Positions 1 to 64,000 of a stretch of 64,000 nucleotides of DNA are shown in pieces; position 1 is the stretch's first letter, and each line of letters begins with the position of its first letter. The notes beneath the pieces were generated by a model. That model saw nothing but the letters and a program-made list of their open reading frames with translations. It made no database searches and was not told the DNA's origin. Where the stretch lies: positions 1 to 64,000 of the forward strand of contig JAFSBZ010000033.1 of NCBI GenBank assembly GCA_017437005.1, given 5' to 3'. Source of the stretch: Clostridia bacterium. GTDB taxonomy: Bacteria > Bacillota > Clostridia > Oscillospirales > Acutalibacteraceae. The translations under genes and the position numbers were made by a program.

Positions 1-204
1 GCGTTCGTCATCAAGTGACAGTTCTGTGTGCTCCGGAATAACCTTGCTCTTGTTCTAAAGGCGTGATTTTCTCAACATACCGTCCCTCGAGCTTTCCCAC
101 AACGCTAATTATATCATGGTTTCATTTTGTTGTGTGTGATGCCAAATCATGCGGTGTTCTATTGTGTTGAGAGCCATCCTCAAACGAACTCCAACAATTA
201 TTTC
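1..204. other. Left-edge segment without a confident gene
   Basis: No full-length gene is recognisable here. On the minus strand a short open stretch (roughly 116 down to 11) ends in TGA, but it has no convincing start and I do not recognise the product. It may be the tail or remnant of a gene whose remainder was lost. The next certain feature is the promoter at 205. Confidence 0.3.
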
Positions 205-233
205 TTGACATTAATCACCGCTAAAGGTACAAT
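205..233 (+). promoter_or_regulatory. Sigma-A promoter for the vanZ-ispE-spoIIR run
   Basis: TTGACA at 205-210 and TACAAT at 228-233 are separated by exactly 17 bases. The expected transcription start near 240 lies just before the SD-like GGCGGTGA (241-248). This argues for a start codon at 254 rather than the earlier in-frame TTG at 239. Confidence 0.8.
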
Positions 234-253
234 TATCTTTGGCGGTGATTTTT

Positions 254-796
254 TTGAAATCTAAAGTAATTAAGCTTGACCGTTTGTTTGTTGTAAAAAG
301 CATACTTGTATGTCTTTTTTTATTATATACACTTATGATTATTGATTTTACACTTATAAACGATAACTTCGGCAGAAGTATATCAAATATCTTTTTGGCG
401 GATAGTAAACAGGTAAATGAATATTTTGCTAATAAAACCAATATTATACCGTTTGCAACTGTAAGGCTCTTTATAAATGCTTTTAAAGAGGGTAGTCTTA
501 AACCGTATATAGTGCTTGAAAATATATTTGGTAACTTTTTTGTGTTTATGCCATTTGCGTTTTTTGTGCCAAATATTTTTGTTCGCATAAATTCAGCGGT
601 TAAATTTTTATTATTAATATCGTTAACAGTAATTTTTATCGAGGTTTTACAGATTGTGTTTTTAACGGGAAGCGCCGATATTGACGATTTTATTTTAAAC
701 GTTGGCGGCTCGATGGCGGCATACGGCATTCTTAATTTTTCAAAAGTGAAATATGCGATAAATAAATTTTTATTTGGTGAACGCGATGAAACTTAA
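254..796 (+). CDS. VanZ-like family integral membrane protein
   Basis: A small hydrophobic protein of about 180 residues with four to five predicted membrane segments. It has the VanZ-family signatures: an N-proximal NIIPFATV motif, a GNFFVFMPFAF segment, and a late E-x2-Q followed by SADIDDFILNVGG. VanZ-like proteins are linked to glycopeptide or lipoglycopeptide tolerance, but most chromosomal members have no assigned role, so function is inferred from family only. I place the start at TTG 254, after the SD-like GGCGGTGA; an upstream TTG (239) and GTG (245) are in frame but sit at or before the predicted transcription start. Its end overlaps ispE by 11 bases, implying translational coupling. 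Confidence 0.8.
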   Translation: MKSKVIKLDRLFVVKSILVCLFLLYTLMIIDFTLINDNFGRSISNIFLADSKQVNEYFANKTNIIPFATVRLFINAFKEGSLKPYIVLENIFGNFFVFMPFAFFVPNIFVRINSAVKFLLLISLTVIFIEVLQIVFLTGSADIDDFILNVGGSMAAYGILNFSKVKYAINKFLFGERDET

Positions 797-1622
797 GGCC
801 TGCGCAAAAATTAATCTTACACTCGATGTTTTAGGTAAAAGAGAAGACGGTTATCATCTTATTGATTCGGTTTTTCAATCGGTATCGCTTTGCGATATTG
901 TGAGTGTTGAAAAAAGTGATGTTATATCGGTTGCTTGTACCGATACTACAATATGCTCGGAATCAAATATCGCTTACAAGGCGGCACAAAAGTTTTTTGA
1001 GCATACGGGTGTTATAGGCGGCGCCAATATAGTAATAGAAAAGCATATTCCATTAGCTTCGGGTATGGGTGGCGGCAGCGCTGATGCGGCAGCTGTTATT
1101 GTAGCGCTTGATAAACTATATAAGACAAATTTATCACAACAGCAGTTGTGTGAGATTGGACTGTTGGTAGGCGCTGACGTTCCGTTTTGTATAGTGGGCG
1201 GTACTGCGCGTGTGGGCGGTATTGGCGAAAAAATGGAAAAGCTTTCCGATATGCCCGATTGTGCAATACTGCTTATAAAACACGGCAAAAAGCTTTCTAC
1301 CGCCGATATGTATAAAAAGGTAGATGCATTCCCACAACAATGCTTTTTTACGTCGACAATGGTTGATGCTATAAACAAAAATAACTTAAATGCCGTTTGC
1401 AATAACGTGTTTAATGCTTTTGCTTCAATTTGTGAAAACAACGAATTAATTAACGACATAAAGCAAACAAATGCCTGTTCGGTGTCGCTTTCGGGCAGTG
1501 GTCCTACTGTTTTTGCAATATATAGTGATATTGCCCATGCTAATGCGGCAAAAACAAAATTAGAACAAAAAGGGTATAGTCCAATTGTTGCCGTACCCTC
1601 CAAAAGTGGAATAATTGAATAA
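786..1622 (+). CDS. ispE: 4-(cytidine 5'-diphospho)-2-C-methyl-D-erythritol kinase
   Basis: IspE phosphorylates CDP-methylerythritol with ATP in the cytosolic MEP route to isoprenoids. The 278-residue protein begins MKLKACAKINLTLDV, the typical IspE N terminus. It carries the GHMP-kinase glycine-rich motif PLASGMGGGSADAAA and the C-terminal SLSGSGPTVFA motif. The ATG at 786 follows GGTGA (776-780) and lies inside the last codons of the VanZ-like gene. An earlier in-frame GTG would add four residues and is less likely. The gene is followed within 10 bases by a hairpin that overlaps the spoIIR ribosome binding site. Confidence 0.95.
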   Translation: MKLKACAKINLTLDVLGKREDGYHLIDSVFQSVSLCDIVSVEKSDVISVACTDTTICSESNIAYKAAQKFFEHTGVIGGANIVIEKHIPLASGMGGGSADAAAVIVALDKLYKTNLSQQQLCEIGLLVGADVPFCIVGGTARVGGIGEKMEKLSDMPDCAILLIKHGKKLSTADMYKKVDAFPQQCFFTSTMVDAINKNNLNAVCNNVFNAFASICENNELINDIKQTNACSVSLSGSGPTVFAIYSDIAHANAAKTKLEQKGYSPIVAVPSKSGIIE

Positions 1623-1630
1623 AAAATATA

Positions 1631-1667
1631 CTTCTGTCAATATTGTGTATATAAACATTGACAGGAG
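1631..1667 (+). promoter_or_regulatory. Hairpin occluding the spoIIR ribosome binding site
   Basis: CTTCTGTCAAT (1631-1641) and ATTGACAGGAG (1657-1667) form an 11-bp stem with one G-T wobble and a 15-base loop. The whole Shine-Dalgarno AGGAG (1663-1667) lies in the 3' arm, seven bases before the spoIIR ATG. A short T-rich stretch follows, so the element could be a weak terminator for ispE, a translational brake on spoIIR, or both. Confidence 0.6.
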
Positions 1668-1674
1668 TATTTTT

Positions 1675-2298
1675 ATGAAAAAGCCAATTAGAAAAAATAT
1701 TGAACTTGGGGTATTGTTTGGGCTTGTGTGCGCTATAATGTTAAGCTTTGCTCGATTTGAGGTGCGCTGTGATGAATTGCGTCAGGGAGTGCTTAGATTG
1801 CATATAGTTGCAAACTCTGATAGCGAAGCGGATCAAAATTTAAAGCTTGCTGTTCGAGACGAAATACTTAAAAGCTCGGTCGATATTTTTAAAAACTGTA
1901 ATAATGTTGACCAAGCTATTGCAATAGCAAGCAAAAACATTGAAGCTATAAACACTATAGCCAATAATGTTTTAAAACAAAGTGGCTTTGGGTATGAGGC
2001 GAATGTTTCGGTAGGAAGTAAGTATTTTAACACCAGAGTATATGACGATTTTACATTGCCTGCCGGCAATTATACATCCTTGATTGTAGATTTAGGTGAG
2101 GCAAAGGGTAAAAATTGGTGGTGCGTGGTATTTCCGTGTGTTTGTGTTCCAAGTGCAAGTGATGCAACGCTTACAGATGGTGTTTCGTCTTATGCTGCAG
2201 ACACGGCCGAAAACGCTTCACAGTATAAAATCAGATTTAAAACAGTCGAACTTTATGAGAAATTTAAAAAATATTTGCAAAAAAATGATATTTTTTAA
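1675..2298 (+). CDS. spoIIR: Stage II sporulation protein R
   Basis: SpoIIR is the forespore-made, exported signal that triggers SpoIIGA to activate pro-sigma-E in the mother cell. The 207-residue protein begins with a basic N terminus and a single hydrophobic segment (about residues 11-27), then the conserved LRLHIVANSDSEADQNLKL block and a GNWWCVVFP-like motif (here GKNWWCVVFPCVCV), both diagnostic of the family. The start is ATG 1675, with AGGAG seven bases upstream; in-frame codons from 1615 belong to the spacer. In model species this gene is transcribed by sigma-F; I see no clear sigma-F promoter here. Its RBS lies in a hairpin. Confidence 0.93.
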   Translation: MKKPIRKNIELGVLFGLVCAIMLSFARFEVRCDELRQGVLRLHIVANSDSEADQNLKLAVRDEILKSSVDIFKNCNNVDQAIAIASKNIEAINTIANNVLKQSGFGYEANVSVGSKYFNTRVYDDFTLPAGNYTSLIVDLGEAKGKNWWCVVFPCVCVPSASDATLTDGVSSYAADTAENASQYKIRFKTVELYEKFKKYLQKNDIF

Positions 2299-2307
2299 AA
2301 ATAATGC

Positions 2308-2336
2308 TTGCTTTTTTTTAAGTTATGTGGTAGTAT
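2308..2336 (+). promoter_or_regulatory. Probable promoter of rpmE
   Basis: TTGCTT (2308-2313) and TAGTAT (2331-2336) are 17 bases apart, in the gap after spoIIR. It would uncouple the constitutive ribosomal-protein gene from the sporulation gene upstream. The -10 match is imperfect. Confidence 0.5.
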
Positions 2337-2370
2337 TCTAATGTTACAACGAAAGAAAGGGGTGACAAGG

Positions 2371-2577
2371 ATGAAGGAAGGTTTACATCCTCAGTACGAA
2401 AAGGTAACAATTAAATGTGCTTGTGGTGCCGAATTCGAGACACGCTCAACAAAGAAGGACATCCGTTTGGATATTTGTTCTAAATGTCATCCGTTTTTCA
2501 CTGGTAAGCAGAAGTTGGTAGATACCGGCGGACGTGTTGACAGATTTAAAAAGCGTTTCGGTATGGAAGATAAATAA
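2371..2577 (+). CDS. rpmE: 50S ribosomal protein L31, zinc-binding type
   Basis: Large-subunit ribosomal protein of 68 residues. It starts [16 protein letters not shown] and keeps the CxC (residues 16 and 18) and CxxC (in [10 protein letters not shown]) cysteines of the zinc-containing type, rather than the zinc-free paralogue induced under zinc limitation. The start is ATG 2371 with AAAGGGGTG eight bases upstream; the longer in-frame reading from 2308 runs across the promoter. A rho-independent terminator follows directly, so it looks like a single-gene transcript. Confidence 0.96.
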
Positions 2578-2591
2578 TTATTACCGCAATT

Positions 2592-2625
2592 CCGCAATCG
2601 GCCTACGGGGTGATTGCGGTTTTTT
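2592..2625 (+). terminator. Rho-independent terminator after rpmE
   Basis: CCGCAATC (2592-2599) pairs with GATTGCGG (2612-2619) around a 12-base loop and is followed by six T residues. Confidence 0.85.
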
Positions 2626-2647
2626 GTTTGGAAAGGCAGGTGTCATA

Positions 2648-3271
2648 ATGCAGGAATACACAACTGTAAGCGGAGAGTTTTCGGCAGAATATATCGAAAA
2701 ACATTCTCGCTTTATTGCGGTTTGCTTTAATTGCGAAACTGAAGCACAGGCAAGCGAAATAATTGCCGCACAAAAAAGCAAGTATTGGGATGCGCGACAT
2801 AATGTGTATGCCTATATTTTGCAGGATGGCACTATGCGTTTTTCGGATGATGGTGAGCCGCACGGCACGGCAGGAATGCCGATACTTGACGTGATAAAGG
2901 GTAGCGGAATTACCAATGTGTTAATTGTGGTTACCCGTTATTTTGGTGGAATACTGCTTGGCACAGGAGGACTTGTACGCGCATACAGTACCAGCGCACG
3001 CGATGCGCTTGCAGGCGCTACAAAGGTTTTAATGTGTGAATGTCAAGAGTACAGGGTAGATTGTGATTACGGTAGTTTTGACCGTCTTACAAGGCTTATA
3101 TCAGATTGTAACGGTATGGTTCAAAGCACCGATTTTACAGATAAGGTTATTGTAAGCGTTATGTTAAAAAAGTGCGAAAGCGAAGCCTTTTTGGAAAAGC
3201 TTTGCGAAACATTTGCATCAAAGCTTAAAGCAAATTTACAAAAAGAAATATTTTTTCCATTTATTTTGTAA
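2648..3271 (+). CDS. YigZ/IMPACT family protein
   Basis: A 207-residue member of the YigZ/IMPACT (UPF0029) family. The N-terminal IMPACT domain is clear from KHSRFIAV, DDGEPHGTAGMPIL and VTRYFGGILLGTGGLVRAY. The C-terminal ferredoxin-like domain (about residues 135-205) is typical of bacterial YigZ. The biochemical role is not settled; eukaryotic IMPACT modulates the translational regulator GCN1. Translation starts at ATG 2648 after AGG-rich sequence at 2633-2640; the earlier in-frame reading crosses the rpmE terminator. The gene sits between rpmE and dgt on the same strand. Confidence 0.9.
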   Translation: MQEYTTVSGEFSAEYIEKHSRFIAVCFNCETEAQASEIIAAQKSKYWDARHNVYAYILQDGTMRFSDDGEPHGTAGMPILDVIKGSGITNVLIVVTRYFGGILLGTGGLVRAYSTSARDALAGATKVLMCECQEYRVDCDYGSFDRLTRLISDCNGMVQSTDFTDKVIVSVMLKKCESEAFLEKLCETFASKLKANLQKEIFFPFIL

Positions 3272-3327
3272 AAAAAAGAGGATTTTTCAAAAAAATATGT
3301 AATATATATTTTAGAAGGAGTGATCTT

Positions 3328-4329
3328 GTGGAAAAAATCCGAGTTTTAACCGAGAACAGAGAAAAGGAATTTTTGTCTCCATATGCTACGCTAAGCACCG
3401 AATCGGTTGGCCGTGAGCGCAAGGAAGAAAAGTGCGAGCTACGTACAGATTTTCAGCGTGACCGTGACCGAGTAATACATTGTAAGGCATTTAGACGTTT
3501 AAAACACAAGACGCAGGTTTTTTTATCTCCCGAATCAGATCATTACCGCACCCGTCTTACGCACACGCTTGAGGTAGCTCAAATAGCGCGTACAATAGCG
3601 CGCGCGCTAAGATTTAACGAGGATCTTACCGAGGCTATCGCGTTAGCGCACGATTTAGGACACACTCCATTTGGACATGCAGGGGAAAGGGCACTTAATT
3701 CGATATATCCAGGTGGCTTTACTCACTTTGCGCAAAGCGTACGTGTTTGCCGTGTGATAGAAAAGGGCGGCAAGGGGCTAAATCTTACACACGAGGTTCT
3801 TGACGGAATTATGCATCATACTCGCGGTGAGTGGCCGCACACCCCCGAGGGTAAAATCGTTCGCTTTAGCGACCGCATCGCCTATATAAATCACGATATA
3901 GATGATGCCATTACAGCAGGTGTTTTTAGTGAAGAAAGCATCCCTCTCGAAATCAGAGAGGTTTTAGGCTTTAAAAAGAGCGAAAGAATAAACACCTTGG
4001 TAAAATCTCTTGTAGAAAACACCGAAAAAGACGATGTTAAGATGGACGAGCGTACTTTAAACGCTTATGAAAACTTGCATAATTTTATGTATGATACGGT
4101 ATATCTTAATCCGGTTGTTAAATTTGAAGAGACCAAGGTTGACGGAATTGTAAACGGAATATATGACTATTTGCTAAAAAATCCCGATAAGCTTGACGAT
4201 GAATACAATATAATCCGTGAGCGCGAGGGTATAGAGCGCGCCGCGGTGGATTATATTTCCGGTATGACCGATCATTTTGCTGTTACAATGTATTCAGATA
4301 TTTATATACCAAAAGAGTGGAAGGTTTAA
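3328..4329 (+). CDS. dgt: Deoxyguanosinetriphosphate triphosphohydrolase-like protein (HD domain)
   Basis: A 333-residue HD-superfamily nucleotide hydrolase related to Dgt, which cleaves dNTPs to the nucleoside and tripolyphosphate. Visible metal-site elements are RTRLTHTLEVAQIA (first His), AHDLGHTPFGHAGE (the HD pair and following His) and a later Asp in NHDIDDA. Length and motifs fit the clostridial Dgt-like type rather than the longer enterobacterial enzyme. It starts at GTG 3328 with AGAAGGAGTG well placed. It precedes dnaG and sigA, a common clostridial arrangement that couples dNTP housekeeping with the replication/transcription initiation cluster. The true substrate is not evident from sequence. 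Confidence 0.9.
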   Translation: MEKIRVLTENREKEFLSPYATLSTESVGRERKEEKCELRTDFQRDRDRVIHCKAFRRLKHKTQVFLSPESDHYRTRLTHTLEVAQIARTIARALRFNEDLTEAIALAHDLGHTPFGHAGERALNSIYPGGFTHFAQSVRVCRVIEKGGKGLNLTHEVLDGIMHHTRGEWPHTPEGKIVRFSDRIAYINHDIDDAITAGVFSEESIPLEIREVLGFKKSERINTLVKSLVENTEKDDVKMDERTLNAYENLHNFMYDTVYLNPVVKFEETKVDGIVNGIYDYLLKNPDKLDDEYNIIREREGIERAAVDYISGMTDHFAVTMYSDIYIPKEWKV

Positions 4330-4394
4330 TCTAAAGGTACGATATTTGGTGCATATATTATGATATTATAAACTAAAGGAAAGGGGAGTGCGAT

Positions 4395-6167
4395 ATGGCA
4401 ATACCAGAGGATATTATAAATGAAATTAAGATGCGAAACGATATAGAAACGGTTATGGCACCGTATGTAGATTTAAAACGTCGCGGTAAAAATTTGGTAG
4501 GCCTTTGTCCGTTTCATAATGAAAAAACCCCCTCCTTTACGGTTTATCCTGAAAACGGATCGTTTTATTGCTTTGGTTGCGGTGTAGGCGGTGATGTTTT
4601 TAGCTTTGTTAGGCAAATAGAAAATCTTGACTACATTGATGCTGTAAAGTTTCTGGCTGAGCGCAGTGGCATAACGCTTCCTCAAGACGGATATGACGAT
4701 TCCATGCAAAAGCTAAAAAATACAGTGTATGAAATAAATCGCGAAACCGCAAAATTTTATCATACATATCTTATGTCACCTGATGGCAAGTGGGCGCTGG
4801 ATTATCTTGTGGGCAGAGGGTTATCGATTTCTACCATAAAGCATTTTGGTCTTGGCGCCGCGCCTGACAGTTGGGATAGCCTTATAAAGCATCTTAAGGG
4901 CTTGGGTTACAGTATTTCCGATATGATACAGGCAAATGTTGTTGCAAAAAGCCAACGCGGAAGTTACTATGACCGATTCCGTAAGCGCGTAATGTTTCCT
5001 ATTATAAATATACGCGGCAAGGTAATTGCCTTTAGCGGACGCGCAATGCCCGGCGAGGATAAAGCGGGCGGTAAGTATGTAAACACAGCCGATACACCTG
5101 TTTATAAAAAGAGTGAAAATCTTTTTGGTATTAATTTTGCTAAAAATCATTGCGATGAGCGTGTGATTTTGGTTGAAGGTAATATGGATGTTATATCGCT
5201 GCATCAAGCAGGCTTTGAAAATGCTGTTGCAGCGTTAGGTACCTCATTTACCGAGGAACAGGCAAAGCTGTTGTCCAGATATACAAAAGAAATAGTACTA
5301 CTAATGGACTCGGATGCGGCTGGTCAAAAAGCGGCAAAGCGAGCGGGTGAAATTTTACAAAATACAGGTCTTGAAATAAGGGTACTATTGCTTCCTGATG
5401 GTAAGGATCCTGATGAATATATTAAAAAGAACGGTGCAGATAAGTTTAAGGCATTGCTTGATGGCGCTGTAAGTGAAATAGAATACAAGCTGCTTACTGC
5501 GGTTCAGGGTATTGATATTAATCAGGATGACGGTAAGCTACAGTATCTTTCCCGTGCGGTGAAAATCATTGCCGAATCAAACGATGTTATGACGCGTGAT
5601 TTGTATATAGGCCGTCTGTCAGATAAATATGGCGTGTCGCGCGCAGCACTTGAAACCAAGGTAGCCGACATACGCAAGGAAAAATTCAAACAACGCCAAA
5701 AGCGTGAAATAGAGCAGGTTGTTCATCCAAAATTTGACCGTACCGACGTTAATCCCGAAAGGCGTTTACATCCGGCAGCAGCGGTGGCAGAAGAAACGGT
5801 TATTGCTATACTGTTTCAGCATCCAAACACCTTTGATGCCACTTACGAGAAGCTAAAGCCCGATGATATGATAACATCACTGAATCGCCGAATATATAAA
5901 CATATATGCGAATGTGCAACCAGCGGCAGAAATCTTGATATATCATATTTTGGGGAGCTGCTTCCACCTGCTGAAATGGGTTACCTTACATCACTTGTTA
6001 ATAGTGAAAAGGGCGATAAAAACGCAGATGCTGTATTAAAGGACAGCATAAAGGTAATATTAGATGAGGGATTATTACGTGATACGCGAAATGTAAAAAA
6101 TATGTCTGTTGACGATTGGGCAGACAATCTACAAAAAATAATTGATGCAAAGAAAAAGGGGAACTAA
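4395..6167 (+). CDS. dnaG: DNA primase
   Basis: DnaG synthesises the RNA primers used by the replication fork. The 590-residue protein has an N-terminal CHC2 zinc finger (Cys38, His41, Cys59, Cys62), a catalytic core, and a TOPRIM domain with VEGNMDVI and LLMDSDAAG as metal-binding motifs. A C-terminal segment (from about 440) is for helicase interaction. ATG 4395 follows AAAGGGGAGTG. The stop lies two bases before the sigA ATG, so dnaG and sigA are certainly cotranscribed, as in the classical macromolecular-synthesis operon, here without rpsU. Confidence 0.97.
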
Positions 6168-6169
6168 AA

Positions 6170-7270
6170 ATGGCAGAAAAAAAGAAACAACTAACAGCCG
6201 AAGAACTTGAACGTCAAGCTGACGAGCTTTTGAAAGAAGCTGAAAAAAAGGAAGAATTGGCTGACGAACTTGAAAATCAGCTTGAGGATGAAGAGCCTAC
6301 CGAGGCTGATCTTAAGCTTGAAGAGGAAAATCTTTTAGATCCTGATATCTTAGAGCGTGACTACGACGAGGAGCCTACCGAGGACGAGCTTAAGCTTGAA
6401 GAGGTTGACATTGATAATCTTGGTGATGACACTGCGCTTGAGAATATGTCACTTGATGATCCGGTTAAGGTATATCTTCGTGAGATAGGTCGTGTGCCGT
6501 TGCTTTCTTCAAAAGAGGAAATTGCGCTTGCAGAAAAAATTGCTGAAGGTGACGAATACGCTAAAAAGCGTCTTACTGAGGCAAACCTACGTCTTGTTGT
6601 AAGTATAGCAAAAAAATATGTTGGACGCGGAATGTATTTTCTCGATCTTATTCAGGAAGGTAACGTTGGTCTTATAAAGGCTGTGGACAAGTTTGACCAT
6701 ACAAAAGGCTTTAAATTTTCAACATATGCTACTTGGTGGATACGTCAGGCGATCACACGTGCGATTGCTGATCAGGCAAGAACCATACGTATTCCGGTTC
6801 ATATGGTAGAGACTATCAATCGTCTTAAAAAGATACAAAGTCAACTCCTTCACGAAAACGGTTACGAACCAACCGAAGAGCTTATTGCCGAAAAAATGGA
6901 GCTTTCGGTTGAGCGTGTGCGTGAGATTATGCGTGTGGCGCAAGAGCCTGTTTCAATGGAAACACCCATAGGCCCCGAGGAGGATTCTCGTCTAATGGAC
7001 TTTATTCGTGACGAGGATGCATTGGCTCCTGACGATGCCGCGCTTAAAACCATCACTAATGAGGATATTGATGCCGTGCTTCGTACTCTTTCTCAGCGTG
7101 AGGAACAGGTAATTCGTTTGCGTTTTGGTCTTAAAGATGGCAGATGCCATACACTCGAAGAGGTTGGCACAGAATTTAAGGTAACACGTGAACGTATCCG
7201 TCAAATAGAGGCCAAGGCGCTTCGCAAGCTTCGTCATCCTGTAAGAAGCAATAAATTTAAGGATAAATAA
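6170..7270 (+). CDS. sigA: Primary sigma factor (sigma-70/SigA)
   Basis: Housekeeping sigma subunit of 366 residues. Region 1.2 ([19 protein letters not shown]), region 2 ([52 protein letters not shown]), region 3 ([11 protein letters not shown]-like block) and region 4 with the HTH ([20 protein letters not shown]) are all intact. Ahead of region 1.2 is an acidic, coiled tail of about 85 residues. It contains a 13-residue direct repeat, [13 protein letters not shown] (40-52) and [13 protein letters not shown] (66-78), instead of an obvious ordered region 1.1. Start ATG 6170, two bases after dnaG. It is the likely reader of the TTGACA/TATAAT promoters listed in this window. Confidence 0.97.
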
Positions 7271-7281
7271 GGAATATAAAT

Positions 7282-7530
7282 ATGAAATTCACATATAAAA
7301 CAAACGGCGTTTGTTCACGTAGCATTGATATTGAGGTAGAAGATAACAAAGTAAAAAATGTATCGTTTTTTGGTGGCTGTAACGGTAACCTTAAAGGCAT
7401 CGGAGAGCTTGTAAAGGGTATGAATATTGACGATGTTATTGCAAGACTTGAGGACATTAAATGTGGATTTAAAAACACATCTTGTCCGGCACAACTTGCC
7501 CAAGCGCTTAAACAATATAAAAACGCATAA
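7282..7530 (+). CDS. TSCPD domain protein (TIGR03905 type)
   Basis: An 82-residue protein with four conserved cysteines: GVCSRS, GGCNGN, KCGFKN and the terminal TSCPAQLAQAL motif that names the family. The same domain occurs at the C terminus of some B12-dependent ribonucleotide reductases, and the stand-alone form is common in clostridia; its job is unknown. The TSCP cysteine cluster suggests metal or redox chemistry. It starts at ATG 7282 with AAGGAA upstream, 11 bases after sigA, and ends at a strong terminator, so it is the last gene of the dgt-dnaG-sigA run. Confidence 0.85.
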   Translation: MKFTYKTNGVCSRSIDIEVEDNKVKNVSFFGGCNGNLKGIGELVKGMNIDDVIARLEDIKCGFKNTSCPAQLAQALKQYKNA

Positions 7531-7535
7531 AAAAG

Positions 7536-7571
7536 TCCCATTGAAACATTAATGTTTCAATGGGATTTTTT
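7536..7571. terminator. Bidirectional terminator between TSCPD gene and permease
   Basis: TCCCATTGAAACATT (7536-7550) is the exact inverse of 7551-7565, followed by T6; runs of A before the stem give a T-tract on the other strand. It serves the two convergent genes. The core TTGAAACAT is shared with the hairpin at 9137-9162. Confidence 0.9.
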
Positions 7572-7585
7572 GTAGCTTGTAATTT

Positions 7586-8941
7586 TTAGATTAATGCTAA
7601 TAATACAAAGTTAAGTATAAAGAGCGCTGTGCAAATCCACAAAATAGGATTAATTTCCTTTGCCTTGCCTTTGCATACCTTAACAATTGTGTAGAAGATA
7701 AATCCTGCTGCTATACCGTAAGAAATGCTATAGCAAAGTGCCATAAATATACCGGCAAAGAATGCTGGAACCGCTTCGTCAAGGTCGCTCCAATCAATAT
7801 CCTTGAAAGATGACATCATCATAATACCAACAACTACAAGAGCAGGTGCAGTTGCTGCTGACGGAACCGCGCTGACAAAGGTTGCAAAGAAAGCTGAAAT
7901 TGCAAAGCAGATAGCCGTTACAACAGAGGTAAGACCTGTACGTCCGCCGGCGCCAATGCCCGCCGCACTTTCAACAAATGTGGTTGTATTAGATGTACCA
8001 AATAATGCACCAATAGATGTAGCGGTTGCATCGGCAAACAGCGCTTTATCCATTTTTGATTTAAAGCCTGCGCCGCTTTCCATTGCTTTTTCATCTTCTT
8101 CAGAGAAAATACCTGTTCGACGACCTGTACCAATAAATGTACCGATTGTATCAAATGTATCAGAAATACTAAACGAGAAGATAGTAATAAGAACCAGGGG
8201 AAGCTTTGTAACATCGGTAAATAGGCTTGTGATTCCGCCCTCTTTAAAGATAGCAAGAAATGTAGTTGGAAGCTGTGCGCATGATTCGGTAAAGCTGATT
8301 GTATCGCCAAGTGTTGTAACACCAAATGGAATACCAATGATTGTTGTAGCGGCAATTGCAATCAAAATTGCGCCTTTAACCTTAAGAATAAGAAGAATAA
8401 CAACTAGGGCTAAACCTATAAGGAACACCCAAAAGGTAGGTTGGTTCAGGGTGGGAAGAGCAGGAACACCGGCACTAAAATCTACCATACCTACGTTAAG
8501 GAAGCCAATGTATGCTACAAAAATACCAATACCGCCGCCAATTGCATGCTGAAGGCTTAAAGGTATTGCTTTTATTATGTATTTACGAACCTTGGTAACA
8601 GTAATCAAAATATTAAGAATACCGCAAATAAATACCATAGAAAGCGCTTGTTGCCAAGTAAACTTTAATGTAAAGCACACGGTATAAACAAAGAACGCAT
8701 TAAGACCCATACCCGGAGCCTGAGCATAAGGAACATTAGCAACAAGACCCATTACAAGTGTTCCTACAATTGCAGAAATGATGGTTGCAAGAAATACTGC
8801 TCCCCATTCCATACCCGACTGTGAAAGAATGCCGGGGTTAACAATAATAATGTATGACATAGCAAAAAATGTTGTCAAACCCGCCATAATTTCGGTTGAT
8901 ACAGAAGTACCATTTTCTTTTAGATGAAATAATTTTTCCAT
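7586..8941 (-). CDS. NCS2 family nucleobase permease (hypoxanthine/guanine/uracil type)
   Basis: A 451-residue, 12-13-segment transporter of the AzgA-like branch of NCS2. It carries the QAPGMGLNAFFVYTVCF motif, PLSLQHAIGGGIGIFVAYIG and a C-terminal GTSNTTTFVESAAGIGAGGRTG block, typical of PbuG/PbuO and AdeP-type purine permeases. It would import purine bases by proton symport. The ATG at 8941 follows AAAGGGG; a longer in-frame start upstream has no SD. The leader is only about 25 bases, so no purine riboswitch precedes it. It is a single-gene unit between a promoter at 8972-9000 and the terminator at 7536-7565. Confidence 0.93.
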   Translation of the reverse strand: MEKLFHLKENGTSVSTEIMAGLTTFFAMSYIIIVNPGILSQSGMEWGAVFLATIISAIVGTLVMGLVANVPYAQAPGMGLNAFFVYTVCFTLKFTWQQALSMVFICGILNILITVTKVRKYIIKAIPLSLQHAIGGGIGIFVAYIGFLNVGMVDFSAGVPALPTLNQPTFWVFLIGLALVVILLILKVKGAILIAIAATTIIGIPFGVTTLGDTISFTESCAQLPTTFLAIFKEGGITSLFTDVTKLPLVLITIFSFSISDTFDTIGTFIGTGRRTGIFSEEDEKAMESGAGFKSKMDKALFADATATSIGALFGTSNTTTFVESAAGIGAGGRTGLTSVVTAICFAISAFFATFVSAVPSAATAPALVVVGIMMMSSFKDIDWSDLDEAVPAFFAGIFMALCYSISYGIAAGFIFYTIVKVCKGKAKEINPILWICTALFILNFVLLALI

Positions 8942-8971
8942 AAAAAGACCCCTTTCAAATTTAATGCACAC

Positions 8972-9000
8972 ATTATATCACATTGTTTTTTACTTTTCAA
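8972..9000 (-). promoter_or_regulatory. Promoter of the NCS2 permease
   Basis: On the minus strand TTGAAA (9000-8995) and TATAAT (8977-8972) are 17 bases apart, about 30 bases from the start codon. Confidence 0.8.
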
Positions 9001-9067
9001 CATTTTGTGGCATTTTTTAGGTTTTAGGTATATATTGTGTTTTGCAGTAAAATTAATGAAAAAATTA

Positions 9068-9111
9068 GGCCTCTTGACTTTTAGAATTTACTCCAAAAAT
9101 CAAGAGGCCTT
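9068..9111. repeat. Intergenic stem-loop
   Basis: AGGCCTCTTGA (9068-9078) pairs with TCAAGAGGCCT (9101-9111). After one mismatch the stem continues TTTT/AAAA, leaving a 12-base loop. It is not followed by a strong T-run on the plus strand. Between the permease promoter and the next terminator no gene is visible; this may be a decayed terminator or the remnant of a structured RNA. Confidence 0.5.
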
Positions 9112-9132
9112 GTTAAGTTTGTAAAAAAAGCA

Positions 9133-9166
9133 AAAACCCTTGAAACATCAGTGTTTCAAGGGTTTT
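9133..9166 (-). terminator. Terminator, probably the ancestral tRNA-Pro terminator
   Basis: AAAACCCTTGAAACA (9133-9147) and TGTTTCAAGGGTTTT (9152-9166) form a 15-bp perfect stem around TCAG. On the minus strand it lies immediately after a copy of the tRNA-Pro 3' end (9163-9176). This is as expected if it once terminated the tRNA gene before an element inserted. Confidence 0.7.
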
Positions 9167-9176
9167 GGTCCGAGTG
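9163..9176. repeat. Candidate attachment-site half: copy of tRNA-Pro 3' end
   Basis: TTTTGGTCCGAGTG is identical to 10180-10193, where it forms the CCA end and the 3' acceptor strand of the intact tRNA-Pro. The copy lies downstream of the tRNA gene, in the same orientation, about 1 kb away. Tyrosine-recombinase elements leave exactly this arrangement after integrating at a tRNA 3' end. Confidence 0.6.
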
Positions 9177-9287
9177 TTCATAACCAACCTGACAAATAAT
9201 CGAAGAAACACCGGTAGTCACACGCTTTTCTCACTCATTCCAATCCGTAATTATGCTGTTTTCCTTACGAAATAAGGAGGACTTACA

Positions 9288-9590
9288 ATGTCAAAGTTTA
9301 TTGAAGAATTTTATTATGGTAATTTAGACCCACAAGCGCGTAGTACAAAGGAGAATAAAACCGTTCAAAAGCAAATGGAGGTTCTGATGCTCAACGAGGA
9401 CTTTTTAACCGAGAACCTCTCCGGCGAAAGTAAAAAGAAATTCCTTGACTTTTGCAACGCGTGGAGCGTAGTGAACGGCGAATCAAATCTCGATAGTTTC
9501 ATTATGGGATTCCGTCTTGGTGCTAACTTTGCTTATGATACGTTTGTATCAGATGAAGCACCATTTCAAGACTTGTTGAAGGAGGTTTGA
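9288..9590 (+). CDS. DUF6809-like small protein, mobile-element associated
   Basis: A 100-residue soluble protein that I liken to the DUF6809 group found on clostridial mobile elements. It has a charged N-terminal half and a C-terminal SFIMGFRLGANFAYD motif preceded by a helical segment. A shorter relative is encoded at 50858-51115 (AFFCACRLGAKASKE). The function is unknown. ATG 9288 follows a textbook AAGGAGG (9274-9280), itself within a TCCTTA/TAAGGA hairpin. Its stop lies two bases before the ATG of the truncated tnpV. Confidence 0.65.
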   Translation: MSKFIEEFYYGNLDPQARSTKENKTVQKQMEVLMLNEDFLTENLSGESKKKFLDFCNAWSVVNGESNLDSFIMGFRLGANFAYDTFVSDEAPFQDLLKEV

Positions 9591-9592
9591 TT

Positions 9593-9703
9593 ATGGAAAA
9601 GTATATCTATGATGAAAACAACGGTTTGTGGTACGAACTTCAAGGTGATTATTATATCCCTTGCAGTAATAGGTACCAATACAATCGGTATTACCGAAGT
9701 TGA
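9593..9703 (+). pseudogene. 5' fragment of tnpV (transposon-encoded protein)
   Basis: With the SD AAGGAGG upstream, ATG 9593 opens a reading frame beginning MEKYIYDENNGLWYELQGDY. I recognise this as the N terminus of TnpV proteins of Tn4451-like and other clostridial transposons (usually about 120 residues). Homology stops after about 24 codons (at IPC), and the frame ends at a TGA 12 codons later. The downstream DNA comes from a different gene (holin-like), so this is a deletion fusion. Confidence 0.75.
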
Positions 9704-9812
9704 TTGGTTAGGGCTACTTAGCGCATGCGCGCTCTCGGGTGTGGTAACCGTGCTTTTTAATATTAAGAGCTTGCCGGAAGAAAGACCACCTACAGATAAA
9801 AAGGTTTCATAA
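9645..9812 (+). pseudogene. 3' fragment of a phage holin gene (r1t-like)
   Basis: In the frame +1 relative to tnpV the sequence reads SLAVIGTNTIGITEVDW, then LSACALSGVVTVLFN and SLPEE. This resembles the second membrane segment and the VDW...LPE signature of small r1t-type phage holins of clostridia. The N-terminal part is missing and no start with an SD exists in this frame. The ATG at 9609 lies within tnpV sequence, so the protein is unlikely to be made. Confidence 0.6.
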
Positions 9813-9852
9813 TGTCAAATATATTTGACATCTAATAATTAAGAGATATAAT
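9812..9852 (+). promoter_or_regulatory. Strong promoter with a 20-bp palindromic operator over its -35
   Basis: ATGTCAAATATATTTGACAT (9812-9831) is a perfect 20-bp palindrome. Its right half contains the -35 TTGACA (9825-9830), followed 16 bases later by TATAAT (9847-9852). This is the layout of a repressor-controlled promoter, plausibly for an XRE-type regulator. No coding region with an RBS follows; the transcript would end at the terminator 9993-10027. Confidence 0.75.
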
Positions 9853-9858
9853 TATAAA

Positions 9859-10027
9859 CGGTGTAGCATAAGCAAATGGATATATAACTTGTGAGTATTG
9901 ATTTTATGGTTTAAATTTGGCAAACGAAAATTTAATAAAGTGAAAATGCGTTTTTATAAGTTTGAAACATATCCTTACTGCACCAAAAATACACCGCCTC
10001 GTTCCGTTATGGTTCGAGGCGGTTTTT
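9859..10027 (+). ncRNA. Candidate small RNA from an orphan promoter-terminator unit
   Basis: The promoter at 9825-9852 and the terminator at 9993-10027 delimit a transcript of about 170 bases. It contains no reading frame with a ribosome binding site; the longest, from ATG near 9947, would read through the terminator. It may be a true small RNA or the leftover leader of a gene lost by deletion. Only the promoter and terminator are directly supported. Confidence 0.4.
9993..10027 (+). terminator. Rho-independent terminator
   Basis: ACCGCCTCG (9993-10001) pairs with CGAGGCGGT (10015-10023) around a 13-base loop and is followed by a T5 tract. Confidence 0.85.
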
Positions 10028-10126
10028 GTATTATGTCAAGCAATATTTAAAGTAGCAATAGCAGTAGCAATAGAATAAAATTTTATTGAATTTAGTTGAA
10101 CAATTGTTAAAAAATTATTATTTTAA

Positions 10127-10180
10127 TAAAAAAATAAAAACCGCTCAACACCCTATAATTAAAGGAAATAAGCGGTTTTT
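10127..10180 (-). terminator. Terminator of tRNA-Pro
   Basis: AAAAACCGCT (10136-10145) and AGCGGTTTTT (10171-10180) pair with a 25-base loop. On the minus strand a T-rich tract follows the stem, immediately after the tRNA CCA end. Confidence 0.75.
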
Positions 10181-10182
10181 TT

Positions 10183-10258
10183 TGGTCCGAGTGACAGGAC
10201 TTGAACCTGCGGCCTCTTGACCCCCAGTCAAGCGCGCTACCAGCTGCGCCACACCCGG
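10183..10258 (-). tRNA. tRNA-Pro (anticodon GGG)
   Basis: Read on the minus strand, CCGGGTG pairs with CACTCGG as the acceptor stem (one G-U). The D arm is GCGC/GCGC with AGCTGGTA. The anticodon stem is CTTGA/TCAAG with loop CTGGGGG, giving GGG, and the T arm carries TTCAAGT. Discriminator A and an encoded CCA (10185-10183) complete 76 bases. GGG reads CCC/CCU proline codons. It has a strong upstream promoter and a terminator, so it is an independent transcription unit. Confidence 0.93.
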
Positions 10259-10290
10259 ATAGTGTGAAGAATAAATTATATTGGATGAAA

Positions 10291-10334
10291 AGCGCTTGAC
10301 CCCGCTGCCCAAGCAGCCAGCTGCGCCACACCCG
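10291..10334 (-). other. Truncated tRNA-Pro 5' fragment
   Basis: CCAGCTGCGCCACACCCG at 10317-10334 is identical to 10240-10257, the 5' end and D arm of tRNA-Pro. Beyond the D loop the similarity breaks down, with only a shared CTTGACCCC. This pseudo-tRNA lies between the promoter and the intact tRNA and would be included in its precursor. It looks like a decayed tandem copy. Confidence 0.7.
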
Positions 10335-10350
10335 AAAATTTTCAATTAAT

Positions 10351-10394
10351 TTGGCTGACCGAGATATTATACAACGGTCAGCCAAGATTGTCAA
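10351..10394 (-). promoter_or_regulatory. tRNA-Pro promoter framed by a perfect 11-bp inverted repeat
   Basis: On the minus strand TTGACA (10394-10389) and TATAAT (10371-10366) are 17 bases apart, a consensus promoter. TTGGCTGACCG (10351-10361) and CGGTCAGCCAA (10375-10385) form a perfect inverted repeat whose 13-base centre contains the -10 box. Such symmetry around a -10 is typical of a repressor operator and unusual for a tRNA gene. Confidence 0.8.
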
Positions 10395-10412
10395 CATTTT
10401 TTTAACTAATAA

Positions 10413-10676
10413 TTAGTCAGCAAAGCCGGTTTCTACCAATGATACCAAAGCAGCCATTGCATCAGCCTCGTCGGTGCCGTCGCAAATGATTTTAATACCT
10501 GTGCCACCGATGATACCGAGTGAAAGAACACCAAGTAAACTTTTTGCATTTACCTTTCTTTCATCCTTTTCAACCCAGATAGATGACTTAAACTCGTTTG
10601 CCTTCTGGATGAAGAAGGTAGCGGGACGGGCACGAAGACCAACTTGATTTTGAATTACTACGTCTTTAACACACAT
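10413..10676 (-). CDS. HPr-like (Crh-like) phosphocarrier with Arg15
   Basis: An 87-residue HPr-fold protein. HPr normally receives phosphate from enzyme I on His15 within GLHARPA; here the motif reads GLRARPA, with Arg15 encoded by CGT (10634-10632). The regulatory Ser46 region (AKSLLGVLSLG) is intact, so HPr kinase/phosphorylase could still modify it. That combination matches Bacillus Crh (Gln15), a regulator of catabolite repression that cannot pass phosphate to sugars. The start ATG 10676 has GAGGAG upstream. A promoter lies at 10749-10776. Sequencing error (CAT to CGT is one base) is the main alternative explanation. Confidence 0.85.
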   Translation of the reverse strand: MCVKDVVIQNQVGLRARPATFFIQKANEFKSSIWVEKDERKVNAKSLLGVLSLGIIGGTGIKIICDGTDEADAMAALVSLVETGFAD

Positions 10677-10748
10677 TTCAAAAAACTCCTCGAAAAAGTA
10701 AATGTTTATTTAATGCAAAACAATTAAAATATGCTTTGCAACGATAAT

Positions 10749-10776
10749 ATTATACCACATTTAATGCTGTAGTCAA
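10749..10776 (-). promoter_or_regulatory. Promoter of the HPr-like gene
   Basis: Minus-strand TTGACT (10776-10771) and TATAAT (10754-10749) are 16 bases apart, leaving a leader of about 65 bases. No terminator is evident between trmD (10855) and this promoter. Confidence 0.7.
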
Positions 10777-10854
10777 TTGTTTGTTAAAAAGTTCTAATAA
10801 TTATCCAATATTTTAGATAAATTTAATGTCAAATTTGGTAAAATTGATAACAAG

Positions 10855-11601
10855 TTATTTGCGCTTTCGTGTCTTTTCGGGTTCTAAGCCCAATAGTTTG
10901 CGATCTTGCTTATCAAGTTCTATTTTTTCAAACATTTCGGGGCGAAGCTTTTGCGTGATTTCGAGTGATTGTTTTCTTCGCCATTTGGCAATTTCGGCAT
11001 GATTGCCCGAAAGCAAAACCTCGGGCACTTCGCGACCGTTCCAGTTGGCAGGACGCGTATATTGCGGATATTCAAGCAAGCCTGAAAAATGGCTTTCATC
11101 CTCAAAACACAGGTCATCGCTAAGCACACCCGGTAACATACGGCAAACAGCATCCGCAAGGCATAATGCAGGTAGCTCGCCGCCTGTGAGCACAAAATCA
11201 CCTATAGAGATTTGTTCGTCTACAATTTCTTCAAGTACGCGCTCGTCAACACCCTCGTAATGACCGCAAAGCAACACTATACGGTCAAGGTGTGAAAGCT
11301 CTACAACCTTTTTTTGTGTAAGTGTTGCGCCTTTGGGCGAAAGATATATAAGGTGCGGTTTGTTTTCTTCCTCTTTGTATAAACTTTTGTAACAATTATA
11401 AATAGGTTCTGCCGCCATTACCATACCCATACCGCCACCATAAGGCATATCGTCAACCTTATTATGCTTATTGTTGGCAAAGTCACGTATGTTATGGCAC
11501 TCAAGCTCTACCTTTTGAGCTTTTCGGGCACGACCTATTATACTTTCATTAAGTACCGATTCGCACATTTCGGGGAAGAGGGTAAGTATATCAATCTTCA
11601 T
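10855..11601 (-). CDS. trmD: tRNA (guanine-N1-)-methyltransferase
   Basis: TrmD methylates G37 of tRNAs reading CNN codons using S-adenosylmethionine, preventing +1 frameshifts; it forms a trefoil-knot dimer. The 248-residue protein has MKIDILTLFPEM, DDMPYGGGMGMVM, LLCGHYEGVDERV and the SIGDFVLTGGELPAL knot motif, with RKQSLEITQKLRP near the C terminus. ATG 11601 overlaps the end of rimM by 11 bases. A TTG two codons upstream is possible. It closes the ylxM-ffh-rpsP-khpA-rimM-trmD operon. One of its substrates, tRNA-Pro(GGG), is encoded just downstream. Confidence 0.96.
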   Translation of the reverse strand: MKIDILTLFPEMCESVLNESIIGRARKAQKVELECHNIRDFANNKHNKVDDMPYGGGMGMVMAAEPIYNCYKSLYKEEENKPHLIYLSPKGATLTQKKVVELSHLDRIVLLCGHYEGVDERVLEEIVDEQISIGDFVLTGGELPALCLADAVCRMLPGVLSDDLCFEDESHFSGLLEYPQYTRPANWNGREVPEVLLSGNHAEIAKWRRKQSLEITQKLRPEMFEKIELDKQDRKLLGLEPEKTRKRK

Positions 11602-12103
11602 CGTCAAAAATCCCCTTAAGCGGTCTGATTTTTATTATATCGCTATTTATATCAACGTTAACAATTACGTCGGGTATTGCCGGCACAAGATATTCGCGTT
11701 CACCGTTTTTGATATGCCATACGTCGTTGGCGCCTGTTGGAGATACGTCGCTTAAAACACCAAGTAAAGTATCGTTATCGGCATCAAAAACATTTGCGCC
11801 AATAATTTCACTTACAAAGTATCTACCTTCGGGCAATTTTGCATCGTCACGCTTTATATAAAGTATTTGATTGCGATATTTTTCGGCCGTTTCAATGCTG
11901 TCGACACCCTTTATCGCGGCAATTACAACGTTGCCGTGAGGAGTAATTTTGTTCATTTCAATCTTGGTTTTGCCGCTGTCAAGATAAAAACTTTTAAATC
12001 CGGTTAAAAATTCACCATCATCTGACCATGGCTGAATACGTACCATACCGCGCACACCGTGAGTACCTACGAATTTACCAACCTCTAAAAATTCTTTTTT
12101 CAT
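11591..12103 (-). CDS. rimM: 16S rRNA processing protein RimM
   Basis: RimM (170 residues) helps mature the 30S head, binding r-protein S19. It has an N-terminal beta-barrel starting FLEVGKFVGTHGVRGMVRIQPWSDD and a C-terminal PRC-barrel with GRYFVSEIIGANVFD, HIKNGEREYLVPAIPDVI. ATG 12103 follows AGGTGAAAT-type SD sequence. It is overlapped by trmD and separated from khpA by two stable hairpins, which may lower its expression relative to rpsP. Confidence 0.94.
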   Translation of the reverse strand: MKKEFLEVGKFVGTHGVRGMVRIQPWSDDGEFLTGFKSFYLDSGKTKIEMNKITPHGNVVIAAIKGVDSIETAEKYRNQILYIKRDDAKLPEGRYFVSEIIGANVFDADNDTLLGVLSDVSPTGANDVWHIKNGEREYLVPAIPDVIVNVDINSDIIKIRPLKGIFDDED

Positions 12104-12130
12104 TATTTCACCTTTTTACTATATGTAAAA

Positions 12131-12183
12131 ACCCCCGAATATGCGGGGGTTTGATTTGTGTTTTAGGTAGCCTTTCGGCTACC
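12131..12183 (-). promoter_or_regulatory. Two hairpins between khpA and rimM (attenuator-like)
   Basis: Read on the minus strand, GGTAGCC-GAAA-GGCTACC (12183-12166) is a 7-bp stem capped by a GAAA tetraloop. It is followed by CCCCCG (12149-12144) and CGGGGG (12137-12132), then a T5 run. The second is terminator-like yet sits inside an operon. This suggests partial termination that sets a lower level for rimM-trmD. Confidence 0.65.
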
Positions 12184-12189
12184 GTAAAA

Positions 12190-12423
12190 TTAGTCGATTT
12201 CTACAACGATTTTTTCGTGATTCTGATTAGCAGCGGCGCGCATAACGGTGCGTATTGCCTTAGCAATACGACCCTGCTTGCCGATTACTCTGCCCATATC
12301 GCCCTCAGCTACGTTAAGGTGATATACAATAACGCCTTCTTCGTTTGCTTCATCAACTGTTACGTTTACTGCATCGGGATTTTCTACAAGTCCTGATGCA
12401 ATAGCAATGAGAAGTTCTTTCAT
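12190..12423 (-). CDS. khpA: KH-domain RNA-binding protein KhpA
   Basis: A 77-residue single KH-domain protein with the GRVIGKQGRIAKAIRTVM loop (GxxG is GKQG). KhpA pairs with KhpB/Jag to bind many RNAs and, in streptococci and related Firmicutes, influences cell elongation and division. ATG 12423 follows TAGGAG. Its position directly after rpsP is typical for low-GC Gram-positives. It lies 15 bases downstream of rpsP in the transcription direction. Confidence 0.94.
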   Translation of the reverse strand: MKELLIAIASGLVENPDAVNVTVDEANEEGVIVYHLNVAEGDMGRVIGKQGRIAKAIRTVMRAAANQNHEKIVVEID

Positions 12424-12438
12424 TGTTATAACTCCTAA

Positions 12439-12681
12439 TTAAAGAATACCGTTCTTTTTAAGCAAAGCTTTAACAGTGTCGGTTGGCTGAGCGCCGTTGC
12501 TGATCCACTTCTTTGCCTTTTCAGCGTCGATTTCTACGATAGCAGGGTCCTTTGTAGGATCAAAGTGACCGATTTCTTCGATGAAACGACCGTCACGTGG
12601 GTAACGAGAATCTGCAACAACAACACGGTAGAAAGGAGCCTTTTTTGCACCCATTCTGCGAAGTCTGATTTTTACTGCCAT
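12439..12681 (-). CDS. rpsP: 30S ribosomal protein S16
   Basis: An 80-residue r-protein, starting [26 protein letters not shown] and containing [14 protein letters not shown], both highly conserved. It binds 16S rRNA early in 30S assembly. ATG 12681 has GGAGGTGCAG immediately upstream. It lies between ffh and khpA in the SRP/ribosome operon. Confidence 0.97.
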
Positions 12682-12734
12682 TTTACTGCACCTCCATAAA
12701 AGAATGTATATATTTTATTTAAAAGAGATAACTC

Positions 12735-14081
12735 TTAAAAACCAAAGTTACCAAATTGGTTGGGGTTGATGCCTTTAAGCATACGTTTTTTACCCTTACC
12801 GTTCATTTGCTTGAACATTTTTTTCATTTGCTCGTATTGTTTTATAAGTCGGTTAACATCCTCAACCGTTTGTCCACAACCTGCGGCAATACGACGACGG
12901 CGAGACGCGTTTAAAATTTCGGGCTTGCGACGTTCTTTTGCGGTCATTGACTGAATAATGGCTTCAACGCGAAGCATTTGACGATCGTCAACGTCAACGT
13001 CACGTAGTTGTTTTTCCATACCCGGAAGCATAGAAAGCACGCTTTTTAAACTACCCATTTTTTTGATTTGCTGAAATTGGTCAAGTAAATCATTCATATC
13101 AAAACGATTTTCAGCAAGCTTTTGCGCGGCTTCTTCTGCCTTTTTTTGATCAAGCTGTTGTTCGGCGCGCTCGATAAGGGAGAGCATATCACCCATACCA
13201 AGTATACGGCTTGCCATTCGCTCAGGATGAAATTCTTCCAACTGGTCAAGCTTTTCACCAACGCCGGCAAACATAATGGGCTTTCCGGTAACGGCTTTTA
13301 CCGAAAGTGCGGCACCGCCACGGGTATCACCATCAAGCTTGGTAAGTACAATTCCGTCGATTTCGAGAATATCGTTAAACGCCTTTGCTATGTTTACGGC
13401 ATCTTGACCGATCATAGAGTCAACAACGAGAAGGATGTTGTTAACCTCGACACATTCGGTAATGCGTTTTAACTCTTGCATTAACTCTTCGTCTACGTGT
13501 AAGCGGCCTGCGGTATCAAGTATAACGTAATCATGACCGTAATCACGCGCGTATTTGATAGCTTCGACTGCTATTTTTTCAGGTCTTTCGGTTCCCATTT
13601 CAAAAACAGGAGTTTCAACCTGACGGCCAACAACCTTTAACTGCTCGATTGCGGCAGGGCGATATATATCGCAAGCAACAAGCATTGGTCTGTGCCCCTT
13701 TGATTTTAAAAGCTTTGCAAGCTTGGCGCTGTGTGTTGTTTTACCTGAACCCTGTAAACCGCACATCATAATAACGGTAGGAATTTTTGACGCTGTTTTT
13801 AAACGAGCTTGCTCGCTACCCATTAAAGCAGTCAGCTCTTCGTTAACAATTTTTATAACCATTTGTGGCGCGGTAAGACTCTCCATAACATTTGCGCCAA
13901 TACATTTTTCGGTAACAGTTGTGGTGAATTGCTTGGCCACTTTATAGTTAACGTCGGCTTCAAGAAGAGCAAGACGCACCTCACGCATAGCGTCTTTAAC
14001 GTCGCTTTCGGTAAGCCTGCCTTTGCTGCGTAGCTTTTTAAAAACGCCATTTATTTTATCTGAAAGACTTGAAAATGCCAA
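12735..14081 (-). CDS. ffh: Signal recognition particle protein Ffh (SRP54)
   Basis: Ffh is the GTPase of the signal recognition particle; it binds signal sequences and delivers ribosomes to FtsY at the membrane. The 448-residue protein has the N domain, a G domain with GLQGSGKTTHSAKLAK, DTAGRLHVDE, TKLDGDTRGG and the insertion-box region. A methionine-rich M domain (MTAKERRKPEILNASRRRRIA, then QMKKMFKQMNGKG) follows. It begins at TTG 14081 preceded by AGGTGA. The gene follows ylxM by 16 bases, the standard arrangement. Confidence 0.97.
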   Translation of the reverse strand: MAFSSLSDKINGVFKKLRSKGRLTESDVKDAMREVRLALLEADVNYKVAKQFTTTVTEKCIGANVMESLTAPQMVIKIVNEELTALMGSEQARLKTASKIPTVIMMCGLQGSGKTTHSAKLAKLLKSKGHRPMLVACDIYRPAAIEQLKVVGRQVETPVFEMGTERPEKIAVEAIKYARDYGHDYVILDTAGRLHVDEELMQELKRITECVEVNNILLVVDSMIGQDAVNIAKAFNDILEIDGIVLTKLDGDTRGGAALSVKAVTGKPIMFAGVGEKLDQLEEFHPERMASRILGMGDMLSLIERAEQQLDQKKAEEAAQKLAENRFDMNDLLDQFQQIKKMGSLKSVLSMLPGMEKQLRDVDVDDRQMLRVEAIIQSMTAKERRKPEILNASRRRRIAAGCGQTVEDVNRLIKQYEQMKKMFKQMNGKGKKRMLKGINPNQFGNFGF

Positions 14082-14097
14082 GTGTGTTCACCTGCCT

Positions 14098-14403
14098 TTA
14101 GAATTTGTTTGTTATTTCTTTTATTGTACTAAGCTTTTCAGAGTCGGACTTATCGCTGTCAAGTGTTTGCTGAAGCGCTAAAACATTTTGACACCAACCG
14201 CACTCGTCCTCGTATTTTTTAAGCTGTAGCTCGCCGCGTTTTATGAGGTCACGCACACCCTGACGTGTGATTGATTCGTTTTCGGCGATTTCGCTTAGTG
14301 ATAGATCCTCGTTGTAATAGTGATGCAATAAATTCCGTTGCTTTTCGCTTAAAAAGGGACCATAAAAATCAAGAAGCGCACTAATTGATAAATCTTTTGC
14401 CAT
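14098..14403 (-). CDS. ylxM: YlxM/p13-like HTH protein, SRP operon regulator
   Basis: A 101-residue helix-turn-helix protein with the family hallmarks LLDFYGPFLSEKQRNLL, YNEDLSLSEIAENESITRQGVRD and an acidic C-terminal tail. In streptococci YlxM binds Ffh and the SRP RNA and modulates targeting. ATG 14403 follows AAGGAGGGCAC; the longer upstream reading crosses the promoter. It opens the operon ylxM-ffh-rpsP-khpA-rimM-trmD, with a predicted leader of about 40 bases. Confidence 0.93.
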   Translation of the reverse strand: MAKDLSISALLDFYGPFLSEKQRNLLHHYYNEDLSLSEIAENESITRQGVRDLIKRGELQLKKYEDECGWCQNVLALQQTLDSDKSDSEKLSTIKEITNKF

Positions 14404-14420
14404 AAAGTGCCCTCCTTGTA

Positions 14421-14490
14421 AAGTTTTTTTCTTTACAGCAAATGGCATTATAGCACAAAGCAACGTGTATGTCAAGTTTTTTTCTTTACA
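14421..14490. repeat. 17-bp direct repeat flanking the ylxM promoter
   Basis: AAGTTTTTTTCTTTACA occurs at 14421-14437 and 14474-14490, 53 bases apart. The first lies in the ylxM leader and the second overlaps the outer edge of its -35. It may be a pair of regulator sites or a local duplication. Confidence 0.6.
14447..14475 (-). promoter_or_regulatory. Promoter of the ylxM-ffh-rpsP-khpA-rimM-trmD operon
   Basis: Minus-strand TTGACA (14475-14470) and TATAAT (14452-14447) are separated by 17 bases: a full consensus sigma-A promoter. Confidence 0.88.
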
Positions 14491-14499
14491 TTTTTTGTG

Positions 14500-14528
14500 T
14501 TGAAAAAAGCGCGTACACATTATATAAT
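14500..14528 (+). promoter_or_regulatory. Promoter of the OppA-like lipoprotein gene
   Basis: TTGAAA (14500-14505) and TATAAT (14523-14528) are 17 bases apart; the SD begins about five bases after the predicted start of transcription. It is divergent from the ylxM promoter. Confidence 0.8.
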
Positions 14529-14544
14529 ATATAAAGGTGATTTT

Positions 14545-16029
14545 ATGTTGAAACTAAGGAAATTTTTATTGGTAGCATTATGCGCGTTTATAATTTTTGG
14601 CACGCTTTGTGGCTGTGGAGAAAAATATAAAGATTCGATAATTTATTTTGAACTTTTAGAAAAGCCGCAAACACTTGATCCTCAAATGGCATCAAGTGAT
14701 AGCGAACTGCTTATAGTGCGTAATATATATGAAGGGTTATTAAGGGAAGACAAAGATGGCAACATTGCGCTTGGAGTATGCGAGGACTATTCTTACGAAA
14801 ACTTGACCTATACATTTAATATTAAAAAGGATGCTGTATGGAGTAATGGGAATAAAGTTACTGCTTATGACTTTGAGTATGCTTTTCGCCGCGCTGTTGA
14901 TCCTAAAATCAATGCGCCGTTTGTAAACCGGTTACTTGCAATAGAAAATGCCGAGGCAATTTCTTCCGGCAATGCTGATTTGTCAACATTGGGTGTAAAT
15001 GCATTAAATGATACAACTTTAACCATAACAATGTGCAAGGAAGATGATAGTTTTTTAAAAACTCTAACAACGTCGATTTGTATGCCTTGTAATGAAGCTT
15101 TTTTTGAGGAAAGCATTGGTAAGTACGGGTTAGATGCTAAATGCATTATTTCAAACGGAAGCTATAGACTTACCAAATGGAATAAGGAAGAATTTGGTAT
15201 AAGAATTTATAAGAATGAACAGTATTGCGGAAGGTGTACCGCGCAAAACGCTGCTGTCTTTATAAGCTGTATAGATGATGAGCCACAAACATCACGTTTA
15301 AGTGGCGGAGAAAGCGATATCGCATTTTTAGGCAGTGAGGAGCTTGAGACGGCAAAAAATGCAGGCCTTGCTACCAAAAACGTGCAAAATATATGTTGGA
15401 TAATGACAATAGGTCGCAACTATAATGATGAAGTACGTCGCGCTTTTGCAACGTCATTTAATGCCGATGTTTATAAAAACGCTTTACCGGTCGGGTTTGA
15501 TGTAGCAAAATCTGTTTTTCCGGATATACTGGGTATTAATACCGATAATATAGGAATGACAGAATATAATTTGGATGAAGCCAAACAAATTATGTCAGAC
15601 CAGATATACAAAATGGAGGATAAAAAATTTCCACCGTCTACATTATATTACTATAATGCAAGCGGTGTAAAAGCGCTTGCCACTGCAATTGTTGGGCATT
15701 GGCAACAAAATTTAAGCACATTTATAAATATAGAGGCATCGGAAAATCTTGAAGCATTGCAAAACGAATTAAAAGATAATAGTACACTTGAGTTTGCGTT
15801 GTTTCCAATAGTGGCAAAGAGCAATTATTTTAATGAGTATGCAAAAATGTTTGTTTCGCGCAGTAATGCGCAAGCGCCTGACATATTACAGCAAGAGGCG
15901 CTTGCAGACTACACTATACTACCTGTAGCGTATCAAAGCACAAACATATCATACATATCAACACTTGAAAACGTAATCGCGTGTGAAGATAACGGTTATG
16001 TAGACTTTTCACACATTATAAAACGATAA
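14545..16029 (+). CDS. ABC transporter substrate-binding lipoprotein, OppA family
   Basis: A 494-residue lipoprotein of solute-binding family 5 (peptide/nickel type). The signal peptide ends in lipobox GTLCGC, with the acylated Cys near residue 25. The family motifs QTLDPQMASSDSELLIVRNIYEGLL and YTFNIKKDAVWSNGNKVTAYDFEYAFRRAVDP follow. It would bind oligopeptides outside the membrane. No permease or ATPase genes lie nearby, so it is an orphan binding protein that may share a distant transporter. ATG 14545 follows AAAGGTGA. The C-terminal half is less conserved in what I can recognise. Confidence 0.88.
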   Translation: MLKLRKFLLVALCAFIIFGTLCGCGEKYKDSIIYFELLEKPQTLDPQMASSDSELLIVRNIYEGLLREDKDGNIALGVCEDYSYENLTYTFNIKKDAVWSNGNKVTAYDFEYAFRRAVDPKINAPFVNRLLAIENAEAISSGNADLSTLGVNALNDTTLTITMCKEDDSFLKTLTTSICMPCNEAFFEESIGKYGLDAKCIISNGSYRLTKWNKEEFGIRIYKNEQYCGRCTAQNAAVFISCIDDEPQTSRLSGGESDIAFLGSEELETAKNAGLATKNVQNICWIMTIGRNYNDEVRRAFATSFNADVYKNALPVGFDVAKSVFPDILGINTDNIGMTEYNLDEAKQIMSDQIYKMEDKKFPPSTLYYYNASGVKALATAIVGHWQQNLSTFINIEASENLEALQNELKDNSTLEFALFPIVAKSNYFNEYAKMFVSRSNAQAPDILQQEALADYTILPVAYQSTNISYISTLENVIACEDNGYVDFSHIIKR

Positions 16030-16083
16030 ATTTTTGTGTCGTACAAAACTATCCTAAAATGACCTCGTTTTTGCAAAAAAATA

Positions 16084-16112
16084 TTGACTTTTATAGTGTC
16101 GGTATGTATAAT
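16084..16112 (+). promoter_or_regulatory. Promoter of the cohesin-domain surface protein
   Basis: TTGACT (16084-16089) and TATAAT (16107-16112) are 17 bases apart. The leader then contains a small stem-loop, TCTAACT/AGTTAGA (about 16138-16161), before the SD GAGGAAAGGTGA. Confidence 0.82.
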
Positions 16113-16188
16113 GATATTATCAAAATAGTATAAGTGTCTAACTGTGCCCATATAGTTAGATAATTATACGAGGAAAGGTGATAAAAAA

Positions 16189-19100
16189 ATGAAAAAACTA
16201 CTTGCACTGTGTCTTACAGTAGTGTTAGTTCTCGCAATGATGCCTATCATCGGCGCATCTGCTGCAGAGAAAGCAACATTTTCTGTAGGCGACATTACTG
16301 GTGCTCCCGGTGAGGAAGTAACAGTACCTGTATCAATTGATGCCAATCCAGGCCTTACATTTGCTCAGGTTATGATTGGTTATGATGCAGATGCTCTTGA
16401 AATTGTTAATGTTGAAAAGTTAACATTAGCAGGCAAGCCAGCATCAAGTGGTCCTATTACTGCAAATCCAATTGCTGTAACATGGGCTGATGGTTTGGCA
16501 GATACCACTGACACAGGTGTTATCGCAAACATTACATTCAGGATTAAGGACAACGCTGCTGACGGCGATTATACTCTTGAAGTAGAAGGCGTACAGGAAA
16601 ACATTTTCAACCTTAACTATGAAGATGTAGCATTTACAACTGTAAACGGCACTATTACTGTTAAGTCAGGCGCTGTTGAACCTCCTGTTGTTAATGGTTT
16701 GACATTTATCGTTGGTAATGTTACAGGCGCTCCTGGTGAAGAGGTTTCCGTACCTGTTGAAATTGCAGGCAACCCTGGTATTACATTTGCACAGGTTATG
16801 GTTGGTTATGATGCAAATGCTCTTGAAATCGTTAATGTTGAGAAGTTAACATTAGCAGGCAAGCCAGCATCAAGCGGTCCTATTACTGCAAATCCAATTG
16901 CTATTACTTGGGCTGACGGTTTGGCAGATACTACCGAAAACGGTGTTATCGCAAACATTATTTTCAAGATTAAAGACGGCGCTTCCGGCACATATACACT
17001 TACAGCTGAAGGCGTACAGGAAAACATATTCAACCTTAACTATGAAGATGTAGCATTTACTACAATAAATGGTACTGTTACCGTTGGTGCTTCTTCTTGT
17101 GAACATGATTGGGTAGAAGTAGTTGATGATAAGTATCTTGTATTTGAAGCAACTTGTGATTCAAAGGCTACTTACTATAAGAGCTGTTCACTTTGTGGCA
17201 TAGCAAGTGACGAAGCTTTTGAAACTGGCGATTTTGCTGATCACACATGGGCAGAAGTAGTTGATGACGAGTATCTCGTAAGCGAAGCTACTTGCACAGC
17301 AAAGGCTACTTACTACAAGAATTGTTCAGTTTGTGGCGAAGTAAGTGACGAGACATTTGAAAGTGGCGAACTTGCAGCTCATACATGGGCAGAAGTAGCT
17401 GATGAAAAGTATCTCGCAACAGAAGCTACTTGCGAAGCAAAGGCTACTTACTATAAGAGCTGTTCTGTTTGCGGCGAAGCAAGCGACGAAACATTTGAAG
17501 CAGGCGAGCTTGCTGCTCATACACCAACAAAGGTAGTTGATGACAAGTATCTTGCAACAGAAGCTACTTGCGAAAACAAGGCTACCTACTATACAAGCTG
17601 TTCTGTTTGTGGCGAAGCATTAGATGCAACATTTGAAGATGGTGATCTTGCAGAGCACACATATGGCGAATGGGTTGTAACAAAAGAACCTACCGAGACT
17701 GAATCAGGTCTTAAGGAAAAAGAATGCTCAGTTTGTGGCGATAAGGTAGAAGAAGTAATCCCTGTGATTTCTACTGAAGAATGCACTCACGAATGGGCAG
17801 AAGTAGTTGATGATCAGTATCTTGCAAGCGCAGCTACCTGCGAAGCAAAGGCTACTTACTATAAGAGCTGCTCACTTTGTGGAGAAGTTAGTGAAGAAAC
17901 ATTTGAAGCAGGCGAGCTTGCAGAGCACAAATATGGCGAATGGGTTGTAACAAAAGAACCTACCGAGACTGAAACAGGTCTTAAGGAAAAAGAATGCTCA
18001 GTTTGTGGCGATAAGGTAACAGAAGAAATCCCTGTACTTACACCATCTGTTAAAGAAGTTGTATTTGCAGTTGGTTCTGTTGAAGGCGCTCCTGGCGATG
18101 AAGTAACTGTTGAAGTATCAATCAACGAAAATCCTGGTATTACATTAGCACAGATTATGGTTGGTTACGATGCTGATGCACTTGAAGTTGTAGCTATTAC
18201 TCCTGTTAAATTTGCAGGTATTGATGCAAGCTATGGTCCTACAAGCGCAAACCCAATTAAGATTACATGGGAAAACAATCTCGAAAATATCACCGAAACA
18301 GGTGTTATTGCAACCATTACATTTAAGATTAAAGATACTGCTGCTGCAGCTGATTATGCACTTTCTGTAAGTGCTGATCCTGATTTCGTATTAGATACAG
18401 CAGTTAACAATGTTCCATTTGCAGTTGTTGATGGCGCAATCAAGGTTCACCATCATAACTGGGTAGAAGTAGTTGATGCTAAGTATCTTGCAAGCGAAGC
18501 TACTTGCACAGCAAAGGCTACTTACTACAAGAGCTGTTCAGTTTGCGGTAAGGCTGGTACTGAAACATTTGAAACAGGCGATGTTCTTGCTCACACTGCA
18601 GCACAGGTAGTTGATGCTAAGTATCTTGCAACAGAAGCTACATGTATTGATAAGGCTACTTACTACACAAGCTGTTCTGTTTGCGGTGCTAAGTTAGATG
18701 CAACATTTGAAGCTGGCGAAGTTAACGCAGATAACCACGCTGGTGAAAAGACCACACACGCTGCTGTTGAATCAACATGTACAGTTCAGGGTAATGAAGA
18801 ATATGTAACATGCGATGATTGCGGCGTTATAGTTGAAGGAACTGACGCTAAATTACCTCTTGCTCCACACGCTTGGGCAGAAGTAGTTGACGATAAGTAT
18901 CTTGTGAGCGAAGCAACCTGCACAGCAAAGGCTGTTTACAACAAGAGCTGTTCAGCTTGCGGCGAAGCAGGTACTGAAACATTTGAAACAGGTGACGTTC
19001 TTGCTCATACTTGGGCAGAAGTTGTTGACGAAAAGTATCTCGTAAGCGAAGCAACCTGCACAGCAAAGGCTGTTTACAACAAGAGCTGTTCAGTATGCGG

Positions 19101-19683
19101 CGAAGCAGGTACCGAAACATTTGAAACAGGCGACGTTCTTGCTCATACTTGGGTAGAAACTGCTGACGAGAAATATCTTGTAAGCGCTGCTACATGTGAA
19201 GCAAAGGCTGTTTATAACAAGAGCTGTTCAGCTTGCGGCGAAGCAAGTGATGAAACATTTGAAGCAGGCGAGCTTGCTCCACATGACTTGAAGGAAAATC
19301 CAGCTGTTGAAGCAACATGCGATGCAGAAGGTAGCATTGCTAACTGGAGCTGTTCAGTTTGCGAAAAGATCTTCAAGGATGCTGAAGCTAAGGAAGAAGT
19401 TACTGCTGAAGAACTTGTAGTAGAAAAAGTTGAACACAAGTATGGCGATTGGAAGGTTATTACAGAAGCTACTACCGTAGATAAAGGTAGCAAAGAAAAA
19501 GTTTGCGAAATTTGCGGTGACAAGGTTGTAGAAGAGATTCCTGTTCTTGAAGCACCTGAAAAACCAGAAGGTGATGCTGGCCAGACATCTCCAACAACAA
19601 GCGATGTTAACATCTTTGTAGTTGCTTCAATGATTATGGCTCTTGCTGCAGCAGCTGTTGTAGTTCTTAAGAAAAAGGCTTAA
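16189..19683 (+). CDS. Large secreted surface protein: three cohesin domains and His/Cys repeats
   Basis: A 1164-residue exported protein. Residues 1-26 are a Sec signal peptide ending GASA. Cohesin-type beta-sandwich domains (GAPGEEVTVPVSI, GYDADALEIVNVEKL) occupy about 28-165, 172-305 and 625-755. Between and after them lie ten repeats of about 46 residues with the pattern H-x-W-x-E-V-x-D-x-K-Y-L, then one Cys and CSxCG. Other related CSVCGDK modules also occur. The C terminus has a TSPTTSD-hydrophobic-KKKA tail, a non-canonical anchoring signal. Cohesins bind dockerins in cellulosomes; no dockerin is visible here. The His-Cys-CxxC spacing suggests zinc or disulfide-stabilised spacers. It is a monocistronic unit with its own promoter and terminator. 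Confidence 0.85.
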   Translation: MKKLLALCLTVVLVLAMMPIIGASAAEKATFSVGDITGAPGEEVTVPVSIDANPGLTFAQVMIGYDADALEIVNVEKLTLAGKPASSGPITANPIAVTWADGLADTTDTGVIANITFRIKDNAADGDYTLEVEGVQENIFNLNYEDVAFTTVNGTITVKSGAVEPPVVNGLTFIVGNVTGAPGEEVSVPVEIAGNPGITFAQVMVGYDANALEIVNVEKLTLAGKPASSGPITANPIAITWADGLADTTENGVIANIIFKIKDGASGTYTLTAEGVQENIFNLNYEDVAFTTINGTVTVGASSCEHDWVEVVDDKYLVFEATCDSKATYYKSCSLCGIASDEAFETGDFADHTWAEVVDDEYLVSEATCTAKATYYKNCSVCGEVSDETFESGELAAHTWAEVADEKYLATEATCEAKATYYKSCSVCGEASDETFEAGELAAHTPTKVVDDKYLATEATCENKATYYTSCSVCGEALDATFEDGDLAEHTYGEWVVTKEPTETESGLKEKECSVCGDKVEEVIPVISTEECTHEWAEVVDDQYLASAATCEAKATYYKSCSLCGEVSEETFEAGELAEHKYGEWVVTKEPTETETGLKEKECSVCGDKVTEEIPVLTPSVKEVVFAVGSVEGAPGDEVTVEVSINENPGITLAQIMVGYDADALEVVAITPVKFAGIDASYGPTSANPIKITWENNLENITETGVIATITFKIKDTAAAADYALSVSADPDFVLDTAVNNVPFAVVDGAIKVHHHNWVEVVDAKYLASEATCTAKATYYKSCSVCGKAGTETFETGDVLAHTAAQVVDAKYLATEATCIDKATYYTSCSVCGAKLDATFEAGEVNADNHAGEKTTHAAVESTCTVQGNEEYVTCDDCGVIVEGTDAKLPLAPHAWAEVVDDKYLVSEATCTAKAVYNKSCSACGEAGTETFETGDVLAHTWAEVVDEKYLVSEATCTAKAVYNKSCSVCGEAGTETFETGDVLAHTWVETADEKYLVSAATCEAKAVYNKSCSACGEASDETFEAGELAPHDLKENPAVEATCDAEGSIANWSCSVCEKIFKDAEAKEEVTAEELVVEKVEHKYGDWKVITEATTVDKGSKEKVCEICGDKVVEEIPVLEAPEKPEGDAGQTSPTTSDVNIFVVASMIMALAAAAVVVLKKKA

Positions 19684-19719
19684 TCATTTGGTTGATTATA
19701 ACTACTAAAAAATAAAATC

Positions 19720-19756
19720 ACGGTCAATCCTCGAAAGAGGGTTGACCGTTTTTTTT
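19720..19756 (+). terminator. Terminator after the cohesin-domain gene
   Basis: ACGGTCAATCCTC (19720-19732) pairs with GAGGGTTGACCGT (19737-19749) through a GAAA tetraloop with one wobble, followed by T8. Confidence 0.92.
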
Positions 19757-19778
19757 ATTAAAAAAATTAAATTAGTAC

Positions 19779-19806
19779 TTGATTTTTTTGATAATAGTAG
19801 TATAAT
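19779..19806 (+). promoter_or_regulatory. Promoter of the glycine riboswitch-AGCS unit
   Basis: TTGATT (19779-19784) and TATAAT (19801-19806) are 16 bases apart, about 55 bases before the first aptamer. Confidence 0.7.
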
Positions 19807-19862
19807 ACTATTGTTGTTTAAAGCAATGAAGTTTTACAATTTAATATTGCTATATGATGTTT

Positions 19863-20018
19863 GCAGGAAATAGTTTTTAACTAACCGAAGGAGTAACACT
19901 CTCAGGTGCCCTATTGGGTGAGGACTGTAAACTGATAGCACTTTGGAGAAGCTTGATTAAATTCAAGTGCCGAAGGGGCAAAGCGCGTGCGTTAAATCTC
20001 TCAGGCAAAAGGACAAAG
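19863..20018 (+). ncRNA. Tandem glycine riboswitch
   Basis: Two consecutive aptamers are readable. Aptamer I (about 19863-19928) contains ACCGAAGGAGTAACA, CTCTCAGGT and AGGACTGT. Aptamer II (about 19940-20018) contains CTTTGGAGA, GCCGAAGGGGCAA, TCTCTCAGGCAAAAGGACA and closes with CAAAG pairing to CTTTG. These are the conserved glycine-binding cores. A terminator hairpin follows at 20060-20094 and a Na+/amino-acid symporter gene after that. Control is therefore by transcription attenuation in response to glycine. Whether glycine turns the gene on or off cannot be read by eye. Confidence 0.92.
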
Positions 20019-20059
20019 TTTTATCTTCACCTTATAAAAAGGTTTTATTTTGTTTTTTT

Positions 20060-20094
20060 GTCGGACTACACACTGCGTGTAATCCGACTTTTTT
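20060..20094 (+). terminator. Expression-platform terminator of the glycine riboswitch
   Basis: GTCGGACTACAC (20060-20071) pairs with GTGTAATCCGAC (20077-20088) with one mismatch, followed by T6, about 37 bases before the symporter ATG. Confidence 0.85.
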
Positions 20095-20131
20095 GCTTTA
20101 AATATAAATATTATTATAAGGAGATGTCAAA

Positions 20132-21706
20132 ATGATTCTTGACAAAATTGCCGAAATTAATGGCAGTATTAATGGAGTAGTTTGGGGGATGTTTGGTCTT
20201 GCGCTACTTATTGGTACAGGTGTAATTGTTACTGCTTGTACAAAGTTTTTTCAAATTTCTCGCTTAGGTACTTGGTGGAAGAATACTATTGGAAGTATGT
20301 TTTCTAAAGAGGTAATGAAGCACCGTAAAGAAAAGGGTACCATTTCTCCCTTCCAAGCGCTTTGCACGGCTTTGGCTGCAACAGTCGGTACCGGTAATAT
20401 TGCCGGTGTAGCTGCCGCTATTTGTGTTGGTGGCGCAGGTGCAGTATTTTGGATGTGGGTTGCTGCATTTTTTGGTATGATGACTAACTATGCTGAAAAC
20501 ACATTGGGTATTTATTTCCGACGCAAAAATTCTCAGGGTGAATGGTCCGGCGGTGCTATGTACTATTTGCAAGACGGTTTAGGCGGTTATAAGTACGAGG
20601 ATAAAAACAGTCGCGTTAGTCTTAAAATTCCGGGTAAAATTTTAGCAATACTTTTCTGCATTTTTGCTATGCTTGCATCTTTTGGTATAGGTAGTATGGG
20701 TCAGGTAAATAAAATCGTTGCCAATGTTGCTGCTGCATTCGATGTAAAAGCTCTTTCAAGCATTGAGGTAATGGGTGGAATTTCACTTTATAATATAATT
20801 ATAGGTGTTGTAATTATGATACTCACTGCCATTATTACCTTGGGCGGTGTAAAGCGTATTGCTAACGTTGCAGAAAAGATTGTACCTTTTATGGTTGTTC
20901 TTTTTGTAGCAGGTAGTCTGGTTATTATTGGCGTAAACTATGATGCCATTATTCCTGCTTTTAAAGCAATTTTTGCAAATGCATTCAAGCCTGAAGCTTT
21001 TGTTGGCGGTGGTATTGGCGGTGTTATAATCGCAATGACCAACGGTTTTAAACGTGGTGTATTTTCTAACGAAGCAGGTCTTGGTTCGTCGGTAATGGTA
21101 CACTCTAACTCAAGCGTTAGGGAACCTGTAAAACAGGGCATGTGGGGTATTTTTGAGGTGTTTGCCGATACGATGATTGTTTGTACAATGACAGCGCTTG
21201 TTGTACTTACATCAGGTGGTCTTAAAGGCGGCGTATTTAACGTGGTTACTGGTGAAGTGGTCGAGGGGCTTAGTGATGCAACACTTGTAGGCGGCGCATT
21301 TAATGAAGTATTTCCGTGGGGTAATATTGGTCAACGTTTTGTTGCCATTGCAATGTTCTTGTTTGCATTTACTACCGTTCTTGGTTGGTCGCACTATGGC
21401 TCAAAAGCGTGGGAATATCTTTTTGGCGCAAAGACAACCATTATATTCCGTATAATTCACGTTTGTACAATTATCTTTGGTGCGGTTCTTACATCTTCGC
21501 TTGCATGGGATATTTCGGACACATTCAACGGTCTTATGATGATTCCTAACCTTATCGGTGTCTTGTTTATGCTACCGTTGGTTGTTAAAATTACTAATAA
21601 CTACATAGACCGTAAAATTAAGAAAAAGGATGTAAAACCATTACTTTCTTATGATGAAAAAATTCAGGCCGAGGCTGAAGAGGCAATTGCAAACGGTGCA
21701 GAATAA
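20132..21706 (+). CDS. AGCS family sodium:alanine/glycine symporter
   Basis: A 524-residue integral membrane protein with about 11 segments. AGCS signatures include ALAATVGTGNIAGVA, GGAGAVFWMWVAAFFGM, YAENTLGIYFR, GGAMYYLQDGLG and NGFKRGVFSNEAGLGSS. It couples Na+ entry to uptake of alanine or glycine. The upstream glycine riboswitch makes glycine the likely physiological ligand. ATG 20132 follows AAGGAGATG. The final 40 residues are charged and cytoplasmic. It is a single-gene unit ending at a bidirectional terminator. Confidence 0.95.
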   Translation: MILDKIAEINGSINGVVWGMFGLALLIGTGVIVTACTKFFQISRLGTWWKNTIGSMFSKEVMKHRKEKGTISPFQALCTALAATVGTGNIAGVAAAICVGGAGAVFWMWVAAFFGMMTNYAENTLGIYFRRKNSQGEWSGGAMYYLQDGLGGYKYEDKNSRVSLKIPGKILAILFCIFAMLASFGIGSMGQVNKIVANVAAAFDVKALSSIEVMGGISLYNIIIGVVIMILTAIITLGGVKRIANVAEKIVPFMVVLFVAGSLVIIGVNYDAIIPAFKAIFANAFKPEAFVGGGIGGVIIAMTNGFKRGVFSNEAGLGSSVMVHSNSSVREPVKQGMWGIFEVFADTMIVCTMTALVVLTSGGLKGGVFNVVTGEVVEGLSDATLVGGAFNEVFPWGNIGQRFVAIAMFLFAFTTVLGWSHYGSKAWEYLFGAKTTIIFRIIHVCTIIFGAVLTSSLAWDISDTFNGLMMIPNLIGVLFMLPLVVKITNNYIDRKIKKKDVKPLLSYDEKIQAEAEEAIANGAE

Positions 21707-21720
21707 TATATTATCTTAAT

Positions 21721-21758
21721 AAAAAATCACGGATAGAAAACCTATCCGTGATTTTTTA
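21721..21758. terminator. Bidirectional terminator between symporter and aspS
   Basis: AAAAAATCACGGATAG (21721-21736) and its complement (21742-21757) flank the loop AAAAC. A and T tracts on both sides serve the convergent genes. Confidence 0.92.
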
Positions 21759-21763
21759 TTTTA

Positions 21764-23551
21764 TTATTTTTCGTCGTTTATAATTGCGATTGCAAGGTCA
21801 TTTAACTGTATATCATCAACAGGACCGGGTGCGCCCGACATAAGCTCGGCACTTGTTGCAACCTTTGGAAAGGCGATAACGTCACGCAGTGAATCGCTAC
21901 CTGTCATTATCATACAAAGCCTGTCAAGACCGATACCCATACCACCATGTGGAGGTGCACCATAACGGAATGCACCGGTAAGGAAGCCAAATTTTTGTTC
22001 GGCCTCTTCATCACTTAGGCCTAACGCTCTGAACATCTGAGCCTGAAGCTCGGGGTCAGTAATACGTATGGAACCACTTGATAGCTCTGTGCCGTTAAGT
22101 ACCAAGTCATAAGCGTTAGCATAAACCTTTTCAGGCGCTGTTTCAAGATAGGGAATACATTCGTCAAGAGGAGAGGTAAATGGATGGTGCATAGCATCCC
22201 AGTTGCCTGTTTCTTCATTGTATTCAAAGAACGGGAATTCAGTAATCCACAAGAAATTATATTGATTTTCAGGTATAATATTTAGACGCTTTGCAACTGT
22301 TAAACGTAGTGCGCCAAGAACCGAAAGGGTAAGAGCTTTTTTATCGGCAACAATAAACACAACGTCGCCCTTTTCGGCACCTGTACGTTCAATTATTGCT
22401 GACATTTCTTCTTCTGTCATAAACTTAGCAAAAGAGCAGGTAGGTGTATCTTCTACCCAACGAATAAAGGCAAGACCCTTGGCACCTATACCCTTGGCTT
22501 CTTCGGTAAGCTTATCTATCTCTTTACGAGTATATGTGTCAACAGCCATTTTTGCTGTAATAGCGCGAACTGTACCACCGTTTTTAACCGTATCGGCAAA
22601 TACACCAAAGCCACAGTTTTCAACAATGTCTGATATGTCTTTAATTTTCATATCAAAGCGTGTATCGGGCTTGTCAGAACCGTAGTCGTTCATTGCATCA
22701 TCGTAACGCATACGTGGTAGTGGGGTAGGAATTTCTACATCGAGTACCTCGCGGAACAAGCGGCTTACATAACCTTCAGCAATTTGGAAAACGTCATCAC
22801 GCTCTACAAAAGACATTTCAAGGTCGATTTGTGTAAATTCGGGCTGACGGTCGGCACGAAGGTCTTCGTCACGATAGCATCGTGCTAACTGCATATAACG
22901 GTCAAAGCCTGAAAGCATAAGCAACTGCTTATACATTTGAGGAGATTGTGGAAGTGCAAAGAAATTGCCCTTGTGTATACGTGAAGGCACCAAATAGTCA
23001 CGGGCACCTTCGGGAGTAGATTTTATAAGGGTTGGGGTTTCCAGCTCGATAAATCCGTTTTCGTCAAAGTAATCGCGTGTTACCTTTGCAATTTTGTGGC
23101 GCATAAGTATATTTTTTTGCAAATCAGCGCGACGCAAGTCAAGATAACGGTATTTAAGACGTAAATCTTCCTTTGCATTGCTGTTTTCAACAATTTCAAA
23201 TGGGGGAGTTTTTGATTCGCCTAATACCTTAAGCTCGTTTACTTCTATTTCTATTTCACCGGTAGGAATTTCGGTGTTGATTGAGGAACGCATACGAACA
23301 TTACCTTTTGCCATAACTACAAATTCACTACGAAGTTGGAACGCTTTATCAAATATGCTACGGTCGGTATTATCGTCAAAAGCAAGCTGTATAATGCCGG
23401 TACGGTCACGCAAATCAACAAATATAAGCGCGCCCAAGTCACGTTGGCGCTGTACCCAACCGCAAACAACTACTTCTTTACCTATTTCATTTTTAGTAAG
23501 CGTACCGCAGTAATGGGTGCGCTTAAGTCCATTCATTCTATCCAGTTTCAA
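21764..23551 (-). CDS. aspS: Aspartate-tRNA ligase
   Basis: A 595-residue bacterial-type class II synthetase. The order is an N-terminal OB-fold anticodon domain (VVVCGWVQRQRDLGALIFVDLRDR), motif 2 (ARCYRDEDLRADRQPEFTQIDLEMSF), a GAD insertion (about 290-410) and motif 3 (GGMGIGLDRLCMIMTG). It charges tRNA-Asp; whether it also mischarges tRNA-Asn cannot be decided here. It appears to start at TTG 23551, preceded by GAAGGTG, giving MKLDRMNGLKRTHYCG; the next ATG (23536) has no SD. It follows hisS by 11 bases, a common hisS-aspS pair. Confidence 0.96.
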   Translation of the reverse strand: MKLDRMNGLKRTHYCGTLTKNEIGKEVVVCGWVQRQRDLGALIFVDLRDRTGIIQLAFDDNTDRSIFDKAFQLRSEFVVMAKGNVRMRSSINTEIPTGEIEIEVNELKVLGESKTPPFEIVENSNAKEDLRLKYRYLDLRRADLQKNILMRHKIAKVTRDYFDENGFIELETPTLIKSTPEGARDYLVPSRIHKGNFFALPQSPQMYKQLLMLSGFDRYMQLARCYRDEDLRADRQPEFTQIDLEMSFVERDDVFQIAEGYVSRLFREVLDVEIPTPLPRMRYDDAMNDYGSDKPDTRFDMKIKDISDIVENCGFGVFADTVKNGGTVRAITAKMAVDTYTRKEIDKLTEEAKGIGAKGLAFIRWVEDTPTCSFAKFMTEEEMSAIIERTGAEKGDVVFIVADKKALTLSVLGALRLTVAKRLNIIPENQYNFLWITEFPFFEYNEETGNWDAMHHPFTSPLDECIPYLETAPEKVYANAYDLVLNGTELSSGSIRITDPELQAQMFRALGLSDEEAEQKFGFLTGAFRYGAPPHGGMGIGLDRLCMIMTGSDSLRDVIAFPKVATSAELMSGAPGPVDDIQLNDLAIAIINDEK

Positions 23552-23562
23552 AAAAACACCTT

Positions 23563-24867
23563 CTAAACAATACTATCTTCTAAAGAATTTAATACTAAAT
23601 CATGCTTGATTTTCATAAATTGCTCGGCAAAGTCATCAAGAGAAATTTGTTGTACTTCACCGGTTTTCATATTTTTAATGTTACATACATTATCGGTAAG
23701 TTCATTGTCGCCTAATACTACGCTAAAGAGCGCACCGATTTTATCTGCATATTTCATTTGTGCCTTAAGACCACGGCCACAAACATCAGATTGCGCTTCA
23801 AAACCATCGCGACGAAGCTGAGTGCATATAGCAGTTGCCTTTATTGCGGCGACTTCACCCATTGGAGCAATGTAGACATCACATCTCTTTGGCTCGGGGA
23901 AGTCGGTTTTTTGATTTTCGAGAGCAAGCATAAGTCGCTCGATACCCATACCAAAGCCTAAAGCGTGTACCTTAGGACCTCCCATTTGAGAAACAAGCCC
24001 GTCATATCGGCCACCGCCACAAACGGTACTTTGAGCGCCAATATCACCCGATACAAATTCAAAAACTGTTTTTGTGTAATAATCAAGTCCGCGAACAATT
24101 TGAGGATTAACGGTATACTCAATACCTGCGGCATCAAGATGCGCCTTTACACCGTCAAAATGGTTTTGGCAGTCATCACATAAAAAGTCGATAACCTTTG
24201 GCGCGTCTTTTGCAAGAGAAGAGCACACAGGTGATTTACAGTCTAATATACGCATAGGATTTCGTGAAAGCCTGTCACGACAGGTTTCACACAGTGTATC
24301 AATATGTGCGTTGAAATATTCACTGAGTGCCTTGTGGTAATTTTTACGACACTCAGGACAACCGATAGAGTTAATCTCAAGTGAAATGTTTTTAATTCCA
24401 ACCGTTTCAAGCACCTGCAAGCCTAACGAGATGACCTCGGCATCGGCGGCAGGGGAAGCGGCGCCAAAACATTCTACACCAAATTGGTGAAATTCGCGAA
24501 GTCTGCCTGCTTGAGGCTTTTCATATCGGTAGCAACCACCAATATAACAAACCTTTGCAGGTAGAGCGCCATTTACTATTCCGTGTTCAATAACACTTCT
24601 TACAACACCTGCGGTAAGCTCGGGGCGAAGTGTTATTGAGCGGCCACCCTTATCGTCAAAGGTGTACATTTCTTTTTGAACAACATCGGTAGTATCGCCA
24701 ACACTACGCTGGAAAACTTCAGTATGTTCGAAGACAGGTACGCGAATTTCACGAAAACCGTATAGTGAAGCGATTTCTAACATTTTTCCCTCTACAAATT
24801 GGTATTTGTGAGAGTCTGTCGGTAACATATCGTTCGTGCCTTTTATTGCACGGTTAATTTCTGCCAT
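23563..24867 (-). CDS. hisS: Histidine-tRNA ligase
   Basis: A 434-residue class II synthetase. Motif 1 region (AIKGTNDMLPTDSHKYQ), motif 2 (YRYEKPQAGRLREFHQFGVECFG), the histidine-specific RGLDYYTKTVFEF and motif 3 (ALGFGMGIERLMLAL) are present, followed by the C-terminal anticodon domain. A short cysteine-rich insertion (CPECRKNYHKAL, CETCRDRLSRNPMRILDCK) in the catalytic domain could bind zinc and is a feature of several clostridial HisRS. ATG 24867. It is followed by aspS. Confidence 0.96.
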   Translation of the reverse strand: MAEINRAIKGTNDMLPTDSHKYQFVEGKMLEIASLYGFREIRVPVFEHTEVFQRSVGDTTDVVQKEMYTFDDKGGRSITLRPELTAGVVRSVIEHGIVNGALPAKVCYIGGCYRYEKPQAGRLREFHQFGVECFGAASPAADAEVISLGLQVLETVGIKNISLEINSIGCPECRKNYHKALSEYFNAHIDTLCETCRDRLSRNPMRILDCKSPVCSSLAKDAPKVIDFLCDDCQNHFDGVKAHLDAAGIEYTVNPQIVRGLDYYTKTVFEFVSGDIGAQSTVCGGGRYDGLVSQMGGPKVHALGFGMGIERLMLALENQKTDFPEPKRCDVYIAPMGEVAAIKATAICTQLRRDGFEAQSDVCGRGLKAQMKYADKIGALFSVVLGDNELTDNVCNIKNMKTGEVQQISLDDFAEQFMKIKHDLVLNSLEDSIV

Positions 24868-24904
24868 CTTAAATAACTTCCTGACTATATATTTTTATAA
24901 AATT

Positions 24905-25306
24905 TTATGAATTTTTAACTATTTCGCGCCAATCAAGATCGCCGCGCTCTAAACCGTGGATAAGAACCTCGGCCGTAGCGATATTGGTTGCTACGGGGAT
25001 ATTATGAACATCACAAAGGCGTAATAGCGCGCGCTCATCGGGTTCGCTTGGCTTGGGATTGAGAGGATCACGGAAAATGAGCAAAAGATCAATTTCGTCG
25101 CAGCCAATACGAGAAGCAATTTGTTGCGCACCACCCTGAGAACCTGCTAAAAAGCGAGTTATTTCAAGACCGGTAGCTTCGCCGATAGTTTTTCCTGTGG
25201 TGCCTGTAGCGACAAGATTGTGTCGACTGAGTATTCCACAGTATGCTATACAAAACTGCACCATAAGTTCTTTTTTTGCGTCATGAGCTATTAAAGCGAT
25301 TGTCAT
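24905..25306 (-). CDS. mgsA: Methylglyoxal synthase
   Basis: MgsA converts dihydroxyacetone phosphate to methylglyoxal and phosphate, a bypass used when sugar phosphates accumulate. The 133-residue protein shows [18 protein letters not shown], the phosphate-binding [19 protein letters not shown]-like [15 protein letters not shown] and the catalytic Asp in IFFRDPLNP-like [16 protein letters not shown]. The start is ATG 25306 after AAGGGGGAAAAG; the longer upstream reading lies in the minD spacer. Its place at the end of the mre-min cluster is conserved in clostridia. Confidence 0.94.
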
Positions 25307-25328
25307 AAACTTTTCCCCCTTATAAATT

Positions 25329-26060
25329 TTAAATTCTTTTAACTTTAGGTAATCTGATATCTTCGCCGCAAAGCCTACGTGCAATACGGTAAAGAGCTTT
25401 AAATGCTTTAGATCTTTTATTTATATTATGTGTTACACTTAGTAACATTAGTTCACGACTTTGAGGTACCAAGCCTAAAAGTCGGAAACCTGATATATCT
25501 ATTATGTCGTCTATGTTACTATATATTTTTTTCTTTATATATTCTGCGTCAAAACGATTTATTATAAGCCGCGAATCATATTTTGTTTTTGGAAGGCGCA
25601 TACACACCGCAGCAGCATCGCGTACCGATACAGGATCGGGATTACAAATGCTTAAAAACTGCGCATCTTGGCCAATTGCAGTATAAAGCGAAAAATCAAG
25701 ACCTGCCGGAAAATCAAAAATTACCACATCATACAATTTTTTGACTTGCTTTGCAAATGATGAAAGCGCTTCAATACTGATGCTTCCGATTTGTGAAGGC
25801 GCCGGAATGACGTTGATATTTGGACTTTGAGACATAGTATAAACACCATTTGATATTGGCGCACCGTTTAGTATATCCGACAAATCAAAAACAATTTTAT
25901 GATCTACACCTAAAAGCAGATCAAGGCAACGTAGACCCTCATCCATATCTATAAGTAAAACGGTTTTACCCATTTTGGCAAAGCTAAGCGCCAAGCCACA
26001 AGATATGGTTGATTTTCCGGTACCACCCTTGCCTGAGGTGGTGGCTAAACAAATACCCAT
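25329..26060 (-). CDS. MinD-like ParA/MinD family ATPase
   Basis: A 243-residue P-loop ATPase with the deviant Walker A KGGTGKST (11-18), Walker B-like [11 protein letters not shown] and a C-terminal basic helix ([17 protein letters not shown]). The last resembles the membrane-targeting region of MinD. In most clostridial shape operons minC, minD and minE lie together here; only this gene is present, so its partner is unknown. It may position division or another envelope complex. ATG 26060 is preceded by GGTAGGTGATG. It lies between PBP2 and mgsA in the same direction. Confidence 0.8.
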
Positions 26061-26131
26061 ATTACGTCATCACCTACCATTGCTTTTTCAAAGTATTTTA
26101 CCACAAAAGGTATTTTATGTCAATTTTAAAA

Positions 26132-28117
26132 TCAACTAATTACAGTAAATGGTGGAATGTCGGTAACGGTGCTTTCGATAGTAGAAAAGTATGCATCAAG
26201 TATTTGTCTTACAAGAGTACCCGAAGCGTAACCCGAAGCGCCGTGTTCCAGAACTACTGAAATAGCAATTTCAGGATTATCATAAGGAGCAAACAATATA
26301 AATGTTGAATGATCGGCCTTGCCTTCCACTTGAGCAGTACCTGTTTTGCCGCCTATTTTTATTGGATAATCGCCAAGCGCCGCCTGACCGGTACCGTCAA
26401 CGGTAACTGAAAGCATACCGGTTTTAATTGCAGATATTGTGCTTTCTTTAAGACTGATCGTGTTAGAAATCTGCGGTGCGCACTCATCGTAAACGTTTGT
26501 CATATCATAGGATACTATTTTGTCTATCAGGGTTACTTTATAGTGTGTGCCTCCATTAGCAAATGTTGCAACATAGTTTGCGAGTTGAAGCGGAGTAAAG
26601 GCATTCATTTGTCCGATAGAGATTTGTAAAGTATCGCCACCAAATCCGTTGCTTGTAGGCTCAATCAAAATACCCGCGCTGTCATTTACCTCAACACCGG
26701 TTTTAACACCCAGACCAAATTGCTTGAAATAATCGGTAAGTGTCATAGCGCCTACACGCTTGCCAAGCTCAAAGAAGAAATAGTTGCAGCTTTTTGAAAG
26801 AGCGGCAGTTAGTCCCATATGCTTGTGAAAATGCATACAGCTTGGCTGGAAATCGTTAAAATATTTATAAGTTCTTTCACAGTATATGGTTTCTCCTGTG
26901 TTATAAAAGCCGTTTTCAAGTGCTGCCGCGGCAACGATAGGCTTTATGGTAGAACCTATTGGATATACACCTTGAAACGCGCGGTCTGTAAGTGGGTTTG
27001 AAGGGTCGGCAAGCAAAGCGTCATAATTTTCGGACAAAGTTGCTATATCGTAGGTAGGATAGTTTGCGGATGTAATAACACCGCCTGTATTAACGTCAAT
27101 AACGACTGCAGCGCCCGCGCGCGCGGTACCGCCCTTGCTTTGAAGCTCGCGCACAGTATTGGCAAGCGCATCCTGAACAGTGCGCTGCATTTTTGCATCC
27201 AAGGTAAGCATAATGGTTTTTCCGGGAACGACCTTTTTTGTAATCTCGGTATCTATGATGTTGCCGTTTTCGTCAAGATAATAGGTTATTTCTCCATCAG
27301 CGCCACGTAAATATTTTTCGGCATAGTATTCAATACCGTTTTTACCAACCTTGTCGTCAAACGCGTAACCGCGATCCTTATATTTTTCGCCCTCTTGCCA
27401 ATCTTCTTCGTAGATAGGACCTACGGTGCCGATAAGATTTACTGCAAGAGAGGTGTCTGGATAATATCTGAATGGAACAACGTTAACCGATACACCGTCT
27501 AACAAAAAATTTGATTCAGATATTTTGCGCATAAGCTCATTTGGTATATCCTCGGCAAATGTGTAGGGGTAAGAAATAGAAAAATCTTCAATTTCCATAC
27601 TGTATCGCACACCTGCAATTTTGCGTTGCTGATCAATAGAATAGCCTTCGAGCTCGTATCGTTCAATTAGTCTTGTAAGACAGTTTGCGGCCGTAGCATA
27701 ACTGGCAAGATCTAATGTTTTGATAAGCTTATCGGTTGATTCACCTTCTTTGAAGTTGTAGGGCGCAGCATATTCAATCGGTAGCCTGTCCTTATGTTCT
27801 ACACTGCTTTCATCTAAAAGTGTTATCAGGCTTAAAATAATATCGTTTATATTTTCTTTTACATACGCTTTGTTAAAAACTATATTATATCCGTCGCGAT
27901 TAGCTGCAATTTGTCTGCCGAAACTGTCAAGAATTTCACCGCGTGGTGCTTTAAGAACTGCCGTGCGTGATGCAGAGCTACCCTTGGCGTTTGATGAATA
28001 TTTATCGGAATTTATAATTTGTATAGAGTATATTCTTGCTGTGTAAAGTATCAATACTAATACAAGAATTATTGATAACACCGTAAGAGCGGTTTGATGC
28101 TTTCTTTTAAACGGCAC
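26132..28117 (-). CDS. mrdA: Penicillin-binding protein 2 (elongation-specific transpeptidase)
   Basis: A 661-residue class B PBP. It has an N-terminal membrane anchor (about 10-30), a PBP dimerisation domain (APRGEILDSFGRQIAANRDG) and the transpeptidase domain. The active-site motifs are STIK (Ser near 389), SCN (near 442) and KTG (KTGTAQ, near 589). It crosslinks peptidoglycan of the side wall with RodA. RodA is not in this window. The GTG start at 28117 follows GAGGTGA. It lies between mreD and the minD-like gene. Confidence 0.94.
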   Translation of the reverse strand: MPFKRKHQTALTVLSIILVLVLILYTARIYSIQIINSDKYSSNAKGSSASRTAVLKAPRGEILDSFGRQIAANRDGYNIVFNKAYVKENINDIILSLITLLDESSVEHKDRLPIEYAAPYNFKEGESTDKLIKTLDLASYATAANCLTRLIERYELEGYSIDQQRKIAGVRYSMEIEDFSISYPYTFAEDIPNELMRKISESNFLLDGVSVNVVPFRYYPDTSLAVNLIGTVGPIYEEDWQEGEKYKDRGYAFDDKVGKNGIEYYAEKYLRGADGEITYYLDENGNIIDTEITKKVVPGKTIMLTLDAKMQRTVQDALANTVRELQSKGGTARAGAAVVIDVNTGGVITSANYPTYDIATLSENYDALLADPSNPLTDRAFQGVYPIGSTIKPIVAAAALENGFYNTGETIYCERTYKYFNDFQPSCMHFHKHMGLTAALSKSCNYFFFELGKRVGAMTLTDYFKQFGLGVKTGVEVNDSAGILIEPTSNGFGGDTLQISIGQMNAFTPLQLANYVATFANGGTHYKVTLIDKIVSYDMTNVYDECAPQISNTISLKESTISAIKTGMLSVTVDGTGQAALGDYPIKIGGKTGTAQVEGKADHSTFILFAPYDNPEIAISVVLEHGASGYASGTLVRQILDAYFSTIESTVTDIPPFTVIS

Positions 28118-28139
28118 TTAAAGTCACCTCACATATAAT

Positions 28140-28652
28140 TTATTGAAAAAACCTTTTGTATAAAAATTTTTCAAGATAATAAAAAGGTATTATGAAAACA
28201 CAAGTATATAGGACTGATGGAAATACAGTGCCCATAATATAAGTAAGATTTTCTGTGAAAGACAAAGAAAACCCTAAACAAAAAATCCACCTTATTATAA
28301 AGTAAAACATTGAGCATAAAGCACACAATGTTAGCGCAGATAATATATTATTGTTGAATAGGTACTTTGTTATGAGTACCGAAATAAGACTTAAAACACA
28401 AAATATTATCGCATTAAAGCCCTGAGGAGTGCTTGCGACTGTGTCAATAAAAACACCTACTACAAGTCCTGTTAGGGCTCCTCGTAGTTCTGAACAAAAC
28501 ATACATATAGCGACAAGCAATGCCAGTGTTAACATGGGTGTTGCGGTAAAAATTTTAATATTTAAAACTCCGTTGTACTGTACTAAAAAAAGCGATATAA
28601 ACAATAACGCGTTAATTAAACGTAGATTAAAAATGTTTTTTTTGCGTTCCAT
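28140..28652 (-). CDS. mreD: Rod-shape-determining membrane protein MreD
   Basis: A 170-residue polytopic protein with about five or six membrane segments, typical of MreD, which joins MreC and PBP2 in the elongasome. Recognition rests on size, hydrophobicity, the GLVVGVFIDTVASTPQGFNAI loop and position after mreC. The start ATG 28652 follows GGTGG inside the last mreC codons region, four bases after the mreC stop. A longer in-frame start within mreC is unlikely. Confidence 0.88.
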   Translation of the reverse strand: MERKKNIFNLRLINALLFISLFLVQYNGVLNIKIFTATPMLTLALLVAICMFCSELRGALTGLVVGVFIDTVASTPQGFNAIIFCVLSLISVLITKYLFNNNILSALTLCALCSMFYFIIRWIFCLGFSLSFTENLTYIMGTVFPSVLYTCVFIIPFYYLEKFLYKRFFQ

Positions 28653-28656
28653 AAGG

Positions 28657-29514
28657 TTATTTACCACCTTTAACAGCAATACCGCCTTGACCTTCAAAAG
28701 AAGTTATAACCATAACAGAGCGCAGCTCTGTTATGTCGGCGAAAGGTTTTATTTCAGCATAGATGGAGTTGTTGTTTTCGTCAATACCGATATTATTTAC
28801 CGAACCGATAAGCAATCCTTCGGGGAAAATACCTTCGCCCGAGGTGATTACATAATCGCCGACTGCTACTGTGCAAGAGCGGGCAAGATTTGAAAAACGA
28901 CAAAAACCGTTTTGGGCAAACGATAATGTTCCGTTTATTATGCCCGAATCGTGAGTACGGTTGTCAAGAGCGCCTAATGTAAGGTCGGGACTTAGAATGG
29001 TTGTAACCTTGCTAGATGTAAGACCTACTTCGGTAATGTAGCCTACTATGCCCGCATCGGTTATTACAGGATCATATTTTTGTATGTCTGAAAGAGAGCC
29101 TTTGTTGATGGTAAATCCACCAAAAACATCATTGTTGTCGCGTGAAATAAGCACGGCATCACAAAATGTAAAATCTGGATTGTTGTCTTTTATACCAAGA
29201 TACCCTTTGTAGAATTCATTTTGCTCTAAAATTTCTTCATAATCAGCAATTTTTTGTTGCAATGAGTTAATTTCGGATTTGAGTTCTGAATTTTCAATGC
29301 TAAGCTTACTGCCGCTGTTATAATTATCAAAAAAATCCTGAACAATACCGGAAACATTTGTAAACAAATTTACAAACGGAGAAGAGATAGTGCTTGCAAT
29401 ATTTGTTTGAGGTGACATATGACCTATAATTGCAAAACCGGTTGTAAGCACAGCAACAGCGCATAAGATTGCCAAAATAATTTTAAATTGACGACTGCGA
29501 AGGAAAAAACGCAT
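28657..29514 (-). CDS. mreC: Rod-shape-determining protein MreC
   Basis: A 285-residue bitopic protein. It has a short cytoplasmic tail, one membrane segment (about 10-30), a coiled coil (about 70-100: ENSELKSEINSLQQKIADYEE) and two beta-barrel domains with GYITEVGLTSSKVTTILSPD and GDYVITSGEGIFPEGLLIG. MreC organises PBP2 and MreB at the lateral wall. ATG 29514; it follows mreB by 19 bases. Confidence 0.95.
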   Translation of the reverse strand: MRFFLRSRQFKIILAILCAVAVLTTGFAIIGHMSPQTNIASTISSPFVNLFTNVSGIVQDFFDNYNSGSKLSIENSELKSEINSLQQKIADYEEILEQNEFYKGYLGIKDNNPDFTFCDAVLISRDNNDVFGGFTINKGSLSDIQKYDPVITDAGIVGYITEVGLTSSKVTTILSPDLTLGALDNRTHDSGIINGTLSFAQNGFCRFSNLARSCTVAVGDYVITSGEGIFPEGLLIGSVNNIGIDENNNSIYAEIKPFADITELRSVMVITSFEGQGGIAVKGGK

Positions 29515-29533
29515 TTTTATTGCTCCTTAAATA

Positions 29534-30553
29534 TTATCTAAATCTTTTTCTTCTTCGGAAGGTGTAGTTTTCAAAACCGATATCACCTTCAAGACGTTTT
29601 TGTGCGCCAAGAACAACACAATCCAATGGATTTGCCGCAACCGATACGGGCATACCTGTTTCCTCGGCTATAAGCTCGGCAAGTCCGCGCAGTAATGCAG
29701 TACCGCCCGTGAGCGTAATACCGCTATCAATAATATCGGCAGAAAGCTCCGGCGGAGTTTTTTCAAGTGTAGTGCGGATAGCATCAATGATTTGCAATAC
29801 TGTATCCAACATAGCGTCACGTACCTCAGCAGAGGTAATAGTTACGTTTTTAGGCAAACCGTCTACAACATTTCGCCCCTTTATTTCAATTGAGGTTTCA
29901 TCGTCATATTCTTTTGCAGAACCAATATCTATTTTAATTTGTTCGGCAGTGCGTTCGCCAATGAGTAGATTGTGCTTTTTACGCATATAATTGATAATTG
30001 CTTCATCGAGGTCGTCTCCGGCAATACGAAGTGATTGTGCAGTAACAATATCTCCAAGCGAAATAACCGCAATTTCACTTGTGCCGCCGCCGATATCAAC
30101 AATCATATTACCTGTAGCTTCATGTGCGGGAAGTCCCGCGCCTACAGCCGCTGCCATTGGTTCTTCAACAAGGTCTACATCATAGGCGCCTGCCTGTTTT
30201 GCCGCATCATATACAGCTCGACTTTCAACCTCGGTAACGCCTGTTGGGATGCATATTACCATTCTTACGCGTGAAAAAAACGAGCCTTTAAGAGCAACGC
30301 TTACAAAACGCTTAAGCATAGCGGTAGTTACATCAAAGTCGGCTATTACACCGTCTTTTAACGGGCGAACCGCGACTATTGAGCCTGGGGTTCTGCCAAT
30401 CATTTCTTTTGCTTCTCGACCTACAGCGCGAACAGCATCATTTCTTACATCGTAAGCCACAACAGATGGCTCGCGCATTATTATTCCTTTGCCTTTAACA
30501 CACACTAATGTGTTGGCAGTACCAAGGTCTACACCTATATCTCTTGTAAACAT
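29534..30553 (-). CDS. mreB: Actin-like cell-shape protein MreB
   Basis: A 339-residue bacterial actin. Phosphate-1 (IGVDLGTANTLV), the connect and phosphate-2 region (MIVDIGGGTSEIAVISLG), and adenosine motif (SGITLTGGTALLRGLAELI) are intact. It polymerises under the membrane and guides wall elongation with MreC, MreD and PBP2 encoded downstream. ATG 30553 follows AAGGAG. The gene follows the lipid kinase gene by 11 bases on the same strand. Confidence 0.97.
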   Translation of the reverse strand: MFTRDIGVDLGTANTLVCVKGKGIIMREPSVVAYDVRNDAVRAVGREAKEMIGRTPGSIVAVRPLKDGVIADFDVTTAMLKRFVSVALKGSFFSRVRMVICIPTGVTEVESRAVYDAAKQAGAYDVDLVEEPMAAAVGAGLPAHEATGNMIVDIGGGTSEIAVISLGDIVTAQSLRIAGDDLDEAIINYMRKKHNLLIGERTAEQIKIDIGSAKEYDDETSIEIKGRNVVDGLPKNVTITSAEVRDAMLDTVLQIIDAIRTTLEKTPPELSADIIDSGITLTGGTALLRGLAELIAEETGMPVSVAANPLDCVVLGAQKRLEGDIGFENYTFRRRKRFR

Positions 30554-30564
30554 ATATAAACTCC

Positions 30565-31479
30565 TTAAGATTTTTTATTTTTTTCGCGCGGTACGATAAG
30601 TTGCAACGCTGAGGGAATATTTGTAAGGGTAATACTTTCTTGTCCCTCTGCAAATTCACCGTCTAAAGTCCAAGGCACACTGGCGCCGCCTGATACGGTA
30701 ATTTCTTTTGTGTGGAAAAATTCAATGCCATCGCGCTTGAGATCTTTTCGCAAAATTCCGTCAACGATTGATTGGAACTGAAGAATGGTTGTTGGATTTT
30801 TTATAAGCAAAACCTCAAACATACCATCGTTAAGCTTAACTACCGAATCGTTGAATTTTACTATACCGCCCACAGACATTGAATTTGATACGGCACCAAA
30901 CAAAAAGTCACCTTCAATTTCACGGTCATCAGAAGTGAATTTTAAATGAAGTGGTTTTATATTGCTAAGACTTTTGATGCCTTCAAAAAAATATGCTGCT
31001 TGGCCCAAAACATTTTTAACCTCTTGCGGCGCTGAGTATGATGCTTCGGTAAATGCACCAAAAGATGCGGTATACGAAAAATATTTATCACCAAATTTGC
31101 CTATGTCAAGGCAACTTTTAATACCTGTTATAATATCCTGCGCGGCAGTAAATGTGTTACGTGAAATGCCTAATCCTGAAGACCATTCATTTAGAGTGCC
31201 GTATGGAATATAGCCTATGGTGCAGTCAAGATTTTTGCGCATAATACCTGTTATAACCTCGTTTAGCGTACCGTCACCGCCGCATACTACAATAAGATCG
31301 AAATCACCGTTGTTTAACGACTGAACCTTTACGGTAGCATCTTCGGGATGTTTGGTGGGATACACATTGACATCAAAATCAGCATCAGAAAAAATTTGTA
31401 TAATTTTTAGCAAATCATTCTTTATTTTTCCTTTGCCCGAACGAGGATTTGTTATAATAAGAAGCTTTTTATTTTCCAT
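30565..31479 (-). CDS. Diacylglycerol kinase family lipid kinase (YegS/DgkB type)
   Basis: A 304-residue soluble lipid kinase. The DAGK catalytic domain is seen in TNPRSGKGKIK near the N terminus, VVCGGDGTLNEVITGI and IPYGTLNEWSSGLGI. A C-terminal beta-rich domain ends with LDGEFAEGQ. DgkB relatives recycle diacylglycerol released from lipoteichoic acid synthesis, plausible beside cell-envelope genes; the substrate is inferred. The canonical P(F/L)GTxND motif here is YGTLNEW, a small departure. ATG 31479 follows GGAGG. Confidence 0.88.
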   Translation of the reverse strand: MENKKLLIITNPRSGKGKIKNDLLKIIQIFSDADFDVNVYPTKHPEDATVKVQSLNNGDFDLIVVCGGDGTLNEVITGIMRKNLDCTIGYIPYGTLNEWSSGLGISRNTFTAAQDIITGIKSCLDIGKFGDKYFSYTASFGAFTEASYSAPQEVKNVLGQAAYFFEGIKSLSNIKPLHLKFTSDDREIEGDFLFGAVSNSMSVGGIVKFNDSVVKLNDGMFEVLLIKNPTTILQFQSIVDGILRKDLKRDGIEFFHTKEITVSGGASVPWTLDGEFAEGQESITLTNIPSALQLIVPREKNKKS

Positions 31480-31502
31480 ATATAAAACCTCCAATTTGCA
31501 AA

Positions 31503-32507
31503 TTATCTATAATTAATTGGGAGTGTGGCAGTAGCGTTAAGTGACGAGTCAGCTATGTTACCGTTTAAGAACTCATAATATCCCTGAACACCAACCATAG
31601 CGGCATTATCACCGCAGTATTTAAGCGGTGGATAATAAAGCTTTATGCTTCGCTTATCACATTCTGCCTGCATTCTTGCGCGCAGCTCTGAATTAGCAGA
31701 TACACCGCCCGCCATAACGAGTGTTTTATATCCTTTGTTTTCTACGGCTGATATTGTTTTGGCTATAAGTATATCACATACTTTTTGTCTTATAGTAGCC
31801 GCAAGCACAGGCACGTCGATTTCTTCGCCTTTTTGGTTTTTGTTGTGTACAAGGTTTACCACTGCAGTTTTAAGACCCGAAAAACTAAAGTCATACGGAT
31901 TTTCGGTGTGCGGTGTAGGAAGCGGATATTTTTGTGTGTCGGCTAATGTTGCAATTTTGTCAAGATTCACACCACCAGGATATGAAAGCCCAAGCGCACG
32001 GGCTGTTTTATCAAAACATTCGCCTGCGGCATCGTCGGTAGTGCGACCTACAGGAGTAAAGCTCGTATAGTCTGTAACTTCGGTTATTATAGTGTTGCCG
32101 CCCGATACAGTAAGACACATAAAAGGCGGTTTTAGTTCATTGGCTTCAATATAGTTTGCCGCAATGTGTGAACGTAAATGATGCACAGGAATGAGCGGAA
32201 CATTGAGCGAATAACTTAAGCCTTTGGCAAAATTAACACCTACAAGCAACGCGCCTATAAGACCCGGAGCAAAGGTGACTGCTACGGCGTCAATATCGCG
32301 GTATGTAATGCCCGCCTGCTTTAGCGCAGTATTGCACACTTGACTTATGGCTTCGGTATGTCTGCGTGAAGCGATTTCAGGAACTACACCGCCATAGATT
32401 TTGTGCTCGGCTATTTGTGTTGATATTATGTTTGAAAGGATTTTTCTTTCATCGGTTATTGCTACCGAGGTTTCGTCACAAGACGATTCGATTGCTAAAA
32501 TAATCAT
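31503..32507 (-). CDS. tsaD: tRNA N6-adenosine threonylcarbamoyltransferase
   Basis: TsaD transfers the threonylcarbamoyl group to A37 of ANN-decoding tRNAs, working with TsaB and TsaE. The 334-residue ASKHA-fold protein has MIILAIESSCDETSVAI, the metal-binding VHHLRSHIAANY (H-x3-H; the usual Glu-Gly is Arg-Ser), CLTVSGGNT, DDAAGECFDK and MAGGVSANSELR. ATG 32507 overlaps the region just after the phosphatase-RimI gene by a 15-base gap. tsaB is not adjacent, unlike in many clostridia. Confidence 0.95.
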   Translation of the reverse strand: MIILAIESSCDETSVAITDERKILSNIISTQIAEHKIYGGVVPEIASRRHTEAISQVCNTALKQAGITYRDIDAVAVTFAPGLIGALLVGVNFAKGLSYSLNVPLIPVHHLRSHIAANYIEANELKPPFMCLTVSGGNTIITEVTDYTSFTPVGRTTDDAAGECFDKTARALGLSYPGGVNLDKIATLADTQKYPLPTPHTENPYDFSFSGLKTAVVNLVHNKNQKGEEIDVPVLAATIRQKVCDILIAKTISAVENKGYKTLVMAGGVSANSELRARMQAECDKRSIKLYYPPLKYCGDNAAMVGVQGYYEFLNGNIADSSLNATATLPINYR

Positions 32508-32522
32508 TAAATCACCAGTTAA

Positions 32523-33365
32523 TTAAATGAAGTTTTTTGTCATAATAAGCGCATCTTCTTGAGGATGTGTATAAAAACGTTTACGAAGCCCTACTATTTC
32601 AAATCCAAAATGCTCGTATAAAGAAATGGCGGTTTTGTTTGATACGCGTACCTCAAGCGATATAAATTCAAGCTCGTTTTTAGAACTTTCGATTACATAT
32701 TCTAATATTTTTTTACCTATTCCACGGTGTCGATAGGGGGATAAAACGGCAATGTTGGTTACGTAACCTTCACCTGCAATTTTTGAAATCCCCATATATC
32801 CAACAATTTCATTATCAACCTGCGCAACATAAAACGAGGTGCCCGAGCATATAGATTCGTTTATTGCGTTATCACTCCACGGGGTAGAAAAACATTCTTT
32901 TTCGATATTTGCAATAGCTGTAACATCACTCAATGTTGCGGGTGCGATATTGATATCAGTAAAAAAACCGTTGCTTATAAGATTATCAATGCCAATGAGA
33001 ATTTCATCACGACATTTTCGGTAGGTATCAATATCACAACCGAAAGGATCGGGTATACCGTTTCCTAATACCAATATCTTGAAGTTGGTGCCAAATGTGG
33101 AAATTAAAAGCTGTTTATGTGACTCGGTCATACAAATTATAGCATCGGCAGAATTTATATCATCGCTTGTAATTATATTTGAAATATGGTTGCTGATATC
33201 GATATTAATCTCTTGCATAACTGCTATTGAATTAGGATTGGCCGGTTCACCGCTACTGAATCCGCGACTTGAAACATTAATGTTGTTGAGATTTTTAGAT
33301 TTTAGATAATACTCTGCCATAGGACTGCGACAGGTATTACCTGTACATACAAATATTATATTCAT
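32523..33365 (-). CDS. Fusion of low-molecular-weight phosphatase and RimI acetyltransferase
   Basis: A 280-residue two-domain protein. Residues 1-130 form a low-molecular-weight protein (Tyr/Arg) phosphatase: the P-loop CTGNTCRS (7-14) and the general-acid motif IPDPFG are present. Residues 135-280 form a GNAT domain matching RimI, which acetylates the N terminus of ribosomal protein S18: SDVTAIANIEKECFSTPWS, VTNIAVLSPYRHRGIGKKIL, LEVRVSNKTAISLYEHFGF. Stand-alone rimI usually sits next to tsaD, as here. There is no stop or frameshift between the domains. The ATG overlaps the polA stop by one base (TAATG), so translation is coupled. Confidence 0.9.
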   Translation of the reverse strand: MNIIFVCTGNTCRSPMAEYYLKSKNLNNINVSSRGFSSGEPANPNSIAVMQEINIDISNHISNIITSDDINSADAIICMTESHKQLLISTFGTNFKILVLGNGIPDPFGCDIDTYRKCRDEILIGIDNLISNGFFTDINIAPATLSDVTAIANIEKECFSTPWSDNAINESICSGTSFYVAQVDNEIVGYMGISKIAGEGYVTNIAVLSPYRHRGIGKKILEYVIESSKNELEFISLEVRVSNKTAISLYEHFGFEIVGLRKRFYTHPQEDALIMTKNFI

Positions 33366-35887
33366 TATTCTTTTGCCTCAAGCCAGGTTTTACCGCTATG
33401 AGCATCGACGGTTAGCGCTACAGCCATATTTGCGGCAGACGACATTTCTTGTTCTAAAATTTTACACACAAGCTCTTGATCGGCAATTTTACATTCGACT
33501 ATAAGTTCATCGTGTACTTGTAATATAAGCTTTGCATCAGGCGCTTCGCGGCACAAACGCTCGCTTACCTTTATCATAGCGATTTTTATTATATCTGCGG
33601 CAGTGCCTTGTATGGGCGCATTACGTGCTACACGCTCGCCAAAAGCGCGAAGCATACCGTTAGAGGCTGAAAGCTCGGGGAGATAGCGACGGCGGCCAAA
33701 CAGCGTAGAAACATAACCGTCAATTTTTGCCTGCGCGATGGTGCTGTCCATATACGTGGCAATACCTTTATATGTTTCAAGATAATTTTTTATATAGGTA
33801 TCGGCTTCCTTACGGCTTACGCCAATGTCTTTTGCAAGTGAAAAGGCGCCAATTCCGTAAACAATGCCAAAGTTTACGGCTTTTGCGCGGCTACGCATAA
33901 TAGGAAGCACCATATTGATAGGTATGTTGAAAACCTGTGATGCTGTCACCGTGTGGATATCTGTGCCGCTTTGAAATGCCTCAATCATAACGGGGTCATT
34001 TGCTATAGATGCAAGAACACGCAGTTCGATTTGACTATAGTCGGCATCGCAAAGGGTGTATCCCTCTCGCGCAACAAAAAACTTACGTAAAATTTTACCT
34101 TCGTCGGTGCGTACGGGAATATTTTGTAGATTTGGTTCCAGCGAACTGATACGGCCTGTGCGGGCTTCGGTTTGATTAAAGGTTGAGTGTATTCTGCCAT
34201 CTTCTGCGCGACAGTTTAGCAATCCGTCACAGTAGGTGGATTTTAATTTTGAGAGTTGGCGGTATTGTAAAATTAGTTCAACAATAGGGTAATCATATCG
34301 CAACTCTTCAAGCACGTCGGCATTTGTACTAAAACCGCTTTTGGTTTTCTTTTTGGCAGGAATCCCTAGTTTTACAAACAAAATTTGACCTAATTGTTTG
34401 GGAGAGTTTATATTAAATTCTTCGCCTGCAAGAGCGTATATCTGAGCGGTTAATTCGTCAATGCGGGATTGCAAATGCTTTGAATGTTCACGAAGCCCAT
34501 CAAAATCGGCAAGAAAGCCCACAAGCTCCATATCACCGAGCACACGTGCAAGCGGAACCTCGATATTGTAAAGCAGATCAAGTTGACCGCTATCGCGAAG
34601 TGATTTTTCAAGCGAGTCACAACACATTGAAAACTGCGTAGCGTTAAGTAGTAATTCGTCGTTACAGTTTTCGATTTCTGTTGATGTGCCATACTCTGCA
34701 ACAAGACGCGCAACAGAATAGTCCGATGCCGACGGATTACACAAATAAGCCGCAAGCATAGCATCGAATTTTATTGCCTTGATATTTTGATTTTGTTTGT
34801 AAAGATTTTTATAGTCATAAACACGTTTGCTTATATTCTCATTTTCTAAAATAACCTGTAATTCAGTGTCACTGAGTTTACAAACAAGTTTATTGCATAT
34901 GGCAGCCGCACCGCATTTATCAATGTATATGTCGGCTTTTTCTTTGATATCTGATATAGCGCCTACCTTAAAGCACTTGTTGCAAACAGTAGTTTCACTT
35001 GCAACAAGTGAGGAGGATGGGGTAATGCCCATTTTGTCCATAAGTTTAAAAAATTCCAAACGTGTCATAAGCTGGGCAAGCTTATCTTTTTTGCCGTCGG
35101 TAATTTTATAACTGCCGATATCGGTATTTATGGGAGCTTTTTGGCTGATGGTACCGAGTGTGCGACTTAAAAATGCATTATCTTTACCGTTGGCAAGTTT
35201 TAGCTTTATGCCATCTTTAATTTCGAGATGGTCTAAATTTTCGTAAATGTAATCAATGCTATGATATTTTGTAATAAGATCTGTTGCAGTTTTTTGACCA
35301 ACACCTGCAACGCCGGGAATATTGTCAGACGAATCGCCCATAAGCGATTTAAGCTCGATCATCTCACCAGGGGTAAGACCATAGTCTTCAAACAATTTAG
35401 CGGGTGTGTAATCGGTAATTTCGGGATGTCCCATTTTTGTGACAGTAAGCAAAACGCGGGTGCTGTCTGATACAAGCTGTAGCGAGTCGCGATCTCCCGT
35501 GGCTATAACACAGCTGTTGCCGCTAATATCGGCGCTATGCGCAAGCGTGCCCAAAATATCGTCAGCCTCGTAGCCTTCACATTCAATGTAACTGTATCCT
35601 GCAAGGGTGAGCCATTCTTTAAGTATAGGAAATTGACCGCGTAATTCGTCAGGCATTGCGTGACGACCCGCCTTGTAAGCATCATACATTTTGTGACGAA
35701 ATGTCGGAGTTTTAAGGTCAAAGGCTACTGCCACACAATCGGGGCTTTCCTTTTCGAGTAAACGATTTAAAATATTTATAAAGCCATAAATGGCATTAGT
35801 GTATGTTCCGTCTTTGGTAGAGAGTAGCTTTATGCCGTAAAAGGCGCGGTTTATTATGCTGTTTCCATCAATTGCAAGCAGTTTCAA
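33365..35887 (-). CDS. polA: DNA polymerase I
   Basis: An 840-residue family A polymerase. The N-terminal 5'-3' exonuclease domain (LAIDGNSIINRAFYG, GDRDSLQLV, GVGQKTA) is intact. The central 3'-5' exonuclease-like domain is short and lacks the usual catalytic acidic motifs, as in Bacillus and Taq enzymes. The polymerase domain has LCDADYSQIELRVLA, RSRAKAVNFGIVYGIGAF and QVHDELIVE. It starts at TTG 35887 with AAAGGAG 11-17 bases upstream and reads KLLAIDGNSI. It heads the polA-phosphatase/RimI-tsaD-lipid kinase-mreB run. Confidence 0.96.
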   Translation of the reverse strand: MKLLAIDGNSIINRAFYGIKLLSTKDGTYTNAIYGFINILNRLLEKESPDCVAVAFDLKTPTFRHKMYDAYKAGRHAMPDELRGQFPILKEWLTLAGYSYIECEGYEADDILGTLAHSADISGNSCVIATGDRDSLQLVSDSTRVLLTVTKMGHPEITDYTPAKLFEDYGLTPGEMIELKSLMGDSSDNIPGVAGVGQKTATDLITKYHSIDYIYENLDHLEIKDGIKLKLANGKDNAFLSRTLGTISQKAPINTDIGSYKITDGKKDKLAQLMTRLEFFKLMDKMGITPSSSLVASETTVCNKCFKVGAISDIKEKADIYIDKCGAAAICNKLVCKLSDTELQVILENENISKRVYDYKNLYKQNQNIKAIKFDAMLAAYLCNPSASDYSVARLVAEYGTSTEIENCNDELLLNATQFSMCCDSLEKSLRDSGQLDLLYNIEVPLARVLGDMELVGFLADFDGLREHSKHLQSRIDELTAQIYALAGEEFNINSPKQLGQILFVKLGIPAKKKTKSGFSTNADVLEELRYDYPIVELILQYRQLSKLKSTYCDGLLNCRAEDGRIHSTFNQTEARTGRISSLEPNLQNIPVRTDEGKILRKFFVAREGYTLCDADYSQIELRVLASIANDPVMIEAFQSGTDIHTVTASQVFNIPINMVLPIMRSRAKAVNFGIVYGIGAFSLAKDIGVSRKEADTYIKNYLETYKGIATYMDSTIAQAKIDGYVSTLFGRRRYLPELSASNGMLRAFGERVARNAPIQGTAADIIKIAMIKVSERLCREAPDAKLILQVHDELIVECKIADQELVCKILEQEMSSAANMAVALTVDAHSGKTWLEAKE

Positions 35888-35922
35888 AGCGCTATTACTC
35901 CTTTTAATATATAATTATATTT

Positions 35923-35951
35923 ATTATATCATCTAAATACTTATTTGTCAC
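35923..35951 (-). promoter_or_regulatory. Promoter of polA
   Basis: Minus-strand GTGACA (35951-35946) and TATAAT (35928-35923) are 17 bases apart, divergent from the dus promoter. Confidence 0.7.
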
Positions 35952-35967
35952 TAAAAAAATTAAAAAA

Positions 35968-35996
35968 TTGACAGAATGTTCATTTTCCTGTATAAT
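35968..35996 (+). promoter_or_regulatory. Consensus promoter that implies a leaderless dus mRNA
   Basis: TTGACA (35968-35973) and TATAAT (35991-35996) are exactly 17 bases apart. Transcription should begin near 36002-36005, and the dus ATG is at 36006, leaving no room for a ribosome binding site. Confidence 0.85.
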
Positions 35997-36005
35997 CGGT
36001 TTGCT

Positions 36006-36971
36006 ATGAAGATAAAAGATATTGAAATTAAAGGATTTGCAGCTCTTGCGCCTATGGCAGGTGTCGCTGACCGGGCGATGAGAGAAATATGCGCTGAATT
36101 TGGAGCGGGCTTTACCGTAGGTGAGCTTACGAGCGCCCGCGGTGTAATGCAGGGCGACAAAAAATCCGCGCGGTTACTCGAGTGTTTCGGTCGTGGTGTT
36201 TGCGCATCACAGCTTTTTGGCAGAGACCCTCAGATAATGGCGGCTGCGGCTGTAAAGGCTCAGGAGCTAAGCCCTGATTTTATAGATATAAATATGGGTT
36301 GTCCTGCTCCTAAAGTGGCAGGTCACGGTGGCGGAAGCGCGCTTATGAAGGAACCTCAGCTCGCGGCTAAAATAGTCGAGGAAGTTGTGAAGGCTGTAAG
36401 CGTTCCCGTTACTGTAAAAATGCGCTCTGGTTGGGATAACGACGCACTTAATGCCGTTGAGCTTGCGAGTATGTGCGAAGCGGCAGGCGCTGCGGCAATA
36501 ACCGTTCACGGAAGAACACGAAAGCAAATGTACGCTCCACCTGTAAACTATGATATTATTCGTGATGTCAAGGGTGCTGTAAACATTCCTGTTATTGCAA
36601 ACGGTGATGTGTGTGATGCAAAAAGCGCCAAATTTATGTATGAATATACAGGTTGCGACTATGTTATGGTGGGGCGCGGAGCGCAGGGAAATCCATTTGT
36701 TTTTGAAGAAATAAATGCCTTTTTTGAAGGGCGCAGTTATATACCGCCAACACTACAACAACGTTTTGAGACCTGTTTTAAGCAGATTGAACTTATGCAT
36801 AAATATAAAGAACCACGCACCGCAATTTTAGAATCACGTAAGCATACCGCGTGGTATCTTACGGGCATTCGCGGAGCGGCGCATCTTAGACGTATGTGTG
36901 GGGAAATTTCCTCTTTAGAGGATATAAAAATAATATTTGAAAAAGCACTTGAACAAACACAAGAACTGTGA
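36006..36971 (+). CDS. dus: tRNA-dihydrouridine synthase
   Basis: A 321-residue flavoprotein of the Dus family (DusB-like), reducing uridines in tRNA D loops. It shows LAPMAGVADRAMREI, FIDINMGCPAPKVAG (with the catalytic Cys), TVKMRSGWD, AAAITVHGRTRKQMY, IPVIANGDV and VMVGRGAQGNP. The N terminus MKIKDIEIKGFAALAPMAG matches family starts, so ATG 36006 is secure. An upstream ATG at 35976 lies within the promoter. There is no SD. yebC follows 45 bases later. Confidence 0.94.
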   Translation: MKIKDIEIKGFAALAPMAGVADRAMREICAEFGAGFTVGELTSARGVMQGDKKSARLLECFGRGVCASQLFGRDPQIMAAAAVKAQELSPDFIDINMGCPAPKVAGHGGGSALMKEPQLAAKIVEEVVKAVSVPVTVKMRSGWDNDALNAVELASMCEAAGAAAITVHGRTRKQMYAPPVNYDIIRDVKGAVNIPVIANGDVCDAKSAKFMYEYTGCDYVMVGRGAQGNPFVFEEINAFFEGRSYIPPTLQQRFETCFKQIELMHKYKEPRTAILESRKHTAWYLTGIRGAAHLRRMCGEISSLEDIKIIFEKALEQTQEL

Positions 36972-37016
36972 TAAAATATTACGGTTAAATGATTATTATA
37001 AAAAGAAGGTAACGTT

Positions 37017-37751
37017 ATGTCAGGACATTCTAAATGGAATAATATTAAGCGTAAAAAAGAAAAGACCGATGCCGCAAAGGCAAAAATTTTTACAAAAATC
37101 GGTCGTGAAATTGCCGTTATAGTTAAAGCTGGCGGTCCTAACCCTCAAGAAAACAGTAAGCTTAAAGATGCTATAGCAAAGGCTAAGGCCAACAACGTGC
37201 CAAACGATAATATTGAGCGCATTATCAAAAAAGCAGCAGGCGAAAGCGGCGGTAACGAATATGAAGATCTTATCTATGAAGGTTACGGTCCTTGCGGTGT
37301 TGCTGTAGTAGTAGAAACACTTACTGATAACCGTAACAGAACAGCCGGTGAAATGCGCCATTATTTTGATAAATGCGGCGGTAATCTTGGACAGTCGGGT
37401 TCTGTAATGTTTATGTTTGAACGCAAGGGTGTAATTGCAATTGAGGGCGAAGGTCTTGATGAGGATACCGTTATGGAAGCTGCTTTAGAAGCAGGAGCCG
37501 AGGACTTTAGCTTTGACGGTGACGTATTTGAAATAACCACCGAGCCTAACGATTTAGGTGCTGTTCGTGACGCTTTGGAAGAGCAGGGTTACAGTTTTCT
37601 TTCAGCTGAAGTTCAGTATATACCAAGCACGACTACTGCTATTGACGACCCCGATATGCAAGCAAAAATGGAAAAGCTTATTGATATGCTTGAAGACAAT
37701 GACGATGTTCAGGCAATTTGGCATAACTGGGAAATGCCGGACGAAGAATAA
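37017..37751 (+). CDS. yebC: YebC/PmpR (TACO1) family protein
   Basis: A 244-residue protein beginning MSGHSKWNNIKRKKEKTDAAKAKIFTKIGREI, the unmistakable YebC N terminus. Conserved NVPNDNIERIIKKA and MRHYFDKCGGNLGQSGSVMFMFERKG follow. The family has been described as transcriptional regulators and, for YebC2/TACO1, as translation factors that relieve ribosome stalling at polyproline; I cannot decide which applies. ATG 37017 follows AAGAAGGTAAC. It ends at a strong terminator. Confidence 0.95.
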   Translation: MSGHSKWNNIKRKKEKTDAAKAKIFTKIGREIAVIVKAGGPNPQENSKLKDAIAKAKANNVPNDNIERIIKKAAGESGGNEYEDLIYEGYGPCGVAVVVETLTDNRNRTAGEMRHYFDKCGGNLGQSGSVMFMFERKGVIAIEGEGLDEDTVMEAALEAGAEDFSFDGDVFEITTEPNDLGAVRDALEEQGYSFLSAEVQYIPSTTTAIDDPDMQAKMEKLIDMLEDNDDVQAIWHNWEMPDEE

Positions 37752-37756
37752 ATTTA

Positions 37757-37794
37757 AACACCCACAAACTTATTTTGGTTTGTGGGTGTTTTTT
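37757..37794 (+). terminator. Terminator after yebC
   Basis: AACACCCACAAAC (37757-37769) pairs with GTTTGTGGGTGTT (37778-37790), followed by further T residues. Confidence 0.92.
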
Positions 37795-37805
37795 AAAAAA
37801 GGAAT

Positions 37806-37834
37806 TTGCTATTTTGTTTGATATATGGTATAAT
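37806..37834 (+). promoter_or_regulatory. Promoter of the Fic-family gene
   Basis: TTGCTA (37806-37811) and TATAAT (37829-37834) are 17 bases apart. Confidence 0.75.
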
Positions 37835-37860
37835 TAAAATATACGAAACGAGGTGAGACT

Positions 37861-38913
37861 GTGAACGATATTTTTGAAGAATACTTGCGTGAAAAAGAAC
37901 CGCAAAAGAAAGAAAAAGGTTATGCTTGGCATACTGCAATCGGTCTTCAGGCAGTTGACGGACTTAACACAAGTGAATATTTGATTGAAACCGCAAAGAA
38001 GAATATTGACGGTGATATTACCTTTGAAGAAGCCAATAATTTAATTCACAGTTATTATAAAGAGAATATTGCACATACAAGTACCGACAGAACCGAAGAA
38101 GCTGACAAGGTTTCGGTTCGTATAGCGCAGTTGATATCCGAAAAGTCTTTTGTTTTTTCTCCGGCACAGTATATCTCTATTCATTCACAGTTGTTTAAGG
38201 GTATTTATAAACACGCCGGTAAGATTAGAGATTATAACATTACTAAAAACGAATGGGTACTTGACGGTGATACCGTTATGTATGGCGGTGCTTTGGATCT
38301 TAGAGCAACCTTAGATTATGATTTTTTGGTTGAAAAAGAGTTTTCTTATAAAAATCTTTCAATGGATGAAATCATAAAGCATTTAGCGGTGTTTGTTTCT
38401 CACCTTTGGCAGATTCATATTTTCTCTGAAGGCAACACAAGAGCAACAGCAGTTTTCTTTATTAAATACCTTCGCACGTTAGGTTTTGATGTTACAAATG
38501 ATATCTTCGCCGAAAATGCTTGGTATTTTAGAAATGCTTTGGTTCGTGCAAACTATACTAATCTTAAAAAAGGTGTTCACGAAACAACCGAGTATTTGGA
38601 ACTGTTTTTAAGAAATCTGTTGCTTGGTGAAAATAACCCACTTAAGAACCGTGATATGCACATTAGTGGCTCATTATCCTCTCCAAAGTGCAACGAACAA
38701 AACGAAAATTGCACTTTGGATTGCACTTTGGACGAAATCGCAGTTTTAAACTTGCTAAAAGCCGACGGCAAATTAACACAAAAGGAAATTGCTGAAAGTA
38801 TTAAAAAATCAGAAAGAACCGTTAAAACGATTACCGCCTCTCTTGAAAAGAAAGGGTTAATTGAAAGAATGAACGGCAAACGTTTTGGTTATTGGAAGGT
38901 TAATGTTGGCTGA
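37861..38913 (+). CDS. Fic domain protein with C-terminal winged helix
   Basis: A 350-residue protein. The Fic domain (about 100-220) carries HIFSEGNTRATAVFF, a variant of HxFx(D/E)GN(G/K)R with the catalytic His present and Thr in the second-Gly position. Fic enzymes AMPylate or otherwise modify proteins with nucleotides. A Cys-rich linker (NCTLDCTLDE) leads to a winged helix (TQKEIAESIKKSERTVKTIT), suggesting DNA binding and possible autoregulation. No clear inhibitory (S/T)xxxE(G/N) helix or antitoxin gene is seen. GTG 37861 follows GAGGTGAG. It has its own promoter and terminator and is probably accessory. Confidence 0.88.
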   Translation: MNDIFEEYLREKEPQKKEKGYAWHTAIGLQAVDGLNTSEYLIETAKKNIDGDITFEEANNLIHSYYKENIAHTSTDRTEEADKVSVRIAQLISEKSFVFSPAQYISIHSQLFKGIYKHAGKIRDYNITKNEWVLDGDTVMYGGALDLRATLDYDFLVEKEFSYKNLSMDEIIKHLAVFVSHLWQIHIFSEGNTRATAVFFIKYLRTLGFDVTNDIFAENAWYFRNALVRANYTNLKKGVHETTEYLELFLRNLLLGENNPLKNRDMHISGSLSSPKCNEQNENCTLDCTLDEIAVLNLLKADGKLTQKEIAESIKKSERTVKTITASLEKKGLIERMNGKRFGYWKVNVG

Positions 38914-38921
38914 TAGTACAA

Positions 38922-38957
38922 AAACCCGCCTTTGTAAATTGCAAAGACGGGGTTTTT
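38922..38957 (+). terminator. Terminator after the Fic gene
   Basis: AACCC-GCCTTTG and CAAAGACGGGGTT pair imperfectly around TAAATTG, followed by T5. Confidence 0.75.
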
Positions 38958-38972
38958 TGAAAACAATAATAA

Positions 38973-39001
38973 TTGCGTTTATTGTCAAATTATGGTAGAA
39001 T
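38973..39001 (+). promoter_or_regulatory. Possible promoter of the tethered sigma-factor operon
   Basis: TTGCGT (38973-38978) and TAGAAT (38996-39001) are 17 bases apart, about 110 bases before the first small ORF. The remaining leader (39008-39113) holds nothing I recognise. Confidence 0.45.
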
Positions 39002-39113
39002 ATTTTTGTGTTAAATAAATTTGAAAAAATTTAAAGAATGTAAAACTTTTTTGCTTTTAGATGCATCTAATTAGTGAAACGATTATTTTAGATAAGCGAA
39101 GGAGTTTAATATT

Positions 39114-39182
39114 ATGGTCAAAAAACAATACCGATTAACTATTATCTGCGTTTTAAAAAATAAACTAGGTGATTCAAAATGA
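39114..39182 (+). CDS. 22-residue leader-like ORF
   Basis: ATG 39114 lies 9 bases after GAAGGAG and encodes MVKKQYRLTIICVLKNKLGD-SK, a basic-hydrophobic peptide. Its TGA overlaps the next ATG (ATGA at 39179-39182). Too short for family assignment; the RBS and the coupled overlap are the evidence. It may be a leader peptide for the operon. Confidence 0.45.
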   Translation: MVKKQYRLTIICVLKNKLGDSK

Positions 39183-39322
39183 ATAATGCCTATCATATTG
39201 GAACCATTATTAAAAAGTTAGCGGGAGATGTTAAAATACCATTTGCTTTCAGCAAAAAACTGCTATACAATATATTAAGAACATTAAGGGTGCCTACGGC
39301 TGAGGAAAATAAAAATGAATAA
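39179..39322 (+). CDS. 47-residue small protein coupled to the sigma-factor gene
   Basis: The frame starts at ATG 39179, overlapping the previous stop, and ends at TAA 39320-39322, overlapping the start of the sigma-factor gene by eight bases. The product (MNNAYHIGTIIKKLAGDVKI, then PFAFSKKLLYNILRTLRV) is basic and helical, perhaps amphipathic. I do not recognise it. Tight overlap on both sides argues that translation of all three frames is coupled. Confidence 0.5.
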   Translation: MNNAYHIGTIIKKLAGDVKIPFAFSKKLLYNILRTLRVPTAEENKNE

Positions 39323-40682
39323 CGTAAACTGGAGTAAATTGATTAAGAAAGCAAAAAACAAAGATCAATCTGCGATAACTCAAATTTATGAGCTTTCTAA
39401 TAAAAAAGCGTATTATATTGCCATTAGCATAATGAAAAATGAAGATGATGCTTTCGATGTTCTTCAAAACGCGTATGTCAAGGCTTTTGAAAAGTTAGAT
39501 ACGCTCACAAATGCTGAAAAGTTTGAAAGTTGGTTAGGACATATTGTTTCAAACGAATGTAAAATGGCGTTGCGAAGGCACAGAGATGTATTGTTTTCTG
39601 AACTGGAAACGGAAGATGTTTCATATTTTAGTGATACTCTTAAAGAAGAACGAGTGGACTTCTCTCCGGATTTAAATATTGATATTGAGGAAACTAAGAG
39701 ACTCATGCAAGACATTCTGGATAGACTTCCCGATGAACAGCGATTGGTCGTTTTGATGTTTTATTTTCAAGAGTTTTCCATAAAAGAAATCGCTTCAATT
39801 TTAGAATGTTCCGAAAACACTGTAAAAAGCAGATTAAACTATGCAAAAAAGAAAATCAAAGCGGAAGTTGAGGATCTGGAAAAACGCGGAACTAAGCTAT
39901 ATGGCATAGCTTCCTTGCCTCTATTTGTTTGGATGCTCAAGGAAATTGGAGAAAAGACGTTTGTTCCCACATCGATTTCATCCGCTTTAACCGCATCTAT
40001 TACCACATCGATTGCAAGTACAACCACTGTAGGTACAGTAACAACAGTGGGTGCCAAAGCAACATTTACATTGATGCAAAAAATAGTGATAGTAGTTATA
40101 ATTGCAACAATCGGTGTTGCCGGCAGTTTTGGTATTATTAACCTTATTGGTCATAATGACGGTGCAAACATCTCTTCTAATGCTGAAGCTTCGGAAACTG
40201 ATGGTATGCAAATTATGGAAGTGTCTGATGAATATATAAAAGGAGTTTTCTACTTAGCTAAAGAACTTTATGATGAATATATTTATGGAAGAGAATATGC
40301 AACTACAGAACTATATTTCACACCCCAAAATGATGTTATAGAAAAAGATGGATGCTATTTAGAAAAATGTTCAGATTGGGATTCATATGGACATTTTGTT
40401 ATGAATTTAGAGAATCGTTTTACAAAAGATACTGTCAAACAAATAATTGAACAGATCAATATGGTTGAACACGACAAAATGCCTTACTACAATATTCGTG
40501 AGGGTGTGGGTGATCCAATTGGCGGTAAATATACAATTGATACTGTAGAAAGAGTAAATGAAACAACCTACAAAATTTGTTTTTCTTTTTTGACATTAGA
40601 TTTTACACAAGTAAAAAAAGAAATGTTTTGTGTGTATGAAAACGATAATTGGGTTATAGACGGTATTAATTTCTATGGTTAA
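39315..40682 (+). CDS. Membrane-tethered ECF-type sigma factor
   Basis: A 455-residue protein. Residues 20-85 match sigma region 2 (MKNEDDAFDVLQNAYVKAFEKL, KFESWLGHIVSNECKMALRR) and about 130-185 match region 4 (LPDEQRLVVLMFYFQEFSIKEIASILECSENTVKSRLNYAKKKI). A Ser/Thr-rich stretch follows, then one membrane segment (about 256-277, IVIVVIIATIGVAGSFGII), and an extracytoplasmic domain of about 180 residues ending in VYENDNWVIDGINFYG. Normally an anti-sigma factor carries the membrane part; here it is fused. This suggests direct sensing with release by proteolysis, or a permanently anchored regulator. It lies upstream of a lipoprotein and a membrane protein of unknown role. Confidence 0.85.
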   Translation: MNNVNWSKLIKKAKNKDQSAITQIYELSNKKAYYIAISIMKNEDDAFDVLQNAYVKAFEKLDTLTNAEKFESWLGHIVSNECKMALRRHRDVLFSELETEDVSYFSDTLKEERVDFSPDLNIDIEETKRLMQDILDRLPDEQRLVVLMFYFQEFSIKEIASILECSENTVKSRLNYAKKKIKAEVEDLEKRGTKLYGIASLPLFVWMLKEIGEKTFVPTSISSALTASITTSIASTTTVGTVTTVGAKATFTLMQKIVIVVIIATIGVAGSFGIINLIGHNDGANISSNAEASETDGMQIMEVSDEYIKGVFYLAKELYDEYIYGREYATTELYFTPQNDVIEKDGCYLEKCSDWDSYGHFVMNLENRFTKDTVKQIIEQINMVEHDKMPYYNIREGVGDPIGGKYTIDTVERVNETTYKICFSFLTLDFTQVKKEMFCVYENDNWVIDGINFYG

Positions 40683-40711
40683 TAAAAAAATTATAAAAGG
40701 AGTTTTTAATT

Positions 40712-41497
40712 ATGAAAAAAATTATTTGCATGTTAATAGTTGTTTTGATATGTGTTGGATTGTGTGCTTGCGAAAAAGATGGTTCTAACAATGTCAATAA
40801 TTCGTCATCAACTGATTCAACTAGTAACATAGATGTAACAAACGATTTGCCATTAATTGAAACATTGGAGTTTTCGGTCAATGAAATTGTATTAAATTCA
40901 AAACCCGAAGATTTATATTATCAAATTTGCGATGTTTATCTTTCGCCAGTAGAATCATTATCGGTTGCTGAATTTATGGAAAGGGCAAAAACAAGTTCTA
41001 TGCAACTTACTTATAATATTTGCGAAGATTATACACCAATGACATATTCCGATTATAGCGAAAATTATCTCGTTACTGACGGTGAATCTGTCGATATTTT
41101 CTTTTATTGCGAAGAACAATTAGTCTTTAAATTAACAGCTAAGAATCTTTCAAATGAGACAATACCGTTAAAAGAATGTTATGCCTTTGAAATCGATGAA
41201 ATGTATGAGTATTTTTCTAAGAACGCAGTAGATGTGAAATCAAAAAGTTGGTATTGCGGAGGTGTCCCATTTGGTGGAGAGGGTTATACATATGCAACTA
41301 TAAAAGAGACGTTTTCAAACTGGGGATTAACTTGCGAGGAAAATACAAATGATAACGGCACTCTTACTGTTTATTCTGTGTTTGCTGTAAAAATTGATGT
41401 TGATTTTCAAAATGAAACTTTTACTAATTATGTAAGATATGATGCTGTTGTGGATAAATCTACTGGAGAAGTTGTAAAATTCAGTTATAGTCATTAA
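40712..41497 (+). CDS. Unknown lipoprotein
   Basis: A 261-residue lipoprotein. The signal peptide (about 1-19) ends in lipobox GLCAC, followed by a Ser/Asn/Thr-rich linker. The rest is an acidic, probably beta-rich domain with no family I recognise. AAAGGAG precedes ATG 40712. It lies 29 bases after the tethered sigma factor and 19 bases before the membrane protein gene, so the three are likely cotranscribed. It may be an envelope sensor or effector; this is inference from position. Confidence 0.7.
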   Translation: MKKIICMLIVVLICVGLCACEKDGSNNVNNSSSTDSTSNIDVTNDLPLIETLEFSVNEIVLNSKPEDLYYQICDVYLSPVESLSVAEFMERAKTSSMQLTYNICEDYTPMTYSDYSENYLVTDGESVDIFFYCEEQLVFKLTAKNLSNETIPLKECYAFEIDEMYEYFSKNAVDVKSKSWYCGGVPFGGEGYTYATIKETFSNWGLTCEENTNDNGTLTVYSVFAVKIDVDFQNETFTNYVRYDAVVDKSTGEVVKFSYSH

Positions 41498-41516
41498 TAA
41501 TACACATGGTGATTTA

Positions 41517-43070
41517 ATGTTAAATAAAATTGCACATATAAGAAAAAACATAAAACTCAGAAAGAGATCTATTTTTGTCTGTGTTTTTAAAATGTTTATT
41601 AGCTTGATTATCATTCCTTTGTTATCGTGCAGTACACTGCTGATTATAAATAAGGGTGAACTGCCACAAACTTTCGAAACAGTACAATATATCATTTATG
41701 GTATTTTGGTTGCGGTGTATTGGTATATTTGTAATGTGCGCAAATGGTCGCATTCGTATATGCTGAATTACACACAAACTGCATTAGAAATTAATGGTAA
41801 ATATTGTCCGCGCTGCTATTCTAAAATGAAAATTTCTTTAGATGTTTTCGATTACGAAGAAAAAGTTGGAGAAAGAATTATAAAAAGAGTTTATTCTGAC
41901 GGTACAGTGTGGCATGATCGAGAAGCAATTATGGAGAAACGCAAAGAAAAATTGCCTCATTTTATTTGTTTGGGTAAACAATGTGCAATTGAAACTAAGC
42001 CGCAAAAATTCAGTGCAGATTCATATAAGGTAAGGCGACAGGTGAAAAATAATTATTCTTTTTGCGAATTGCCGAGAAGTATTGAGAACACATATAGATT
42101 GATTGTTGGAGATTTTAGTGATGATTACAAGTGTTCTGTTATGAGCAGGTTTCATAGTGGATTACATCGTATTCTTTGGGTTGTTGTTATTGTAATTATG
42201 TTAATCATATCTAATATTAATAAATATGGTGCATTTGAAAAATCGTTGGAGATGCTTTTTGACACAACTAATGCTTTGATTTCTTTTAGCGTTATGACGG
42301 TTCTTTTACTTGTTGCTTATACAGTTATACAAATTTTTCTTAAGATTCAGTGTGATAAAATATATTCATTAGTTGATTATGAAAAAGATAAGAAAATAAG
42401 AGAAGAATTATCGGCAAAAATTTATTTTACTAAAATAAATGGTGGATATTCAATTCAATATCGGAAAGATGCTATAAGAAAAGCTCGAAAAGAAAAAGAT
42501 CCTATGGTTGAAACGCTACCTAAATACGATTATAAATCGGAAAAGAAATTTTTAAAGGATAAGAGAAACTATATCAAAGCGTTAATGGAAATGATAATTT
42601 CATTTTTAGATGAAACCGGATTTTTACATAAAGTTAAATATTATAATGGATGTTATAATATTGAAAGTATTATCAATGCAAAACAGGTTAGACAATATGA
42701 TTTTATAATCGATGAAGAAACTGGTTATTTTGGGATATATACATATTTTCGTTATGGTTTACATCAAGAATATGTTGAGAATATTGTAATGGATTGGTTG
42801 AATGAAAACGAAAATAATACATTTGCAATATTTGTAGATCGAGATCCTTATGGTGTTTATATATCTTCGGGAATTCCATTTACTCTCGATTATATATTAA
42901 AAGATACTGACAAAATTGAGTTTAAAGATACTATTAATCGCTATATAGGATGGATAAGTGTTTTGCAAGATAAGATTTTTGATGAGTTTGGAGAAGATGA
43001 AGACTTTTCTGAAACTCCAAATATCAGTGAAGAGTTGCTAAAACAAGCAGCTAATCAGTTGAAACATTAA
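41517..43070 (+). CDS. Unknown membrane protein with zinc-ribbon-like loop
   Basis: A 517-residue protein. It has two membrane segments near the N terminus (about 22-44 and 57-75). A loop follows with CPRC (YCPRCYSKMKIS) and later paired Cys (FICLGKQCAIE). Two more segments lie at about 220-240 and 255-280, then a large cytoplasmic charged C-terminal domain (SIQYRKDAIRKARKEKD, YDFIIDEETGYFGIYTYF). I recognise no family. The GGTGATTTA upstream of ATG 41517 is a weak SD. Base composition is even more AT-rich than flanking housekeeping genes. With the tethered sigma and the lipoprotein it forms an accessory envelope module. Confidence 0.65.
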   Translation: MLNKIAHIRKNIKLRKRSIFVCVFKMFISLIIIPLLSCSTLLIINKGELPQTFETVQYIIYGILVAVYWYICNVRKWSHSYMLNYTQTALEINGKYCPRCYSKMKISLDVFDYEEKVGERIIKRVYSDGTVWHDREAIMEKRKEKLPHFICLGKQCAIETKPQKFSADSYKVRRQVKNNYSFCELPRSIENTYRLIVGDFSDDYKCSVMSRFHSGLHRILWVVVIVIMLIISNINKYGAFEKSLEMLFDTTNALISFSVMTVLLLVAYTVIQIFLKIQCDKIYSLVDYEKDKKIREELSAKIYFTKINGGYSIQYRKDAIRKARKEKDPMVETLPKYDYKSEKKFLKDKRNYIKALMEMIISFLDETGFLHKVKYYNGCYNIESIINAKQVRQYDFIIDEETGYFGIYTYFRYGLHQEYVENIVMDWLNENENNTFAIFVDRDPYGVYISSGIPFTLDYILKDTDKIEFKDTINRYIGWISVLQDKIFDEFGEDEDFSETPNISEELLKQAANQLKH

Positions 43071-43107
43071 TTGATAAGATTGTTATAAATATTCATAAAT
43101 TGTTAAT

Positions 43108-43136
43108 TTGACTTCTGTAAGAAAATATTGTAAAAT
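43108..43136 (+). promoter_or_regulatory. Orphan promoter downstream of the membrane protein gene
   Basis: TTGACT (43108-43113) and TAAAAT (43131-43136) are 17 bases apart. No gene with an RBS follows before the terminator at 43316-43350. Confidence 0.65.
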
Positions 43137-43142
43137 AATTAT

Positions 43143-43350
43143 AGTAAAGTTTACACGGATTACTATTTACGGTGGGTTGTACCGCAAATAATAAGACTGT
43201 GATAACCACTCTTTACTCACCGCTTATACTCACCCGAACATTTAGCGGACAAAATGATAAAAGCATATAGTCATGGGCTTTTGACAATATTTAAAATTTA
43301 TTTTTCTAAATATTAACCGTAAACTCTTTTTGAGTTTGCGGTGTTTTTTT
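43143..43350 (+). ncRNA. Candidate non-coding RNA upstream of spoIIIA
   Basis: A promoter (43108-43136) and a strong terminator (43316-43350) delimit about 205 bases without a convincing ORF. The 5' part contains GTTTACACGG and ATTTACGGTG, which can pair with ACCGTAAAC at 43316-43324. GGTG (43172-43175) could pair with CACC near 43230, so alternative folds are possible. I match no known RNA family. It could be a small RNA or simply an untranslated leftover. Confidence 0.35.
43316..43350 (+). terminator. Terminator before the spoIIIA operon
   Basis: ACCGTAAACTC (43316-43326) pairs with GAGTTTGCGGT (43332-43342) around T5, followed by G and T7. Confidence 0.88.
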
Positions 43351-43352
43351 GT

Positions 43353-43380
43353 TCTATAAAAAGTATTGCGGTCATAAACT
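43353..43380 (+). promoter_or_regulatory. Possible sigma-E promoter of the spoIIIA operon
   Basis: CATAAACT (43373-43380) matches the sigma-E -10 consensus CATACA(A/C)T at seven of eight positions, and TCTATAA (43353-43359) is a plausible -35 about 13 bases upstream. spoIIIA is a mother-cell sigma-E operon in model species. Confidence 0.4.
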
Positions 43381-43412
43381 TAAATAAAAAGTTTACGGAC
43401 AAGGACTAAAAA

Positions 43413-44327
43413 ATGCCTAAAGAGTTTGATAATGCAATTTTACAAATTTCAGACAAAATAAAAAGAACATTGCAATTTATTCCAGACGATATAAAACACG
43501 ATTGCGAAGAAATACGACTTAGGATTAAAAAGCCCGTATGTCTTACAATAGGTGGTAATGTGATGTTTGTTTGTAAAAACAGTGCTGTCAGTACTGTTTT
43601 ACCGCCCGACCCTTTGATTGCGACTGAAGAGATTATTAATGAAAGCCTTGCGCTTCTTTGCAATAACTCGGTGTATCTTCATGAAAACGAGATAAAGCAA
43701 GGATTTGTGTCATTGACCGACGGTAACAGGGCAGGTGTTTGCGGAGTGTTTAACGCCGAAGGTATGCTTGTTTCGGTATCGTCAATAAACATAAGAATTG
43801 CGCGTCAGATATTTGATTGCGCAAAAAATATTTTGCCATACGCAACCGATGGTTTGCTTGTAGCAGGACCGCCCGGAAGCGGAAAAACCACGATATTAAG
43901 GGACCTTATTAGGTTGCTTTCAAACGGCGAGGGCGGAAGGTATTACCGTGTTGCGGTAATTGACAGCCGCAGAGAAATTTCGGGCGGTGGAAAATTAGAT
44001 ACAGGTGTTAACACCGATATTTTTTATACAACCGATAAGTCCATTGGGGCACAAATGGCAATACGAACAATGTTTCCCAATTTTATAGCCTTTGACGAGA
44101 TTGGCACCACAGCAGAGCTTGATAGCATAAAGGTTTGCTTTAATGCAGGGGTTGGAATTATAACCACTACTCATTGCAAATGTAAAGAAGATTTATTCCG
44201 CCGCCAAATTCCGCGGGATATAATTAAATGCGGAGCAATAAAATATGTGGCTCTACTTGGGGAAAATACACATAAAAAAATTCAAATTTTAACAAGTCAG
44301 GAGATAGAAAAATATGTTTTTTCTTAA
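43413..44327 (+). CDS. spoIIIAA: Stage III sporulation protein AA (ATPase)
   Basis: A 304-residue secretion-type ATPase, powering the SpoIIIA-SpoIIQ feeding-tube channel between mother cell and forespore. Walker A is GPPGSGKTT, Walker B-like FIAFDEIGT; the TTHC and EIRLRIKKPV segments are typical of the family. ATG 43413 has AAGGA upstream. It is the first of eight overlapping genes AA-AH, with the last codons overlapping spoIIIAB by 14 bases. Confidence 0.96.
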   Translation: MPKEFDNAILQISDKIKRTLQFIPDDIKHDCEEIRLRIKKPVCLTIGGNVMFVCKNSAVSTVLPPDPLIATEEIINESLALLCNNSVYLHENEIKQGFVSLTDGNRAGVCGVFNAEGMLVSVSSINIRIARQIFDCAKNILPYATDGLLVAGPPGSGKTTILRDLIRLLSNGEGGRYYRVAVIDSRREISGGGKLDTGVNTDIFYTTDKSIGAQMAIRTMFPNFIAFDEIGTTAELDSIKVCFNAGVGIITTTHCKCKEDLFRRQIPRDIIKCGAIKYVALLGENTHKKIQILTSQEIEKYVFS

Positions 44328-44766
44328 AATATTTGGAGTTGTATTAATAGTAGCTTCAAGCGCGTATGCAGGTATTTTAAAAAGCGGTCGGCTTGTAAAA
44401 AGATATGAAAAATTATCACTTGTTTCTGATGGGGTGGACGAACTTTATAATTATATCGGTCAAGGTGAATTTGAACTTGAGCGCGCCATAAAAAACGCTT
44501 TTTGCAAATGTGATTTTTTAAGGTTTCAAAGCGGTGATATTTTGTGTGATGACGATACTTTAAAAAACGATAAAAAAATGATAGAAGAATTTTTTAAGCA
44601 GCTTGGTCATTCAAGCAAAAAAATTGAATGTGATCGTATTGATTTATTTAAATTTAAGCTGAAATCACAATTAAATGAAGCGCAAAACGACATAGCGCAA
44701 AAAGGCAGGATATATAAAACGCTGGGTGTATGTTTTGGTTTGATAATAGGAATTTTACTTATTTAG
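44314..44766 (+). CDS. spoIIIAB: Stage III sporulation protein AB
   Basis: A 150-residue protein with an N-terminal membrane segment and a C-terminal one, and the SSAYAGILKSGRLVKRYE motif seen in SpoIIIAB. It resembles the GspF component of type II secretion and is thought to anchor the AA ATPase. It overlaps spoIIIAA and precedes spoIIIAC by 10 bases. Confidence 0.92.
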   Translation: MFFLKIFGVVLIVASSAYAGILKSGRLVKRYEKLSLVSDGVDELYNYIGQGEFELERAIKNAFCKCDFLRFQSGDILCDDDTLKNDKKMIEEFFKQLGHSSKKIECDRIDLFKFKLKSQLNEAQNDIAQKGRIYKTLGVCFGLIIGILLI

Positions 44767-44776
44767 AGGTATAAAA

Positions 44777-44971
44777 ATGGATGTTGATTTTATATTTAAG
44801 GTTGCGGCAATTGGAATTATTGTTACGGTTCTTCATCAATTGTTGGTGCGTTCTGGTCGCGAGGAGCAAGCAATGCTTGTAACACTATCGGGTTTGGTGG
44901 TTGTGCTATTGATGGTGGTGGGTGCAATCGCCGATTTGTTTAGCACTGTAAAAGGATTGTTTGGATTGTGA
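44777..44971 (+). CDS. spoIIIAC: Stage III sporulation protein AC
   Basis: A 64-residue protein with two membrane segments, typical length of SpoIIIAC, containing GIIVTVLHQLLVRSGREEQA. It overlaps the GTG start of spoIIIAD by four bases (GTGA). Confidence 0.93.
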   Translation: MDVDFIFKVAAIGIIVTVLHQLLVRSGREEQAMLVTLSGLVVVLLMVVGAIADLFSTVKGLFGL

Positions 44972-45363
44972 GCGCAGAGGTAATAAGGGCGGCTGTTGTA
45001 ATAATTGTTACCGCAGTTTTAGTTACTGCGTTACGTAACCGACTTGGTGAATACGCTATTATTTTGTCGGTTGTTGCAACCGTGGTTATATTAATATCAA
45101 TTTTAGAGAATTTGTTTGGCGCAATAGGAAGCTTTAATAATTTGTTTTTGAAAATTGAAAACGCGGGGGTGTATTTTGCTACCGCTTTAAAGGCATTGGG
45201 AATTTCGTATATTACTGCTTTTGCGGCTGATATATGCCGTGATTTTGGACTTTCTGCATTGGCGCAAACGACCGAAATCGTGGGCAAAATTGCGATTTTT
45301 GTACTGAGTATACCACTTATGACGGCCGTGCTTGAAACGGCGCTTAAATTTGTAGGACAATGA
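44968..45363 (+). CDS. spoIIIAD: Stage III sporulation protein AD
   Basis: A 131-residue protein with four membrane segments, related in sequence to SpoIIIAC, with GISYITAFAADICRDFG conserved in the family. GTG 44968 overlaps the spoIIIAC stop; its own stop overlaps the spoIIIAE ATG (ATGA). Confidence 0.93.
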   Translation: MSAEVIRAAVVIIVTAVLVTALRNRLGEYAIILSVVATVVILISILENLFGAIGSFNNLFLKIENAGVYFATALKALGISYITAFAADICRDFGLSALAQTTEIVGKIAIFVLSIPLMTAVLETALKFVGQ

Positions 45364-46463
45364 GAAAATTTATATTTTTTATAATATTTGGATTACTTTT
45401 AGCTTTGCCTGTAAGCGCCGATGACAACTACGTTACACAGTACAATAATGTTGGAGCAGATGAGCTCTATAACGGTCTTGACCAACAAACGCAAGAATTT
45501 TTTAATCAATACGAAATCGACCCTGAAAATCCTGATTGGGTAAATAAATTTACAGAAAAAAATGTATTTTCGCATATCTGGAATATTTTAACAGTAGAAA
45601 TAAAAGCACCTTTAAAAACAGGCATTTTAATTGCGAGTGTAATATTTTTAACAGCCGCGCTTACAGCTTTTGGCATTTCTAATAGCTTTGATGCGGCTAT
45701 CTACACGGCTACATTAGTTATAGGAGTATTGATAGCTTCTGACATATGGCAAAGCGTTGAGTCGGCTGTAAATGCAATTAAATCTTGCAGTACGTTTATG
45801 TTTTCATTTGTTCCAATTTTTGCAAGCATACTGGCGCTTTCGGGTAAGACCGTAACGGCGCCTGCTATGAGCGCGCTGCTATTGGGAGCGAGTGAAACGG
45901 TGGCGTTTATATCCTCGTTTGCGGTATTACCGCTTATGGGTGGGTATTTGGCACTTAGCATTGCTTCGGGTGTATCACCGTTGCTTAAAAATTCCGGAAT
46001 AGCCGACGGTGTAAAAAAGCTTTCTGTTTGGATAATGTCATTATTTGGAACAATATTTGTAGGTATATTAAGTGTTCAAACTGCAATAAATTCTGCAGCG
46101 GACAGCGTTACGCTTAGAACGGCAAAATTTATACTTGGAACATCGGTGCCTGTAGCAGGCGGCGTGCTTAGCGAGGCTGTATCTACCATATCCTCTTCTT
46201 TGGGGTTATTACGTTCTTCGATTGGAATTTATGGTGTGGTTGCATTAGCGGTTATGCTGCTTCCAACGATAACAGAGATTATTTTATGGCGATTTACACT
46301 GATGATTAATATCTCTTTATCTGAATTGTTTTCGTTATCTAAAATAAGCGGAATTTTACGCGCAATAGATTCAATGCTTGCGGTAATTTTAGGTGTAATT
46401 ATGGTGGTAGGCGGTGTATTTATAATTTCGCTTTCAATAGTAACTAAGGCAGGAGGGGTGTAA
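45360..46463 (+). CDS. spoIIIAE: Stage III sporulation protein AE
   Basis: A 367-residue polytopic protein with an N-terminal signal-like segment (cleavage expected near PVSA), an acidic exposed domain, and about seven membrane segments with FVPIFASILALSGKTVTAPAMS. It is the predicted channel/scaffold component. It overlaps AD at its start and abuts AF at its end (one shared base). Confidence 0.94.
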   Translation: MRKFIFFIIFGLLLALPVSADDNYVTQYNNVGADELYNGLDQQTQEFFNQYEIDPENPDWVNKFTEKNVFSHIWNILTVEIKAPLKTGILIASVIFLTAALTAFGISNSFDAAIYTATLVIGVLIASDIWQSVESAVNAIKSCSTFMFSFVPIFASILALSGKTVTAPAMSALLLGASETVAFISSFAVLPLMGGYLALSIASGVSPLLKNSGIADGVKKLSVWIMSLFGTIFVGILSVQTAINSAADSVTLRTAKFILGTSVPVAGGVLSEAVSTISSSLGLLRSSIGIYGVVALAVMLLPTITEIILWRFTLMINISLSELFSLSKISGILRAIDSMLAVILGVIMVVGGVFIISLSIVTKAGGV

Positions 46464-46888
46464 TGAGTGAGATAAATTCTTTTATAATTAGTTTTTGCGT
46501 GGCAAGTATATTGCTGGGTTTTTTGTATATGCTGTGTCCTAACGGGAATATGAGCGCGAGTGTTAAATATATTTTTTGTTTGTGCTTTGTGTGTTGCGTG
46601 GTAGGTACGGCAACAAGTATACCAACTCCAAGTTTTTCTGCTTTTGATAAAAAACAAAATGTTGATATACTTACCGAGCAAAAAACTGCCGTTACTGCGC
46701 AAGCGATATTTTGCGAGGCTTTAAGACAGTCTAATATAAATTTTAGAAAAATTACCGTTGATACTAATAAATTAAACAATGGTAGCATAATTATAAGTAA
46801 GATAACTGTTTACACCACCGAATCACAGCAAAGGGTGCGTGAGGTGTTGGATTCTGACAGTTATGAGGTTGTTGTAATAAATGAATGA
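46463..46888 (+). CDS. spoIIIAF: Stage III sporulation protein AF
   Basis: A 141-residue protein with two N-terminal membrane segments (IISFCVASILLGFLYML and a second) and a soluble ring-building-motif-type domain. It lies in the conserved place between AE and AG and overlaps AG by eight bases. Sequence conservation is modest, so position carries part of the call. Confidence 0.88.
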   Translation: MSEINSFIISFCVASILLGFLYMLCPNGNMSASVKYIFCLCFVCCVVGTATSIPTPSFSAFDKKQNVDILTEQKTAVTAQAIFCEALRQSNINFRKITVDTNKLNNGSIIISKITVYTTESQQRVREVLDSDSYEVVVINE

Positions 46889-47414
46889 AAAAATTAAACA
46901 AATAATTCAAACTCCAAAAGTATTGATAATAGTGGGTGTGTGCGGAATACTGTTAATATTTATATCCTCACTTTTTTCAAGTGATGATAATACTAAAAAC
47001 GCCAAAGCAATAGATACATATGACACACAGCAATATTGTAAACTGCTTGAAAACGATATAAAAAGCATTGTAACCGGAATTACGGGTGATAGAAAGCCAA
47101 CGGTAGTAATAACTCTTGAAAGCGGCATACGGTACAGTTATGTCAGCGCAGAGGAAACCGACACCTCAAGCTCAACGGGAAACACCAATGATCAGCTTAG
47201 CGAAAGCAAAAAGCAGTCATACATTACGGTAAAAACAACCGATGGTGGTGAGCAACCGCTTATTGTTACAGAAATAATGCCGCAAATAAGGGGTGTTGCC
47301 ATTATTTGTTCGGGCGGAAATTCCGAGGCAGTTGCCGAAAAAATAAAAAATGCCGTCACAGCGGCGTTAAATATAACATCAAAACGAGTATATATTTCAG
47401 GAGGAATCGAATAA
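46881..47414 (+). CDS. spoIIIAG: Stage III sporulation protein AG
   Basis: A 177-residue bitopic protein with one membrane segment (about 14-31), then a ring-building domain ending PQIRGVAIICSGGNSEAVAEKIKNAV, the typical SpoIIIAG signature. It forms the large intermembrane ring in the mother-cell membrane. The TAA stop overlaps the spoIIIAH ATG. Confidence 0.94.
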   Translation: MNEKIKQIIQTPKVLIIVGVCGILLIFISSLFSSDDNTKNAKAIDTYDTQQYCKLLENDIKSIVTGITGDRKPTVVITLESGIRYSYVSAEETDTSSSTGNTNDQLSESKKQSYITVKTTDGGEQPLIVTEIMPQIRGVAIICSGGNSEAVAEKIKNAVTAALNITSKRVYISGGIE

Positions 47415-47953
47415 TGAAAAAAGGTAAGGTTTTTGGAAAACATCATGTGGTTTTGGCACTTATGGTTTTGGCGCTCTGCGCGGCGGTGTGGCTTAATATG
47501 AAATTTTCATCTACCGAAAAATATTTAGGTCAGGCTACGCTTGTAAATGACAGTGAGGTTGCAAGCGGTGAGGCGATTCAAACCGCTGCCAAGGCCGAGA
47601 GTAGTGAGGATTATTTTGAAACTGCCAAAAAGGATAGGCAAAAGGCTTTAGACGAAGCACAGGAAATAGTAGAAGAAACCCTTAAATCCGCAAACGCTAC
47701 CCAATCGGAGCGTGAAGCGGCGCTAAAAACAACTACAGCAATTGCTACCAGAGTAGAAAAGGCAAATAACATTGAAACCCTGCTTAAAGCAAAGGGCTTT
47801 TCAAAAGCGGTTGTTGTAATTGGCGATAGCGATGTCAGCGTTGTTGTAAAATCAGAGGGCATTACCACGTCGCAGACATTGCAAATACAGGATATAGTTA
47901 CAGCTCAAACCGAAATACCGCTTTCAAACATTAAAATTGTTACAATAAAATAA
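47414..47953 (+). CDS. spoIIIAH: Stage III sporulation protein AH
   Basis: A 179-residue bitopic protein. One membrane segment (about 11-25) is followed by a helical Lys/Glu-rich region and a YscJ/FliF-like domain (KGFSKAVVVIGDSDVSVVVKS). It binds SpoIIQ across the septum. The correct start is ATG 47414, overlapping the AG stop; a longer frame running through spoIIIAG is an artefact. It is the last gene of the operon. Confidence 0.94.
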   Translation: MKKGKVFGKHHVVLALMVLALCAAVWLNMKFSSTEKYLGQATLVNDSEVASGEAIQTAAKAESSEDYFETAKKDRQKALDEAQEIVEETLKSANATQSEREAALKTTTAIATRVEKANNIETLLKAKGFSKAVVVIGDSDVSVVVKSEGITTSQTLQIQDIVTAQTEIPLSNIKIVTIK

Positions 47954-47955
47954 TC

Positions 47956-47984
47956 TTGCAAAGTCGAGGGAATTATGTTACAAT
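47956..47984 (+). promoter_or_regulatory. Promoter of the Asp23/Gls24 gene
   Basis: TTGCAA (47956-47961) and TACAAT (47979-47984) are 17 bases apart, directly after spoIIIAH. Confidence 0.75.
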
Positions 47985-48043
47985 AAATTTGTAATAATAT
48001 TACAAAGTGTTTTTTATGATTTTTATATACGGAGGATAAAGCA

Positions 48044-48385
48044 ATGGACAACAAAACTCAACTTTCCGTAAGCACCGAGGTGCTTGAAAAAATGGCAATC
48101 CTTGCCGCGCAAGAGATTGAAGGCGTTAAGGGTATTGCAAAAAAGGCGATTGATATTAAGGGCGCTATCAAATCAAAAAACGTTGTTAAAGGCGTTAAAG
48201 TTGAAAGCATAAACGGCGCTATCACAATCAATATTTATATTTGCGTTGATGCAAATGCAAAAATGCGTGAGGTTGCCGAGGCCGTTCAGCAAAATGTTAA
48301 GGATAAAATCCAAACTATGACCGGTACTGCTGTAACACGTGTTAATGTTAATATTGAAGATATAGATTTTGCCGAAGAAGAATAA
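48044..48385 (+). CDS. Asp23/Gls24 family envelope-stress protein
   Basis: A 113-residue protein of the Asp23/Gls24 (YqhY/YloU) family. Conserved blocks are VSTEVLEKMAILAAQEIEGVKGI and VAEAVQQNVKDKIQTMTG with an acidic tail. In Staphylococcus Asp23 is a membrane-associated envelope-stress protein; the homologue between spoIII genes and accBC/nusB in Bacillus (YqhY) has been tied to fatty acid synthesis control. ATG 48044 follows CGGAGGA. It has its own promoter and a bidirectional terminator. Confidence 0.92.
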   Translation: MDNKTQLSVSTEVLEKMAILAAQEIEGVKGIAKKAIDIKGAIKSKNVVKGVKVESINGAITINIYICVDANAKMREVAEAVQQNVKDKIQTMTGTAVTRVNVNIEDIDFAEEE

Positions 48386-48396
48386 ATGATAAATTT

Positions 48397-48432
48397 AAAA
48401 GAGCAGACTTTATTTAAAGTCTGCTCTTTTTT
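48397..48432. terminator. Bidirectional terminator between Asp23 gene and kinase gene
   Basis: AAAAGAGCAGACTTT (48397-48411) pairs with AAAGTCTGCTCTTTT (48416-48430), loop ATTT, with T and A tracts on both strands. Confidence 0.93.
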
Positions 48433-49147
48433 ATAATGCTTCTGATAATTTTTTAACCGATTGATAGCGATTGTCAGGACTAATATCGGTGCATTTTTTA
48501 ACAATTTTTCCGGCCTTGCCTTTAACAACGGTTTCGCTTGGATGTTTTCCTGTAAGCATAACGTTAAGTAAAACGCCCATTGCATAAATGTCTGATCGGG
48601 AATCGGTTGCGTTAATTCCTAATTGTTCGGGTGAAGCGTAGCCCACAGTTCCCATAACAATTGTATCTTTAGGCTTGTTGGTTATTTGGCGCGAGATGTT
48701 AAAATCTATTAAAACTACGTCACCGGTATCCGAAATTATAATATTTTCAGGCTTTATATCACGATGAACAATGTTGTTTTTGTGTAAAATTTCAAGTGCG
48801 TTACAAATTGCGATAAGCACTCGCTTGGCACCGCGATATCGGTATTTGCCGCTTTTCATAACGTCGGCAACGGTTATGCCGCTTATAAATTCTTCTAAAA
48901 CAATTTGTCCGTCAGTAAGTGTTAAACAATCGTATACTTCGGGAAGATTATTTGAATTAATACCACACAAAATTTCGTATGCAGTAACAGCTTTCGGAAA
49001 GCTGTGCAGTACCAAATCACGATTTAGCTTATTGTGTCTTAGGTGCAAAACCTCGCAATCATTTTTTTTAGAGAGCACACCTACAAGGCGGTAACTTTCA
49101 AACAGGTTTTTTATGTATTGTTCGCGCGTTATATTTAAACTGTTCAT
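48431..49147 (-). CDS. Atypical Ser/Thr protein kinase
   Basis: A 238-residue stand-alone kinase domain. The catalytic loop VHRDIKPENIII (near residue 127) and GTVGYASPEQ activation segment with SDIYAMGVLL are intact. The Mg-binding DFG is DFN (LIDFNISR, near 149). The glycine-rich loop is missing (GVLSKKNDCEV), and the expected VAIK lysine position reads LVLH. Activity is therefore uncertain; it may be a divergent kinase or a pseudokinase. There is no membrane segment or sensor domain. ATG 49147 overlaps the end of the zinc-ribbon/BspA-like gene by four bases, which suggests that protein is its membrane partner or substrate. Confidence 0.82.
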   Translation of the reverse strand: MNSLNITREQYIKNLFESYRLVGVLSKKNDCEVLHLRHNKLNRDLVLHSFPKAVTAYEILCGINSNNLPEVYDCLTLTDGQIVLEEFISGITVADVMKSGKYRYRGAKRVLIAICNALEILHKNNIVHRDIKPENIIISDTGDVVLIDFNISRQITNKPKDTIVMGTVGYASPEQLGINATDSRSDIYAMGVLLNVMLTGKHPSETVVKGKAGKIVKKCTDISPDNRYQSVKKLSEAL

Positions 49148-50262
49148 TCAATATCGCCGCCGTTCCACTGCTTGTATTGCGCGTTATAGTTTTCTGCTAT
49201 GTTTCTGTAATAGTAATAATTAAAGTTTGTGCAGTCGCTTGAACAGTGTATAGTAAGCGTTCCGTTGCGATTATTTTTGCTTGCAAAAGCGGTTTCAAAT
49301 ATATCTATAGCTCGTCCGCGCAAATAAATATCGGTTAAATTATAGCAGCTTGAAAAAGCGTTTTGCCAAATTGTTTTAACTGTGTTAGGTACGATTACTT
49401 TTTTTACAGTTTGACTTATAGCAGAATCACAAAATGCATACGGCATTATACCACCAACCTTTTTGCCGTCGATGGTATCGGGTATATCGTATATTCCGTC
49501 GGATGCGGCTACACTCACACCCGTAATAACTATTACGTTTGTAATAGGCTGTGCAGGCATATTTTCTTCGGTATAACAGTCAGAGGCAACAGCGTTTCGG
49601 TAAATATATACTGCTTCTGTTTTGGTAGGTGTATTGTTATCGTTAGCGCTTTGATTATTTGAACTGTTATTTGTGCTGCCGGTGTCGTTACCTTGTTCGT
49701 TTGAATTTTTATTGTCATCAGCATTGCTGCTGGAATTGTCAGTGGCGGTGTTATTATTATCAGTAGAGTCGGTTGTTTCTGTGGTGGTATTATCTGTTGT
49801 TTTGTCTGTTTCGGTCGTAGTATCTTGCGGTTTTGCTGGCTTTGTCGCGGGTTTAGTGACATCGCCTTGCGCAGAACTATTTTCGTTGTTGGAAACAGTG
49901 GCTTCATTGGTCGATTTATCTTCAGTATCGTTGTGTGCAACGCTGTTATTAGCATCAGAGCTGTTGTTTGGTGTTTTGTCAACAGCGGTAGTGTTGTCGG
50001 CTGATATAGTTTCGCTATTGTTAGTAATTATCTCACTTTTGGGATAAGATTCGTCAGGAGTATTACCAATATCATTTTTACTTAAAGCTAAGATAACTAT
50101 TAATATAGTTATAATAGGCAACAAAAAGGCGGCTAAAATATATGGCCACCTTTTTTTAATTTTAGTAGTAATTACTTCTTTTTCTTGTAAAGAAGACATA
50201 CAAAACACGCAAAAACGCGCGTTATCTTCTATATCTGATTTGCAAAAAGGACATTTTTTCAT
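49144..50262 (-). CDS. Zinc-ribbon, membrane-anchored BspA-like protein
   Basis: A 372-residue protein. It has an N-terminal zinc ribbon (CPFCKSD, CVFCMSS) and one membrane segment (about 40-60). A Thr/Ser/Asn-rich disordered linker of about 150 residues follows, then a C-terminal BspA/LRR_5-type domain (GGIMPYAFCDSAISQTVKKVIVPNTVKTIWQNAF, YLRGRAIDIFETAF). The zinc ribbon would be cytoplasmic and the LRR outside. Linker codon repetition is high (ACA/AAC-rich). It sits between an HTH regulator and the kinase; the three genes abut or overlap. Confidence 0.8.
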   Translation of the reverse strand: MKKCPFCKSDIEDNARFCVFCMSSLQEKEVITTKIKKRWPYILAAFLLPIITILIVILALSKNDIGNTPDESYPKSEIITNNSETISADNTTAVDKTPNNSSDANNSVAHNDTEDKSTNEATVSNNENSSAQGDVTKPATKPAKPQDTTTETDKTTDNTTTETTDSTDNNNTATDNSSSNADDNKNSNEQGNDTGSTNNSSNNQSANDNNTPTKTEAVYIYRNAVASDCYTEENMPAQPITNVIVITGVSVAASDGIYDIPDTIDGKKVGGIMPYAFCDSAISQTVKKVIVPNTVKTIWQNAFSSCYNLTDIYLRGRAIDIFETAFASKNNRNGTLTIHCSSDCTNFNYYYYRNIAENYNAQYKQWNGGDIE

Positions 50263-50268
50263 TACGTA

Positions 50269-50703
50269 TTACCCCAAGGTTTCCAAACCATAGTCATAAA
50301 GTATTTCGTTAATTTCTACAACCGACATTTTATTACAAATGCCGTAAATAATAATGCTATCAAACGGCAATTTAACATAGAGGGTAGAATATGAAGCGCA
50401 TTTTAAAAGAGTTTGAACTTCATCAAGAGACAACCCCATGGCAACAGCTATACACAAAAGCTTTTTACGTTCGGGAACACGCAGTCCCGAAAAAATTTGA
50501 TATGCATAAACCTCGCTCATTTCAGCCGCGCGAATAATTTGTGATTTTTTAAGATCATATTTTTTAATTAATTTATCCAAAAGCTCAGATAAGTTTTCTT
50601 TGACCATATAATCCTTATTTTCATTATAAAAAGTTGTAAAATCGGGGCAAAGTCTAAGCTCATCTACAATTTTTGAAGTATCTTTAGGCACAAATAACAC
50701 CAA
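50269..50703 (-). CDS. HTH (XRE-like) regulator of the kinase cassette
   Basis: A protein of 140-144 residues with a helix-turn-helix (LIKKYDLKKSQIIRAAEMSEVYAYQIFSGLRVPERKKLLCIAVAMGLSLDEVQTLL) and a C-terminal helical region ending EINEILYDYG. The first usable starts are TTG 50703, GTG 50700 and GTG 50691. The last has GGTG six bases upstream and is my preferred start. It lies directly after a promoter whose -35 is within a 15-bp inverted repeat, so it may autoregulate. It is six bases upstream of the zinc-ribbon/BspA-like gene. Confidence 0.72.
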   Translation of the reverse strand: MVLFVPKDTSKIVDELRLCPDFTTFYNENKDYMVKENLSELLDKLIKKYDLKKSQIIRAAEMSEVYAYQIFSGLRVPERKKLLCIAVAMGLSLDEVQTLLKCASYSTLYVKLPFDSIIIYGICNKMSVVEINEILYDYGLETLG

Positions 50704-50727
50704 ATTTCATTGTTTTTCTTTTTTATA

Positions 50728-50784
50728 ATTATAGTAAATAAGCCATCCTTTGTCAACACGCGACAAAAGATGGCTTGTTTTTTT
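50728..50784 (-). promoter_or_regulatory. Kinase-cassette promoter overlapped by a 15-bp inverted repeat
   Basis: Minus-strand TTGACA (50756-50751) and TATAAT (50733-50728) are 17 bases apart. AAGCCATCCTTTGTC (50740-50754) pairs with GACAAAAGATGGCTT (50762-50776), one wobble, with a seven-base loop, straddling the -35. On the plus strand the hairpin is followed by G and T7, so it also looks like a terminator although no plus-strand gene precedes it. Confidence 0.75.
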
Positions 50785-50798
50785 AAAAATTATGCTGT

Positions 50799-50826
50799 TT
50801 GCATAAGATTTTTCGTAAATTATAGT
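50799..50826 (+). promoter_or_regulatory. Possible promoter of the 85-residue protein gene
   Basis: TTGCAT (50799-50804) and TATAGT (50821-50826) are 16 bases apart, about 30 bases before the start codon. Confidence 0.5.
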
Positions 50827-50857
50827 TTAAAATTTAAACAAGAATGGAGGCAATTAA

Positions 50858-51115
50858 ATGGACAAAATTATAAATAAATTATTTAACGATTACCTTTCTG
50901 AACAAAAAATAGCCGCAAACTCCGATTATTCTGTTTTTGCAAAAAATGCTTTAGAAAAGGAGATAGAGTTGCGAAGCCTGCTAAACCCTGAGCAAACAAA
51001 ATGCTTTGAGGCGCTGTTTGAATTGACCTCACAAATACATTTTATGGAAGTAAAGGATGCGTTTTTTTGTGCTTGTAGATTAGGAGCAAAAGCATCAAAA
51101 GAATTAATTATTTAA
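50858..51115 (+). CDS. Small DUF6809-like protein
   Basis: An 85-residue acidic-helical protein with EQTKCFEALFELTSQIHF followed by AFFCACRLGAKASKELI. The layout is the same as in the 100-residue protein at 9288-9590 (CNAW...FIMGFRLGANFAYD). I class both in the same loose family, function unknown. AATGGAGGCAATTAA precedes ATG 50858. It is convergent with the XRE gene and overlaps its end by eight bases. Confidence 0.6.
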   Translation: MDKIINKLFNDYLSEQKIAANSDYSVFAKNALEKEIELRSLLNPEQTKCFEALFELTSQIHFMEVKDAFFCACRLGAKASKELII

Positions 51116-51350
51116 GTTCTTGTTCAAGATTTTGATATTCGGGTGTATCAAAAAATTCCATCATAGTAATTTCGAGCCCGTCGCAAATTTTTTTAATGGT
51201 TACAATACCCGGATTTTTACTTTCGCCATTTAGAATACTTTTAATTGTTGCTTGTGAAACACCACACATATAACTAAGGGCATTAGGCGTAATTTTACGT
51301 TCGCGACAAAGTTGGTAAATTCGGTTTACAGTATATTTATGAATACCCAT
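51108..51350 (-). CDS. XRE-family transcriptional regulator
   Basis: An 80-residue protein that is almost entirely a Cro/CI-type HTH: ITPNALSYMCGVSQATIKSILNGESKNPGIVTIKKICDGL, followed by EFFDTPEYQN. It is divergent from the SPFH operon, and the shared 155-base intergenic region contains at least two 18-bp palindromic sites, so it is the likely repressor of both. ATG 51350 has AGGTGAAAAT upstream. Confidence 0.88.
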   Translation of the reverse strand: MGIHKYTVNRIYQLCRERKITPNALSYMCGVSQATIKSILNGESKNPGIVTIKKICDGLEITMMEFFDTPEYQNLEQELK

Positions 51351-51408
51351 ATTTTCACCTACAAATTAGCAATTATATATAGATGTTATATCACTATAAA
51401 AACATTTG

Positions 51409-51477
51409 TTAGTTATATATCACTAATTATTGTTGACTTAAAACGAAAAATATGTATAATTAGTTATATATCACTAA
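51409..51477 (+). promoter_or_regulatory. SPFH-operon promoter between two 18-bp operators
   Basis: TTAGTTATATATCACTAA occurs exactly at 51409-51426 and 51460-51477; each is a near-palindrome (TTAGT/ACTAA arms). A shortened copy (GTTATATCACTA) lies near 51385. Between them, TTGACT (51433-51438) and TATAAT (51455-51460) are 16 bases apart, the second operator touching the -10. A repressor bound to both would block transcription of the plus-strand operon. Confidence 0.85.
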
Positions 51478-51505
51478 CAAATGATACGGTTACGGAGGAA
51501 TTTTA

Positions 51506-52687
51506 GTGTCAAAAATAGCTGACGTAATAAAATACGAGGGCGACAATACCACTTTTGTTTGGAAGCATCCCTGTGAGGATTTTAACAGTCTGACCCAACT
51601 TATAGTTCACGAAACGCAAGAAGCAATATTTTTCTTAAATGGTCAGGCGCTTGATATGTTTGGCACCGGTCGTTATACTCTTGAGACACAAAATATTCCC
51701 TTAATTGGAAAAACCTTAAATCGTAGCGTAGGTGATACTTCGCCTTTTCACTGTGAAGTATATTTCATAAACAAAACAGAACAAATGGCTATTAAATGGG
51801 GTACTGATTCCAAGGTGCAGTATGTTGAGCCTACATATGGATTTCCTATTTCTATTGGCGCATCGGGAGATATGTCGCTAAAGATATCCGATAGCCGAAA
51901 ACTGCTCGTTAAACTGGTCGGAACCGAAAACATACTTTCACAAAGCAAATTGTTATCATATTTTCGTTCAATTCTTATAGCGAGGGTAAAAACCTATATT
52001 GCCCAAGTTATGAAATCAAGCGCCATAAATATTTTTGAAATAGATCAAAATCTCACCTTGTTTTCGGATTCGATAAAGCGACTTATTGAGCCGGATTTTA
52101 GTGATTATGGCATAGCTGTCGAAAAGTTTTTTGTTACAACGATTGTAAAACCAGACGGTGAAATTCAATATGAAAAGTTTAAGGAACTACATTTCCGTCA
52201 ATATGCTGATATAGCCGAGGCAAAGCTTCGTCAACAGGTAGACATTATTGAGGCTGAAACACAGGCAAAAAAAACAATCATAGAGTCTAAAGCCCTCGCT
52301 CAAAAAAGAATAACCGAGGGTTATACCTACGGCCAAGAACGAGGATTCGACGTAGCCGAAAAGGTAGCAGAAAACGAAGCTGTTGGTGAATTTACCAATA
52401 TGGGCGTCGGTTTTGGAACCATGGCCGGTGTGGGCGGCGCCGTTGGTGGAATGGTAGGTACAGCAATGCAGGATGCTTTAAATTCGGCGGGTAACACCTC
52501 CACACCAACTGTTCACATTTTTTGTGAAAACTGTGGCGCAAGATTAGGTATAGATGCAGTATTTTGTGAAGAATGCGGCAACCGTGTTCAAAAAAGAAAT
52601 AGTTGTAAAAACTGCGGATATATTTTTGAACGTCAAGGAAGGTTTTGTCCAAAGTGCGGCGACAAGCGGGAGGATAGTTATGAATAA
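51506..52687 (+). CDS. SPFH-domain protein with C-terminal zinc ribbons (YdjI-like)
   Basis: A 393-residue protein. It has an SPFH/stomatin-like domain (about 15-230) with the AEAKLRQQVDIIEAETQAKK coiled coil, then a Gly-rich segment (about 295-325). Three to four CxxC knuckles follow at the C terminus (CENCGARL, CEECGNRV, CKNCGYIF, CPKCGDKR), making two zinc ribbons. Bacillus YdjI has this architecture and is recruited by YdjG-YdjH to bind PspA. GTG 51506 follows GGAGG. It heads an operon of membrane proteins controlled by the XRE operators. Confidence 0.88.
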   Translation: MSKIADVIKYEGDNTTFVWKHPCEDFNSLTQLIVHETQEAIFFLNGQALDMFGTGRYTLETQNIPLIGKTLNRSVGDTSPFHCEVYFINKTEQMAIKWGTDSKVQYVEPTYGFPISIGASGDMSLKISDSRKLLVKLVGTENILSQSKLLSYFRSILIARVKTYIAQVMKSSAINIFEIDQNLTLFSDSIKRLIEPDFSDYGIAVEKFFVTTIVKPDGEIQYEKFKELHFRQYADIAEAKLRQQVDIIEAETQAKKTIIESKALAQKRITEGYTYGQERGFDVAEKVAENEAVGEFTNMGVGFGTMAGVGGAVGGMVGTAMQDALNSAGNTSTPTVHIFCENCGARLGIDAVFCEECGNRVQKRNSCKNCGYIFERQGRFCPKCGDKREDSYE

Positions 52688-53360
52688 AACTTTTAAATCT
52701 TACATTGCTGTTTGGGCTATATGTTTTATTCTTTTTAACGCTATAGCATTTATTATTCCCAACGAGCTAAAAAGCAATTTTTGGAATGGCTATATTTTTA
52801 TTACGTTGACATTTTTTGGGCAATTATTTTGCGCTAACATAGCTTTTAAATCCGAAAATGCTCAAAAATTCTTTTATAATTTTCCGTTAATTTCAATTAG
52901 TTTTATCGGTGTAGTAGCTATGCTTGTAATAGGCGGCTTAACAATGGCTATAACAGCTATACCTGTTTGGGTGGGAATTGTTTTATGCTTGATTGTATTA
53001 GCATTTACAGCAATAGCTGTTATAAACGTATCGATTGTAAGTGAGACTGTAAGTACAGTAGATAATAAAACAAAAGCAAACACTTTTTTTGTTAAAGCAC
53101 TTATTGCCGATGCGCAAATTTTGATGCTAAACGCCGAAACTGCACAAACAAAAGATATAACTAAAAAGGTTTATGAAGCCATAAGATACAGTGACCCTAT
53201 AAGCAGTAACGAATTAAGTGATATTGAGGCGCAAATAACGGCTGACTTCAGAAAGTTTGAAAATGCTATACAAACAAACGCTGAAAACGCAACATCTATA
53301 GGTGAGAAGCTTGTTATCTTAATAGAAAATCGTAATACTAAATGTAAGTTTTTTAAATAA
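52680..53360 (+). CDS. Four-segment membrane protein with cytoplasmic helical domain
   Basis: A 226-residue protein with four membrane segments (about 7-27, 38-58, 70-92, 98-120) and a C-terminal soluble helical region (LIADAQILMLNAETAQTKDITKKVYEAIRYSDPI). No family recognised. ATG 52680 overlaps the SPFH stop by eight bases, so translation is coupled. An alternative reading from 52554 duplicates SPFH codons in another frame and is not real. Probably the membrane docking partner of the SPFH protein. Confidence 0.72.
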   Translation: MNKTFKSYIAVWAICFILFNAIAFIIPNELKSNFWNGYIFITLTFFGQLFCANIAFKSENAQKFFYNFPLISISFIGVVAMLVIGGLTMAITAIPVWVGIVLCLIVLAFTAIAVINVSIVSETVSTVDNKTKANTFFVKALIADAQILMLNAETAQTKDITKKVYEAIRYSDPISSNELSDIEAQITADFRKFENAIQTNAENATSIGEKLVILIENRNTKCKFFK

Positions 53361-53372
53361 GGGGTAAAATAG

Positions 53373-54323
53373 GTGGCATTAACTTGTAAAAATTGCGGTG
53401 GCAATATTAATTTTGACATAAATACAAAAATTATGACCTGTGAATCCTGTGGTTCAAGTCAATCAATTAATACGGTAGTTGGCGAAAACGATAGCATATA
53501 CACATCTAATGAGGATAGCGAAAATATAGATACATATCGTAACGCGCTAAATTTAATGACTTCGGCAACAGAAATAGGTGGACTAAAAACAGCGAAAATG
53601 CTATTTGAAAGCATACCCGACACATTAAATTCTCGTTCTCTTTCAAAAGAATGTGAAGAAAAAATTACTTTATTAAAAACAGAAACACAATACCAAAAAG
53701 CGCTTTTGGATATGCAAAGTGAAGATGCCGACACAATTGCTTTGGCTCAAAATGTTTTTGAAGCGTTACAAGACTATAAAGATTCTATGTCAAAAAAAGA
53801 AGAGTGTAACTCGCTTATAGAAAAAGCACGGGTATTACAAGCTGAAAAGGTCAAAAAAGAGCAGCAGCAAGCAAGAAGACGTCGTTTTAAACGCAGAATA
53901 ATAAGTGTTATTTTAATAATATTTTTAATTATCGGTTTATTAGTTAACAACTATATTCACTCTGCATCGCGTTACGAAATTGAAATTACCCCAACAATAA
54001 AAAATTATCTTACCGAAAGAGGCAATAATTATGAATTTTGCTACGATGTCAAGGTAGAAAATAACGGTTTGATAGATATAACTGCGTTAGAATGTTCGGT
54101 GATAATACAAAAAGATGACGATGTTATTACCGACACAACAATTTCGTTTGATAATTATTCATCGGTTGCCGTAAGAGCTCAAAAAAATGCTCGCTTTACG
54201 TGGAATCTTACCACCAATTCGCAATATGTTGCCGAACAGCTTTATTATAATTTTGATGATTTGGATTTAGAGATAAAAATAACAAAAATCAAATTCAAAA
54301 ACGGAAAAATAAAAACTTATTAA
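53373..54323 (+). CDS. Zinc-ribbon, single-span protein with extracytoplasmic domain (YdjG-like)
   Basis: A 316-residue protein: an N-terminal zinc ribbon (CKNCGGN, CESCGSS), a helical region with repeat-like segments (about 50-150), a strongly basic stop (RRRRFKRR), one membrane segment (about 177-195) and an outside beta-rich domain with DVKVENNGLIDITALEC. This order resembles Bacillus YdjG. GTG 53373, preceded by GGGGTAAAATA. It lies 12 bases after the four-segment protein. Confidence 0.72.
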   Translation: MALTCKNCGGNINFDINTKIMTCESCGSSQSINTVVGENDSIYTSNEDSENIDTYRNALNLMTSATEIGGLKTAKMLFESIPDTLNSRSLSKECEEKITLLKTETQYQKALLDMQSEDADTIALAQNVFEALQDYKDSMSKKEECNSLIEKARVLQAEKVKKEQQQARRRRFKRRIISVILIIFLIIGLLVNNYIHSASRYEIEITPTIKNYLTERGNNYEFCYDVKVENNGLIDITALECSVIIQKDDDVITDTTISFDNYSSVAVRAQKNARFTWNLTTNSQYVAEQLYYNFDDLDLEIKITKIKFKNGKIKTY

Positions 54324-54338
54324 TGAGGAGAACGGCTT

Positions 54339-54365
54339 ATGAATCATAATCGAGGTCATCCATAA
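54339..54365 (+). other. Eight-codon ORF with a good RBS
   Basis: GAGGAGAACGGCTT precedes ATG 54339, which opens only MNHNRGHP before TAA. It may be the severed start of a lost gene or a tiny leader ORF between two operon genes. I cannot choose between these. Confidence 0.3.
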
Positions 54366-54409
54366 AATCAGTTCAAAATATTTTTAAAAATGAAAAGGAG
54401 TTATTAATT

Positions 54410-55024
54410 ATGGAAAATGTTTACAACAACACTTCAAACGGTAATAAGCACGATAGAGAATGGTATTTTTCTGAAGAAGGTCGTATTGCATATGAACAAG
54501 CCGACAGTATACTTAAGAAAATTGAGTATTTTTACAATTATTTAAATGCAGGCTACTCAAGCGGTGGAAGCGAATCAGATTACAAATTTGCAATTTTATT
54601 AGCTTGTGGAATTGCAAATTCAAGATTTTCTTATTCCAAATATCCCGATATTTTAAGCGAAAAAAGTAATCCATTTATGAAATTATATTTGGTTGACGGA
54701 TTATTGGGCTATGAGGAAAATGCAGCTGAATTGATGGGTTGTCTGCACGAAAAATCTGATTATGCCAATAAAAAACGCAAAGCATCGTGCAGATATGACG
54801 AATGGATAGCGTTACAAATGCCACAAGATCGTTCTATGGAAGACATTTATAGAATCGAAAGATTGATAATTTGGCTTTTTGGCGAATTTGTCGCAAACAA
54901 AGAGCTTGTTAATGAGCCTGTAATAAAGTATTACCCTTACGAGATTGACTCGTTCCTATTAAATTATAGCGGCTCAGAAGACGACGAATACGACGAAGAG
55001 GATTATTTAGTAGAGGAGGAATAA
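54410..55024 (+). CDS. Unknown cytoplasmic protein in the SPFH operon
   Basis: A 204-residue acidic protein without membrane segments or a family I recognise. It begins with an Asn-rich stretch, has aromatic-rich helices (DREWYFSEEGRIAYEQADSILKKIEYFYNYL) and ends in an acidic tail (EDDEYDEEDYLVEEE). AAAAGGAG precedes ATG 54410. Its stop is three bases before the next gene, so it belongs to the operon downstream of the zinc-ribbon protein. Confidence 0.6.
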   Translation: MENVYNNTSNGNKHDREWYFSEEGRIAYEQADSILKKIEYFYNYLNAGYSSGGSESDYKFAILLACGIANSRFSYSKYPDILSEKSNPFMKLYLVDGLLGYEENAAELMGCLHEKSDYANKKRKASCRYDEWIALQMPQDRSMEDIYRIERLIIWLFGEFVANKELVNEPVIKYYPYEIDSFLLNYSGSEDDEYDEEDYLVEEE

Positions 55025-55027
55025 AAT

Positions 55028-55819
55028 ATGAATAAACAAGAGATAATTAAACAATTAAGAGAAATTGCCTCATTAAGATCAGATATACTTATCAGAAAAG
55101 GTGAAAACAATATAGGAAATTGCACCGAACCTATTGAAGAAACCGCAAAAGCAGTAAAACAAGTATTTGCAGACTATAATTTAACAAGACCGACAATACC
55201 ACAAATTTTTGAGGATTATGACCTGTTTAAAAACGGTCCGCAAACTGAAACCGATTCAAACTCAAAACCAAAATTAATAGCAAGCGGAATTGTAGGATTT
55301 GCAGTAATGATAATTACAGGAATGGCAGGACTTAAGTCAACACCTGCAATAATAATTGGTATAGTTGCGGCGATAGTTACCCTAATTTTAATCAGTAAAT
55401 TATCTAAAAATAAATCTGCTCAAACCCCTAAAGCTCCAACTTGGCAGGAAAAGTATGCTAATTACGATTTCGATACCGAAATAGAAAAGTTTTTTAGTGA
55501 GTGTAAAACGTTTGATGAGCAATTTTTAGTGATTATCAAGCCTTGGGCTGACATAATGGAAGCAAGAAGAGAAAAGAAAGTTTCGAATGATAAGACAATA
55601 GAAGAAGCAAAAGAAAAGCTTTCAAAGTATACCATTATTGATAGAGAATATTTTGCTATTGCAGATAGAATAGCAGGTGTTTTACAGGATGATCGCGCTG
55701 AAGAATTAGGCGAGGCAATAAATATTGTCCTTGAAGAAATACGCGCCGAAGAACAGTTAAAAGCAACTAAAGAACAAAATAAAAAGCTTGAAAAAATTGA
55801 AGAGCTTTTTGACCTATAA
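55028..55819 (+). CDS. Membrane protein with two central segments, last gene of the SPFH operon
   Basis: A 263-residue protein. It has an N-terminal soluble helical domain, two membrane segments close together (about 85-102 and 106-125), then a soluble domain (WQEKYANYDFDTEIEKFF) and a C-terminal coiled coil (EEQLKATKEQNKKLEKIEEL). No family recognised. GAGGAGGAATAAAAT precedes ATG 55028. The hairpin topology and coiled coil would suit a partner that binds the SPFH protein at the membrane. Confidence 0.6.
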   Translation: MNKQEIIKQLREIASLRSDILIRKGENNIGNCTEPIEETAKAVKQVFADYNLTRPTIPQIFEDYDLFKNGPQTETDSNSKPKLIASGIVGFAVMIITGMAGLKSTPAIIIGIVAAIVTLILISKLSKNKSAQTPKAPTWQEKYANYDFDTEIEKFFSECKTFDEQFLVIIKPWADIMEARREKKVSNDKTIEEAKEKLSKYTIIDREYFAIADRIAGVLQDDRAEELGEAINIVLEEIRAEEQLKATKEQNKKLEKIEELFDL

Positions 55820-55876
55820 TAATCAAAAAATAAAACAGGGTTATCAAATCCTGTTTTAGACTACGCATAAAGTTTT

Positions 55877-55916
55877 AAAGAGGATGTCTCGCTTAGTTAG
55901 CAAGACATCCTCTTTT
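55877..55916. terminator. Bidirectional terminator after the SPFH operon
   Basis: AAAGAGGATGTCT (55877-55889) pairs with AGACATCCTCTTT (55903-55915) followed by T residues. A weaker hairpin, AAAACAGG/CCTGTTTT, precedes it (about 55835-55858). Confidence 0.9.
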
Positions 55917-55919
55917 TCA

Positions 55920-56849
55920 TTACAGCTTATTTAACATTTTTTCTATTGAATCATCATTTTTAAAATCTACGTCGCACGGTTTTTTGTGCATAGACCAATG
56001 CTCTGTAAGCTCTACGGTTTCATTTGGTGACACCAATTTTAACGGACTAAGTGATTCAACCTCGATAAAGCCGTTGTTTGTAAAGGTTTCAAAGCTGCAG
56101 TCGTTATCGGGGTAAACCTCAGTTTCGTGATTGGTGTCATACGATTTACGGAATACGTCCTCACCTAAGCAATAATATGCTTCGGCATTATTAAGACCAA
56201 ATCCCAACTTAAATGATTGAGCGTTATTTTTGTCTTGATGTAGTGTTACATAGCTTTTACCAAAATACACGCGTGGGTCAGCAAGATTAGTATATGGCCA
56301 TACCGATATATTACGATTATGCAAAAGCCCTGTATCGTTGCTGTTCATTGGCATTATAAGTGTACCGTCGGTTGCTGATACGGTAAGTCCCCAGATAGCA
56401 AATTTTTGTGGCTTGTCTGCGATGTTTGTAACGCGCATAGTAACGTACATATTAGCATCGTCGGGATCCATTTTAATTTCTAACTGCTTTTGCCGGCCGT
56501 TTTCTTTTTCGGGATTTGGGGTAAATATTGCGCCGTGTTCGGTAATTTCATATTTTACGGGGTCAAGGTCGGGGTAGTAGCTGTGGGGATAGCTTTCGGG
56601 GGAAGTCCATATGCGGTGACCGCCTAAAATCTCCCACTTTCTGCCCTCACCAAAAAAGTCGCAAAATTCACGGTCTTCTTTTGGTGCCATAACACTACGG
56701 TTATCACACATAATGTTTTGTCCGCCCATATATCCAAAACGGATAATACGAGGACCTACATCAACGGTTACAAGCGCTTCAATTACGCCGTTAGACAGGC
56801 TTAACACCTTGCCGTAGTTTTTGTAATCTTTAATTTCGGTTTTAATCAT
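55920..56849 (-). CDS. Mutarotase-fold protein of unknown substrate
   Basis: A 309-residue protein of the galactose-mutarotase-like beta-sandwich type (DUF4380-like). Segments such as LSNGVIEALVTVDVGPRIIRFGYMGGQNIMCD and GGHRIWTSPESYPHSYYPDLDPV are typical of these carbohydrate-associated proteins. It would be cytoplasmic (no signal peptide). A galactokinase and esterase nearby point to sugar handling, though on the other strand. The start overlaps the tmcAL stop by four bases (ATGA-type), so it is cotranscribed with tmcAL. Confidence 0.75.
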   Translation of the reverse strand: MIKTEIKDYKNYGKVLSLSNGVIEALVTVDVGPRIIRFGYMGGQNIMCDNRSVMAPKEDREFCDFFGEGRKWEILGGHRIWTSPESYPHSYYPDLDPVKYEITEHGAIFTPNPEKENGRQKQLEIKMDPDDANMYVTMRVTNIADKPQKFAIWGLTVSATDGTLIMPMNSNDTGLLHNRNISVWPYTNLADPRVYFGKSYVTLHQDKNNAQSFKLGFGLNNAEAYYCLGEDVFRKSYDTNHETEVYPDNDCSFETFTNNGFIEVESLSPLKLVSPNETVELTEHWSMHKKPCDVDFKNDDSIEKMLNKL

Positions 56850-58021
56850 AGCAATTCTTCCTTTTTAAGTATTTTCATTCTTTGCTCGGTGCCGCACTCA
56901 AGCGGAACGCCCAAACAAAGATTATATATATCGGTAGTGCGACACTCGATATCAAAAATTTTTTGAGAGTCGCTGTCAAGCGATTTAATTTGCATTGCAC
57001 GGGTAATAACAGGTATTATGCCTTGAGGCGATTTTAAATGCGATAAGCCCTGCTCGCTAAAGCCTAACACACGCACATAGGGTGGGGTAGTCATAAAAAA
57101 CTGATTATCAATATCTAAAAATGCCGAAAGCACCAGCCGTCTTATGCGGGCAAGGGTATAACGCTTGGTTTTAATCATATTATAAAGCTCATCAAGGCTT
57201 GTTGCAACACGTGCGGAAAAATAAATTTTGTTTTCGAGTCCTTCGCTTATATCGGGCAGATTTTTTAGCATATCGGTAGATTTTGTGCGTATGGAATATA
57301 AAATTGCGGTCTCTAACCGTTTTATATCTGCAATATGCTCGGGTTGTATGATGCCGCGTATTTCACGTGGCATAAAGCGTTCGGTGTAGCCTATGTTTTC
57401 CTTTAAAAGCTCGCCGCGAATAAATGACGATGAAACAAATCCATTGTCAATCTCATTTGAATCGTGGCCTGCTCCCACTCGCTTTATGGTGTGAAATTCA
57501 ATTGGTAAATTAAGCTTTTTGGCGGCTAAAATGTATTCAATACCAAGATTATTGTTTGGTGTGCGAAGCAGTGTAAAATCCACACCCAATTCACTTGCCG
57601 CCTGCTCACGCGCTACGGCAAAGGTAACACCCGATTTTGATTTTTGAGTAACCTTTTCAAAAAATGCATCGCTTAAAAGAACGTCGGCGGCATTGGTAAG
57701 AGCGTTAATATCGCCACACTCACTGCCAAACAAAATTTTATCGCAACCTAAATTATATAGCTGCCATACACCGCCAAGCGCAAAGTTTTGCGCTGTAGAC
57801 ATACTCCATAGCACAGGCATTTCGGCTACAATATCAGCACCGCATAAAAGGGCAAATTTTGCGCGCTGTGTTTTAGATAAAATTGCAACATCACCGCGTT
57901 GCACAAAGTTTCCGCTTATAACGCAAGCTACCGTATCACCAAGCGTTTTGGCATAGTCAATAAGTCGCTTATGACCTGTGTGCAGGGGATTAAATTCTGC
58001 AATAATACCAACACACGACAA
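56846..58021 (-). CDS. tmcAL: tRNA(Met) cytidine acetate ligase
   Basis: TmcAL (YlbM) uses ATP and acetate to acetylate C34 of elongator tRNA-Met. The 391-residue protein starts VGIIAEFNPLHTGHKRLI, the nucleotidyltransferase motif with the HxGH box, followed by GNFVQRGD and FGSECGD. I place the start at TTG 58021, five bases after GAGGTGA. That gives M-S-C-V-G-I-I, the same spacing as other family members, whereas the GTG at 58030 lies inside the SD. It is next to ackA (divergent), a link through acetate. Confidence 0.9.
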   Translation of the reverse strand: MSCVGIIAEFNPLHTGHKRLIDYAKTLGDTVACVISGNFVQRGDVAILSKTQRAKFALLCGADIVAEMPVLWSMSTAQNFALGGVWQLYNLGCDKILFGSECGDINALTNAADVLLSDAFFEKVTQKSKSGVTFAVAREQAASELGVDFTLLRTPNNNLGIEYILAAKKLNLPIEFHTIKRVGAGHDSNEIDNGFVSSSFIRGELLKENIGYTERFMPREIRGIIQPEHIADIKRLETAILYSIRTKSTDMLKNLPDISEGLENKIYFSARVATSLDELYNMIKTKRYTLARIRRLVLSAFLDIDNQFFMTTPPYVRVLGFSEQGLSHLKSPQGIIPVITRAMQIKSLDSDSQKIFDIECRTTDIYNLCLGVPLECGTEQRMKILKKEELL

Positions 58022-58048
58022 AAAAATCACCTCTTTTTACAAAAACAC

Positions 58049-58077
58049 TTGAAAAATCGAAACCAATAAAGTAAAAT
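58049..58077 (+). promoter_or_regulatory. Promoter of ackA
   Basis: TTGAAA (58049-58054) and TAAAAT (58072-58077) are 17 bases apart, with the palindrome starting about six bases after the predicted transcription start. Confidence 0.7.
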
Positions 58078-58089
58078 AATCATATATGC

Positions 58090-58113
58090 TTTATGGTAAT
58101 ATTTTACCATAAA
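58090..58113. promoter_or_regulatory. Palindromic operator between tmcAL and ackA
   Basis: TTTATGGTAA (58090-58099) and TTACCATAAA (58104-58113) form a perfect 10-bp inverted repeat around TATT. Its place just downstream of the ackA promoter suits repression. The regulator is not evident. Confidence 0.7.
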
Positions 58114-58156
58114 TAAAATAATGTTTCAATACGAAAATTTAAAAGGAGAAGTCGAA

Positions 58157-59356
58157 ATGAAAGTATTTGTAGTTAATGCAGGCAGTTCATCACTTAAGTA
58201 TCAGCTTATTGATATGGATAATGAAGAGGTATTGGCAAAGGGCCTTTGTCAGCGAATAGGTGTAACTGGTGATATTACACACAAGGCTGCTGACGGCAGA
58301 GTATATCAGGCGGATATTCCAATGCCTACACACAGCGAGGCTTTTGAGGCTGTTGTTTACGCTATGACTAAATCAGAAGCAAAGGTTATTGATTCACTTG
58401 ATGAGGTTGGCGCTATAGGTCACCGTGTTGTTCACGGTGCTGAAGAGTTTAATAAATCGGCTCTTATTACCGACGAAATGATTGCAAAGGTTCGCGAGTG
58501 CAGTGTTATGGCTCCGCTTCACAATCCTGCAAATATTTTGGGTATTGAAGCTTGCACCAAAACGTTTGGTGACAAGGTTCCTCAGGTTGGTGTATTTGAT
58601 ACATCCTTCCATCAGACAATGCCTGCCGAAGCATTTATGTACGCATTACCATATAAGTATTACGAGGATTATCGTGTGCGCAAGTACGGCTTCCACGGTA
58701 CATCACACAGCTTTGTAAGTGATAGAGCGGCTGTTCTTGAAGGCAAGGATAAAAAGGACATTAAAATTATTACCTGTCACCTTGGTAACGGTTGTTCAAT
58801 CAGCGCTATTAAAGACGGTGTTTGTGTTGATACCTCTATGGGCTTTACCCCACTTGATGGATTTATGATGGGCACCCGTAGCGGAACACTTGATCCTTCA
58901 ACCCTTACATACATTGCCGAAAAAGAAAATCTTACATTTGCTGATATTGATGCTATTTGCAATAAAGAGTCAGGTGTTTTGGGTATTTCAGGTGTTTCTA
59001 ACGACAACCGTGATGTTGCGGCTGCGGCAGAAAAAGGCAACAAACGCGCTCAGCTTGCAATTGATATGCAGCGTTATCAAATTCTTAAATTTGTTGGCTC
59101 TTATATTGCCGCAATGAACGGTGTTGATACAATTGTATTTACAGGCGGTATAGGTGAAAACGATGAAGAGCTTCGTGAATATATTTGCGAAAACTTGGGT
59201 TATCTTGGTGTAAAGCTTAATGCCGAGGCTAACCGCGTTCACGGTGAGGAAATCAAGATTTCTGCCGATGACAGTAAGGTTAATGTTTACATTATTCCTA
59301 CCAACGAAGAGCTTAAAATTGCACGTGACACAAAGGCTATTGTAGAAGCACTTTAA
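58157..59356 (+). CDS. ackA: Acetate kinase
   Basis: A 399-residue ASKHA-fold enzyme that makes ATP and acetate from acetyl phosphate, the main energy-yielding step of acetate fermentation. It shows MKVFVVNAGSSSLKYQL, AIGHRVVHGAEEF, VFDTSFHQTMP, RKYGFHGTSHSFV, CHLGNGCSISA, GFTPLDGFMMGTRSG and FTGGIGEND. ATG 58157 follows AAAGGAGAAG. pta is not adjacent. Regulation through the palindrome at 58090-58113 is likely. Confidence 0.97.
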   Translation: MKVFVVNAGSSSLKYQLIDMDNEEVLAKGLCQRIGVTGDITHKAADGRVYQADIPMPTHSEAFEAVVYAMTKSEAKVIDSLDEVGAIGHRVVHGAEEFNKSALITDEMIAKVRECSVMAPLHNPANILGIEACTKTFGDKVPQVGVFDTSFHQTMPAEAFMYALPYKYYEDYRVRKYGFHGTSHSFVSDRAAVLEGKDKKDIKIITCHLGNGCSISAIKDGVCVDTSMGFTPLDGFMMGTRSGTLDPSTLTYIAEKENLTFADIDAICNKESGVLGISGVSNDNRDVAAAAEKGNKRAQLAIDMQRYQILKFVGSYIAAMNGVDTIVFTGGIGENDEELREYICENLGYLGVKLNAEANRVHGEEIKISADDSKVNVYIIPTNEELKIARDTKAIVEAL

Positions 59357-59373
59357 ATTTAAACGAAAGGTTT

Positions 59374-59416
59374 AGCGGAAAACCGCATCATATTGATGTT
59401 GTTTTCCGCTTTCTTC
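59374..59416 (+). terminator. Terminator or attenuator between ackA and galactokinase gene
   Basis: AGCGGAAAAC (59374-59383) pairs with GTTTTCCGCT (59401-59410), with an inner CATCA/TGATG stem, followed by TTCTTC. It ends only 11 bases before the galactokinase ATG and replaces any SD there. Confidence 0.7.
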
Positions 59417-59421
59417 AAATT

Positions 59422-60699
59422 ATGAATACTAATGAATTAAAACAAAATATACAAAACGGAAAATTTGACAAAGAGTTTACAATGCTTTATGGTGATGTCG
59501 AGCTCGCTAAAGAGCGTTATACCGACGCTATAGATGAGTTTGTAAATCTTTATGGCGATATGGACGATATTCGTCTTTTTTCGGCTCCCGGTCGTACCGA
59601 AATAGGCGGCAACCATACCGACCACCAGCACGGGCTTGTGCTTGCAGGCAGCGTAAATCTTGATGTTATTGCAATAGTATCGCCAAATAATGAAAATATA
59701 ATACGAATTAAATCAAAAGGCTATAATATGGATGAGGTTGATATTACAGACCTTAGTAAAAAAGAGTCAGAAGCCGGTAGAGCTCGCTCGCTTATACGCG
59801 GCGTGGTGGCTGCATTTAAGAATGCAGGATATAATGTTGCTGGGTTTAACGCGTACACAACCTCAAACGTATTAAAAGGCTCGGGGCTTTCGTCTTCGGC
59901 AGCATTTGAGGTTTTGGTGTCAAATATTGTTAACGGACTTTTTAATGGGCATAAGGTTGATGCCGTAACTATAGCAAAATATTCGCAGTATGCCGAGCGT
60001 GAATATTTTGGTAAGCCGTGTGGTCTTCTTGACCAGATGGCTTCAAGTGTGGGCGGCTTTACATATGCTGATTTTAATGACCCACAAAACCCTATTGTCG
60101 AGAAAATCAATCTTGACTTAAATACTTCAAATCATACGCTTTGTGTGGTAGATACGGGTGGTAATCACGCAAATCTGACGCAGGATTATGCAGATATAAC
60201 GCTTGAATGTAAGGCTGTAAGTAATGCTTTGGGCGTAGATTTTTTACGTGATGCAAATGAAGATGCGTTTTACAATAACTATGCCGAAATACGCGAAAAA
60301 TGCGGCGATAGGGCAATGCTTCGCGCGATGCACTTTTTTGCCGAGAACAAGCGTGTTTTAACGCAAAAATCTGCTTTAAAACGCGGCGATTTCAACACGT
60401 TTTTTGTAACTGTAAAACGTTCGGGAGAGTCCTCTTACGACCTACTTCAAAATGTTTATTCTCCCAGTAATCCAAAAGAACAGGCTATTTCTTTAGCGCT
60501 TGCTCTTACAAAGCAATTTTTAAATGGTCGCGGTGCATACCGCGTGCACGGCGGCGGTTTTGCGGGCACTATTCAGTGCTATATTCCAAACCGTATGTAT
60601 GATGCGTATAAAGCTATGATTGAATCGGTGTTTGGCGAAGGCGCTTGTGTAAAATTGTTTGTTCGTGCCGTAGGTGGATATGAGCTTGTGGGTGAATAA
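59422..60699 (+). CDS. galK: Galactokinase-family (GHMP) sugar kinase
   Basis: A 425-residue GHMP kinase. Motif 1 is APGRTEIGGNHTDHQHG, a variant of the galactokinase PGRVNLIGEHTDYNGG. Motif 2 is KGSGLSSSAAFEVLVS and motif 3 region is RVHGGGFAGTIQCYIP. It probably phosphorylates galactose or a related sugar at C1. Substitutions in motif 1 (Thr-Glu-Ile-Gly-Gly-Asn) are typical of a clostridial branch and leave some doubt about substrate. No SD precedes ATG 59422; the sequence there is the 3' arm of a hairpin. It is followed after one base by the esterase gene. Confidence 0.85.
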   Translation: MNTNELKQNIQNGKFDKEFTMLYGDVELAKERYTDAIDEFVNLYGDMDDIRLFSAPGRTEIGGNHTDHQHGLVLAGSVNLDVIAIVSPNNENIIRIKSKGYNMDEVDITDLSKKESEAGRARSLIRGVVAAFKNAGYNVAGFNAYTTSNVLKGSGLSSSAAFEVLVSNIVNGLFNGHKVDAVTIAKYSQYAEREYFGKPCGLLDQMASSVGGFTYADFNDPQNPIVEKINLDLNTSNHTLCVVDTGGNHANLTQDYADITLECKAVSNALGVDFLRDANEDAFYNNYAEIREKCGDRAMLRAMHFFAENKRVLTQKSALKRGDFNTFFVTVKRSGESSYDLLQNVYSPSNPKEQAISLALALTKQFLNGRGAYRVHGGGFAGTIQCYIPNRMYDAYKAMIESVFGEGACVKLFVRAVGGYELVGE

Positions 60700-60700
60700 T

Positions 60701-61420
60701 ATGACCGAAAGTATTTGGAACGGATTTAAGCGCCTTGATTTTAAGTTTGAGGGTAGAGATTGTATTCTTGTGTGTCCCGATAGTGCGTGTGAAGGCAATA
60801 AATGGCTATATCGCACCGAATATTTTGGTGCTTTTCCTGATTTGGAATTAGAAATGCTAAATGCAGGTTATCATCTTGCCTTTATGACAAATAAAACTCG
60901 TTTGTGTCCTGAATCTGATACCGATATGCGACCTAAGTTTTGTGATTATTTGAGCGAAAAATTTGGTCTTAATAAAAAATGCGCGCTTGTTGGTATGAGC
61001 TGTGGTGGTATGCAGGCGGTGTATTTTGCGGCAAAGTACCCGCAGTATGTGGCGTGCGCGTATCTTGATGCGCCCGTTATGAACTATCTAAGTTGGCCTT
61101 TTGCGTTAGGTATGGGTCAGGACGATTGTTCAAAAGAGTTTATAGATAATATGGGCTTTGGTTTACCAGAGCTTATAAATTTTAGAAATCATCCAATAGA
61201 CCAAAAAGAAAAATTGCTAAAATCGGGCGTACCGATAATGTTGGTTTCGGGCGATAGCGACAAAACAGTACCGTTTTGTGAAAACGGACAGCTTTTGTGG
61301 GATTATTACAAGGCTAATAATGCTGAAATTGAGGTAATAATAAAGCCGGGCGGTGACCACCATCCACATGGGCTTCCCGACAACACACCAATTGTTGAAT
61401 TTATACAAAAGTATTATTAG
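60701..61420 (+). CDS. Alpha/beta hydrolase (esterase-like)
   Basis: A 239-residue cytoplasmic alpha/beta hydrolase. The nucleophile elbow is GMSCGGMQ (Ser in GxSxG) and the catalytic His is probably in GGDHHPHG near the C terminus, with an Asp in SGDSDKTVP. No signal peptide. It lies one base after galK (TAA-T-ATG), so the two are cotranscribed and it may deacylate an intracellular sugar or related metabolite. ATG 60701, SD GGTGA. Confidence 0.82.
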   Translation: MTESIWNGFKRLDFKFEGRDCILVCPDSACEGNKWLYRTEYFGAFPDLELEMLNAGYHLAFMTNKTRLCPESDTDMRPKFCDYLSEKFGLNKKCALVGMSCGGMQAVYFAAKYPQYVACAYLDAPVMNYLSWPFALGMGQDDCSKEFIDNMGFGLPELINFRNHPIDQKEKLLKSGVPIMLVSGDSDKTVPFCENGQLLWDYYKANNAEIEVIIKPGGDHHPHGLPDNTPIVEFIQKYY

Positions 61421-61554
61421 CCTCCACTTGTTAGTTGCAAGGGGAGGTGTCACCCATAGGGTGACGGAGGGGATGATGTCTTAAGTTTTTATCAAACCCT
61501 TATCCCCTCAGTCTCGTTACACTCGACAGCTCCCTTTGAACATCAAGGGGAGCC
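61421..61554. repeat. MITE-like dispersed intergenic repeat
   Basis: About 134 bases with nested hairpins: CCTCCACTTG (61421-61430)/CAAGGGGAGG (61438-61447), GTCACCC (61449-61455)/GGGTGAC (61459-61465), and a 3' CAAGGGGAGCC that is roughly inverse to the 5' end. CTCCC..GGGAG ends with GTCACCC..GGGTGAC and CAGTCTCGTTACACTCGAC inside are, to my knowledge, features of non-coding repeats scattered through clostridial genomes. No ORF. Confidence 0.7.
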
Positions 61555-61620
61555 TTTTTGCGTATTGTTATTTTGTACAAATTTCCAAAGTGAATTCGAT
61601 TAAATTTGTGGAAAAAAGTC

Positions 61621-61649
61621 TTGAATTTTTTTATGGAGAGTGGTAGAAT
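61621..61649 (+). promoter_or_regulatory. Promoter of the terminal secreted protein gene
   Basis: TTGAAT (61621-61626) and TAGAAT (61644-61649) are 17 bases apart, 40 bases before the start codon. Confidence 0.7.
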
Positions 61650-61689
61650 ATACAATGAATAAATATTATGTTGAAAGGGAGTTTATCTT

Positions 61690-64000
61690 ATGAAGAAAAC
61701 AATTCAAAAATTACTTTCAGTAATTCTTGTGGCGGCTATCTGCGTAAGCACGCTTTGCGGTAGTTTAATTTCTGCAAATGCGGCTGTAACAGGTACCTAC
61801 AATGTTGTTGGTGACGCAGTTGGCGCAGGCGAAAAAGTAGTTACTATGGAAGTAACACTCACAGGTGACAATCTTACATCGGGCACATTTGACCTTATGT
61901 TTGGCGAGGATGTTATCGATGACGTTAACTTTGACGAAAACGGTGACTATGTTATACCTACCAACGAAACTCTTGAAGAATTTTATGCAAGAGATAAGGT
62001 TGACCCCGTAACCGGCGAGAGAAACTTTATGATTGCTGCTGTTAACTACTATAAGGAAGTTCAGGTTGAAGAGCCTGTATATGATTCCGAGGGTAATCAA
62101 ACAGGCACACAAACTGTTACCAAGACAGTTGTTGATACCGATAAGTCATACAAAGAAAATGAAGGCAACAAAGGTACATTGCTTCCTAACGTTTATGACG
62201 GTAAGGTTGGTCTTTATGATACAAAGATTGAAATTACCGGTGGTGTACTTGCAGACAACACAGTTGTTGATGCCGGTAATGTAGATCAGTATTTTACCAA
62301 CAGCAACTATGCTGCATTTTCTAAGGGCGAAAGCAACACAACCAATGCTATTGATGGTGACAGTGATGACGGTAGAAAATACATCTACAATATGACTGAT
62401 AATTATAAGACAGCAATCGATAGTAAAACTACATTATATACAGTTGCTGACGGTGAAAGCACTAAAGGCGTTTATAAATTGGATAACGCTTTGCTTGATA
62501 AATACTACCGTGAGTACACTACCGTTGACGTAGCAACCGAGACACTTGGTTACTCTATTTCAACCGTTAGTGAAGACAGTATTGGCCAAACCCATTCATA
62601 CGCACAGTATGCACAGGGCTTTAAGGATATTACCTTTAATTCAAATGCCGCATTTAAATCTATTACATTTACCGTTACATTCGACTTTACCGGTACTTGT
62701 GACCGTATTGGTGCAAATGGCGTAGTAGATGCTGAAGAGTTAATTGGTACTACAACCGTTGACGGAGTAGAACAAAAATACAGAAACCGTGACGGTCACT
62801 GGGCTAATGAAAACTACGTTCAGTACGATAAAAAATACACTCTTAACTTTGTTGGCAAGGATGGTTTAAGCGGTCTTTCTGCAGCTCAGGAATATTCAAA
62901 CACCAACTATTTCCACGTTCACGAAGGCGCTATAGAAGAAACCAAATACGGAGATGTTGATCCAATAAACAAGGCAGCCATTGATGCTCTTCTTGCAAAA
63001 AATCCTGAGGCTCGCGAGGGCGTGGATTACTTTGAACTTTACAATGCAAGATGTAAAAAGTGCGGTCGAGTTACACCTATGATTGCAGCTCCCGATCTTC
63101 CATATAAAGTATATGAAAAAGATGAAGACGGTAATGATGTTGAGGTTCCCGCTAACGGAAGAAAGGGTTTATTTGCCTTTAATAACTTCCGTAACATTTC
63201 GGGTGCAAGCGTTACTTACGAGGACGATGGTAGTCTTTCGCTTAATCTTCATTATCCTTCATCAATGGATTATAATCAAATGATTATTACCGACCAGAAC
63301 GGTATGGTAATGAGCTATAGCGATACATTAGAGGTTGCAAGCGATAAAACACAGAAATACACTGATGTTAAATCAAGCTTTGCTGCTTCAAAAATAAAAG
63401 TAGATGGAACCGAAATTGCTCGTTATGAGGGCCAGCTTCCAAGTAGTTCTAAGATGATTACCGTTAAGGGATTTTCGGCTTCTGATATTGAAAAAACACT
63501 TTACGTTGCACGCTATACACCTGTAAGTGAAACCGAAACACAGCTTATGGGTATTACACATTCGATTTCAATTGCCGAATACTGTAACGAGGTAGTAAAA
63601 GGTGATAATTCTGATGCAGACAAGCTTGTTGCGGCTGCTCTTGTAAATTATGCAAACGCAGCTACTGTAGCTTTGGGTACTGCACAGCCTGAAAATCCAA
63701 AGATTATTCCTACCGAGATTGATTTGCTTGAGTTTGGCTCATATCTAACCGATATGGGTAGCACCAGCACATATTGGGATACCAATGTTGCAGATAACGG
63801 CGAAACAGGTGATTCTTGGGACGACCCAATTATAATTGACTCTGCCGAAGAGTTTGTTTATATTGCAAAGGTGTACAACAGCGACACTGACGGTAAATAC
63901 TTTAAGGTTGCCGACGATATTGCGGGTTTTGACCTTTCGGGTGGTAAGATAACCGATTATGACGGTACTTTAGCAGAACAACTTGCCAACGTTCAGGCAA
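61690..64000 (+). CDS. Large secreted protein, truncated by window end
   Basis: An open frame of 770 codons runs off the right edge. ATG 61690 follows AAAGGGAG. Residues 1-31 form a Sec signal peptide (hydrophobic IQKLLSVILVAAICVSTL, cleavage near SANA). The mature part begins with a cohesin-like or similar beta-rich segment (KVVTMEVTLTGDNLTSGTFDL). It is rich in Asp, Asn and Thr. A CKKCGRV cysteine pair lies near residue 456 in an otherwise Cys-poor protein. I do not recognise a family. By composition and export it resembles the cohesin-domain surface protein at 16189. The C terminus is not available. Confidence 0.8.
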   Translation, partial: MKKTIQKLLSVILVAAICVSTLCGSLISANAAVTGTYNVVGDAVGAGEKVVTMEVTLTGDNLTSGTFDLMFGEDVIDDVNFDENGDYVIPTNETLEEFYARDKVDPVTGERNFMIAAVNYYKEVQVEEPVYDSEGNQTGTQTVTKTVVDTDKSYKENEGNKGTLLPNVYDGKVGLYDTKIEITGGVLADNTVVDAGNVDQYFTNSNYAAFSKGESNTTNAIDGDSDDGRKYIYNMTDNYKTAIDSKTTLYTVADGESTKGVYKLDNALLDKYYREYTTVDVATETLGYSISTVSEDSIGQTHSYAQYAQGFKDITFNSNAAFKSITFTVTFDFTGTCDRIGANGVVDAEELIGTTTVDGVEQKYRNRDGHWANENYVQYDKKYTLNFVGKDGLSGLSAAQEYSNTNYFHVHEGAIEETKYGDVDPINKAAIDALLAKNPEAREGVDYFELYNARCKKCGRVTPMIAAPDLPYKVYEKDEDGNDVEVPANGRKGLFAFNNFRNISGASVTYEDDGSLSLNLHYPSSMDYNQMIITDQNGMVMSYSDTLEVASDKTQKYTDVKSSFAASKIKVDGTEIARYEGQLPSSSKMITVKGFSASDIEKTLYVARYTPVSETETQLMGITHSISIAEYCNEVVKGDNSDADKLVAAALVNYANAATVALGTAQPENPKIIPTEIDLLEFGSYLTDMGSTSTYWDTNVADNGETGDSWDDPIIIDSAEEFVYIAKVYNSDTDGKYFKVADDIAGFDLSGGKITDYDGTLAEQLANVQA

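Follow-up and report, generated by a model that had tools for sequence, protein, structure and literature searches.

What kind of membrane system is encoded by an array of five genes that begins with an SPFH gene and stands behind its own repressor in a gut bacterium of the Clostridia? SPFH proteins organise bacterial membranes and, to our knowledge, only few of them have known partners. An earlier note had likened the array to the YdjGHI system of Bacillus, with new subunits in the place of PspA. The window, i.e. the whole stretch of 64,000 nucleotides that was analyzed, does contain every element which this note had described, namely the XRE gene, two operators and the five-gene array.

The first gene of the array (51506-52687, + strand, GTG start) encodes an SPFH (Band_7_1) protein of 393 aa with a double zinc ribbon (PF13421, E 7.9e-39; DZR, E 4.2e-9); its score of 133.9 bits against PF13421, with a curated cut-off of 24, makes it a match to this family. 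It is followed on the + strand by the genes for the four-span membrane protein TM4 (226 aa; 52680-53360) and for ZRTM (316 aa; 53373-54323), a single-span protein that has a zinc ribbon, helical repeats and a domain at its C-terminus. The last two genes, also on the + strand, encode p5 (204 aa, no transmembrane span; 54410-55024) and p6 (263 aa, predicted transmembrane helices 84-102 and 107-125; 55028-55819); both have homologues in loci L102 and L011, at ~30% identity for p5 and ~25% for p6. The spacings from SPFH to p6 are -8, 12, 86 and 3 nt. A strong hairpin followed by a T-run at 55877-55915 (fold of 55820-55925, z -9.1) is a likely terminator; it precedes a converging gene at 55920 and was not picked up by a simple terminator scan. 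We infer that the five genes form a single transcript. The same assembly has, on contig C43, a second copy of the cassette, which the earlier note does not list; it is cut off by the contig end and may be a binning contaminant.

The XRE gene (51108-51350, - strand) encodes a Cro/C1-type repressor of 80 aa, which has a single HTH domain (HTH_26, E 4.7e-12) and no sensor domain. Two exact copies of the 18-bp sequence TTAGTTATATATCACTAA, an imperfect palindrome with two mismatches to its own reverse complement, flank a near-consensus sigma-70-type promoter, TTGACT-16-TATAAT (51433-51460, + strand; 11/12 consensus positions). The putative operator O1 (51409-51426, +) is upstream of the -35 element; the putative operator O2 (51460-51477, +) abuts the -10 element. 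A search that allowed up to three mismatches gave four matches in the window, which are O1 and O2 on both strands; 0.13 matches were expected and none of 100 shuffled sequences reached four. A conserved block in an alignment of four loci reveals a third, half-conserved site, O3, whose core (51384-51396, +) falls within a sequence that resembles a promoter of the XRE gene (51400-51372, -; 10/12 in a promoter scan).

The dedicated XRE regulator and the two exact operators around the promoter, as seen in the earlier note, are conserved in these four loci, i.e. the window, C43, L114 and L124, and the -35 and -10 elements are largely conserved too. The distance between O1 and O2 is 51 bp in the window and 52 bp in the other three loci, in which the XRE protein is 83-88% identical. 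L124 has the same XRE protein and operators as the window, yet its SPFH protein belongs to a different clade in an 82-row tree. The data support a conserved XRE/operator unit that sits on cassettes of differing SPFH clades.

A scan of one collection confirmed 458 relatives of the SPFH protein, and the loci of the best 80 of these 458, the nearest to the SPFH protein of the window, were surveyed. ORFs were called by length, so that some genes were missed and then recovered by a stop-to-stop profile search. Among these best 80 of 458, 75 loci have 900 bp or more of downstream sequence, and TM4 adjoins SPFH in 73 of them; 64 loci have 3.5 kb or more, and 61 of these contain a gene for a zinc-ribbon (ZnR) protein. 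The query was the SPFH protein alone and all ten rows of the query alignment come from TM4-bearing loci; more distant SPFH loci may therefore differ from the surveyed ones. Of eight distant loci in the first set, four gave a TM4 match (L055, L057, L059 and L062) and four gave none (L056, L058, L060 and L061). The results support the view that SPFH, the 4TM protein and the zinc-ribbon protein are a recurring trio, which exists in forms with and without a TIR domain.

Hydropathy analysis indicates four spans for TM4, both in the window and in 64 of the 69 homologues of an alignment. The soluble C-terminal part of the protein bears the signature YSDPMS...RNxKCKLLK; no Pfam family scored above the cut-off and there was no match to TPM. 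A sequence search of the PDB gave only weak matches, with best E values of 0.022 for TM4 and 0.007 for p5, and none at E 0.01 for the SPFH profile A3. With its four spans, its soluble C-terminal part and no Pfam match, TM4 differs from membrane partners of the YqiJ/YuaF type, which we take to be those named NfeD. Operons with such partners likewise combine an SPFH (band-7/flotillin) gene with an adjacent gene for a multi-span protein, according to PMC11237479.

The third member of the trio is variable. Its C-terminal domains include, among 80 ZnR proteins, DUF6273 (15), DUF6591 (9), RCC1 (4), L7/L12 CTD (4), LRR (3), EF-Tu D2 (2) and Ank (2). The four Cys of the ribbon are invariant in 80/80 proteins, which is partly a selection effect since the proteins were picked by their ribbon. 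TIR_2 is present in 29 of the 80 proteins, and all 29 contain the motif WV[KR]NEW; counted by locus, a zinc-ribbon protein carries TIR in 28/80 loci and in 25 of the 64 with at least 3.5 kb downstream. The related loci resemble in this respect TIR defence proteins such as ThsB of Thoeris, whereas the copy in the window has no TIR. PADLOC matched the TIR proteins of the trio weakly at most (ThsB1|ThsB, E 0.008; PDC-S66, E 1.6e-6).

ZRTM, for which hydropathy indicates one span, gave no TIR match, and the entire cassette is devoid of a TIR domain. In a profile of window-type ZnR proteins made from two sequences, the helical-repeat and transmembrane segment matches the same segment of the TIR proteins (best E 1e-23); judging from this similarity, ZRTM is a TIR-less relative of ZnR-TPR-TIR proteins. 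The 82-row tree places the SPFH proteins of the window, C43, L114 and L102 in one clade (SH-aLRT 97). The adjoining groups, L076/L093 and a group of 10 rows, are joined at SH-aLRT 86 and include no TIR-labelled row; hence this tree lends no support to a direct replacement of TIR by p5-p6. In a sparser tree of 39 rows the TIR-bearing rows are nearest to the SPFH protein of the window. The tree counts fit loss and gain of TIR alike.

As for the proposed relationship to YdjGHI, the B. subtilis pspA-ydjGHI operon (ydjFGHI) has in common with the window an SPFH protein of PF13421 with a zinc ribbon in its C-terminal part, another membrane protein that bears a zinc ribbon and an integral membrane partner, all in one operon, as described in PMC8581546, PMC9239133 and PMC11237479. 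PF13421 also matches a B. subtilis protein in our search. PMC8581546 reports that recruitment of YdjI to the membrane requires YdjG/YdjH, and that the ydj operon has a sigma-W promoter, in contrast to the XRE operators of the window. These similarities would fit a YdjGHI-type protection against envelope stress, which either recruits a PspA encoded elsewhere or works free of PspA. Several results make this explanation improbable.

PspA was found in none of the 80 loci near SPFH, nor in the cassette of the window, nor in the window's own genome, which is 85% complete; the same profile does find PspA in the loci L258-L261. The absence of PspA that the earlier note had pointed out was thus confirmed, and since it extends to all 80 loci it is normal for operons of this family and no local replacement. 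Genome G736 contains both the trio and a separate pspA-ydjG/H/I-like operon. Compared by hhalign with the proteins in the YdjH position of L258 and L259, two proteins which we presume to belong to the TPM family, TM4 gave a probability of 4.3%, i.e. no homology. The ZnR/1TM protein and the proteins in the YdjG position align only over the zinc ribbon of 28 residues (95.7%), so that the window protein is without the body of YdjG; furthermore, the SPFH gene is first in the window and not last. In the 39-row tree the four PspA-linked SPFH proteins form one group (100/100), which a 98/98 branch separates from the side with all TM4-labelled rows, and the SPFH protein of the window is in a group of 22 rows (100/97); in this tree, which is without B. 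subtilis YdjI, the PspA-linked rows are long-branched and of odd composition. The likeness to YdjGHI therefore holds for the general make-up of an SPFH/zinc-ribbon membrane cassette and fails for TM4 and for all of the ZnR protein except its ribbon. The idea that new subunits replace PspA is not supported; p5 and p6 reach an hhalign probability of at most 0.2% against PspA.

p5 is an acidic protein (40 D/E, 21 K/R) with no transmembrane span by hydropathy, and a search for a known family found none; hydropathy indicates two spans in p6. The 204- and 263-aa genes, which the earlier note had taken as subunits of the cassette, do recur with SPFH in L102, yet they are rare and accompany SPFH in 1/80 loci. 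Both intact members of the SPFH clade of the window, the window itself and L102, have p5-p6 together with the trio, and the data support a description of the window as a TIR-less form of the trio plus this accessory pair. In genome G075 (locus L011) the pair is present with no SPFH gene nearby; p5-p6 hence need not belong to the platform. The p5 profile matched 1 of 391 genomes of the class, which is the window's own. Among 147 genomes of the order, including the own one, p5 occurs in two and p6 in three, with one p6 match of only ~70 residues. Plasmid records gave no match to p5 or p6 of L102, phage records none to p5 of L102 and viral contigs none to the p6 alignment. Given these low frequencies (1/80 SPFH loci, p5 in 1/391 class genomes), we rejected the idea that p5-p6 generally belong to the operon; p5 or p6 as substitutes of PspA were rejected because of hhalign probabilities of 0.1-0.2%.

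Copies of the trio are associated with mobile DNA. One is on plasmid pNP21, where its neighbours include a restriction S subunit and a toxin-antitoxin pair, and others are on five IMG/VR contigs; proteins of these contigs match integrase, portal and terminase. L114 contains a decayed copy of the cassette. Such copies, and a short sensorless XRE protein with an autoregulatory layout of operators, would be expected of mobile-element cargo for exclusion or addiction, in which a membrane-perturbing cassette is silenced by XRE and turned on when the element enters or is lost. However, only 7/80 SPFH loci have an XRE profile match upstream, which is strong in four of them and weak in three, and the Pfam families of 145 flank genes are mostly metabolic (best 25 of 138 families). 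We consider this explanation slightly less probable than protection of the YdjGHI type.

The same plasmid copy and phage genes, together with repressor control, the TIR_2 domains with their conserved motif and the highly variable C-terminal domains of the ZnR proteins, which resemble sensor domains, could also point to anti-phage immunity. Infection would then trigger the NADase of a TIR system anchored by SPFH, and the window would use p5-p6 as an alternative effector. A scan of 145 of 584 candidate flank genes for defence models found SduA, AbiEi and PDC-S02, with one member each (best 25 of 77 families). The control, 116 genes from 15 arbitrarily chosen stretches of family genomes plus window positions 1-26000, gave MTase_III, DRT (RT_UG29) and MzaA, also with one member each (all 14 families); there is no clear excess in the flanks among the matches listed (best 25 of 77). 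Moreover, most of the 80 trios have no TIR. PADLOC produced weak matches for three of six trio/TIR proteins (E 7e-7 or worse) and none for the other three; no model matched SPFH or TM4, either of the window or of L043, there was no match for p5, and p6 reached only E 0.012. This form of immunity is doubtful, albeit a stronger candidate than exclusion or envelope-stress protection.

The reading that we prefer, with a probability of roughly 0.46, is a horizontally mobile, PspA-independent membrane platform that is silenced by XRE and has interchangeable modules, here without TIR. As its relatives often have a TIR protein of the immune-signalling type, the set resembles a membrane alarm that can be switched more than it does a copy of the Bacillus stress operon. 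XRE would occupy O1 and O2 across the promoter of the cassette and O3 over its own promoter, and keep both off. After derepression, SPFH would oligomerise on the cytoplasmic face, where the 4TM protein would hold it; the zinc-ribbon protein would dock on this platform, span the membrane and read the state of the envelope via its outer domain. The output would be the TIR domain in TIR-bearing relatives and most likely p5-p6, a soluble acidic protein plus a 2TM protein, in the clade of the window. The likeliest trigger may be an attack on the envelope, including one by phage.

An immune role of this platform is plausible. That the trio is an undescribed, widespread immune platform, with a stomatin-type cage, interchangeable ZnR sensors and TIR or p5-p6 effectors, is a tentative proposal for which we see slightly better prospects than for the infection-triggered NADase. 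The literature matches listed, with few subscription papers and preprints among them, contain no description of an SPFH-4TM-ZnR-TIR module. With the trio, the large SPFH family gains two partners that are distinct from PspA: a membrane protein that is regularly present and a zinc-ribbon protein that varies and often bears TIR. The idea that a stomatin-type scaffold is an assembly site for bacterial TIR signalling thereby becomes directly testable.

The conserved surroundings of the cassette, which the earlier note does not list, extend to the left to ~48431. They include a triad on the - strand with a Ser/Thr protein kinase (48431-49147; Pkinase, E 2.5e-32), a zinc-ribbon, single-span, BspA-type LRR protein (49144-50262; LRR_5, E 9.9e-7) and an XRE-like protein of 144 aa (50269-50703). 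The 144-aa protein occurs in 45/120 genomes of the family, a set in which close relatives of the SPFH protein of the window are much less frequent, and L114 has the triad in inverted orientation; for these reasons we rejected it as a part of the cassette and treat it as a separate neighbour. The gene between the triad and XRE (50858-51115, + strand) encodes a DUF6809 protein of 85 aa (PF20648, E 1.8e-11); it converges on the XRE gene with a 3' overlap of 8 bp and is kept in four loci.

The sequence was re-examined, and the elements that the earlier note had described are all present: a divergent XRE gene (51108-51350, minus strand), a run of five genes and two exact 18-bp operators, O1 (51409-51426) and O2 (51460-51477). 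A search of the window for the operator with up to 3 mismatches gave 4 matches, i.e. the two sites on both strands, versus 0.13 expected. Between the two operators there is a promoter, TTGACT-16-TATAAT. The run encodes an SPFH protein of the Band_7_1 type (PF13421; 51506-52687), TM4 (52680-53360) with four predicted membrane spans, a zinc-ribbon (ZnR) protein (53373-54323) with one, p5 (204 aa; 54410-55024) with none and p6 (263 aa; 55028-55819) with two. The five genes, which probably constitute one operon, are spaced by -8, 12, 86 and 3 nt; a purine-rich stretch precedes the start of each and a strong hairpin follows p6. The G+C content of the cassette (34% versus 38.6% for the window) is consistent with transfer. 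By eye, the 86-nt gap ahead of p5 (54324-54409) contains a Shine-Dalgarno-like stretch as well as a short open frame (8 codons and a stop), which may be a leader or a remnant. Elsewhere in the window a glycine riboswitch aptamer is found at 19933-20026 (Rfam RF00504, 63.2 bits).

The cassette is a real, recurring variant of the SPFH membrane operon; no prior description of this variant was found in the literature searched. An SPFH alignment was scanned against one genome per species (84,980 species), which confirmed 458 relatives; the best 80 of these 458 were kept. All 80 loci have the SPFH match. TM4 occurs within 2.5 kb downstream of SPFH in 73 of the 75 loci with at least 900 bp of downstream sequence; the 64 with at least 3.5 kb contain TM4 in 62 cases, a ZnR protein in 61 and TIR in 25. 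PspA was found near SPFH in none of the 80 loci (within 9 kb or to the locus end), and the same profile detects PspA in L258-L261. Furthermore, distant members of the phylum with larger genomes (G655, G693, G861, G736) have a TM4 homologue next to SPFH, and of eight more remote SPFH loci within the same family 4 have TM4. The SPFH-TM4-ZnR trio is spread widely but patchily, since 8 of the 299 phylum genomes drawn, the window's own included, have TM4 at E 0.001. Two of these remote loci without a TM4 match, L056 (7105-7578) and L058, have a small membrane-type protein of ~150 aa between SPFH and ZnR, possibly a short version of the membrane partner. SPFH-TM4 cassettes also occur in MAGs labelled Chloroflexota (L084, TIR form, 36-kb contig) and Bacteroidota (L152, 3.3-kb contig); their placement reflects either cross-phylum transfer or misbinning.

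The cassette had been read as a relative of YdjGHI in which p5 and p6 replace PspA. L258 and L259, with the gene order PspA, ZnR, a fourth protein and SPFH, were taken as pspA-ydjG/H/I-like loci; the fourth protein, in the YdjH position, is presumably TPM. In profile comparisons TM4 gave a probability of 4.3% against this protein, and the window-type ZnR protein aligned with the ZnR protein in the YdjG position over the ribbon only. The likeness to YdjGHI holds for the SPFH and zinc-ribbon parts, but not for TM4 or for ZnR beyond the ribbon; the lack of PspA in the cassette was borne out. The replacement of PspA was not borne out: p5 and p6 both gave at most 0.2% against PspA of the family genomes. 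One genome (G736) has both kinds, a trio locus (L221) and the PspA-type locus L258. The four SPFH rows linked to PspA group together in a 39-row tree, where a 98/98 branch separates them from all TM4-labelled rows, with long branches and odd composition there. PspA was over the cut-off in five of the 120 family genomes considered here, and the surrounding 6-12 kb that were read yielded no SPFH, TM4 or ZnR gene. On the basis of the profile comparison, the coexistence in G736, the tree and these PspA loci, the trio and pspA-ydjGHI look distinct, with SPFH and zinc-ribbon parts common to both. Work on Bacillus reports that YdjG and YdjH are required for recruiting YdjI and PspA (PMC8581546) and describes the zinc ribbon of YdjG (PMC9239133); YdjG is given as two ZnR, a YpeB-related domain and a TM, and YdjH as a TPM domain with low-complexity sequence (PMC11237479). 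There is good support both for the anatomy of our cassette and for its being separate from PspA.

We scanned 80 ZnR proteins, 79 from the loci and the window's one. TIR_2 was found in 29 of them; the same scan found no TIR in the window's protein. All 29 keep WV[KR]NEW (K in 27, R in 2) at what we take to be the catalytic glutamate site of TIR NADases. Because the helical repeats and the transmembrane segment of the TIR proteins are matched by a window-type profile (window and L051; best E 1e-23), the window's protein is most simply seen as a member of their family that has no TIR. An immune role of the trio is plausible; the mechanism of the platform is one that we infer. The C-terminal parts are highly variable and include DUF6273, DUF6591, RCC1, LRR, ankyrin, EF-Tu domain 2 and the L7/L12 C-terminal domain. 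In an SPFH tree of 82 rows, built by a quick method, TIR state was labelled in 67 rows (28 with TIR); it changes at least 6 times over these, in a direction not readable from the tree, and one 23-row side has no TIR-labelled row. L043 (7233-8927) and L044 (541-2820) encode ZnR-TIR proteins with the L7/L12 C-terminal domain, the former also with EF-Tu domain 2; these translation-factor pieces might be decoys or docking parts. By eye, L053 (2915-6559) encodes a ZnR-TIR type protein with long C-terminal RCC1-like repeats; at the other loci, 4 of the 80 ZnR proteins match RCC1.

A second copy of the block is found on C43, a 5370-bp contig of the same assembly that ends inside the zinc-ribbon gene. 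Its DNA is 86% identical to L114 and 75% to the window, and its left 330 bp have no match in the window. This copy is a paralogue or else a binning contaminant. One of its operators is exact and the other has a single mismatch. In an alignment of the intergenic region from four loci (window, C43, L114, L124), the conserved islands were mainly O1, O2, the -35, the -10 and O3, a third, half-conserved site (core 51384-51396). The O1-O2 spacing is 51 bp for the window against 52 bp for the other three, and the XRE proteins of the four are 83-88% identical. In all four a DUF6809 gene (50858-51115 in the window) converges on XRE, the two 3' ends overlapping by 8 bp; its product could be a partner or antirepressor. 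XRE profile matches upstream of SPFH occur in 7 of the 80 loci, strong in L114, L124, L130 and L133 and weak in L113, L122 and L126. In L130 and L133, XRE is 47-48% identical and the upstream sequences are different; in L102 both the HTH gene and the upstream sequence are other ones. L124 has XRE and operators as in the window, yet lies on the opposite side of the SPFH tree. The XRE/operator set is most plausibly a unit of regulation that moves between cassettes. L114 (2140-4650) is a decayed copy with regulator and operators: its SPFH match breaks off after residue 243, and a profile search of the locus detected no TM4.

At the thresholds used p5 had no match in Pfam, NCBIfam, PADLOC or PHROGs, and p6 gave only chance-level matches to these (best E 0.012). 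The recurrence of this pair with SPFH elsewhere was confirmed in L102, from a yak colon metagenome, where it adjoins the trio. In L011 (genome G075) p5-p6 occur as a pair, with SPFH absent from the 12 kb read. The window, C43, L114 and L102 form one SPFH clade in the 82-row tree (SH-aLRT 97; L102 on a long branch). The pair is present in both readable members, the window and L102, since the C43 contig stops ahead of p5 and the copy in L114 is decayed. In the window's 8-row group of the 39-row tree all six rows besides L102 carry TIR. In the 82-row tree the window's clade adjoins a group of two rows and one of ten (joined at SH-aLRT 86); no row in either is labelled TIR, and TIR rows come after them. 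That p5-p6 would supply an output in place of TIR is thus our inference and does not follow from the trees. L011 (366-3206) encodes a P-loop-like 162-aa protein (by eye), p5-p6 and then a 168-aa protein; in L102 a 138-aa protein (12665-13081) lies 3' of p6.

Genes for a Ser/Thr kinase, a zinc-ribbon/LRR membrane protein and an XRE-like 144-aa protein (48431-50703, minus strand) stand next to the cassette both here and on C43, and homologues of the kinase and the 144-aa protein are near it in L114, L124 and L102 (five loci in all). This triad was considered as part of the cassette and treated as a separate module, because 45 of the 120 family genomes have a member of the 144-aa family. On a complete Butyrivibrio plasmid (pNP21) the trio, with its TM4 match split across two adjoining frames, has as neighbours genes for a restriction S subunit and a recombinase as well as a toxin-antitoxin pair. 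SPFH of the trio kind is also on five IMG/VR contigs, one with TIR. The 49 of their 61 called proteins that were scanned, three trio proteins included, gave five matches each to integrase and DNA invertase families (possibly the same proteins) and one each to portal, terminase and tail sheath. The flank survey covered 145 of 584 candidate genes from 80 loci, with 116 genes as control. TnpV and phage integrase had 3 matches each among the 145 and were not among the best 25 of 178 control families. The defence models SduA, AbiEi and PDC-S02 matched one flank gene each, with no clear excess over the control among the best 25 of 77 families; the defence matches of the control were MTase_III, DRT and MzaA.
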